The notes beneath the pieces are model-generated. The model searched no databases. It saw nothing but the letters and a program-made list of their open reading frames with translations, and was not told the origin of the DNA. Position numbers and translations under genes: made by a program. Shown one piece after another: positions 1 to 31,326 of a stretch of DNA of 31,326 bases. Source of the DNA: a virus; the IMG/VR virus record IMGVR_UViG_3300033571_012331, positions 1 to 31,326 of that record; one strand, 5' to 3'. Position 1 is the stretch's first letter, and every line of letters begins with the position of its first letter.

Positions 1-1
1 G

Positions 2-184
2 TGCTACGGCATCTGGTGCGACCAGAACAACGAGACGCCCCGCCACCGCGGCACCAGGGCGCTCAAGAAGGTCATGGTCGAGCGCGGCTATCACGTCGAA
101 CTCGACCGGAAAAACCACCCGACAGCCCACGGGATCATGTTGAAAGACGAGGAAGCGGACAACGTTCTCAATCTCAAGGCATGA
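2..184 (+). CDS. 3' end of an unknown phage gene (5' end outside window)
   Basis: The frame starting at base 2 is open from the window edge to a TGA at 182-184 and gives 60 residues. They begin CYGIWCDQ and contain the stretches RGTRALKKVM and YHVELDRKNH. The composition is balanced and charged, unlike the proline- and arginine-rich overlapping frame that starts at base 1, so I take this as the true frame. I do not recognise the family. It is followed by a non-coding, repeat-bearing stretch, so it is probably the last gene of an early or replication operon. Confidence 0.5.
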   Translation, partial: CYGIWCDQNNETPRHRGTRALKKVMVERGYHVELDRKNHPTAHGIMLKDEEADNVLNLKA

Positions 185-208
185 CGACCGACCGAAAAGG
201 ATTGCTTC

Positions 209-427
209 AAAACTCGGCAAAGTCGGCGGGAAAAACGCCGAGATTGCCGAGTTTTAAAAGCATCTTTGCCAGCCATGACCAAAAAATGCCTCAAAATCGC
301 CGAGTTTGCCGAGTTTCAGACCACATTCCTAATCCTTCGCGTGAAGAAGTCTTTTAACAAAAATATTCAATATGCCTGTTTCCCGCACATTAGGTGAATC
401 ACTGCGGCAAACTCGGCAAACTCGGCA
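209..427. repeat. Iteron-like cluster: four paired 9-bp repeats
   Basis: The 276-base gene-free stretch from 185 to 460 holds four tandem pairs of a 9-mer, AAACTCGGC or its complement GCCGAGTTT. The pairs are at 210-227 and 409-426 (forward) and 237-254 and 299-316 (reverse). Pairs 3 and 4 are exact, while 1 and 2 have few mismatches. Pairs 1 and 2 form an inverted repeat with 16 of 18 positions matching and a short loop, which could also act as a hairpin after the gene ending at 184. Pairs 3 and 4 are a perfect 18-bp inverted repeat about 90 bases apart, enclosing an AT-rich patch near 350-375. The arrangement resembles an iteron-type replication origin or a multi-site operator. Confidence 0.75.
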
Positions 428-460
428 CAAATTTCTGTTTACAAAATCACACCCTGCAAC

Positions 461-865
461 ATGACCCATGACGACCTCGAACGCCTCGGCTACCGCCGCC
501 AGCACGATGGCAGCTATGCCCGCCAGCCAGCCCATCGCCCCGGTGCGACTTTGGCTGCCCGGCTACCTGACCCCGAGCCTCAACGACTTGCTCGGCCAAC
601 ATTGGACCAGGCTGACCCGCGAGAAAAAGCGCGCCCGCGCCGCATTGCGCTGCGCATTACTCGCCGCGCCAGCCGATTGCTTGACGCCGACAATTTCGCT
701 GGTGGCTGCAAGCCGCTTATCGACCAACTCCGGTATGCCGGACTCATTGCGAACGACGACCCGGAAACGGTCGAGATCACATTCCGGCAAGAAAAGGTCC
801 GGCCCACCGCCGCGGGAATCCTGATCGAGATCGCGGAAAATGTTTTGACTAATCCCACGCCATGA
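461..865 (+). CDS. RusA-like Holliday junction resolvase (reading-frame conflict in the middle)
   Basis: RusA-family enzymes cut Holliday junctions and other branched DNA during phage recombination and packaging. The C-terminal half carries the family signature: LLDADNFAGG with the acidic residues, then KPLIDQLRYAGLI and NDDPE. The first residues, GYRRQHDGSYAR, also look genuine. Residues about 27-60 in this frame are unusually proline- and arginine-rich, while the frame starting at 468 encodes a convincing RusA N-terminal segment over bases 520-660 (LPGYLTPSLNDLL, then QHWTRLTREKKRARAAL). Either compensating indels or base-calling errors have shifted the middle, or a frameshift is used. The gene overlaps the next start at 862 and ends inside the TTTTGACTAATCC motif. 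Confidence 0.6.
   Translation: MTHDDLERLGYRRQHDGSYARQPAHRPGATLAARLPDPEPQRLARPTLDQADPREKARPRRIALRITRRASRLLDADNFAGGCKPLIDQLRYAGLIANDDPETVEITFRQEKVRPTAAGILIEIAENVLTNPTP
841..856. repeat. TTGACYAA boundary motif, copy 1
   Basis: The sequence TTTTGACTAATCCC lies over the end of the RusA-like gene and just before the start codon at 862. Its complement, GGGATTAGTCAAAA, recurs almost unchanged at 5882, 7316 and 21583, with a one-base variant at 3394. All but the 3394 copy lie between genes. Confidence 0.7.
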
Positions 866-1116
866 ACGAGAAACCACCCATGCCGCGCGGACGCCCGAGA
901 AAGCACCCGTTGCCGCCCACCGATTGCGGGGTCGACAAGTCTGGTCAAAGTCAGGGGTTTCATACGCCCCCATTCGCTGGTTCAAATCCAGCCCCCGCAA
1001 CCATCTTCGATGATGCGCCAGTTGCATGGCACGGGCCGAGGCAAGGCCGCGAGACGGTCGAGGAGCATCATGCGCGCTGGCTGGCCGAGAAGCGCGCAGC
1101 GCACGCGGAGGGTTGA
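862..1116 (+). CDS. Small basic protein with AT-hook-like start; a tRNA gene lies inside it
   Basis: This 84-residue ORF begins with an RGRPRKHP segment, the core of an AT-hook DNA-binding motif. Its C-terminus is charged and helical (GRETVEEHHARWLAEKRAA), which looks like ordinary coding sequence. The start overlaps the stop of the RusA-like gene, and the stop is 4 bases before the small terminase start, so it fits the operon. Residues about 22-47 are the in-frame reading of a complete tRNA gene (925-1003) and have the odd composition expected of that. Either the tRNA was inserted into a linker and the frame stayed open, or the ORF is no longer translated as one protein. Function unknown. 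Confidence 0.5.
   Translation: MNEKPPMPRGRPRKHPLPPTDCGVDKSGQSQGFHTPPFAGSNPAPATIFDDAPVAWHGPRQGRETVEEHHARWLAEKRAAHAEG
925..1003 (+). tRNA. tRNA with CAU anticodon, initiator-like
   Basis: A full cloverleaf folds by hand. The acceptor stem is TGCGGGG (925-931) with CCCCGCA (993-999), a perfect 7 bp, followed by discriminator A and an encoded CCA at 1001-1003. The D-arm is GAC/GTC with GG in the loop. The anticodon stem GGGGT/GCCCC encloses the loop TTCATAC, giving anticodon CAU at 961-963. The variable loop has 5 bases, and the T-arm is GCTGG TTCAAAT CCAGC. The acceptor matches bacterial initiator tRNA except that base 1 is U, pairing with A72 rather than leaving the usual C1/A72 mismatch. The D-stem A11-U24 pair is an initiator hallmark. 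Only two of the three initiator G-C pairs in the anticodon stem are present. Elongator Met or Ile2 identity cannot be excluded. Confidence 0.88.
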
Positions 1117-1120
1117 CGCC

Positions 1121-1501
1121 ATGGCAAAGAAGGCGGGACAGCCGACGAAGCGCACGCCCGCAATCGTGGACGAGATTTGCGAGCGCCTTGCAGCCGGTGA
1201 ATCACTGGCAACAATTTGTTCTGATCCGCGAATGCCGTCGCATTCAACATGTCGTCTGTGGATTCAGACAGACTCAGAGTTTTCGGACAAATACGCGCGC
1301 GCGAAGCAAGAAATGCTTGAGCGCGAGGCCGAGAACCTGATTGCCATCGCCGACAGCGAGGATGACCCGCAGCGCCTTCGCGTCAGGATCGACACGCGGA
1401 AATGGTTGTTGTCGAAACTCGTCCCCAAGAAATACGGCGACAAGATCGAGCACCAGCACGGCGACTTGAACGTCACGGTCAAAATCGGCGGCAATGCCTA
1501 G
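1121..1501 (+). CDS. terS: Terminase small subunit (Sf6-type)
   Basis: The small terminase recognises phage DNA at the packaging start and presents it to the large subunit. The 126-residue product has an N-terminal helix-turn-helix region (VDEICERLAAGESLATICSD, then MPSHSTCRLWIQTD). This is followed by FSDKYARAKQEM and IADSEDD, the layout of Sf6-like small terminases. The ATG at 1121 is preferred over in-frame upstream codons because it directly precedes the conserved helices and clears the gene ending at 1116. The 3' end overlaps the large terminase start by 8 bases (ATGCCTAG), so the two are probably translationally coupled. Confidence 0.85.
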   Translation: MAKKAGQPTKRTPAIVDEICERLAAGESLATICSDPRMPSHSTCRLWIQTDSEFSDKYARAKQEMLEREAENLIAIADSEDDPQRLRVRIDTRKWLLSKLVPKKYGDKIEHQHGDLNVTVKIGGNA

Positions 1502-2834
1502 CGTCGAAATCGAGATTTGCCCGAGGGCGCAATTCCGGGCGTTCATCGAGTCGGCCAAGCGGTGGTCGTGCTTGATTGTCCACCGCCGCGGCGGCAAGAC
1601 ATTCGCCGGGCTGCAAAAGCTGCTCAAGGAGGCGCTGACATTCAAGCGGCCGGGGCCGCCGAAGCGGTATGCCTACATTGCGCCGACGCGCGACCAAGCG
1701 AAAGACATCGCGTGGAACTACCTCAAAGAGTTCACCAAAGACATCCCCGGCATCGACAAGAACGAGGCCGAGCTTCGCGTCACGATGCCCGATGCGACGA
1801 TGATCCGGCTCTACTCGGGCGAGAATTACGAGCGAATGCGCGGGCTGTATTTCGACGGCGTGGTCATCGACGAGCCCGAGGACATTGACCCGATGGCATG
1901 GACGGCGGTCATTCGCCCGTGCTTGTCCGACTACAAGGGATGGGCGATTTGGATCGGCACGGTCAAGGGCAAGAAAGGGCAGTGGAAGCGCCTGACGCAC
2001 GCCCTGCAAGATGAGGAATGGTTCGGGATGCTGTTGAAGGCGTCTGAGTCAGGCATTATTGCGCCGGATGAGTTGGCCAGCCTCGAACGCGAGGCCAAGC
2101 GCGAAGGGCGGCACGAAATCTATCTCCAAGAATACGAGTGCGACCCGAACATTGGCATTCCTGGGGCCGTGCTGGCGCGCTTTGTGACCAAGGCGCACGA
2201 AGAAGGACGCGTGAAGGATTTTCCGTGGGACAGGTCCGAACAGGTCTTCACGTTTTGGGACTTGGGCAGCCCCGAAAACGTGCGCGTGACCTACGTCCAA
2301 TTCGTCGGCCGCGAAATTCACGTCATCGACCATGACGCCGACCTTGGCGACCCCGAAATGACGCCAGCCAAGCGCGTGGCGCACATGAACGCCAAGGGCT
2401 ACTACTACGGCAAGCATTGCTTCCCGCACGATGCGGCAGCACGCGAGAAGTCGGGGAAGAACTTCGCGCAACAGATGCAGGAGGCCGGGCTTCCCAACAT
2501 CACGATCATCCCGCGATGCTATTCCGTTTGGCCGGGCATCAATGCGCTGGCCGAAATGTTCCCGCGGTGCCTGTTCCACAAGACCAAAACGGAATACCTG
2601 CTTGAGTCGATGGAATACTACCAGCGGCGGGTGGACAAAGACGGCACGGTCACGGATGACATTTTGGAGAATTGGGCGTGCCACTCGACGGACTCGATGC
2701 GGATGATGGCCGAGGCCGTGCTCAACGGCATTGTGAAGACGCACAGCCTGCGCACGCAAACGCCCGCAACCGTCGTCACCGGCATCCGCGACCTCAACGT
2801 GAGCCAGCGCAGGGCGCTGACGGTCAGACGATGA
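1494..2834 (+). CDS. terL: Terminase large subunit (packaging ATPase-nuclease)
   Basis: This 446-residue motor pumps DNA into the procapsid and cuts the concatemer. Walker A is VHRRGGKT (residues 29-36). Walker B with the catalytic acid is GVVIDE (122-127). A coupling-type motif follows near WIGTVKGKKG. The C-terminal RNase H-like nuclease domain begins at TFWDLGS, with Asp256 as a likely metal ligand, and includes further acids and the HDAAAREKSGK segment. Length and motif order are normal for the family. It starts inside the small terminase gene and ends with an ATGA overlap with the next gene. Confidence 0.95.
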   Translation: MPSVEIEICPRAQFRAFIESAKRWSCLIVHRRGGKTFAGLQKLLKEALTFKRPGPPKRYAYIAPTRDQAKDIAWNYLKEFTKDIPGIDKNEAELRVTMPDATMIRLYSGENYERMRGLYFDGVVIDEPEDIDPMAWTAVIRPCLSDYKGWAIWIGTVKGKKGQWKRLTHALQDEEWFGMLLKASESGIIAPDELASLEREAKREGRHEIYLQEYECDPNIGIPGAVLARFVTKAHEEGRVKDFPWDRSEQVFTFWDLGSPENVRVTYVQFVGREIHVIDHDADLGDPEMTPAKRVAHMNAKGYYYGKHCFPHDAAAREKSGKNFAQQMQEAGLPNITIIPRCYSVWPGINALAEMFPRCLFHKTKTEYLLESMEYYQRRVDKDGTVTDDILENWACHSTDSMRMMAEAVLNGIVKTHSLRTQTPATVVTGIRDLNVSQRRALTVRR

Positions 2835-3148
2835 ACGCAGAACCAAACAAACATTCTGGCGCTGCGGTTGAGCGATTAGTTCGGCGGCTTTTGGTTGAAA
2901 CCGGGCTTGTTGATGCCGAGGCAATAGACGATCCCGAAGGCTACGACGGCGGCATAACCTTGGCCCGCGCCGATCAAATGAGCCGCCGTCTCAGGCATGT
3001 ATGTCCGGTGTGCTGGGAAGAAATGTCAGTCAACTGGAGCGATGGCCAGCCGTATGATTATTGCCCCGAACATGGGGAGCCAAACGCTACGATGAGCAAC
3101 GGCGCTGCGCCGCTTGCTTCATTGGCTGGTTCGGCAACCCGCTTATGA
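2831..3148 (+). CDS. Small zinc-ribbon-like protein
   Basis: The 105-residue product has a Cys-x2-Cys pair (58 and 61, in HVCPVCWE) and a Cys-x2-His pair (78 and 81, in YCPEH), separated by 16 residues. Together they suggest one zinc-binding knuckle. The start ATG overlaps the terminase stop (ATGA) and the end overlaps the next gene the same way. The N-terminal half is helical and acidic. I do not recognise a named family. Its position suggests a packaging accessory or small DNA-binding role, but that is inference. Confidence 0.7.
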   Translation: MNAEPNKHSGAAVERLVRRLLVETGLVDAEAIDDPEGYDGGITLARADQMSRRLRHVCPVCWEEMSVNWSDGQPYDYCPEHGEPNATMSNGAAPLASLAGSATRL

Positions 3149-3528
3149 ATCCCGCCATCCGCATCGCATCGCTCTACCGCTCCGGTGGGCCGAAGACATT
3201 TGCCGATGACGTGCAAGCGCACATGCTCGGCGGGTATCTGTTTGTGACGCCCGAGTTGTTCCTCGCGTGCCGTCCGGTGCCGAGCGGTGCCGCGCCGTCG
3301 ATGATCCGCGACCCGTGGCAGCAGTTCGACCCGGCCGATTGTGATACGTGGTTCATCTACGCCGCGGCCACGGCCGAGCCGAAAAGCCCGCTCGGGTTAG
3401 TCAAAACGTGCTTGACCAAGATGCCATTTCCCTTACCGCTGGCGGCATGGGAACGAACTGCCAAGGGCCGAACCGCGATCAAGTTTTTCTCCATCGCCCG
3501 TCTCGTCGCGGTGCTTTCGACGCCCTGA
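3145..3528 (+). CDS. Hypothetical head-region protein
   Basis: The 127-residue product starts MNPAIRIASLYRSGG at an ATGA overlap with the previous gene. In-frame upstream codons exist, but this start gives the expected spacing. Aromatic blocks such as GGYLFVTPELFLACR, DTWFIYAA and the stretch FPLPLAAWER suggest a compact beta-rich fold. Similar small proteins are common between terminase and portal in T7-like temperate phages, but I cannot name a function. The segment encoding GLVKTCLTK (3394-3420) holds two copies of the TTGACYAA motif facing each other, which may be a regulatory insertion in the coding sequence. Confidence 0.65.
   Translation: MNPAIRIASLYRSGGPKTFADDVQAHMLGGYLFVTPELFLACRPVPSGAAPSMIRDPWQQFDPADCDTWFIYAAATAEPKSPLGLVKTCLTKMPFPLPLAAWERTAKGRTAIKFFSIARLVAVLSTP
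3394..3419. repeat. TTGACYAA motif, inverted pair within a CDS
   Basis: GGGTTAGTCAAAAC is followed by GTGCTTGACCAA. The 8-mers TTAGTCAA (3397-3404) and TTGACCAA (3412-3419) form an inverted repeat with one mismatch and a 7-base centre. This is the only copy fully inside a coding region. Confidence 0.6.
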
Positions 3529-3548
3529 CGCGCTGCCATTTCAGCGGA

Positions 3549-3911
3549 ATGCCAGGCCAAAGCAGCGGCGGCGGCGGCAACTCGGCTGAGATCGAGAAGC
3601 AGACCAAGCGGCAAAACTTTTTGATGCGCCAACAGCAAAAGGCGTTGAGCGAGCAGAGTGCCGCGCTCACCGCCCAGGCTGCCAGCTTGGCCAGCGCGGT
3701 GCCGACCATGGCGACCTACGAAGCGCCTCCCGCGACCACGGCGCTGGCCGAACCTCCGAGCGTCAGCGACACGTCAGGCGCGGCGGCCGAGGCTGAAAAG
3801 ACGCTGCGCGAGAAAGAAGCGCGCCGTCGCGGCTACTCTTCCACAATTCGAGCAGGGGAAACGGGAGGCTACACCAACCCCGTGACCGGCTCGGGCTCAT
3901 TGCTTGGTTGA
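3549..3911 (+). CDS. Hypothetical portal-adjacent protein
   Basis: The 120-residue product begins MPGQSSGGGG and contains a long alanine- and glutamine-rich helix (RQNFLMRQQQKAL through TAQAASLAS) with coiled-coil character. It ends in RRRGYSSTIRAGE and a glycine-rich GSGSLLG tail. A C-terminal arginine-rich, S/T-I motif before a Gly-Leu-Gly type end is typical of small proteins encoded just before T7-like portals. The first 67 codons of the longer open frame overlap the upstream gene and are not used. Function unknown; a minor virion or assembly protein is plausible. Confidence 0.65.
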   Translation: MPGQSSGGGGNSAEIEKQTKRQNFLMRQQQKALSEQSAALTAQAASLASAVPTMATYEAPPATTALAEPPSVSDTSGAAAEAEKTLREKEARRRGYSSTIRAGETGGYTNPVTGSGSLLG

Positions 3912-3915
3912 TGCC

Positions 3916-5598
3916 ATGATGACCAAAGCGGAACTGGCCAACTACATTCTGGCCCGCAACAGCGACCTCAAAACGGATCGCTCGACATGGGACACGGTAT
4001 GGCAAGAGTTGAGCGAGAATTTTCTTCCGCGCAAAGCTGACATCACCAAAACCACAGCCGGGGCCGACACGCAGCGCTACAACCAAGTTTTCGACGGTGC
4101 AGCCATCCAAGCGGCTGCCACACTGGCCAACGGGCAACTCGCCTACATCACGCCCGCGGATTCCCGGTGGTTCGCCTACGACCCGCCATTTGCCATCCGC
4201 AAGAACGACAAGGCCAAGGCGTGGTATCAGGAATGCAGCGAGATCGTGCAATTCCTGCTTTCGACCTCGAACTTCTACAGCGAAATCCACGAGGCATTTT
4301 TCGATGACTCCGTTTTCGGCACCTACGGGATGACCTTGCGCGTCGGCAAAAGCCACCCGCTCGTCTTCTCGTCTCTCCCGTGCGGCAGCTACGCCATTGC
4401 CGAAAACGAGGAAGGGCTAATTGATACCCTCTACCGCGAGATCGAGCTAGATGTCATCCAGGCCGCGGGCGAATTCGGCGAGGACAACCTTTCCGAGAAA
4501 CTGCGCAAGCACTACGACGAGTTCCGGGCGACGGGCAAAGGTGGGGCGACCAAGTTCAAGTTCATCCATGCCATCTATCCGCGGCCGGATAGCGAGCGCG
4601 ACACGAGCAAGATGGACGGCGCAAACAAGCCGTGGGCGTCGGTCTATGTCGAGGAGTCCGGCAAGCACGTTTGCCGCGTCTCGGGATTCGATGAAAAGCC
4701 GTTCTTCGCCGGTCGCCACGTCAAGACGAGCGTCGGGCCGTATGGCGTCAGCCCGGCATGGAATGCGCTGCCGGATGCGCGGCAGTTGAACTTTCTCGCC
4801 AAGCAGCTTGATGCGCTGGCCGAGGTGAAGGCATTCCCGCGGTTCCTTGTGCCGGACACGCATGAGGGCGAGATTGACCTCCGGGCAGCCGGGGCAACGT
4901 ATTTCAGCGACCCGAACAAAGTCCCGCGCGAGTGGCTGACAGGCGGGGACTACAACATCGGTCTGGAACGCGAGAACCGGAAAACGCAAAGCATCAACCA
5001 GGCCATGCACGTGGACCTTTTCCGCATGTTCGCCGCGCTCGAAAAGCAAATGACCGCGCGCGAAGTGGCCGAGCGTGCCGGGGAAAAGCTGGCGCAGTTC
5101 ACGCCCGCATTTGCCCGCAAAACGACGGAATTGCTTTCCCCGATGCTTCAATCCGTCTTCGGTGTGTGCCTGCGCAACGGACTGTTCCCGAAGCCGCCGC
5201 AAGAAGCCGCCATTGTCGAAAACGGGCAACAGGTCATTGGGCTGCCGAACATCAATTACATTTCGCGGATCGCGCTCGCTATCCGTGCCATGCAGAACAT
5301 GGCGTGGGTGCGGACGGTCGAAACCAGCATTCCGCTGTGGCAACTGCGGCCGGAACTTCTCGACAACTACGACCTCGACCAGATCGAGCGCGACCGCGCC
5401 CGCAACGAAGGCCAGCCGTCGAACTGGCTGCGCGACAAAGACGAAGTTGACGCATTGCGGCAACAACGGGCCGAGGCGCAGGCGCAGCAAGCGCAGATGG
5501 AACAAGCGGCCATGGCAGCCGAAGCCGCGGCCAAGGTCGGCGGCATCAAGGACGACAGCGCCGTGGTGCAGGCACTCCGGGGGCAAGCGGCGGCATGA
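3916..5598 (+). CDS. Portal (T7-like head-to-tail connector)
   Basis: The 560-residue protein forms the dodecameric ring at the capsid vertex through which DNA enters and leaves. Family features include the N-terminal TDRSTWDTVWQELSENFLPR, ANGQLAYITPADSRWFAY, and the clip/stem region with SINQAMHVDLFRMFAALEKQMTAREVAERAGEK. The C-terminal crown is alanine- and glutamine-rich (RAEAQAQQAQMEQAAMAAEAAAK). Length is normal for T7-like connectors. The ATG pair at 3916/3919 is chosen over TTG at 3904. It overlaps the next gene through ATGA at 5595. Confidence 0.93.
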   Translation: MMTKAELANYILARNSDLKTDRSTWDTVWQELSENFLPRKADITKTTAGADTQRYNQVFDGAAIQAAATLANGQLAYITPADSRWFAYDPPFAIRKNDKAKAWYQECSEIVQFLLSTSNFYSEIHEAFFDDSVFGTYGMTLRVGKSHPLVFSSLPCGSYAIAENEEGLIDTLYREIELDVIQAAGEFGEDNLSEKLRKHYDEFRATGKGGATKFKFIHAIYPRPDSERDTSKMDGANKPWASVYVEESGKHVCRVSGFDEKPFFAGRHVKTSVGPYGVSPAWNALPDARQLNFLAKQLDALAEVKAFPRFLVPDTHEGEIDLRAAGATYFSDPNKVPREWLTGGDYNIGLERENRKTQSINQAMHVDLFRMFAALEKQMTAREVAERAGEKLAQFTPAFARKTTELLSPMLQSVFGVCLRNGLFPKPPQEAAIVENGQQVIGLPNINYISRIALAIRAMQNMAWVRTVETSIPLWQLRPELLDNYDLDQIERDRARNEGQPSNWLRDKDEVDALRQQRAEAQAQQAQMEQAAMAAEAAAKVGGIKDDSAVVQALRGQAAA

Positions 5599-5888
5599 CG
5601 ACCGAGCAAGAGGCACAGCGGGCGCGCGAGATTCAGCGCGTGACCAACGCCTACCATCGCGTCTTCGGCACCGAGGACGGTCAGATCGTGCTCAAGAACC
5701 TCAAGGCGTATTTCAAGACTGACCGGCCAGCCTTCGAGCATCCCTCGCTTGGGCGACCGTATGACCCGCTGGCCGGTGCCATCCGCGACGGCCAGCGCGA
5801 AGTCATTCTTTTCATCGAGCACAAGCTCACCGTTCCGGTCGTCGCCGATGCCGACGCGCCGCCGAAGACAACTGTCGTCAAGGATTAG
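5595..5888 (+). CDS. Bbp19-like small phage protein
   Basis: The 97-residue product has the pattern YHRVFGTEDGQIVLKNLKAYF, then DGQREVILFIEHKL, which matches the small Bbp19-like domain family found after portals in temperate podoviruses. Its exact role is unknown. The start overlaps the portal stop (ATGA). The coding end abuts the motif copy at 5882, after which comes an A/C-rich leader to the scaffold gene. Confidence 0.75.
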   Translation: MTTEQEAQRAREIQRVTNAYHRVFGTEDGQIVLKNLKAYFKTDRPAFEHPSLGRPYDPLAGAIRDGQREVILFIEHKLTVPVVADADAPPKTTVVKD

Positions 5889-5895
5889 TCAAAAC
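5882..5895. repeat. GGATTAGTCAAAAC boundary motif, copy 3
   Basis: GGATTAGTCAAAAC lies at the end of the Bbp19-like gene and 29 bases before the scaffold start. It matches the copies at 7316 and 21583 at all 14 positions. Confidence 0.7.
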
Positions 5896-5923
5896 CCAAC
5901 ATCCAACCCATACACCACACACC

Positions 5924-6805
5924 ATGCCTGATGAAATCACACCAGCCGCCCCCGCTGCGCCCGCCGCTCCTGCAACACCTGCGCCGTCAGCGCCAGCGGG
6001 AACCACGCCGCCCGAGGGAAGCCTTCTCGCCACGCCCCCCGGAACCGCCGCGCCCGCAGCAGAACCCGGAGCGCCCAAGCCCGGCAGCGGCGAGCCGGTA
6101 GCGAAACCCGACTGGCTGCCCGAAAAGTTCTGGCGGGACGACAAGGCGGACATCGAATCTCTCGCCAAGTCGTATCACGGGCTTGAGCAGCTTCTCGGCA
6201 AGAAAGCGCACGCCGTTGCCGTGCCAAACGAAAAAAGCACGCCCGAGGAAGTCGCGGCCTACCGCAAGGCGCTCGGCATTCCCGAGTCGCCGGACAAATA
6301 CGACGTGAAGCCGGAAAGGTTGCCCGAGGGGGTCGCGTGGGACGATGCGACTGCCAAGCGGGTGGCCGAAGTCGCCCACAAGCACAACATTCCGCCGAGT
6401 GCGGTCAAGGAGTTGGTCGCGCTCGACATCGAACGCGCCGGGGCAATGAATGCGGCGGCGGCCAAGATGCTGGCCGACCGCAAGGCTGCGGCCGTCGAAG
6501 ACCTGCGCAAGACGTTCGGCAATGAACTGCCGACCAAGCTCGACCTCGCGCGCCGCGCGGCGGCCACCGCGGGGATTGATCCGAATGACCCCGGCTTTGA
6601 GTCGCCCGCCATGGTCAAGTTTGCTATCTGGGCCGCGCAGCAGATCGCCGATGACAAGCTCGTCGAGGGCAAGGCCACGAGCGCGAGCAGCAGCCAAGCG
6701 CGGGCACGTGACATCATGGTCAACCCGAGCAACCCGCTCTATCAGCGCTACCAGAACGGCGACCCGGAAATTGTGGACCAAGTGCGCCGGATGATGGTTT
6801 CGTAG
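5924..6805 (+). CDS. Capsid scaffolding-like protein
   Basis: The 293-residue protein sits directly upstream of the capsid module. An alanine- and proline-rich N-terminal tail (residues 1-65) leads to KPDWLPEKFWRDDKADIESLAKSYHGLEQLLGKK. A long charged helical core follows, then a basic, helical C-terminus ending QVRRMMVS. Acidic start, long helices and position between portal and capsid are typical of scaffolds that guide procapsid assembly. The 28 bases before the ATG are A/C-rich with no Shine-Dalgarno sequence, unlike the capsid genes. Confidence 0.85.
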   Translation: MPDEITPAAPAAPAAPATPAPSAPAGTTPPEGSLLATPPGTAAPAAEPGAPKPGSGEPVAKPDWLPEKFWRDDKADIESLAKSYHGLEQLLGKKAHAVAVPNEKSTPEEVAAYRKALGIPESPDKYDVKPERLPEGVAWDDATAKRVAEVAHKHNIPPSAVKELVALDIERAGAMNAAAAKMLADRKAAAVEDLRKTFGNELPTKLDLARRAAATAGIDPNDPGFESPAMVKFAIWAAQQIADDKLVEGKATSASSSQARARDIMVNPSNPLYQRYQNGDPEIVDQVRRMMVS

Positions 6806-6838
6806 TCAACAACAACACCAACCCAACACACCAACACC

Positions 6839-7084
6839 ATGGAAGAACACAACATCGGATGGGCTATTGCACAGCTTCGCGCTGGCGAAAAAGTCTGTCG
6901 TCAAAACTGGAACGGGAAAGGAATGTGGCTTGCCCTGCAAGTTCCCGACGAAAACAGCAAGATGTCATTGCCCTACATCTACATTGAATATCCCCAAGGG
7001 CATCCCGCGTATCCTCGGGGCTGCCGAGTTCCGTGGCTGGCCTCGCAGACGGACATTCTGGCCGACGATTGGGATGTCGTCTGA
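6839..7084 (+). CDS. DUF2829 / Tad2-like anti-Thoeris protein
   Basis: The 81-residue product shows the DUF2829 layout: IGWAIAQLRAGEKVCRQNW near the start, WNGKGM (24-29), LPYIYIE in the middle and a strongly conserved PWLASQTDILADDW end (65-78). DUF2829 proteins include Tad2, which blocks Thoeris defence by binding the signalling molecule gcADPR before it activates the effector. Sequence identity of the fold is clear; anti-defence activity is inferred from the family. It is preceded by an A/C-rich leader without a Shine-Dalgarno sequence and followed by a strong terminator, so it is the last gene of the packaging/scaffold transcript. Confidence 0.85.
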   Translation: MEEHNIGWAIAQLRAGEKVCRQNWNGKGMWLALQVPDENSKMSLPYIYIEYPQGHPAYPRGCRVPWLASQTDILADDWDVV

Positions 7085-7111
7085 ATAGTTTGCGTATTGC
7101 CCGTGCGCAAC

Positions 7112-7151
7112 GGGGTCGCCCTTTTCATGGGGGGCGGCCCCGAACTTTTTT
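7112..7151 (+). terminator. Rho-independent terminator before the capsid gene
   Basis: A 10-bp stem (GGGGTCGCCC at 7112-7121 with GGGCGGCCCC at 7132-7141, one G-T pair) has a 10-base loop. It is followed by GAAC and six T residues (7146-7151). It would end the upstream transcript and separate capsid expression from it. Confidence 0.85.
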
Positions 7152-7162
7152 CACGAAACCGC

Positions 7163-7190
7163 TTGACCAACACGCGGACGGGCGTATCAG
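7163..7190 (+). promoter_or_regulatory. Promoter candidate for the capsid operon (TTGACC-16-TATCAG)
   Basis: TTGACC (7163-7168) and TATCAG (7185-7190) are separated by 16 bases, just after the terminator and 155 bases before the capsid start. The -35 part is also a copy of the TTGACCAACAC motif seen at 11929 and 21565. The -10 match is moderate. Confidence 0.45.
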
Positions 7191-7302
7191 CGAGACAGTA
7201 GGCAGACAACTCCTTGTGAGCCTGTCCTGCGGCAACCAAGGCCGAACGACCCCATCGGGACAATCGGTAGCGCCGAGGACAACAACCACAAACCCGACTG
7301 GC

Positions 7303-7329
7303 CCCGCACGATGCGGGATTAGTCAAAAC
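7303..7329 (+). repeat. Short hairpin followed by GGATTAGTCAAAAC motif, copy 4
   Basis: A perfect 6-bp stem, CCCGCA CGA TGCGGG (7303-7317), runs directly into the motif GGATTAGTCAAAAC (7316-7329). There is no T tract, so this is not an ordinary terminator. It lies just upstream of the AAGGAG ribosome binding site of the capsid gene. It is also the inverted partner of the motif at 7163, about 150 bases away. Confidence 0.6.
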
Positions 7330-7345
7330 CAAGGAGACCAAAATC

Positions 7346-8254
7346 ATGCCTGCCGTTACTCAGATTCCTGAGTTTTTCCCGACAGAGTTCGGGACGAACT
7401 GGGATCACCTCGTCCAGCAAAAGCTCTCCAAGCTCAAGGATTACGTCCTCGTGGATCAAGTCCGGGGCAAGGAGAAGTCTTACAATCAGGTCGGCAGCGT
7501 CGAGATGAGCCGTGTGCTCGTCCGCGCTGGCGACACCACCATCACCGACACCCCGCTGGCCAAGCGCTGGCTGCGTCCGTTCCCGCACGAGAAGGGCGAC
7601 CTCCTCGATCAGTGGGATGCGGAATACCTCGGGGAAATCGCCCTGCCTCAGAGCGAAATCCTCCAGGCCCACGCCGCCGCCTACGCCCGCACGTGCGACC
7701 GCCTCATCATCGAGGCTGCCGTTGGTTCCGCCTTCACCGGCGAGACCGGCACGAACTCCGTCCCGCTTCCTTCCTCGCAGAAAGTCGCCGTGGATTACGT
7801 CGAGTCCGGCAGCACCGCCAACAGCGGCCTCACCATCGCCAAGCTCCGCGCCGCCAAGTTCATCTTGGACGACAACGAGGTGGACGACGAGGACCAGCGG
7901 ATCATCGCTCTGTCGGCCAAGCAACTTCAGGACCTCCTGCGGACGACCGAAGTCACTTCGGCCGACTACAACACGGTCCGGGCGCTGGTGGCCGGTCAGA
8001 TCGACACGTTCCTCGGGTTCAAGTTCCGCCGCGTGAGCAAGAGCTTCTTCGCTTACAACGCGGGAACCGGGGTCCGCAACATCGTCGCCTACGCCAAGAG
8101 CGGCCTGCGTCTCACCGACAGCGGTCGTCGCTCTTACGTGGACATTCGTCCCGACAAGTCCCACGCCCTGCAACTCCGCACGGTCGCGTCCATCGGCGCG
8201 GCTCGCATGGAAGAGGCCAAGGTCGTGGAAATCGCCTGCGACGAAATCCTGTAA
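7346..8254 (+). CDS. Major capsid protein
   Basis: The 302-residue protein builds the icosahedral shell. It lies after the scaffold, behind its own terminator/promoter gap, and has a strong AAGGAG site 9 bases before the ATG. The sequence resembles the phage capsid group typical of temperate podoviruses. It has an N-terminal arm (FFPTEFGTNWDHLVQQKLSKL), an E-loop-like region around TPLAKRWLRPFPHEKGD, then the helix with QSEILQAHAAAYARTCDRLIIEAA. A C-terminal beta region holds RPDKSHALQLRTVASIGAARMEE. The good ribosome site and isolated transcription fit a highly expressed structural gene. Confidence 0.9.
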   Translation: MPAVTQIPEFFPTEFGTNWDHLVQQKLSKLKDYVLVDQVRGKEKSYNQVGSVEMSRVLVRAGDTTITDTPLAKRWLRPFPHEKGDLLDQWDAEYLGEIALPQSEILQAHAAAYARTCDRLIIEAAVGSAFTGETGTNSVPLPSSQKVAVDYVESGSTANSGLTIAKLRAAKFILDDNEVDDEDQRIIALSAKQLQDLLRTTEVTSADYNTVRALVAGQIDTFLGFKFRRVSKSFFAYNAGTGVRNIVAYAKSGLRLTDSGRRSYVDIRPDKSHALQLRTVASIGAARMEEAKVVEIACDEIL

Positions 8255-8278
8255 CCTGAACCAAGGAGGAAACACACC

Positions 8279-8746
8279 ATGCCTACGTTCTACGCCAGTC
8301 TCGCACCCGAGACCCAAACCGTCCGCAACCTGCTTCCGGCTACCGATGTCCGTGGCGATATCCGCTTTGCGGAATCCGTCTACACGGCCACCGGCACCGA
8401 GGCGGCTTCGGGCGACAACATCAACGTCTGCATGCTCCCGGTCGGAGCGCAGGTCATTCCCGAACTGTCCACGGTCGCCAACGAGGCGAGCATGGGCGGA
8501 TCAGCTTTGGCCATCCCGACCCTCGGAGACGCACTTGACGCTGACCGTTACAGCGCAACCTCGATCACCGTGCATTCCAGCAATGCCGCGATTGTCGCCG
8601 TTACGCCGAACATCGGGGCCTCGGTCATCCCGCGGTTCACGATCACGGAAGCGACCCGCACGGTCGTTGCTGCGTTCACCCGCACCAACGCGATGACAGC
8701 AGGAAAGAAAATCCTGTTCCGCATCGCCTACAAGCTCGGCCACTAA
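8279..8746 (+). CDS. Capsid-adjacent structural protein (decoration-like)
   Basis: The 155-residue product directly follows the capsid gene with its own strong AAGGAGG site. Short beta-strand-rich blocks alternate with Ser/Thr/Ala loops (RYSATSITVHSSNAAIVAV, then SVIPRFTITEA), and the C-terminus is KKILFRIAYKLGH. Small beta-rich proteins at this place are often head decoration or stabilising proteins; I do not recognise a specific family. A perfect hairpin at 8762 follows, suggesting that capsid and this gene form one transcript. Confidence 0.6.
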   Translation: MPTFYASLAPETQTVRNLLPATDVRGDIRFAESVYTATGTEAASGDNINVCMLPVGAQVIPELSTVANEASMGGSALAIPTLGDALDADRYSATSITVHSSNAAIVAVTPNIGASVIPRFTITEATRTVVAAFTRTNAMTAGKKILFRIAYKLGH

Positions 8747-8761
8747 GCCGGGGGAGTCACA

Positions 8762-8791
8762 AGAGCGCCCTGCCACCGTGCGGGGCGCTCT
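8762..8791 (+). terminator. Hairpin after the capsid genes
   Basis: A perfect 9-bp stem (AGAGCGCCC at 8762-8770 with GGGCGCTCT at 8783-8791) has a 12-base loop and no clear T tract. It could slow transcription or protect the 3' end of the abundant capsid mRNA and give partial readthrough into the tail genes. Confidence 0.6.
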
Positions 8792-8811
8792 AGCCTCTCC
8801 CGAATTATCCC

Positions 8812-9408
8812 ATGGCCGACGAAACCAGCATCGCCAACCTTGCGCTCGCCAAGCTCGGGATTGACCCGATCATGGCGCTGACTGACGCGAGCAAGCCCGC
8901 GCAATACTGCAAGCGGTTCTACGAGGAGACGCGCGACGAAGTGCTGTCCGCCCATCGGTGGAACTTCGCCATGAAGCGGGCGACCCTCAACCGCCTTGCC
9001 ACCGCCCCGGCCAGCGAGTGGGCATTTGCTTACCAGCTTCCGGCCGACTGCCTGCGCATCCTGCAACTCAACGGCTACGAGCAGGCCGAGCAGGTCGGGA
9101 CGTTCTCCGTCGAAGGCCGCGCGCTTTTCACCGACCACGACACGGCGGCCGTCCGCTACATCGGGCGGGTCGAAGATGCGGCTGCGTGGCCGCCGCTATT
9201 CATTGACGCGCTGGCTACCAAGCTGGCGGCCAAGATCGCGGCCCCGCTGACCGGCAGCCGCACGGCGGCCAACGAAATGCTTTCCCTGTATGCGTCTTTG
9301 ACCGGCCCGCAAGCGCGGCTGGCCGACGTGTTCGAGGGCAACCCGAAACGAAAACCAGCGTGGGCGCTGTCCTCCTTGGTGGCTGCCCGACATGGCGGCC
9401 ATGCCTAA
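8812..9408 (+). CDS. Tail adaptor (T7 gp11-like tail tubular protein A)
   Basis: The 198-residue protein links the portal to the tail nozzle. Hallmarks are the N-terminal ADETSIANLALAKLGIDPI, a helical bundle with CKRFYEETRDEVLSAHRWNFAMKRATL, a beta insertion containing YQLPADCLRILQLNG, and the late segment AAWPPLFIDALATKLAAKIA. Length and order match gp11-like adaptors. Its 3' end overlaps the nozzle gene by 17 bases. Confidence 0.88.
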   Translation: MADETSIANLALAKLGIDPIMALTDASKPAQYCKRFYEETRDEVLSAHRWNFAMKRATLNRLATAPASEWAFAYQLPADCLRILQLNGYEQAEQVGTFSVEGRALFTDHDTAAVRYIGRVEDAAAWPPLFIDALATKLAAKIAAPLTGSRTAANEMLSLYASLTGPQARLADVFEGNPKRKPAWALSSLVAARHGGHA

Positions 9409-11932
9409 CATCCTCCTGACCAGCTTTAACGCAGGCGAGTTGTCCCCGATGATGGACAGCCGCAGCGACATCCCGAAGTATGCCAGCGGGTGCAGGCGGC
9501 TTGAGAACATGCTCGTGACGCCGCACGGTGGCGTCTATCGGCGGCCAGGGACGGAATACCTCGGGACGGCCAAGCACGCCAACCGCCGCGCCCGGCTCAT
9601 CGGGTTCAACTTCTCGACTTCGACCCGATTCGTTTTGGAGTTCGGGCACCAATACTTGCGCGTCTGGGGCAATGGCGTCCCGGTCGAATCCTCGCCCGGC
9701 GTGCCGCTTGAAGTCGCCACGCCCTACGACGAGGCGCATCTGCGCGAATTGCAGACCGTGCAGATCAACGATGTCCTCTACATCGCGCACAGCGACTATG
9801 CCGTGCGCAAGCTGACCCGGCTTGCCGATGACGACTGGACGCTGGCCGAAGTGGCGTGGACCTATCCGCCGACCGTGGACCTCGACCCGGAAGACCAAGA
9901 GATCACGGCCAGCGCCAACACCGGGGCAATCACCCTGACCAGCGCGTCGGGCATGTTCACGGCGGCCGATGTCGGGACGGAACTGGTCCTGTCCTTCCGC
10001 AAGGATGCGGTTTTTGTCGAGGGCAGCATCAACGCAAATGCCTACTGGGGCGTCTTGCCGCTTGGTCAGAATGCCGACTGGGATTTTCAGACGACCGGCA
10101 CGTGGGACGCCACGGTGTCCATCTTGCGCAAGACCCCGGCTGAAATGGCCAAGCTGTCCAAGACGACGGCCGTCGCGGTCACGCGCAGCGGGACCACGGC
10201 CACGGCGACCATTACCGGCCACGGGTGGACGAATGGCGACACGGTTCTTTTCATCGGTGCGGCACCGTTCGGCGCGTCGGCGGGCGAGGCCAAGACAATC
10301 ACAGTCCTCGATGCCAACACGTTCACCTACACCGTGGCCAACTCAGGGGCGACCAGCGGGACGGTCGAGGCGCACAACGTCACCAAGATGGAGAACGTTC
10401 GGACCTACAACTCGAACGGCGACCGCAACATTACCGGCAGCGGGACACAGCCCGAGGCAACGCAATTCTTGGTCCGGGTGAGCAACTACACGAGCAACAC
10501 TAACGCCAAGTTCGTGCTCGAAAGCCGCGACTACCTCGAGACCGGCCGCGTGCGCGTGGATGCCGTCGCCAGCGCGACCAGCGCGACCGCCACGGTGCTT
10601 GATTACCTCGGCAAATGGACAGGGAGCAGGCAAAGCGTGACGGCCGCACAGACGGCATTCTGTGCGAAATACGGCTATGCCCGGACGGTGGCCGTGCACG
10701 AGCAGCGGCTGTGCTTCGCCGGGACCAACGGGAAGCCTCAAAACATTTGGTGCTCGGTGACGAACGACTTCGAGAACTTCAAGCTCGGAGTGGCCGCCGA
10801 CGACGCCATGCAATTCACCATTGCGGCCAGCGAGGGCAACCGGATCAACTGGCTGTATTCGCAAAAGCTCCTCATGCTCGGCACCAGCGGCGACGAGTGG
10901 ACGATTGGTGCGGCCGACGCAGCCGGGGCATTCTCGGCGACCAACGTCCAGGTGAAGCGGCAAGCGGGCTACGGCTCGAAATACATGCGCGCCGTGCTCA
11001 TCAGCGACATCCTGCTTTTCGTGCAGCGGCAAGGGCGCAAGTTGCGCGAGTGGGTCTATAACTTCGACCGCGACGGCTACGTTGCGCCCGACTTGACCGT
11101 CCTCGCCGAGCACGTGACCAAGGGCGAGATTCAAGAAATTGCCTACAGCCAGCATCCAAGCGCGGTCGTCTGGGGGATTCGTGGCGACGGGCAGCTTGTC
11201 GGCATGACCTACGAGCGCGACCAAGAGGTGATTGGCTGGCACCGGCACACGACGCAGGGCGAGTTTGAAAGCGTGGCCACCATCTACGGGCTCAATGGCG
11301 GGGATGATGAGGTGTGGACCATCGTCAAGCGCACGGTCAACGGGGCGACGGTGCGCTATGTCGAACGTCTGCGGCCGGACTGGCGGGATGCCTACGAAAG
11401 CGAGACACAAGACGATTGGTGGTTTCTCGACTCGGCCAAGCGCTACAGCGGCACGGCCACGACCACAATCACCGGACTCGGGCACCTTGAGGGGCTGACC
11501 GTCGCCGTGCTGGCTGACGGTGCCGGGCGGGCCGATGCGGTTGTCTCGGGCGGTCAGATTGTCCTCGACCGTGCGGCCAGCAAGGTGCTGGTCGGGCTGG
11601 CCTACGACAGCGTTTTGCAACCAATGAAGGTGGTTTACGAGGATCGCGTCGGCACGACGCGCGGGCGCAATCTGCGGATCAACCGCATCGTCGCCAGCAT
11701 CTACAAGAGCACGAGCGGGCAATTTTCGACCAACGGAACCGAGTGGCTTGAGTTCTACGGCCGCGATTTCACCGACCCGATGGATGCGCCGCCGCCCGTT
11801 TTCTCGGGCGAGAAGGAAGTTGTCGGCGCAGGCGGCTACGCCTTGGACGCGGCCATCATCCTGCGGCAGAACCGCCCGTTTCCGTTCACCGTGCGGTCGC
11901 TGGTCATCAAGCTCGATGCTCATGGGGATTGA
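9392..11932 (+). CDS. Tail nozzle (T7 gp12-like tail tubular protein B)
   Basis: The 846-residue protein is the hexameric tip of the short tail. The N-terminus carries the family pattern LTSFNAGELSP, then ASGCRRLENMLVTPHGGVYRRPGTEYL. Beta-rich propeller-like sequence follows, with AVHEQRLCFAGTNGKPQNIWCS and YERDQEVIGWHRHTTQGEFES typical of this group. Residues about 255-330 look like an inserted beta-sandwich resembling FCCH-like domains (ATITGHGWTNGDTVLFIG, then LDANTFTYTVANSGATSG). An in-frame ATG at 9401 (MPNILLTS) is an equally good start. It overlaps the adaptor gene. Confidence 0.88.
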   Translation: MAAMPNILLTSFNAGELSPMMDSRSDIPKYASGCRRLENMLVTPHGGVYRRPGTEYLGTAKHANRRARLIGFNFSTSTRFVLEFGHQYLRVWGNGVPVESSPGVPLEVATPYDEAHLRELQTVQINDVLYIAHSDYAVRKLTRLADDDWTLAEVAWTYPPTVDLDPEDQEITASANTGAITLTSASGMFTAADVGTELVLSFRKDAVFVEGSINANAYWGVLPLGQNADWDFQTTGTWDATVSILRKTPAEMAKLSKTTAVAVTRSGTTATATITGHGWTNGDTVLFIGAAPFGASAGEAKTITVLDANTFTYTVANSGATSGTVEAHNVTKMENVRTYNSNGDRNITGSGTQPEATQFLVRVSNYTSNTNAKFVLESRDYLETGRVRVDAVASATSATATVLDYLGKWTGSRQSVTAAQTAFCAKYGYARTVAVHEQRLCFAGTNGKPQNIWCSVTNDFENFKLGVAADDAMQFTIAASEGNRINWLYSQKLLMLGTSGDEWTIGAADAAGAFSATNVQVKRQAGYGSKYMRAVLISDILLFVQRQGRKLREWVYNFDRDGYVAPDLTVLAEHVTKGEIQEIAYSQHPSAVVWGIRGDGQLVGMTYERDQEVIGWHRHTTQGEFESVATIYGLNGGDDEVWTIVKRTVNGATVRYVERLRPDWRDAYESETQDDWWFLDSAKRYSGTATTTITGLGHLEGLTVAVLADGAGRADAVVSGGQIVLDRAASKVLVGLAYDSVLQPMKVVYEDRVGTTRGRNLRINRIVASIYKSTSGQFSTNGTEWLEFYGRDFTDPMDAPPPVFSGEKEVVGAGGYALDAAIILRQNRPFPFTVRSLVIKLDAHGD

Positions 11933-11940
11933 CCAACGCG
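11929..11940 (+). repeat. TTGACCAACGCG boundary motif
   Basis: TTGACCAACGCG overlaps the stop of the nozzle gene and lies 25 bases before the next start. It shares 10 of 12 positions with TTGACCAACACG at 7163. No matching -10 hexamer is evident at normal spacing. Confidence 0.5.
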
Positions 11941-11964
11941 CGAACTGAATAAACTGAGACGACC

Positions 11965-12816
11965 ATGGAACCGATTACGGCAACACTGGCAGCCCTGAGC
12001 ATCGGATCGAGCGTAGGCGGCTCGCTCATGTCGTTCTTCGGCGGCCAGCAAGCCGCGGGTGCGGCCGATGCGTCGGCCGACTACAACCGGGCCATCGAGG
12101 AGCAAAATGCGATGCTCTCGAAGTATTCCGCGCTCTACCAGACGAGCATTGCCAAGACGCAAAGCGAGATTGCCAAGATCGCGGCAGAATCGAGCTACAG
12201 CCTGCAAATGCTCAATGCGGGCCAGTATGAAAGCGATGCCACGCGCGCGGTGGCCGAGGCGGAGGTCAACGCCCGGATCCGCGAGAACGACGCGGCCAAG
12301 ATCGAGTTCGAGGCACGCGAGACCGGGCGACGGATGCGGGAAGAGAACGAGCGCATCATGGGCGCGACCCGTGCCGCCTACGGCAAAGCGGGGGTCGTCG
12401 GATCGTCCGGCAGCCCGCTGGTTGCCATGGCCGACAGCGCGGGCAAGTTGCAACTGGCTGTCTCGGATATGTTCTATCAGGCCGACAGCGAGCGTTCGGC
12501 GGCCTTCCGCGAAGCCGCGCTTGCCCGCTACGAGGGCAACACGCTGGCCACGCAACTGCGCAATACGGCCAGCGTGACGCGCTACGAAGCCGGATTCAGC
12601 CTGCTTGATGCGGCCGTCGAGACCTACAACCAGAGCGCCTTGGACTTCCAAGGCCGCATGGTCAACATGGGCTATCAGGGCGACCTCAACACGGCCGCGG
12701 CCAACTACAGCGCAGGCAAGGCGCAAGGGGACGCCTTGCGGATTGGCAGCTACGGCAGCCTTCTCGGCGGTGCCACGGAAACGGCGTTTTCCGCCTACAA
12801 GATTTTCGGCAAATGA
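11965..12816 (+). CDS. Internal virion / ejection protein (gp14-like)
   Basis: The 283-residue product opens with a hydrophobic, glycine- and serine-rich helix (TATLAALSIGSSVGGSLMSFFGG). Long alanine- and glutamate-rich helices follow, with MREENERIMGATRAAYGKAGVVGSSGSPLVAMADSA in the middle. This is the usual pattern for gp14-type core proteins, which leave the particle first and form a channel in the outer envelope during DNA entry. The order adaptor, nozzle, gp14-like, gp15-like, gp16-like is the same as in T7. It ends with an ATGA overlap with the next gene. Confidence 0.8.
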   Translation: MEPITATLAALSIGSSVGGSLMSFFGGQQAAGAADASADYNRAIEEQNAMLSKYSALYQTSIAKTQSEIAKIAAESSYSLQMLNAGQYESDATRAVAEAEVNARIRENDAAKIEFEARETGRRMREENERIMGATRAAYGKAGVVGSSGSPLVAMADSAGKLQLAVSDMFYQADSERSAAFREAALARYEGNTLATQLRNTASVTRYEAGFSLLDAAVETYNQSALDFQGRMVNMGYQGDLNTAAANYSAGKAQGDALRIGSYGSLLGGATETAFSAYKIFGK

Positions 12817-14768
12817 GCATCCCTATTGCACAAATCCCGAACGCGCCGAAGACCGGGCTTACTCAGTTGAGCCAGTTTCGCGGCGGGGCAACGCCATTCA
12901 ACCCGTCAGCCGGGCCGCAGGCCGACCTTGGCATGGCCGCGTCGGCGCTCGGCAACGTGGATTCGCTTTTGCAGCAGCCAGGGCAGGACTCGGATGCGTT
13001 TGGCGGGGCGACCGCGGAGGCGCTGGCACGGTTCGGGGATTCTGGCGTGCGAGCGGCTGCCGTCATGGCTGATTGGAACCTGTCCATGACACGGGCGAAC
13101 GACGAGGGGAACCTCGCGCGGGCCGACCGGCTTGTCACCGAGGCGCGCGCGGCGCATGAAGTCGAGGCGTCCCGGCTGCCGCCCGACCAACACCTTTCCT
13201 CGTGGAACGAGAAGTATCTGCCCAAGCTTGAAAAGCAGCTCGAGGAAATCCCGCTGTCGAGTGCTGGCCGCGCGCGGTTCTCGGCATGGTGGGAGCCGAC
13301 GAAGGCAAAGGTTGGCGCGGACATCTGGACCAGCAGCAACAAGGCGGTCATTGACAATGGGCGGCTTGAACTGAGCAACGCCCATTCTCGCGCCATGCTG
13401 GAAGGGCGCTACGAAGATGCCGCGGGGATCGAGGCGCGAGGCGTCGGGGCCATGTTGTTCTCGCCGGAAGAGGCGGGGGCGATGGCTGTAAAGCGCGAAC
13501 ATTCGATGAAGTGGTCCACGGTCGAGCAGGCGCTCATGCAAGATTCCGAGTTCAAGATTTACGAAGACGTGCGGCAAGCCGTCGAGACCGGCACGGAAAG
13601 CAAGTTGCTGCCGAACTTTTCGCCGATGGAGCGGCAGCGGGTGCTTGAACAAGCGCGGCAGATTCGTCGCGTGCGGCAGGCCGAGACGCACCAAGACGGG
13701 CTTGAAAAGGTGCTGACCGCGCAATTCCGAGACGAGGACGAGATTCAGGCCACCTACCAGGGCAAGCTGGCGCAAGAGGACATCAACAGCCTCAAGTCAG
13801 CATTTCAGCAGACGCCCGACCAGATCGAGCGACGGCTGTCGTTCGCCCCGGCGATTCAGACGATGATCAACGCCTACGACCCGACCGACGACCCGGACGG
13901 GACCAAGGCGAGCCACGTCAGGCGTTACATTCATGCGCTGCCGTCCGGCCACCAGCAGCAATACAGCGAGCAGTTGACGCAGAAAATCCGCGACAACAAG
14001 CCCGAGCCACCCGTTGCCGCGAAGATGATCCGCGAGCAGATGAAGAAAGAATTTGAAGCCGGGAAGTTTGGCGCGTTCAAGGTGGACAAAGACACCGGGC
14101 TTCCCAAAGACCCCGCGGCCTACTCGGCGGCGCTGGAATCGTTTTCCCGAGAAGCCACGGCATTCGAGAACTGGATCAAGCGCAACAAAGACGCGACCGA
14201 CACGGAAGTCATCGCCGAGGCCAACCGCATCCGCACGGAAAGCATCATGCAGGACGTGGCGGACGGCAAAAAGCCCGCACGCTCGGCCGGGTTTGTCCCA
14301 CCGTCGCCGGAAGCGATTCAGCGCGACTTGGACCGCCGCCGCCAAGAGCGGGAGCGCCAGCGGGCTACACAGCCCCCGGACCAGTCCAACGCTGCGCCTG
14401 GCGGAATTCAGGGGCGCTACGTCGAGGGCAACATCGGGCCGACATCCACCGGGCCGCACTTCGACATCAAGCGCGCCGACCGTGGACGATGGGACCGGGA
14501 TGCGCTGGATCAATACGTCCGGGTGGACGGCAACCCGCTGTCATCCGGCCGCACAGTCGGCGGCGGGGTGTATGGTGCGCCACGCAGCTACGGGACTCAT
14601 CGCGGATGGGATTTTGCCTTTGGCGGCGGGACCGTCCTGACCCTCACCAACGGGGCCGTGTGGCTGGATTCGCGGCCGACGCGCCACGGCGACAAGGCGA
14701 GATTCCAAACACCGGACGGGCACATTTACGAAATCCTTCACGGCCAGTTCGAGCAGGAGGATGCCTAA
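12813..14768 (+). CDS. Internal virion protein (gp15-like) with C-terminal M23-like domain
   Basis: The 651-residue protein is a helical ejection-type protein over residues 1-520, rich in charged helices such as the stretch beginning FRDEDEIQATYQGKLAQEDI. A low-complexity linker follows around 500-530. The last 80 residues resemble an M23/LytM peptidoglycan peptidase fold: THRGWDFAFGGGTVLTL with His596 and Asp600 of the HxxxD motif, then DGHIYEILHG near the end. The second zinc motif is normally HxH, but here the first His is Ile641 while His643 remains, so activity is uncertain. Such a domain would help the particle cross the cell wall. Confidence 0.75.
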   Translation: MSIPIAQIPNAPKTGLTQLSQFRGGATPFNPSAGPQADLGMAASALGNVDSLLQQPGQDSDAFGGATAEALARFGDSGVRAAAVMADWNLSMTRANDEGNLARADRLVTEARAAHEVEASRLPPDQHLSSWNEKYLPKLEKQLEEIPLSSAGRARFSAWWEPTKAKVGADIWTSSNKAVIDNGRLELSNAHSRAMLEGRYEDAAGIEARGVGAMLFSPEEAGAMAVKREHSMKWSTVEQALMQDSEFKIYEDVRQAVETGTESKLLPNFSPMERQRVLEQARQIRRVRQAETHQDGLEKVLTAQFRDEDEIQATYQGKLAQEDINSLKSAFQQTPDQIERRLSFAPAIQTMINAYDPTDDPDGTKASHVRRYIHALPSGHQQQYSEQLTQKIRDNKPEPPVAAKMIREQMKKEFEAGKFGAFKVDKDTGLPKDPAAYSAALESFSREATAFENWIKRNKDATDTEVIAEANRIRTESIMQDVADGKKPARSAGFVPPSPEAIQRDLDRRRQERERQRATQPPDQSNAAPGGIQGRYVEGNIGPTSTGPHFDIKRADRGRWDRDALDQYVRVDGNPLSSGRTVGGGVYGAPRSYGTHRGWDFAFGGGTVLTLTNGAVWLDSRPTRHGDKARFQTPDGHIYEILHGQFEQEDA

Positions 14769-17700
14769 ATGATCGGGACACCTCCGAGCCGCAATTCTGC
14801 CGCGGGAACGCCGTTCGTCGTGGACATTGACGACGAGACGGCGGGAAAGATGTTTGCGGAACTGGATTCCGCCAGCCCACTGACACAGGAGGTTTACGAG
14901 CGCCAGCTTCTCAACTGGGCCAGCCTGCGCGCCGGGCAGAATCGCCAGCGGCGAGAGATCGAGCACGAGCGGGTATTTACCGACCTCAACGGGTGGTGGA
15001 ACGATGCGGGCGGCCCGACCGTGCCGGATGAAGTCAAGCAGGGTGCGGCCGTCCGCAAGTTTGTGGCGGACAACGTAGGCCGCACGGCGGCCGACATGGG
15101 GGCGTATTATCCGAGCTATCGTGACCAGTATTTCGTGGAGTCGTTCGGCAAAAAGCCCGCCGACGACAAAGAGGCGTTTGCGCTCCTGCAAGAGAGCGTT
15201 GGAAAGAAGAAGGAGGCGCGGCAGGCGCTCGACCAGCTTGATGGAGAAATTGCCTTGGCGTTGCTCAATAGCGCGCGCACCGGGGAGTCTGTCAGCGCGC
15301 TCTCGCTCATCTCGGCATGGAAGACCAAGAACGAGGCGGTCACGTCCGCATTGCCCAAGGGGTGGGAAGCGCAGGCATTGCTTCAAGCCGAGAAGACAAT
15401 CACCGAAGGCGTCGGCACATTGCGCAAACACGCGCCCATCATGCAGCGGCTTTATGACCGCTTTGCCGCGGTGACAGGAACCCCGGCCGAAGGCGCGCAA
15501 CCTCCCGAGGCGGATGTCATGGCGTTGGTGGATGACCTCGCACAACTCCCGCCCGCAGACCGCCAGCGGCTTTATTACTCGGTTTCCGCCGCGGGACGCA
15601 CGGCCAGCCCGGACAAGAGCGTTTTGCAGCAGTTTGGCGAATCACTTGCCCGCATTCCCAACATGTTTCTGCGCGGCCCCGGCGCGGCTGGCGAGGTGGA
15701 CATTCAAAACCAAGTGCGGCTTTTGGGGTCGCCGGGGAAGATTTACCGACATTCGACGACGGGCGGGATTGTCACGGAATCTCAACGGGTGGGGAACCAA
15801 ACCGAGTTTGTCGAGATCGCCGACGACGAACGGAAGGCGCTCATCGAGGAAGCGCAGAAAGAAGCGGCCCGCCTCGACATCCGCCGCGAATTGCGAGCAG
15901 TGGCCGATGGGATGTTTGACCCCATCGAGAAGCGCAACACGGGCATTCTGGGCTTTGGCGAGGCGGTGATCTACGGCGGCCCGCAAGCGTTGGCCACGTC
16001 TGCCGCCATGATGATTCCCTACGCTGGCCCCGCCTTGCTCCTGTCTGCCACCTACGGCGCGGAATACGACGAGTTGCGGCTTCAAGGGCTGCCCGACACG
16101 CAGGCGCGCAATCTGGCCGCCGTGAGCGCCCCGGTGCAACTCATCCCCGACATGATTAGCAGCAAGATGCTGTTCGGCAAATTCAAGCCGTTCGAGGAAT
16201 TGCTTGGCAAGCTGGCCAACCCGGCGCGCATCGGGGCGATTGGCCGGGCCAGCACGCGCTTTGGCGCATCGCTGGCGGTCGAGAACCTGACCGAAGGATT
16301 CCAAGACCTGACCACGCCACTTGTGCAGGACGTGGCCGAGGCATTGGGCGCGGACTACCCCGATGTCGATTGGAACGCGACACTGACCAAGTGGGCCGAC
16401 TCCAGACTCGACGTGTTTGCGGCCACGTTGCTGCCGGTCGTTGTCGGCACCGGGGCGGCCACGTGGGGCGAGCGCAGCACGTTCGCGCAGCGGCAGGACA
16501 TCTACAAAATGGCCGGGCTCTCGGATGGAGAAATCAAGGAAGTCGAGGACGCGCCCGACCTGAAAGCCAAGCAGGAGCGATTCAAGGAGAAGTTCGACAA
16601 CCGGACGCCCGAGCAAATCGCGCAGGGCAAGGCTTACATCGAAGAGAAGAAGGCCGCCGCGATTGACGAAATGCTCGGCGACGGGGTGCGGCCGACACTG
16701 GACGAGTCACGGGACGCCCAAGGCAAGCCGGTCTGGACGGTGCGCGACGGGCAGGGGCAGACGATTTTCAAGACGGCCGACAAAGATAGCGCGCAAATCA
16801 TGCTTGGCATTGCCCGGCGCGAAGCGGTGCAGAAAGAAGCGGCCGACACAACCCGCGGCATCACCGAGGCGGCGGCCTACCTGACGGCCGTCCGCGAGGC
16901 GCGGCAGACCGGGGAGGATGTTCAGCGCATCGAGGCGGTCGCGGGGAAGGTCAATGCCTTTGACGAGTATCAGGCCAACCCGAACAACCTTGCGGCCTTG
17001 CGTGCGGCCGTGGCGGCATCCACGGGTGACGACATCACCGAGCCGGAACAGTTGCGGGGCTACTGGGTGGATGCGGTCAACAGCGGCACCCTGCGCGATG
17101 GCGTCTATCGCAGCGTCATCAAACTTTTCGACGGGGCGGACGGGACGAAACTTGTCCGCGACTTCGCGCAGGACAACCTCAAGCGGGCGGTCGCCGAGGG
17201 GCGCGTCAGCATGGAGTGGGTCCGCGAGCAGTTGAACCAGACGATTCCGCTCGTGCAGGGCAGCCGGGCCGACGTGGCGCTCAAGACGGACACGGACAAC
17301 GATGTCATCGAGTCGTTTTCTGACATCGCGCTGGCCTACCTCTACGGCCGCGTCAAGCACGACCAGATTGCGCCGGGGCTGCGCGGCTTCCTCGTCCGCA
17401 TGGCGCGCGTGGTCCGCGACATCTTCCGCCGCGCCTACAACCTCGAAAAAGCACGGGTTGCCGGGCAGCTTGATCCTGAGTGGCAAGCGCTTCTTGCGCA
17501 GTCGGTCGGGATCGACCAGCAAGGCGTTGTTGATGCGGCCAGGGCGGCGGCCAGCGACGGCCGCGGGCCGGACGGGTTGACCGATGACGAGCGGGCGGCG
17601 CTGCAAGCGGAACTGAATGCCGAGATGGAAGCCGAGATGGCCGACACGCTGCGCGCCGCGGGTGGCACGGACATTCTGGACGCCATCAAGCAGGCGGGCG

Positions 17701-20700
17701 GGCTGCCGAGCGCGACCAGCAAGGCGGTCGGGCAGTATGCGGGCGAGTTGAAGATTCTGCGGGAGAATGCCAAGGGCGGGCGGCATACGGGCGTCACGGG
17801 CACGAGCCTGTCGCGCCTTTTCAAGAAGGATGCGCCCGACATGGACAACCTCATCCGCGACTTGCGCGGCATGGGGTTCCTCGAAATCGAGACGCCGAGC
17901 GATGTCTTCGAGATGGTCGAGCGCCGCATTGCCACCGGCAAGCCCATCTACGGCTACGAAGGCCGCGCCACGGCGGGGGTGCTGGTGGGGAATTATTCGG
18001 TGAGCAAGGCGGATGACGCCCGCCACGCAGAACTTGAAGCCAAAGCCAAGGCTGGCGATGCGTCGGCGCGTGTCGAAGCCGAGCAGATGGTCGATGCGGC
18101 GGCCAAGGCGGCGGGGTATGTTTTCCAAGCCTATCACCAAACCAGCGCGGAAGCTGCTGCCGCCATCTACCGGGAAGGGTTCCGGCTCGACAAGGGCCGC
18201 GCGCGGTTGACCGATGAGCAAGTCCCCGATGCGTTTTTCTTCAAGGCCAACGCGAGCGACATCGGCGTCGGTGCGGCCACCGGGGCCGTGCAAATCCCGG
18301 TGTTTCTCAAGTTCGAGAACGCCAAGGTTTTCGAGGACAGGACAGACTTGGAGCAATGGGCGCAGGGGCTTCCGGGGTATTCCGAGGCGAAGGCAGACCT
18401 AAAGCAGTGGGAGCGAGAAAACTCGGCCGAGTTTGACGCACGATGGAAGGCCATGCGGCAGTTGGACGTGAGGGGCGAAGAACGCGCCGCGGCCAAAGCT
18501 GATCTTGAATTTGACGCGCTTCTTGACGCTTGGAAGCAGGGCAATGAGCAGCGCGCAGCCGTTGGGCGTGCCATCATTACGAGGGCGCTCCAAGAAAGCG
18601 GGCATGACGCCATCATGCTCAAAAAAGATGCCGGGGCTTTTGGCCGAATGGTCAGCACGACGGCCGTCTTCGACCCCGCGCAAATCAAATCCGCCGACCC
18701 GTTCACCTACGACGAGGCGGGCAACCTCATCCCGCTGTCTCAACGATTCGACCCGGCCACGGCCGACATCAATTTTTCCATCAGCAGCCAGTCCCAACTT
18801 GAGCGCGTCAATGCGGCACTCAGCGGCTTGAATCGCGGGCCGGAAGGTCGAGCGAAGATTTACGAGCGCGCCCGCGACAAGTTCGGCCGGATGCTTGAGA
18901 ACAATTGGGGATTCCTCTACGGGCTCAAAGCGGGCGGGGCAAAGGATGCCGATGTCCGCCGCACCAAGTTGCTTCAAGCCATGGGCGAGTTGGACGCCAT
19001 CCTTTCCGTGCTGCCGCCCGAGGTGCGGGGGAAGGTTGGGGGATATACCACGCTCACCAACATCGGCACGGGCGACAAGGCGCTGGCCGACTTCTTCATC
19101 AAGCGCATCAACATGATCGACCGCGAGCTTGAGCGTGTGCTGCGGCGCGAGTGGGGCGAGGCGGTGACGAAGTTGTTCAACCGCGCCAAGCCGCAACGCA
19201 ATCAGCCCGGCCAGAAGCCCAAGGGCAAGTTCGGCTACGAAGTGCATGACCTTTTCCGCACTCTCGAAGATGCCACCGAATGGACCGAGGAAAGGGCGCT
19301 CGGCCACGTCGCCGGGCTGTGGGCCGAGATCAACGGCGGGGAACTGTCTCCCGAGGCCGAGGCGCACAAGCAGCTTGAGGCGGAACTTGTGCCACTCTTC
19401 GCCAACTGGGCCAACGCCGACGCGGGCCGCATGGCGAACGCGGTCAACATCGGAAACGATGTCCTGACACGCGCCTACCGGGTCGAGCGCGACCGCATCA
19501 TGCGCCTGCGCAATCAGCGCGAAATGGGGCGCTTTGACCTCGTGCAAGCGGCGGGGGCGGACGGCGACCTTCCGGCACGTCAGGCACAGCAGATGCGCGA
19601 CAACAGCCTTCCCGGCACATGGCGCGCGTGGATGCTCAACCTTTTCAATTTCGACCAGGTTGTCAGCTACGTCTTCGGCGAGAACACGCGCGGGGTGCCG
19701 GAATTGGTCAACCGCCAGCGTGCGGCCGATAACGCCAAGACGGACGGCATCATCGAGAAGACAACCCGGTGGGCCGACTTCATCAGCAAACTGGCCGGGG
19801 GGAACCTCGCCGGGCAAAAGCTGGTCTTCGACATGAGCCAGAAGACAGTCGAACTGCGATGGCCGGACACCGAGGACGGCAAGACCTACAAATTCAGCCA
19901 GAACGAGCTTTTGGCCGTGACCATGACATGGATGCAGCCGCGGGGCCGCGAGCACATGCAGGGGCGGCTAGACGATAGCGGCGAGCCCATCGGCGCATGG
20001 CACTACAATCAGGATTTCGTCAATGCCGCCGAGGCAAAGCTGACCGACGAGGCACGCGCCGTCCGCGACTACCTGCTTGCGGAATACGATGCCGAGTATC
20101 AGGCCATCAATGACGTTTACCGTCGCGTCTTCGGCATCAATCTTCCGAAGGAAAAGAATTATTCCCCCTTGGTCGTCAACACTCTCGTCAGCGGCGGGCA
20201 GGCGGGGATTGACCCGGTGACGGGTGCGGCATTCACGGCCGGGGCGCGCAGCCCCGGCGCGCTCAAGTCCCGCGGCGGCAACATTGCCGAGCCGGTATTC
20301 CGTGACGTGGTGCAAACCTACATGGCGCACATGATGCAGATGGAGCATTGGAAGGCATATGCCGAGTTCAACGCCGACATGGCCATGATCCTGAACCATC
20401 GGGACGTTCGCAACGTCATTGAGGCCAAGGCGGGCGGCGAGGCCAACAAGACGCTCGGGACATGGCTGCAATATTTCAACGAGGGCGGATTTCGAGATGC
20501 GGCCAACCATACCGCGATTGTCCGCTTTGTTTCGGACATGATTGACCGGGGGGCCACCATGGCGTTGTTCGGCCGCGTCTCGACGCTGGCCTTGCAGTCC
20601 ACGCAGCTTGCCGCGGCATCGGCCAAAATGCCGCTCGGCGCTTACCTCTCCCGCCTTGGCAAGCTGCTTTCCGGCCGCCTCTCGTGGCGCGCGGCGCTGG

Positions 20701-21560
20701 AATCGCCCTACATCCAACGCCGCATTCAGCAGATGCCGCCGCAGGTTCAGCTTGCCATGCAGGGGTTGAACGCAGGCGAGCCGGGCAAAATCAAAGAAGC
20801 AGCGCGCCGCCTCGGGCAGCTTCTCAGCGGGTTCGACGGGCTTTTCACCGCGGGCACCTATGCCATGGTTTACGACTACCAGCGCAGCCAAGGGGCGACC
20901 GAGGAGCAAGCGCGGGCCGAAGCCGAGCGCATTGTTGACGAGATCGCGCAGCCGACACGGCCGGGCGCTCGGTCATTGATTGAAATCAGCGCGACCAATC
21001 CGGGGTGGCGGGCGTTCTGGGCGTTTGCCTCTGAGGCGCGAAAAAACCTCGGACTGCTTCTCTTTTCGGCATCCAAGCGCCCCACACGTGCGGCGCTCAA
21101 AGCTGGCGTTTACATCATCATGCTGAACGGGCTGATGTCTGCCATCATTCGCGCCGCATTCCGTGACCTTCGGGACGATGAAGACGACGAGCTTTTTGAC
21201 GCAAAAAACTGGTCCCCGAAGGAATTGCCGGTGCGAATGCTTGCAGACGTGCTTTATGGCTTTCCCGTTGTTGGCGAGATGGCGGGCCAAGTGCTCTATT
21301 CCGCAGCAGGAATCTATGCGCCGAGCGGGACAGTGTTGGACGCCACGCAGCGTGCCGTTCCCGCCATCCGCCGCGCGCCTGACACGCTGGCCGACCTACT
21401 CGAAGGTGAGGCCGATTGGGGCGACGTGGCGCGAGATGTCAACGCCGTGCTGGCCGCCATGGGCTTGTTCAACGATCAGATCGCCGGTGCGGCAGCCATT
21501 TCCAACATCGTCAAAGACCTCTTTCAAACTGCCGACGCGCAACTCGGGCCGGACGAGTAA
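14769..21560 (+). CDS. Giant internal virion protein (gp16-like, polyvalent) with ADP-ribosyltransferase-like segment
   Basis: The 2263-residue product is the last and largest core protein and is probably ejected with the DNA. Visible regions are as follows. A charged helical start. Hydrophobic segments at about 400-435 (AMMIPYAGPALLLSATYG) and 551-568 (FAATLLPVVVGTGAATWG). An ADP-ribosyltransferase-like part at about 1118-1336, with YHQTSAEAAAAIYREGFRL (His1123), FFFKANASDIGVG, VFLKFENAKVF and the closing FDPAQIKSADPF...PATADINFS, typical of ART domains in phage polyvalent proteins. A long helical C-terminus of large-polyvalent-protein type with a hydrophobic stretch at about 2109-2130. I see no clear lytic transglycosylase motif. 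It starts immediately after the previous stop. Confidence 0.82.
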   Translation: MIGTPPSRNSAAGTPFVVDIDDETAGKMFAELDSASPLTQEVYERQLLNWASLRAGQNRQRREIEHERVFTDLNGWWNDAGGPTVPDEVKQGAAVRKFVADNVGRTAADMGAYYPSYRDQYFVESFGKKPADDKEAFALLQESVGKKKEARQALDQLDGEIALALLNSARTGESVSALSLISAWKTKNEAVTSALPKGWEAQALLQAEKTITEGVGTLRKHAPIMQRLYDRFAAVTGTPAEGAQPPEADVMALVDDLAQLPPADRQRLYYSVSAAGRTASPDKSVLQQFGESLARIPNMFLRGPGAAGEVDIQNQVRLLGSPGKIYRHSTTGGIVTESQRVGNQTEFVEIADDERKALIEEAQKEAARLDIRRELRAVADGMFDPIEKRNTGILGFGEAVIYGGPQALATSAAMMIPYAGPALLLSATYGAEYDELRLQGLPDTQARNLAAVSAPVQLIPDMISSKMLFGKFKPFEELLGKLANPARIGAIGRASTRFGASLAVENLTEGFQDLTTPLVQDVAEALGADYPDVDWNATLTKWADSRLDVFAATLLPVVVGTGAATWGERSTFAQRQDIYKMAGLSDGEIKEVEDAPDLKAKQERFKEKFDNRTPEQIAQGKAYIEEKKAAAIDEMLGDGVRPTLDESRDAQGKPVWTVRDGQGQTIFKTADKDSAQIMLGIARREAVQKEAADTTRGITEAAAYLTAVREARQTGEDVQRIEAVAGKVNAFDEYQANPNNLAALRAAVAASTGDDITEPEQLRGYWVDAVNSGTLRDGVYRSVIKLFDGADGTKLVRDFAQDNLKRAVAEGRVSMEWVREQLNQTIPLVQGSRADVALKTDTDNDVIESFSDIALAYLYGRVKHDQIAPGLRGFLVRMARVVRDIFRRAYNLEKARVAGQLDPEWQALLAQSVGIDQQGVVDAARAAASDGRGPDGLTDDERAALQAELNAEMEAEMADTLRAAGGTDILDAIKQAGGLPSATSKAVGQYAGELKILRENAKGGRHTGVTGTSLSRLFKKDAPDMDNLIRDLRGMGFLEIETPSDVFEMVERRIATGKPIYGYEGRATAGVLVGNYSVSKADDARHAELEAKAKAGDASARVEAEQMVDAAAKAAGYVFQAYHQTSAEAAAAIYREGFRLDKGRARLTDEQVPDAFFFKANASDIGVGAATGAVQIPVFLKFENAKVFEDRTDLEQWAQGLPGYSEAKADLKQWERENSAEFDARWKAMRQLDVRGEERAAAKADLEFDALLDAWKQGNEQRAAVGRAIITRALQESGHDAIMLKKDAGAFGRMVSTTAVFDPAQIKSADPFTYDEAGNLIPLSQRFDPATADINFSISSQSQLERVNAALSGLNRGPEGRAKIYERARDKFGRMLENNWGFLYGLKAGGAKDADVRRTKLLQAMGELDAILSVLPPEVRGKVGGYTTLTNIGTGDKALADFFIKRINMIDRELERVLRREWGEAVTKLFNRAKPQRNQPGQKPKGKFGYEVHDLFRTLEDATEWTEERALGHVAGLWAEINGGELSPEAEAHKQLEAELVPLFANWANADAGRMANAVNIGNDVLTRAYRVERDRIMRLRNQREMGRFDLVQAAGADGDLPARQAQQMRDNSLPGTWRAWMLNLFNFDQVVSYVFGENTRGVPELVNRQRAADNAKTDGIIEKTTRWADFISKLAGGNLAGQKLVFDMSQKTVELRWPDTEDGKTYKFSQNELLAVTMTWMQPRGREHMQGRLDDSGEPIGAWHYNQDFVNAAEAKLTDEARAVRDYLLAEYDAEYQAINDVYRRVFGINLPKEKNYSPLVVNTLVSGGQAGIDPVTGAAFTAGARSPGALKSRGGNIAEPVFRDVVQTYMAHMMQMEHWKAYAEFNADMAMILNHRDVRNVIEAKAGGEANKTLGTWLQYFNEGGFRDAANHTAIVRFVSDMIDRGATMALFGRVSTLALQSTQLAAASAKMPLGAYLSRLGKLLSGRLSWRAALESPYIQRRIQQMPPQVQLAMQGLNAGEPGKIKEAARRLGQLLSGFDGLFTAGTYAMVYDYQRSQGATEEQARAEAERIVDEIAQPTRPGARSLIEISATNPGWRAFWAFASEARKNLGLLLFSASKRPTRAALKAGVYIIMLNGLMSAIIRAAFRDLRDDEDDELFDAKNWSPKELPVRMLADVLYGFPVVGEMAGQVLYSAAGIYAPSGTVLDATQRAVPAIRRAPDTLADLLEGEADWGDVARDVNAVLAAMGLFNDQIAGAAAISNIVKDLFQTADAQLGPDE

Positions 21561-21564
21561 GCGC

Positions 21565-21596
21565 TTGACCAACACCCGGCACGGATTAGTCAAAAC
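21565..21596. repeat. TTGACYAA motif, inverted pair before the tail fibre gene
   Basis: TTGACCAA (21565-21572) and TTAGTCAA (21586-21593) form an inverted repeat with one mismatch and a 13-base centre. The full motif GGATTAGTCAAAAC spans 21583-21596 and ends 3 bases before the fibre start codon. It could be an operator or an RNA hairpin at the start of the mRNA. Confidence 0.65.
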
Positions 21597-21599
21597 AGC

Positions 21600-22958
21600 A
21601 TGGCCGTCAACTCCGAGACTTCACGGGTGCAATACGTCGGGAACAACTCGACCGTCACGGCCTACACGGTGCCGTTTGCGTTCCTCGAAAACTCGCACCT
21701 TCTGGCCATCGCCACCGATGCGGCGGGTGTCGAGTCGTCCGTCACGCTGGCCAACCATACCGGCGTAGGCAACCCGTCAGGCGGCACGGTGACAACGACC
21801 GTCGCGGTCCCCGCAACTTCGACCCTGACCATTTTCCGCAGCGTCCCGGCGACCCAGACGACCAGCTACGCCGAAGGGGGCGACTTCCCCGCAGCCTCGC
21901 ACGAGCGGGCGCTCGACAAACTGACCATGCTCGGCCAGCAAAACGCCCGCAGCTTCGGCCGTGGCGTGCGGGTAAGCGAGGCGGCGGGGGCGCTCAACGA
22001 GTTCGTCGCCAAGGCCAACACGGTTCTCGGGCTCGACGCCAGCAAGCAGCCGAAGGCGATGACGCTCGAAGAGTTGAAGCAATTCCTCGGGCTGACCGGC
22101 GTCACGCTGTCCGTCCCGGCCGGGATGAAGACGGCGGCCGATGCGGGCGAGCGGGCCCTCGCCGTGCCCGACTTCACCGGGCAACTGCTCACGCAGCGCG
22201 ACACGTCGGTTATCTACGTGTCCACCGGCACGAGCGCGGGCAACTGGACGGCCGTCACGCTGACCGTGCTGCTTTCCGGCATTGCCTCGGGACTGTTCAC
22301 GGCCGACGCCACCGGCCGCGGCAAGTTCGCCAGCGGCTTTGTCAATGCGGCACTCATCGAGGCCGCGGCCGTCACGCTGGCCAAGATCGCGGACGGCGCG
22401 TTTACCGCCGACACGACCGGACGGGCGAAGTTCGCCAACGGGTTTCTGTCCACGGCGCTCCTGGCTGACGCGGCGGTCACGGCGGCAAAGACGGCCGTTG
22501 GCTTCCCCGTGCAGGTCCGCCATACCAGCACCAACGCGGGGTTGGTGGTCAACGTCCTCGGCTCGGTTTCGGCGCTGCCCACGACCAGCAACACGCTGCA
22601 ATTCTCCGAACTGGCAACGAGCATCACGCCAAGCAGCAGCAGCAACACCGTGCTGGCTCGGGCGGTCATGACCGGCAGCGCCACCGCAGGCGGCGCGGCG
22701 GGGGCAGTGGTCGCGCTTTTCCGCAACAACGACGCCACGGCGCTGACAGCGACCTACGTCAACCTTCCGCTGTCGAGCACGCTGCCCATCGTCCTTGAGT
22801 TCATGGACTCGCCCGCCACGACGAGCGCGACGACTTACCGCATCCGCGCAAGCTACGTCGGATCGAGCGGATGGAACCTCAACTTGCAAGCGGGCGGCAC
22901 GGGATGGTTTTCCACCGCCAAGGGCGCGTCCCTCACCCTGACCGAAATCCGAGCCTGA
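21600..22958 (+). CDS. Tail fibre protein with T7 gp17-like N-terminus
   Basis: The 452-residue protein has the virion-binding fibre head. It shows VQYVGNNSTVTAYTVPFAFLENSHL, a conserved VGNPSGGTVTTT turn, SVPATQTTSYAEGGDFPAASHERALDKLTMLGQQ, and then an extended region with repeated GLFTADATGRGKFASGF-like and AFTADTTGRAKFANGF-like units near 225-290. The C-terminal part is a beta-rich, Thr/Ser/Ala domain likely to face the host receptor. It starts 3 bases after a boundary motif and has no good Shine-Dalgarno sequence. Confidence 0.87.
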   Translation: MAVNSETSRVQYVGNNSTVTAYTVPFAFLENSHLLAIATDAAGVESSVTLANHTGVGNPSGGTVTTTVAVPATSTLTIFRSVPATQTTSYAEGGDFPAASHERALDKLTMLGQQNARSFGRGVRVSEAAGALNEFVAKANTVLGLDASKQPKAMTLEELKQFLGLTGVTLSVPAGMKTAADAGERALAVPDFTGQLLTQRDTSVIYVSTGTSAGNWTAVTLTVLLSGIASGLFTADATGRGKFASGFVNAALIEAAAVTLAKIADGAFTADTTGRAKFANGFLSTALLADAAVTAAKTAVGFPVQVRHTSTNAGLVVNVLGSVSALPTTSNTLQFSELATSITPSSSSNTVLARAVMTGSATAGGAAGAVVALFRNNDATALTATYVNLPLSSTLPIVLEFMDSPATTSATTYRIRASYVGSSGWNLNLQAGGTGWFSTAKGASLTLTEIRA

Positions 22959-22960
22959 CC

Positions 22961-23221
22961 ATGAGCCTCCGCATTCAAGATTTCAACAAGACCGTCAGCC
23001 AAGTCTTTGCCGTCGCGCAGGGGCCGGACGGGAAGCCTGCGTTGCTGCCGGTGGACAAGCCAGCCGGGACGATTGCCGAGAAGTTCACCTACACCGGGGG
23101 GAAGGTGACGAAGATCGAATATTTCAGCACCTACGACACCGGCACGCAGACCGGGACGCTCATCGCCACCAAGAATATCCGGTGGAGCGGTGACGAGGTG
23201 AACGACATTTACTGGACCTGA
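22961..23221 (+). CDS. Small fibre-associated protein
   Basis: The 86-residue product begins MSLRIQDFNKTVSQVFAVAQ two bases after the fibre stop. It is beta-rich with a GKVTKIEYFSTYDTGTQTGTLI stretch and ends in VNDIYWT. A longer in-frame start at 22871 overlaps the fibre gene and is not used. Small proteins with this kind of sequence sit between fibre genes in many phages, but I do not recognise the function. Confidence 0.65.
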   Translation: MSLRIQDFNKTVSQVFAVAQGPDGKPALLPVDKPAGTIAEKFTYTGGKVTKIEYFSTYDTGTQTGTLIATKNIRWSGDEVNDIYWT

Positions 23222-23225
23222 CGCC

Positions 23226-24530
23226 ATGGGTTTCGACTACAACCCGTTTACCAGCAACTTCGATGCGGTCGGTGGCGGCGCGGCCTACATCGACGGCGAA
23301 GTTGCCACGCCTGCGGACTTGCCCATTACCCTCGGGACACCCGCGGTTGGCGTGGTGTATCTCGCGCAGGAAGCAAGCGGGACGTGGTTTGTGAACTATC
23401 GTCCGGGCGGACTCTACAAGCGCACGGCCAACGTCGGGACAGTGGCAGATTGGACCTACCTCGGCGCATTCCCCGAGACGAATCGCGACGACCGCTTTCG
23501 CATCTACAACGTCAGCGACACGACCAAGCAAGTGGCGTTTGACGTGTCAGGGGTCAGCACGGGGACAACGCGCACGCTGACGGTGCCGAATGCCAACGGG
23601 ACGATTGCCACCGAAGCAGCGGTTAGGGCGCTTTCCGCGGGCAGTTTGTGGGACGCCACCAATGGGCGCGTCGGATCGCAAGTTATTGACGGGAACCTTC
23701 AAATCGTTTCTGCGTCAAATTGGATTGCCGAAATCAACGCCGACAACTTGACGGCGGCAAGGACGTATGGCCTTCCCAATGTTGGCGGCACCCTAATGGT
23801 CGGTGCGAACAATCTCAGCGACCTCGCCAACGCAGCGACGGCCCGCACAAACCTTGGCCTAGGCACTGGCGACTCTCCGACCTTCACCAACCTGACGCTC
23901 ACTCGCGGGACGATCACCACATCCTCGCCAGTGGCGATTACGCAGACGTGGAATGCTGCGGGCGTGACGTTCACGGGGCTGGATATTAACGTCACCAACA
24001 CGGCGAGCGCTGGCGCTTCGCTTTTGTGCAATTTCCGAGTCGGCGGAACGTCTCAGTTTTCCGTGGACAGAATCGGGATTATCACAACCCCTGTTGGCAT
24101 CAGCACTCGCGTTGGAAACTTTGGCACCGGATCTGCAAGCGCAATAGACTTGAACGCTGGCGTCGTTATTGGGTGGGGGTTTGATACTGCTCTGCTCCGC
24201 GACTCAGCCGCCGACACCCTGGCCCTACGACGCACGACCAACGCGCAGACCTTTCGCCTTTACGGAACGTTCACGGATGCCAGCAACCATCGCAGGCTTA
24301 GTTTGGCAGGAACAACGGGCGGACGGTTCACGATTGCCGCGCAGGGCGCGGGCACGGGCGCGAGCGGGAATGAGCTGGTGCTGGCTTCGCCTATCCTGAC
24401 CCCAGCCACAAGCGTTTCTCTCGGCACCAACGGCGACCTCGCATTTGAGGCCACCAGCAACACAAGCCTCACCATCCGCTATCGCGGCAGCGACGGCACG
24501 ACCCGCAGCGTAGCACTCACCCTTGCCTAA
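23226..24530 (+). CDS. Second tail fibre / receptor-binding protein
   Basis: The 434-residue product begins MGFDYNPFTSNFDAVGGG. A carbohydrate-like beta region follows (VVYLAQEASGTWFVNYRPGGLYKRT), then repeated units with the pattern TLTVPNANGTIATEAAV and ANNLSDLANAATARTNLGLGTGDSPTF, which is a common fibre linker. The distal part is rich in Thr/Ser/Gly strands without an obvious C-terminal chaperone. This layout is typical of side or distal fibres. It starts 4 bases after the preceding gene. Confidence 0.8.
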   Translation: MGFDYNPFTSNFDAVGGGAAYIDGEVATPADLPITLGTPAVGVVYLAQEASGTWFVNYRPGGLYKRTANVGTVADWTYLGAFPETNRDDRFRIYNVSDTTKQVAFDVSGVSTGTTRTLTVPNANGTIATEAAVRALSAGSLWDATNGRVGSQVIDGNLQIVSASNWIAEINADNLTAARTYGLPNVGGTLMVGANNLSDLANAATARTNLGLGTGDSPTFTNLTLTRGTITTSSPVAITQTWNAAGVTFTGLDINVTNTASAGASLLCNFRVGGTSQFSVDRIGIITTPVGISTRVGNFGTGSASAIDLNAGVVIGWGFDTALLRDSAADTLALRRTTNAQTFRLYGTFTDASNHRRLSLAGTTGGRFTIAAQGAGTGASGNELVLASPILTPATSVSLGTNGDLAFEATSNTSLTIRYRGSDGTTRSVALTLA

Positions 24531-24531
24531 C

Positions 24532-24801
24532 ATGAGCCTCACCATCAAACCCGAACACGCGCCCGCATGGGGCGCCATCGTCGCCAAGGCCAACGCATCC
24601 CGCGAGGAAGGCGCACCGGAAATCACCGTCGAGCAATACGCGCAGGCGCGGCTTGATGAGATCGGCGAGAGTTACAACGCCGCGCTGATTGCCGAGGCCA
24701 AAAAAGCCTACGACGACATCATTACCCTCGCTGCCAAACTTCCCGAGGAAAAGCAATCGCAAGTGATTGCGTTCGTCCAAGAACTCGCCGCTGACCAATG
24801 A
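24532..24801 (+). CDS. Hypothetical helical protein at start of lysis region
   Basis: The 89-residue product begins MSLTIKPEHAPAWGAIVAKA two bases after the fibre stop and is almost entirely charged helix (EITVEQYAQARLDEIGE, then EEKQSQVIAFVQEL). It overlaps the next gene by ATGA. No family recognised. Confidence 0.6.
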   Translation: MSLTIKPEHAPAWGAIVAKANASREEGAPEITVEQYAQARLDEIGESYNAALIAEAKKAYDDIITLAAKLPEEKQSQVIAFVQELAADQ

Positions 24802-24968
24802 AAACCGTGACCCTCACCGAAGACCACGCCCGAGTCGCCTTGGCTGGCCTCGACGCACTTGTGCGCGCCAACGGCCTCGGCACCGCGCCCATCGTCATGC
24901 AAGCCGCTGCATCCATCGAGCAGCAGCTTGCCGCGAAACAGGAACCACAACCACCCGCTGAATCCTGA
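24798..24968 (+). CDS. Small hypothetical protein (56 aa)
   Basis: This short ORF begins MKTVTLTEDHARVALAGLDA and ends in a proline/glutamate-rich tail. It overlaps the previous stop by ATGA and ends 2 bases before the next start, so it is packed like a true gene. Codon usage matches its neighbours. Function unknown. Confidence 0.6.
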   Translation: MKTVTLTEDHARVALAGLDALVRANGLGTAPIVMQAAASIEQQLAAKQEPQPPAES

Positions 24969-24970
24969 CC

Positions 24971-25312
24971 ATGCAAGCCATCCGCCAAGCTGTCGCCCCC
25001 ATCATCGCCGGAATCGTCGTCGGTTGCCTGACCGGCTACGGTTCGTTCGCGTTTGGTCAGGGCCAGCTTGCCGCGAAGATGAAGCAGTTCGAGGCCAAGG
25101 ACGCCGAGCTTGAGCGGGCGGACGGGGAAATCATGGTCGCACTCAACCGCCTCGACCGCGAGGGGACGCAGGTTTCCCGCCAAGGCGCGCAGCAGCTTCA
25201 CGAACTCAAGACCCGTTTTGACCGCCTCGAAAGCCAGCAGGCCGTCGCCATTGCGCAGAACGCCCGCAACGAGGCGCTGCTTCTCGACCTCAAGCAACGC
25301 CTTCGCCAATGA
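24971..25312 (+). CDS. Membrane-anchored coiled-coil protein, probable i-spanin
   Basis: The 113-residue product has one N-terminal membrane helix (APIIAGIVVGCLTGYGSFAFG, residues about 9-28). A long charged coiled coil follows, rich in Lys, Glu and Gln (MKQFEAKDAELERADGE, RFDRLESQQAVAIAQ). This is the usual build of an inner-membrane spanin subunit, which joins with an outer-membrane lipoprotein to fuse the two membranes at lysis. The next gene encodes a small lipoprotein and overlaps it by ATGA. A role in tail or membrane anchoring cannot be excluded. Confidence 0.65.
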   Translation: MQAIRQAVAPIIAGIVVGCLTGYGSFAFGQGQLAAKMKQFEAKDAELERADGEIMVALNRLDREGTQVSRQGAQQLHELKTRFDRLESQQAVAIAQNARNEALLLDLKQRLRQ

Positions 25313-25485
25313 AACCGCCCTACATCCTCATCCTCGCCTGCGCACTGCTCACCGGCTGCGCCATCCCGATTCCGCCCACCGGCCCCGACGCGGGGCGCTA
25401 CGGCTACGTCGGCATCACCTACACCCCGAACATCTTCGCAGCGATTGAAAAACCGCTGCCCGCACCAACCAGCACCAGCAAATGA
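25309..25485 (+). CDS. Small lipoprotein, probable o-spanin
   Basis: The 58-residue product has a signal peptide MKPPYILILACALLTG ending in the lipobox LLTGC (Cys17). The mature part is short and proline-rich (AIPIPPTGPDAGRYGYVG, then PLPAPTSTSK), as in Rz1-like outer-membrane spanins. It overlaps both neighbours by ATGA, which matches a separated i-spanin/o-spanin pair. Together with the lipobox, this points to a host with an outer membrane. Confidence 0.75.
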   Translation: MKPPYILILACALLTGCAIPIPPTGPDAGRYGYVGITYTPNIFAAIEKPLPAPTSTSK

Positions 25486-25847
25486 AAAACACCATCCTCG
25501 CATTCCTCGTTTCCCGCGGCGGTTCCATCGCCTCGCCGATCATCGCCGCCATCGTGGCCTACCTCGTCGGACAACTCGCCATGCTCGCGCCCGAAGTGGC
25601 CGCGCAGGTCAACCAAGCCGAACTGACCGCATGGGTCTGGGGGCTGATCCTCGCGCTCATCAACTACGCGACCAACGCCACGCCCACGGACGGGGTGAAA
25701 GAAATCCAGGCTGCCGCCCAGGCCGTGCAGCAGCAAGCGCCCGCCCTTGTGGTCGGCCAGCGCGCCGTGGACGTTGACGGCGTTCCCGGCCCCATCACGA
25801 CCGCCGTTGTCACCGACCTTCTCGGGAAACTCCTGCCCAAGAAATGA
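25482..25847 (+). CDS. Holin-like membrane protein
   Basis: The 121-residue product has two membrane helices: SPIIAAIVAYLVGQLAMLAP (about 18-37) and ELTAWVWGLILALINYATNA (about 47-66). A soluble tail follows, containing VDVDGVPGPITTAVVTDLL, which resembles a single peptidoglycan-binding repeat. Two helices, small size and a place just before the endolysin fit a class II-type holin. A holin is the likely function, although the tail is unusual. Confidence 0.65.
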   Translation: MKNTILAFLVSRGGSIASPIIAAIVAYLVGQLAMLAPEVAAQVNQAELTAWVWGLILALINYATNATPTDGVKEIQAAAQAVQQQAPALVVGQRAVDVDGVPGPITTAVVTDLLGKLLPKK

Positions 25848-26407
25848 CCCGCGCCGAGATCATGGCCATGCAGGAGCGCGTCGGCGTCGAGCCTGACGGG
25901 TTCTTCGGGCCGAAGTCCATCGCCGCCGTGCAGCGGCACCTTCGCGCCCTCATGCCGTCGCCCAACCCGTGGCCGAAGTCGGACCAAGCCAGCTTGCGGA
26001 AGTTCTACGGCGCGCCCGACGACAACGGGGGAATCGTCAGCATCCCGGCCCCGGAGTGGCTTCGCCTCTACGACACGCAGCAACCCGTCAAGACCATCCC
26101 ATGCCATGAGAAAGTCGCCGAGAGCCTGCTCCGGGCGCTGGATGCCGCCTACGCCGCTGCCCCAGACTTCGCCAGCCGCTTCTTTGGCTGCCACGTTGAC
26201 CGCAACATGCGCGGCGGTTCGCTGCCGTCCTTGCACGCCTACGGTGCCGCAATCGACCTTGCCGCCAGCACCAACGGCAACAAGACCCACTGGCCGACCA
26301 AGGCCGACATGCCGCTTCAAGTCATGGAAGCGTTCGCGCTTGAAGGCTGGCTTTCTGCCGGGGCTTTTTGGTCTCGGGACGCGATGCACATGCAAAGTTC
26401 CCGGTGA
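25844..26407 (+). CDS. Endolysin: peptidoglycan-binding plus M15 peptidase
   Basis: The 187-residue enzyme cuts peptide bonds of the cell wall at the end of infection. An N-terminal peptidoglycan-binding segment (MQERVGVEPDGFFGPKSIAAVQ, residues 9-30) precedes an M15 (VanY/D-Ala-D-Ala peptidase-like) domain. That domain has GGSLPSLHAYGAAIDL with the zinc ligands His131 and Asp138, and a closing His182 in DAMHMQ. All main M15 residues are present. It overlaps the holin-like gene and is followed at once by the metallophosphoesterase gene. Confidence 0.88.
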   Translation: MTRAEIMAMQERVGVEPDGFFGPKSIAAVQRHLRALMPSPNPWPKSDQASLRKFYGAPDDNGGIVSIPAPEWLRLYDTQQPVKTIPCHEKVAESLLRALDAAYAAAPDFASRFFGCHVDRNMRGGSLPSLHAYGAAIDLAASTNGNKTHWPTKADMPLQVMEAFALEGWLSAGAFWSRDAMHMQSSR

Positions 26408-26408
26408 C

Positions 26409-27215
26409 ATGAAAAAGAAGCGCCCGCTTGTCGTCGTCAGCCTGTCAGACGTGCATTGCGGGAGCATCGTCGGCCTGATGCCGCCTGAGTTTGAACTCAA
26501 CTCGGGCAACGTCCTGACCCACGGCAAGAACGCGGCACAGCGCTGGCTTTGGAAATGTTGGGAGGAAGTATGGCAAGAGGTTGACGCGATCCTCGACGGT
26601 GATCCGTTTGTCCTCGCGCTAAACGGCGACATGACGGAGGGAGTCCACCACGGCGGCAAGGAACTCATTGCGCAGAAGACGAGGGAGCATGTTGAGATTG
26701 CTGCCGAAGTCCTCTGGCCGCACGTCGAGCGGGCCGCCTCGGTGAAGCTGACCGAGGGGACAGAATGCCACACGCACGATGCAGAACATGAACTTTGCAA
26801 AATCTGGGACAAGGGCGACTGTCGCCCGTGGCAGTGGTGGGAGATCAACGGCATCACCTACAACATGACGCACCACATCGGCGTCACGTCCCGCGCCTAC
26901 CTCGAAGCCTCGGCGATGTCGATCGAGATGGGCAACGCCCTCCTGAACCAAGTCAGGGCCGGACACCGCACGGCCGACGTATTCCTTCGCGGGCACCGGC
27001 ATTGCGGCGGATCGTTTGACGATGGCCGGACGATGCTCGCCGTAACTCCCGGCTGGCAAATGCTGACGCGGCACGGTCGGAAGGTCGTCCCGAACTCCAT
27101 CCCGCGCCCTGGCATCATCGTCCTCGACCACCGGGGCCAGCGGCCCGGCCGCCTACCCGCCGTTCACAAACTCTTTTTCAATCCGCCGCAGGATGAAATC
27201 GAAAAAATCAGCTAG
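26409..27215 (+). CDS. Calcineurin-like metallophosphoesterase
   Basis: The 268-residue protein shows the metal-binding motifs of the family in order: DVH (Asp14, His16), NGDMTEG (Asn72 to Asp74), GTECHTH (His121), THHIG (His155-156) and GHRHCGG (Gly195 to His198). These coordinate a two-metal centre that hydrolyses phosphoesters. The substrate is unknown: DNA ends, nucleotides or signalling molecules are all possible. It starts one base after the endolysin stop, an unusual place for such an enzyme. Confidence 0.85.
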   Translation: MKKKRPLVVVSLSDVHCGSIVGLMPPEFELNSGNVLTHGKNAAQRWLWKCWEEVWQEVDAILDGDPFVLALNGDMTEGVHHGGKELIAQKTREHVEIAAEVLWPHVERAASVKLTEGTECHTHDAEHELCKIWDKGDCRPWQWWEINGITYNMTHHIGVTSRAYLEASAMSIEMGNALLNQVRAGHRTADVFLRGHRHCGGSFDDGRTMLAVTPGWQMLTRHGRKVVPNSIPRPGIIVLDHRGQRPGRLPAVHKLFFNPPQDEIEKIS

Positions 27216-27468
27216 TCCGACGCGGGCAGAAATCGACGCCTCGCTTGAGGCCGCATGGTCTGCCATGACCGCCCCCAAGGAGATGGATATCGCCGTGCTC
27301 CGTGCCCGAGGGTGGCGCTCGCCCGCCATCGAATGCGGAAGCGCAACAAATGCGGCAGCGCAGCGCATGACCAATTCGTGCCGACGCCAAGATTTCCAAC
27401 ACGCTTCATTTGTCGTGCGCCACGCTGGCCGCCGCCGCCGCATGACGTTTTTTCGGCCGAAGACATGA
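27193..27468 (+). CDS. Small basic hypothetical protein
   Basis: The 91-residue product overlaps the phosphoesterase end by 23 bases and ends just before a terminator. It has a helical start (AEIDASLEAAWSAMTAPKE), a segment EMDIAVLRARGWRSPAIECGS that could be a helix-turn-helix, and a basic end (HAGRRRRMTFFRPKT). Family not recognised; a DNA-binding role is only a guess. Confidence 0.55.
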   Translation: MKSKKSASPTRAEIDASLEAAWSAMTAPKEMDIAVLRARGWRSPAIECGSATNAAAQRMTNSCRRQDFQHASFVVRHAGRRRRMTFFRPKT

Positions 27469-27472
27469 GCGG

Positions 27473-27497
27473 GCGGGCGGTCGCCCGCAGGTTTTTC
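27473..27497 (+). terminator. Rho-independent terminator at the end of the late operon
   Basis: A 6-bp stem, GCGGGC GGTC GCCCGC (27473-27488), with AGG and five T residues after it, closes the rightward late operon. It faces the end of the leftward integrase gene. Confidence 0.75.
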
Positions 27498-27498
27498 G

Positions 27499-28662
27499 CT
27501 ACAACTTCGCCGCCTTCTTGATCGCGCCCGCCATCGTCGCAAGGCTGGCATGGGTGTAGCGGTGGCTGACGCGGATGTCGTCATGGTCACAGACAAGCTG
27601 CCGGACGCGCTGATCGACGCCCGCGTCCACCATCCACGAGTTGGCCGTGTGCCGCAGGCTGTGAAACGTCTTGTCGGTCAGCCCGCGGCCGAGCCCGCGC
27701 TTCTTGGTCGTCGTGCGCTCGATGCCCGCCGAGTCAAGGATGCGGCCGAAGTGCTTTGACGCGACACCAGGGCCGAGCGCGGCCAGTCCGGGCGTGACCA
27801 GCCCGCGTCCGCGCATCCGTTCAAGTTCGCCGACCAGCGGGATAACCACCTCGCGGTTGAGTCGGCGCTTCTTGGCCGGGACGAATCGCAGGACGCGCAG
27901 GCCGTCAACTTCTTCGACTTCCTCGTGGCGGCGGCTGACCGCATCCCCGAGGCGCATCCCGTAATACAGCCCGAACAGGACGGCCGTGCGCCACTCGGGC
28001 AGCTTTTCCCGCTTGAGGTAGGCCAGCACGGCGGAAATGTCCCCGCGGGTGAATGGCCGCCGTCCGGCACTGGCCTGCGGGCCGCGCATCCGCAGGAGTT
28101 CGGCCGGGTTGGTGTCAACCTGCTTGAGTAGGACGGCACGGCGGAAGACCGAGCGGATTGTCTTGGTGATATGCTGCGCGCTCGTGGCCGACAGCCCGGC
28201 GTCAAGAAGGCCATGGTAGAACGCGCTGATGTCATCCGGGGTGATCGTCCGCAGGTCGTGCCGGTGCCGGGTGCCGAGGAACCGGGCAAAGTGCTCCAAG
28301 TCGGTCTTGTAGCGCTCGACCGACCGCACGGCCGCGTCTTTGGCCGCCAGCCAGCCGGTTGCCGCTTGGTCCCATGTCACGCGGCGGCGGGGGCTTTCGA
28401 CGCCAGCCGCCCGCATGAGCGAGTCGAGCCGCGAGGCAAACCATGCCGCGTCCGGGGTGGCCGTGCGCAGTTCGCGGGCGGTCATTTCCATTTCGTCGGC
28501 CGCCCGCTTGGCCGTGCGCTTGGCCGTGGTGGCGTGCGGCAGCTTGGTTGACCGGCACGTCTGCCGGTAAAACCCGCCAAGCGGATGCTCGGGCGACTGG
28601 ACCCAAACGCGCAGGCGGGCTATCCAGAAAGGCGAATTTGGGAGCTTGGTCAGGCTGGCCAT
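27499..28662 (-). CDS. int: Tyrosine-family integrase
   Basis: The 387-residue enzyme integrates and excises the phage genome at attP/attB. Counting from the ATG at 28660-28662, the catalytic residues are Arg237 (GLYYGMRLGD), Lys264 or Lys265 (VPAKKRR), His334 and Arg337 (HSLRHTANSW), His360 and the nucleophile Tyr369 (SHRYTHAS). The N-terminal part has an arm-binding basic region and a core-binding SAM-like domain (about 95-180). A longer in-frame start at 28716 would add 18 poorly conserved residues and overlap the palindrome at 28678, so the shorter start is preferred. It is transcribed toward the late operon. Confidence 0.9.
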   Translation of the reverse strand: MASLTKLPNSPFWIARLRVWVQSPEHPLGGFYRQTCRSTKLPHATTAKRTAKRAADEMEMTARELRTATPDAAWFASRLDSLMRAAGVESPRRRVTWDQAATGWLAAKDAAVRSVERYKTDLEHFARFLGTRHRHDLRTITPDDISAFYHGLLDAGLSATSAQHITKTIRSVFRRAVLLKQVDTNPAELLRMRGPQASAGRRPFTRGDISAVLAYLKREKLPEWRTAVLFGLYYGMRLGDAVSRRHEEVEEVDGLRVLRFVPAKKRRLNREVVIPLVGELERMRGRGLVTPGLAALGPGVASKHFGRILDSAGIERTTTKKRGLGRGLTDKTFHSLRHTANSWMVDAGVDQRVRQLVCDHDDIRVSHRYTHASLATMAGAIKKAAKL

Positions 28663-28677
28663 GGTGTCGGGGCGCGG

Positions 28678-28876
28678 TCTGTGAATTTCACAGATGCCGC
28701 AGTGGTGAGTTATCACGGCAAGTTATACAGCAAAAAGCGGGAAATAAAGGAAATTTGTGCCCGCTTTTCTCTGTAACAGGAGGGCTGGCCGCGTGCGTCG
28801 GTTCGATTCCGACCCCCGCCTCTCTCTCTAATAACTCTGTGAAATTTCACAGGCTTATCACGGGGAGTTATCACGG
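28678..28876. other. attP: tRNA-Tyr 3' half flanked by arm-type repeats
   Basis: The core at 28769-28821 reads as the 3' half of a tRNA-Tyr gene. It has anticodon loop CTGTAAC (GUA, 28771-28777), stem AGGAG, a 14-base variable arm, T-arm GTCGG TTCGATT CCGAC (28797-28813) and acceptor strand CCCCGCC (28814-28820). No 5' half is present, as expected for attP. On both sides lie palindromes, CTGTGAATTTCACAG (28679-28693) and CTGTGAAATTTCACAG (28837-28852), and copies of TTATCACGG (28710-28718, 28855-28863, 28868-28876). Each side has the pattern TTATCACGG, two bases, AGTTAT. It lies next to the integrase start. Confidence 0.82.
28733..28768. terminator. Hairpin inside attP, bidirectional terminator candidate
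   Basis: The 9-bp inverted repeat AAAAGCGGG (28733-28741) and CCCGCTTTT (28760-28768) has an 18-base AT-rich loop. The A and T runs on the two sides would make it work in either direction, insulating integrase from the genes to the right. Confidence 0.5.
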
Positions 28877-28922
28877 GCGGGAAGGGGTTGAGGAAATGCG
28901 GGAAATATGTAAAATCTTCCTC

Positions 28923-29126
28923 ATGCCCTACGCCGACCGAGACGAACGCCTTGCCTACATGCGCGAACACTACCGGGAGAGGCTGGAAAATGAGCGGGGG
29001 TTCAAAAAAAAAGAGTCGGCCCGCAAGGCGGCTTTCTACGCCGCAAATGCCCGATACCGGAAGCGGATCAAGGCGAAGGTGAAGGCAGCCAGGGAAGCGG
29101 CCAAGGGCGTGGGGGTGGCAGCGTGA
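28923..29126 (+). CDS. Small basic helical protein
   Basis: The 67-residue product starts MPYADRDERLAYMREHYRERLENE and continues in lysine- and arginine-rich helix (FKKKESARKAAFYAANARYRKRI, then KAKVKAAREAAK). This start pattern is seen in small nucleic-acid-associated phage proteins. An in-frame ATG at 28896 is possible. It overlaps the next gene (GTGA at 29123). Function unknown. Confidence 0.55.
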   Translation: MPYADRDERLAYMREHYRERLENERGFKKKESARKAAFYAANARYRKRIKAKVKAAREAAKGVGVAA

Positions 29127-29275
29127 GCGCGTGGCGCTGGTATTGGGCCGGGATCGCGGCGGCTGGCGCAGTGGCGCTTTGGTGGTGCGCCATCAGCTTG
29201 AGCAACATCGACCGCAAGGCGGGCTACCTGCCGCACCTTCAAGACATCCGCGACGAAATTCGGAGCCTCAAATGA
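29123..29275 (+). CDS. Small single-pass membrane protein (50 aa)
   Basis: It begins with GTG overlapping the previous stop. The product has one membrane segment (WYWAGIAAAGAVALWWCAISL) followed by a charged tail (LPHLQDIRDEIRSLK). It overlaps the next start (ATGATGA). Function unknown. Confidence 0.5.
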   Translation: MSAWRWYWAGIAAAGAVALWWCAISLSNIDRKAGYLPHLQDIRDEIRSLK

Positions 29276-29385
29276 TGAAGACTCTTCGCTGGCTTGGAAT
29301 GGGCGTGGTCACGCTGCTTTTGCTGCCCGTGGCGCTGCCCGTCTTGCTGTGCACGGGGCTCGACCAGCTGACGCGCGAGAAATAG
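29272..29385 (+). CDS. Small membrane protein (37 aa)
   Basis: The product MMKTLRWLGMGVV... has one strongly hydrophobic stretch (VVTLLLLPVALPVLLCTGL) and a short charged end. It overlaps the preceding gene. Function unknown. Confidence 0.45.
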   Translation: MMKTLRWLGMGVVTLLLLPVALPVLLCTGLDQLTREK

Positions 29386-29419
29386 CGCGCGCGGGGTAGG
29401 ACTTCCGATGTCCCATGCC

Positions 29420-29438
29420 TGCGGCTACAATGGCCGCA
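29420..29438. terminator. Hairpin between convergent genes
   Basis: A 6-bp stem, TGCGGC (29420-29425) with GCCGCA (29433-29438), lies between the rightward small gene ending at 29385 and the leftward regulator ending at 29441. There is no clear T tract on either side, so termination is only possible. Confidence 0.35.
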
Positions 29439-29440
29439 TG

Positions 29441-29704
29441 TCACACGGGGTTCTTTTTGCCTGCGCCCAACTTGCTTGTGGCCTCGTCTATCTGCTCGCT
29501 GCCGTAGGCTTCCGCCTGCTCGGCAACGCGAAGATCGGCCTGTCCCGATTGCTGTAGCCACTGGCGGAACTTCACCACGGCGAGGTTGCTGACGCTGCGG
29601 TTGTCGGCCACGGCAGCGGCTTCGAGTTGAGCTTTCAACGACTCGGGAAGCGAGATTGTCAGCGTGGTCATCCCTGCCGCCCGCCCCTTGTTTCGTGTCT
29701 TCAT
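29441..29704 (-). CDS. Ribbon-helix-helix regulator, leftward
   Basis: The 87-residue product has a CopG/Arc-type DNA-binding motif: TTLTISLPESLKAQLEAAAVADNRSVSNLAVVKFRQWL. The first strand forms the DNA-contacting ribbon, followed by two helices. A Gln- and Glu-rich tail follows. An inner Met at 29671 would start directly at the strand. It is divergent from a second RHH gene, and the AT-rich gap of about 90 bases between them is probably a shared control region. Confidence 0.75.
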   Translation of the reverse strand: MKTRNKGRAAGMTTLTISLPESLKAQLEAAAVADNRSVSNLAVVKFRQWLQQSGQADLRVAEQAEAYGSEQIDEATSKLGAGKKNPV

Positions 29705-29758
29705 GTTGGGACGGTATCACAAAAAATAAGAACAAGCAAAAAAAAATAAAAAAAGTCG

Positions 29759-29786
29759 TTGACGCCGTAAGACGGCACGTTATGGT
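29759..29786 (+). promoter_or_regulatory. Promoter candidate for the rightward RHH gene, with operator-like repeat
   Basis: TTGACG (29759-29764) and TATGGT (29781-29786) are 16 bases apart. The perfect inverted repeat GCCGT AAG ACGGC lies between them (29764-29776), a good position for autoregulation. Transcription would begin close to the ATG at 29797, giving a very short leader. The leftward gene is preceded by poly-A/T tracts at 29721-29757. Confidence 0.45.
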
Positions 29787-29796
29787 GTCCCACGAC

Positions 29797-29967
29797 ATGG
29801 GAACGGAAACGACTTCGACACTCACACTTTCACTCCCGCAAGACCTCAAGGATGCCCTTGAGCAGCGGGCCAAGGACCAAGATCGCAGCGTCAGCAGCCT
29901 CGTGCGCGTCATCCTCAAGGACACGCTCGGCATCGGCGGCGATGAACCGGAGGCAAGCGCACGATGA
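29797..29967 (+). CDS. Ribbon-helix-helix regulator, rightward
   Basis: The 56-residue product has STLTLSLPQDLKDALEQRAKDQDRSVSSLVRVILKDTLG, a ribbon-helix-helix fold like the leftward gene but with different helix residues. ATG at 29797 is preferred over 29782 because the candidate promoter would start RNA between them. It is the first gene of a chain of small overlapping genes. Together with the divergent RHH gene it could form a lysis/lysogeny or early/late switch. Confidence 0.7.
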   Translation: MGTETTSTLTLSLPQDLKDALEQRAKDQDRSVSSLVRVILKDTLGIGGDEPEASAR

Positions 29968-30150
29968 GCGCGGGCAGAACGCTTTTGCTGGCCGCTGGCT
30001 CTGCGGTCGCACCGTGGCTTTTGCCTGCCACGTGGAATCCGTTGCGCGGCTGGAACGCCAGTTTTTTACCTTCCCGTTTTCCGCCAAGGAAAGACAGGCA
30101 TCGCCAAAGCGCGCCGCGAGGCTCGTCGCCGTCGGAGGGCCGCACGATGA
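29942..30150 (+). pseudogene. Possible small gene with a frameshift at a T6 run
   Basis: Between the RHH gene and the ORF at 30147, no single frame looks convincing. A frame opened at 29942 gives WLCGRTVAFACHVESVARLERQFF. A -1 shift at the six-T run near 30061 continues as YLPVFRQGKTGIAKARREARRRRR and ends at 30148-30150, in an exact ATGA overlap with the next gene. That overlap matches its neighbours' pattern, so a gene ending here is likely. Whether this is a disrupted gene, a programmed shift or a base-calling error cannot be told. The alternative frame from 29964 is less protein-like. Confidence 0.35.
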
Positions 30151-30350
30151 GCGCGCTCGTCCACGCATTCAACGCGACCAAGGACTTGGCCGCGTGGCGC
30201 AACGGGGAGAAGCGCAACCGCTGGCGTGACGCGGGCGGCAAGCACAAGCCGTGCATCCCGCCCGCCGTGCTTCGCGGCATGGCGGACCGGATTCAACTGC
30301 GCGCCCGAGTCGAGCGCGACGAACGCGAGGAGGCGCTTCCGAGCCGATGA
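30147..30350 (+). CDS. Small basic hypothetical protein (67 aa)
   Basis: The product begins MSALVHAFNATKDLAAWRNG and continues with EKRNRWRDAGGKHKPCIPPAVLRGMADRIQLRARVERDERE. It starts with ATGA overlap and ends with ATGA overlap with the next gene. It looks like coding sequence of an early phage protein, but I do not recognise it. Confidence 0.5.
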   Translation: MSALVHAFNATKDLAAWRNGEKRNRWRDAGGKHKPCIPPAVLRGMADRIQLRARVERDEREEALPSR

Positions 30351-30445
30351 ACCGATGGGAACTCATCGAGGAACTTTGCCTTGTCATCGTGCTGGTGCTG
30401 CTCGTCATCGGCTCAATCGCAGCCGCAGGAGGATGGTTCCGATGA
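30347..30445 (+). CDS. Tiny membrane protein (32 aa)
   Basis: The product is MNRWELIEELCLVIV... with a single membrane helix (LCLVIVLVLLVIGSIAAAGG) and ends WFR. Both ends overlap neighbours by ATGA, which supports a real gene. Function unknown. Confidence 0.5.
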   Translation: MNRWELIEELCLVIVLVLLVIGSIAAAGGWFR

Positions 30446-30693
30446 CCGGCACGCAGCTACTTGCCAAGGCGAAGGCTGCCAAGCCGTCCGCCCGCGGGAA
30501 GTTTTCAACGGACTCGTGGATGCCCGCCGTCATGGAACTGCGCGCCAAGCATTTTACCTACGAGGAAATTTGGCAGTGGTTCCGCGACCAGGGCGTGGCG
30601 GTCCATGACCGGCCAATCAGCTTCACGACGGCCGTCAGCCGCCGCCTGCGCAGCATTCAGCGGCGCGAGATGCAGGGAGGAACGCGGAAATGA
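30442..30693 (+). CDS. Small helix-turn-helix-like protein
   Basis: The 83-residue product has a basic start (LLAKAKAAKPSARGKF) and a segment resembling a helix-turn-helix, WMPAVMELRAKHFTYEEIW, then FRDQGVAVHDRPISFTTAVSRRLR. It overlaps both neighbours by ATGA. It could be a small early transcription regulator, but the family is not certain. Confidence 0.55.
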   Translation: MTGTQLLAKAKAAKPSARGKFSTDSWMPAVMELRAKHFTYEEIWQWFRDQGVAVHDRPISFTTAVSRRLRSIQRREMQGGTRK

Positions 30694-30854
30694 ACGACTA
30701 CCTGATTGTCATTGGCTTTGCCGTCCTTTGGGCGCTGACCGTGCTCGGTGCCTACGGGTCCGGGCGTGTGCGCGGCCACGATGCGGCCCGCGAGGAAATG
30801 CGGTGGGCGCACTGGATGATGCGCCGAAGCGAGAACCGCAGCCGACGAATTTAG
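30690..30854 (+). CDS. Small membrane protein (54 aa)
   Basis: The product MNDYLIVIGFAVLWAL... has one N-terminal membrane helix and an arginine-rich tail (MRWAHWMMRRSENRSRR). It overlaps the previous gene. Function unknown. Confidence 0.5.
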   Translation: MNDYLIVIGFAVLWALTVLGAYGSGRVRGHDAAREEMRWAHWMMRRSENRSRRI

Positions 30855-30875
30855 AGGCACCTACCACAACAAAAC

Positions 30876-30905
30876 GCCCGCCGTCGCGTGCCTGCGACGA
30901 CGGGC
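30876..30905 (+). terminator. Strong hairpin before the next gene (attenuator-like)
   Basis: A 12-base stem, GCCCGCCGTCGC (30876-30887) with GCGACGACGGGC (30894-30905), has one mismatch and a 6-base loop. No T tract follows. It sits 26 bases before the next ATG and could limit readthrough or protect the downstream mRNA. Confidence 0.5.
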
Positions 30906-30931
30906 AGAACAATACCAAGGAGAACAATACC

Positions 30932-31326
30932 ATGATCGTGAGCAAAGGAGCGGAGAAAAATTTCACTCCGCATGACGAGGGAACATTCCGCGCTGTCTGC
31001 GTGGACATCACACCGCTGAAAGAGCGGCAAACGAAATTCGGGCTCAAGGAAGAGTTCCGCATCGTCTTCGAGACGGACGCGGAGCCCCGCGAGGACGGCA
31101 GTCGTCAATGCGTGTGGAGCCGCGGATTCACGCCGTTCCTGTCGGAGAAGGCGAACCTGCGCAAATTCCTGCGCCAGTGGTTCGGGCGCGACCTGTCCCC
31201 CGCGGAGCTTGAGAGCTTCGACATGGAGGAGCTGATCGACCGCCCGGCGCAAATCGTCATCGTCCACGAGTCGGTCGACGACAAGACCTATGCCAACATC
31301 GCGGCCTGCACGCCTTACAAGGGCAA
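30932..31326 (+). CDS. DUF669-like phage protein, likely replication-associated (3' end outside window)
   Basis: The visible 131 residues start MIVSKGAEKNFTPHDEGTF after a good AAGGAG ribosome site. Blocks such as EEFRIVFETD, CVWSRGFTPFLSEKANLRKFLRQWFG, then LSPAELESFDMEELID and RPAQIVIVHESVDDKTYANIA match a common family of small phage proteins found in replication modules, similar to DUF669. A single-strand binding or recombination-accessory role is plausible. The gene runs off the window. Confidence 0.65.
   Translation, partial: MIVSKGAEKNFTPHDEGTFRAVCVDITPLKERQTKFGLKEEFRIVFETDAEPREDGSRQCVWSRGFTPFLSEKANLRKFLRQWFGRDLSPAELESFDMEELIDRPAQIVIVHESVDDKTYANIAACTPYKG

Follow-up and report, generated by a model that had tools for sequence, protein, structure and literature searches.

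Results

The repeat cluster and the genes around it

The DNA analysed here, called the window throughout, is the entire linear IMG/VR record IMGVR_UViG_3300033571_012331 of a tailed phage and has a length of 31,326 bp. The record opens at its left end within a primase-helicase gene, of which the window holds the C-terminal 60 residues only. The space between this gene and a RusA-like gene is filled by an array of short repeats. The features at the locus are as follows.

2-184, plus strand: 3' end of the primase-helicase gene, 60 codons and the stop codon (75% identity to the C-terminus of the L016 homologue)
104-121, plus strand: predicted wing-tip codons D-R-K-N-H-P (by an AF2 model of L115, the same gene as in L016)
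210-227, plus strand: iteron pair 1, AAACTCGGC AAAGTCGGC (repeat search)
237-254, minus strand: iteron pair 2, AAACTCGGC AATCTCGGC (repeat search)
299-316, minus strand: iteron pair 3, two exact units, bordering the AT-rich gap on the left (repeat search)
317-408, no strand: AT-rich gap between the inverted pairs 3 and 4 (base composition)
409-426, plus strand: iteron pair 4, two exact units, bordering the AT-rich gap on the right (repeat search)
461-865, plus strand: RusA-like Holliday junction resolvase gene, the downstream neighbour that bounds the intergenic array (PHROG 34, E 4e-5)
925-1003: tRNA-Met gene (CAT anticodon) with encoded CCA, between the RusA and TerS genes
1121-1501: TerS gene, about 700 bp downstream of the array

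The cluster is built from a 9-bp unit, which occurs as tandem pairs, four in number, in both orientations. The unit, AAACTCGGC, is exact in six of the eight copies and carries one mismatch in each of the other two (AAAGTCGGC at 219-227 and AATCTCGGC at 237-245). Hence, the eight copies in four tandem pairs described in a first-pass annotation hold for the pairs and their orientations, while the number eight is reached only if one mismatch is allowed. Pairs 1 and 2 together form a 32-nt imperfect inverted repeat. Pairs 3 and 4 form the perfect 18-bp inverted repeat that had been placed about 90 bases apart, the actual distance being 92 nt, and the AT-rich centre proposed between them is also borne out, with an AT content of 0.60 at 317-408 versus 0.37 for the whole record. 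Within 181-460 the 9-mer occurs eight times without overlap (at most one mismatch), whereas the best 9-mer in 200 dinucleotide shuffles of this segment averages 2.64 copies and never exceeds 5. When the window is divided into 222 overlapping tiles of 280 bp, one tile has 7 copies and all others have at most 5. A random scatter of the 9-mer was checked as well. Tandem 18-mers (at most two mismatches) are confined to the four cluster sites in a scan of all 31,326 bp. The cluster is real and far from chance. Other exact 9-mers are found only at 18419-18434, as an overlapping palindrome AAACTCGGC/GCCGAGTTT within a 2263-codon gene (14769-21560), and are there probably by chance.

Downstream of the array the gene order is RusA-like, tRNA, TerS and TerL-like, and the record further encodes a major head protein, a portal/head-tail connector and a tail protein. 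The portal-type connector, the large tail protein and the very large virion-type genes look like those of a podovirus-like phage. That the element itself might be a PICI was considered and rejected, since head, portal/connector, tail, TerS and TerL-like genes are present. The only DNA match of the record to a known phage is the tRNA, to the tRNA-Met of Pseudomonas phage Milchi (78%), and nothing beyond it was found. A small ORF overlaps this tRNA gene, whose counterpart sequence is present in L016 at the corresponding position. A search of the window against Rfam gave no match, the GC skew of its first 1.5 kb held no informative signal, and a promoter/terminator scan gave no signal above chance.

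Operators occur between genes, and the array is intergenic, has a palindromic arrangement and lies upstream of an operon; a multi-site operator had been put forward alongside an origin of replication. According to this reading a phage regulator would bind the 9-bp pairs and control the RusA-terminase operon, and there would be no origin. However, no sigma-70-like promoter was found in 1-1500 by a scan that covers this promoter type only.

The gene upstream of the array

Aligned to the C-terminal 59 residues of the helicase from L016, the fragment in the window is 75% identical. L016 is the closest relative found (TerL 90% identical), and its complete upstream gene encodes an 810-residue primase-helicase with the domains BT4734-like_N, PriCT_2, D5_N and DUF5906, which also has PHROG 'DNA primase' matches. 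Judged by this homology, the protein whose C-terminus is encoded at the start of the window is a P4/D5-type primase-helicase. Between the stop codon of its gene (182-184) and the first unit at 210 lie 25 bp. A phage-encoded initiator, which the first-pass annotation had suggested to look for, thus has a candidate directly upstream of the repeats.

Structure prediction provides a possible reader for the repeats. The C-terminal half, modelled with AF2 (pLDDT 91), matches ASFV C962R, the SaPI5 PriRep structure 7OLA and poxvirus D5-type helicases. When the last 90 residues are modelled alone (pLDDT 86), the best match is the DNA-binding domain of RFX1 on DNA (1DP7), a modest match with an E value of 1.6e-3 and 14% identity. 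In the AF2 model the DRxxHP motif is the loop between two wing strands; in L115, DRNKHP comprises residues 305-310, flanked by strands 301-304 and 310-317, and the variable residues are located at the predicted wing tip. The segment 2-184 of the window carries the recognition helix and the wing of this predicted C-terminal winged helix. The RFX1 wing makes major-groove contacts. RFX1 is a eukaryotic transcription factor, unlike the helicase described here, and the likeness to an RFX1-type winged helix would concern the predicted fold and possibly a wing-based reading of DNA. The tail domain of C962R has been compared to the origin-binding domain of P4 and to RFX1 (PMC10516667).

Array layout in related phages

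L016 has an array at the corresponding place with the unit AAACTCCGC versus AAACTCGGC in the window, and despite the differing repeats an AT core, CTTTTAACAAAAATAT (window 351-366), is common to both in the alignment. In all 27 helicase loci from IMG/VR, L016 included, the stop codon is followed by 9-bp units in tandem, whose inverted sets enclose an AT-rich gap of usually 78-98 bp. The array follows the helicase in 27 of 27 irrespective of the next gene, which argues against an operator for the downstream genes. Unit variants among these loci, with sequences and phases assigned by eye, are CTCGGC, CTCCGC, TCCCGC, TCCGGC, TCCTGC, TGCCGC, CCCGAC and GTCACC. In a sample of loci, the gap between unit cores measures 68-98 bp, mostly 78-92, with an AT content of 0.57-0.68 versus 0.37-0.48 for the locus. 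Conservation at the same place in relatives had been named as a check, and it was found for layout, position and identity of the units within a genome, but not for the literal 9-mer. A varying 9-mer in a constant layout and position is the pattern expected of iterons with a co-varying initiator. Relatives in bacterial genome assemblies belong to Verrucomicrobiota (Opitutia, Spartobacteria, Verrucomicrobiales), and the L122 helicase as a query yielded no further relatives.

The association extends to more distant relatives. The 400 bp after the stop codon were surveyed in 58 non-redundant D5/DUF5906 helicase loci, and 25 of them have tandem repeats with a period of exactly 9; the controls have none (coding region 0/58, segments farther downstream 0/50, shuffles 0/58). 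The next commonest periods are 10, then 8 and 12.

The proximity of the TerS gene (1121-1501) raises a further explanation, because pac sites are frequently located within terS or close to it: the repeats could be a packaging site (pac/cos) recognised by TerS. This is extremely unlikely. The helicase lies upstream in just two of 79 terminase relatives, L016 and L051, and in both the array directly follows it, whereas terminase relatives without the helicase (about 45-58% identical) mostly lack the array. Conversely, L007/L119 carries a AAACTCGGC array beside the helicase in a phage with a terminase of another family. From these distributions the array is assigned to the helicase and not to the terminase, and a pac site was rejected because the array does not follow the terminase genes across relatives.

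It was the L007 match in an exact 18-mer scan of IMG/VR that provided the link of array and helicase; 11 contigs were matched in total, with most matches apparently inside genes. Intergenic tandem copies of AAACTCGGC were also seen in two unrelated viral contigs, at L010 7726-7761 (four copies) and L009 5961-5978, and no D5 helicase was detected on the stretches examined. Four terminase relatives, L024, L044, L091 and L019, contain dense arrays of other 9-bp tandem units on the upstream side of TerL, within a few kb of it, and no D5 helicase was detected in them. Examples of such units are TTGGGCAAA in L024 and GTGCGC(A/G)CC in L019. By eye, the L024 array lies downstream of a Toprim/DUF927-like replication protein. 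These arrays are possibly origins of the same kind with another initiator.

Covariation of the predicted wing tip with the repeat unit

Within the close family, residue X of the 'DRX-HP' motif and base 7 of the unit combine as K/R with G, N/S with C and I with T. K occurs with G in the window (K codon at 110-112), L119, L100, L104, L106, L109 and L110, R with G in L108, N with C at 14 loci, S with C at three and I with T at two. One clear exception is L116, with K and C; L113, which is poorly aligned, combines G with A. A shift of register is possible in L116, which has a 2-residue insertion before the wing (DRKNKP, units TGCCGC). Of all columns, residue 37, as numbered in the window fragment, scores highest for base 7 (U 0.87; next-ranked columns at most 0.60), and residue 38, the next after X, is the top column and best predictor for base 5.

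The combinations recur along the phylogeny. On a tree of the helicase core with the C-terminus left out, there are nine changes of base 7 and 13 each of the residue and of the joint state; every change of base 7 can hence be placed together with a change of the residue. Independent supported pairs agree in direction in 4/4 in most pairings and none is opposite; the pair of window and L016 agrees as well, with the helicase core of the window missing from the record. Five closest pairs with different bases at position 7 were compared, and residue 37 is different in all five. A lineage-collapsed permutation with the maximum taken over columns, based on 13 rows that each stand for a lineage and unit, gave p = 0.086 for base 7 and p = 0.185 for base 5; only about 13 lineages were available. 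A code between wing and base is likely but unproven; it makes chemical sense and is seen again in separate lineages. A unit that tracks a helicase residue also speaks against an operator bound by a separate regulator.

Wing and array are neighbours, and cassette exchange or co-inheritance can therefore move both together. In L100, L101, L106, L111 and L117 the helicase cores are nearly identical, while wing and array differ as a block, which suggests exchange of a short specificity cassette. Divergence after the stop codon is much higher between phages of different unit than between phages of the same unit.

Discussion

Short repeats downstream of a primase-helicase gene are part of several known replication systems. 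Lactobacillus phage A2 encodes a homologous primase (38.8% over 262 aa in tblastn), and its rep_origin is annotated from the primase stop codon. Similarly, Streptococcus phage Sfi21 has a putative primase followed, from the stop codon, by a feature described as 'origin of replication, 302 bp non-coding region'. In both origins short repeats form inverted sets with an AT-rich stretch between them, and the order of a primase-helicase gene and then such sets is the same in the window. They differ in repeat spacing, which is 9 bp in the window, 8 bp in Sfi21 and 8/12 bp in A2, and in the sequences of the units. In phi105, 9-bp inverted sets are found after the primase stop codon. The annotation of origins at the corresponding place in Sfi21 and A2 is a further point against a multi-site operator, which we regard as very improbable as the sole function; the array may possibly serve as an operator in addition.

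The P4 system is similar in that the crr, just past the alpha gene, is a short-repeat array immediately downstream of a primase-helicase gene, whose type I repeats have a 9-bp spacing and occur in both orientations. P4 alpha contains a winged-helix origin-binding domain. It differs from the present case in the sequence of the unit (GGTGAACA type in P4) and in the N-terminal primase domain. The annotated ori of P4 is separate from crr and several kb away, and by analogy the array could be an accessory crr-like element, with the true origin in a part of the genome that is missing from the record. A second repeat cluster comparable to such a separate ori was found neither in the window nor in the contigs of L016, L118, L119 and L122, records that are possibly incomplete; the L016 contig has 39 kb and the L122 contig 65 kb. 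Moreover, what follows the gene in Sfi21, A2 and PICIs has itself been annotated or described as the origin, and an accessory element is highly improbable here.

A close parallel in layout comes from SaPIs and other PICIs. The C-terminal domain of SaPI Rep and Cch2 binds repeats directly downstream of its own gene, and the SaPI5/Cch2 initiators are of the D5_N type (PMC7581432). PICI origins have two iteron sets that flank an AT-rich region (PMC6092414). Likewise, the array described here is placed directly 3' of the putative initiator gene (stop codon 182-184, first unit at 210; 27 of 27 relatives), opposite iteron sets at 299-316 (minus) and 409-426 (plus) flank the AT-rich segment 317-408, and the adjacent gene encodes a D5_N primase-helicase with a predicted C-terminal DNA-binding domain, as seen in L016. 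In contrast to the PICI satellites, the window belongs to a phage that encodes portal, capsid and terminase itself, the host group is Verrucomicrobiota and not Firmicutes or Enterobacteria, and the units, which are typical of this helicase lineage, are 9 bp apart. Thus, an iteron origin adjacent to a primase-helicase gene is of a known kind, and it is found here in non-satellite, Verrucomicrobiota-associated phages. In the literature searched we found no description of 9-bp iterons with D5-like helicases or of Verrucomicrobia phage origins.

Position and layout of the array and its association with the helicase can be read directly from the sequences of the window and its relatives. Together with the adjacent initiator candidate and the annotated origins of homologues, they favour the origin over the operator among the two functions first proposed. 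Hence, the array is very likely the iteron replication origin of the phage, and the adjacent P4/D5-type primase-helicase its initiator, which would bind through the C-terminal winged helix; binding, melting, loading and origin activity are what we infer from homologues. It seems plausible that the winged-helix domains of the helicase would bind the tandem 9-bp units, and that the oppositely oriented sets flanking the AT-rich gap would bring two helicase oligomers face to face. These oligomers could melt the gap at 317-408, a candidate DNA-unwinding element, and load on the single strands, after which the primase half would begin synthesis. Specificity would reside mostly in the RFX1-like wing tip, reading bases 5 and 7 of the unit, and wing and iterons would for this reason change together and travel as an adjacent cassette.

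This last part of the model is less certain than the origin itself. It is somewhat more likely than not that an RFX1-like wing tip reads the iterons by a residue-base rule, with K/R for G, N/S for C and I for T at base 7 and an acidic residue for C at base 5, and that the phages repeatedly switch specificity, wing and all of the about eight iterons forming a short exchangeable cassette, at the end of the helicase gene, that changes as a whole. No description of a residue-level wing-tip covariation was found in the literature searched, of which the coverage is incomplete, and the covariation may be new.

An anonymous repeat cluster is now placed in a known replication system. Natural variants of helicase and iterons, some of which are few wing residues apart, make origin recognition by D5-type self-loading helicases directly testable, and, if the covariation is true, testable residue by residue. 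The same variant series also makes it testable how origin specificity switches when many sites must change together.
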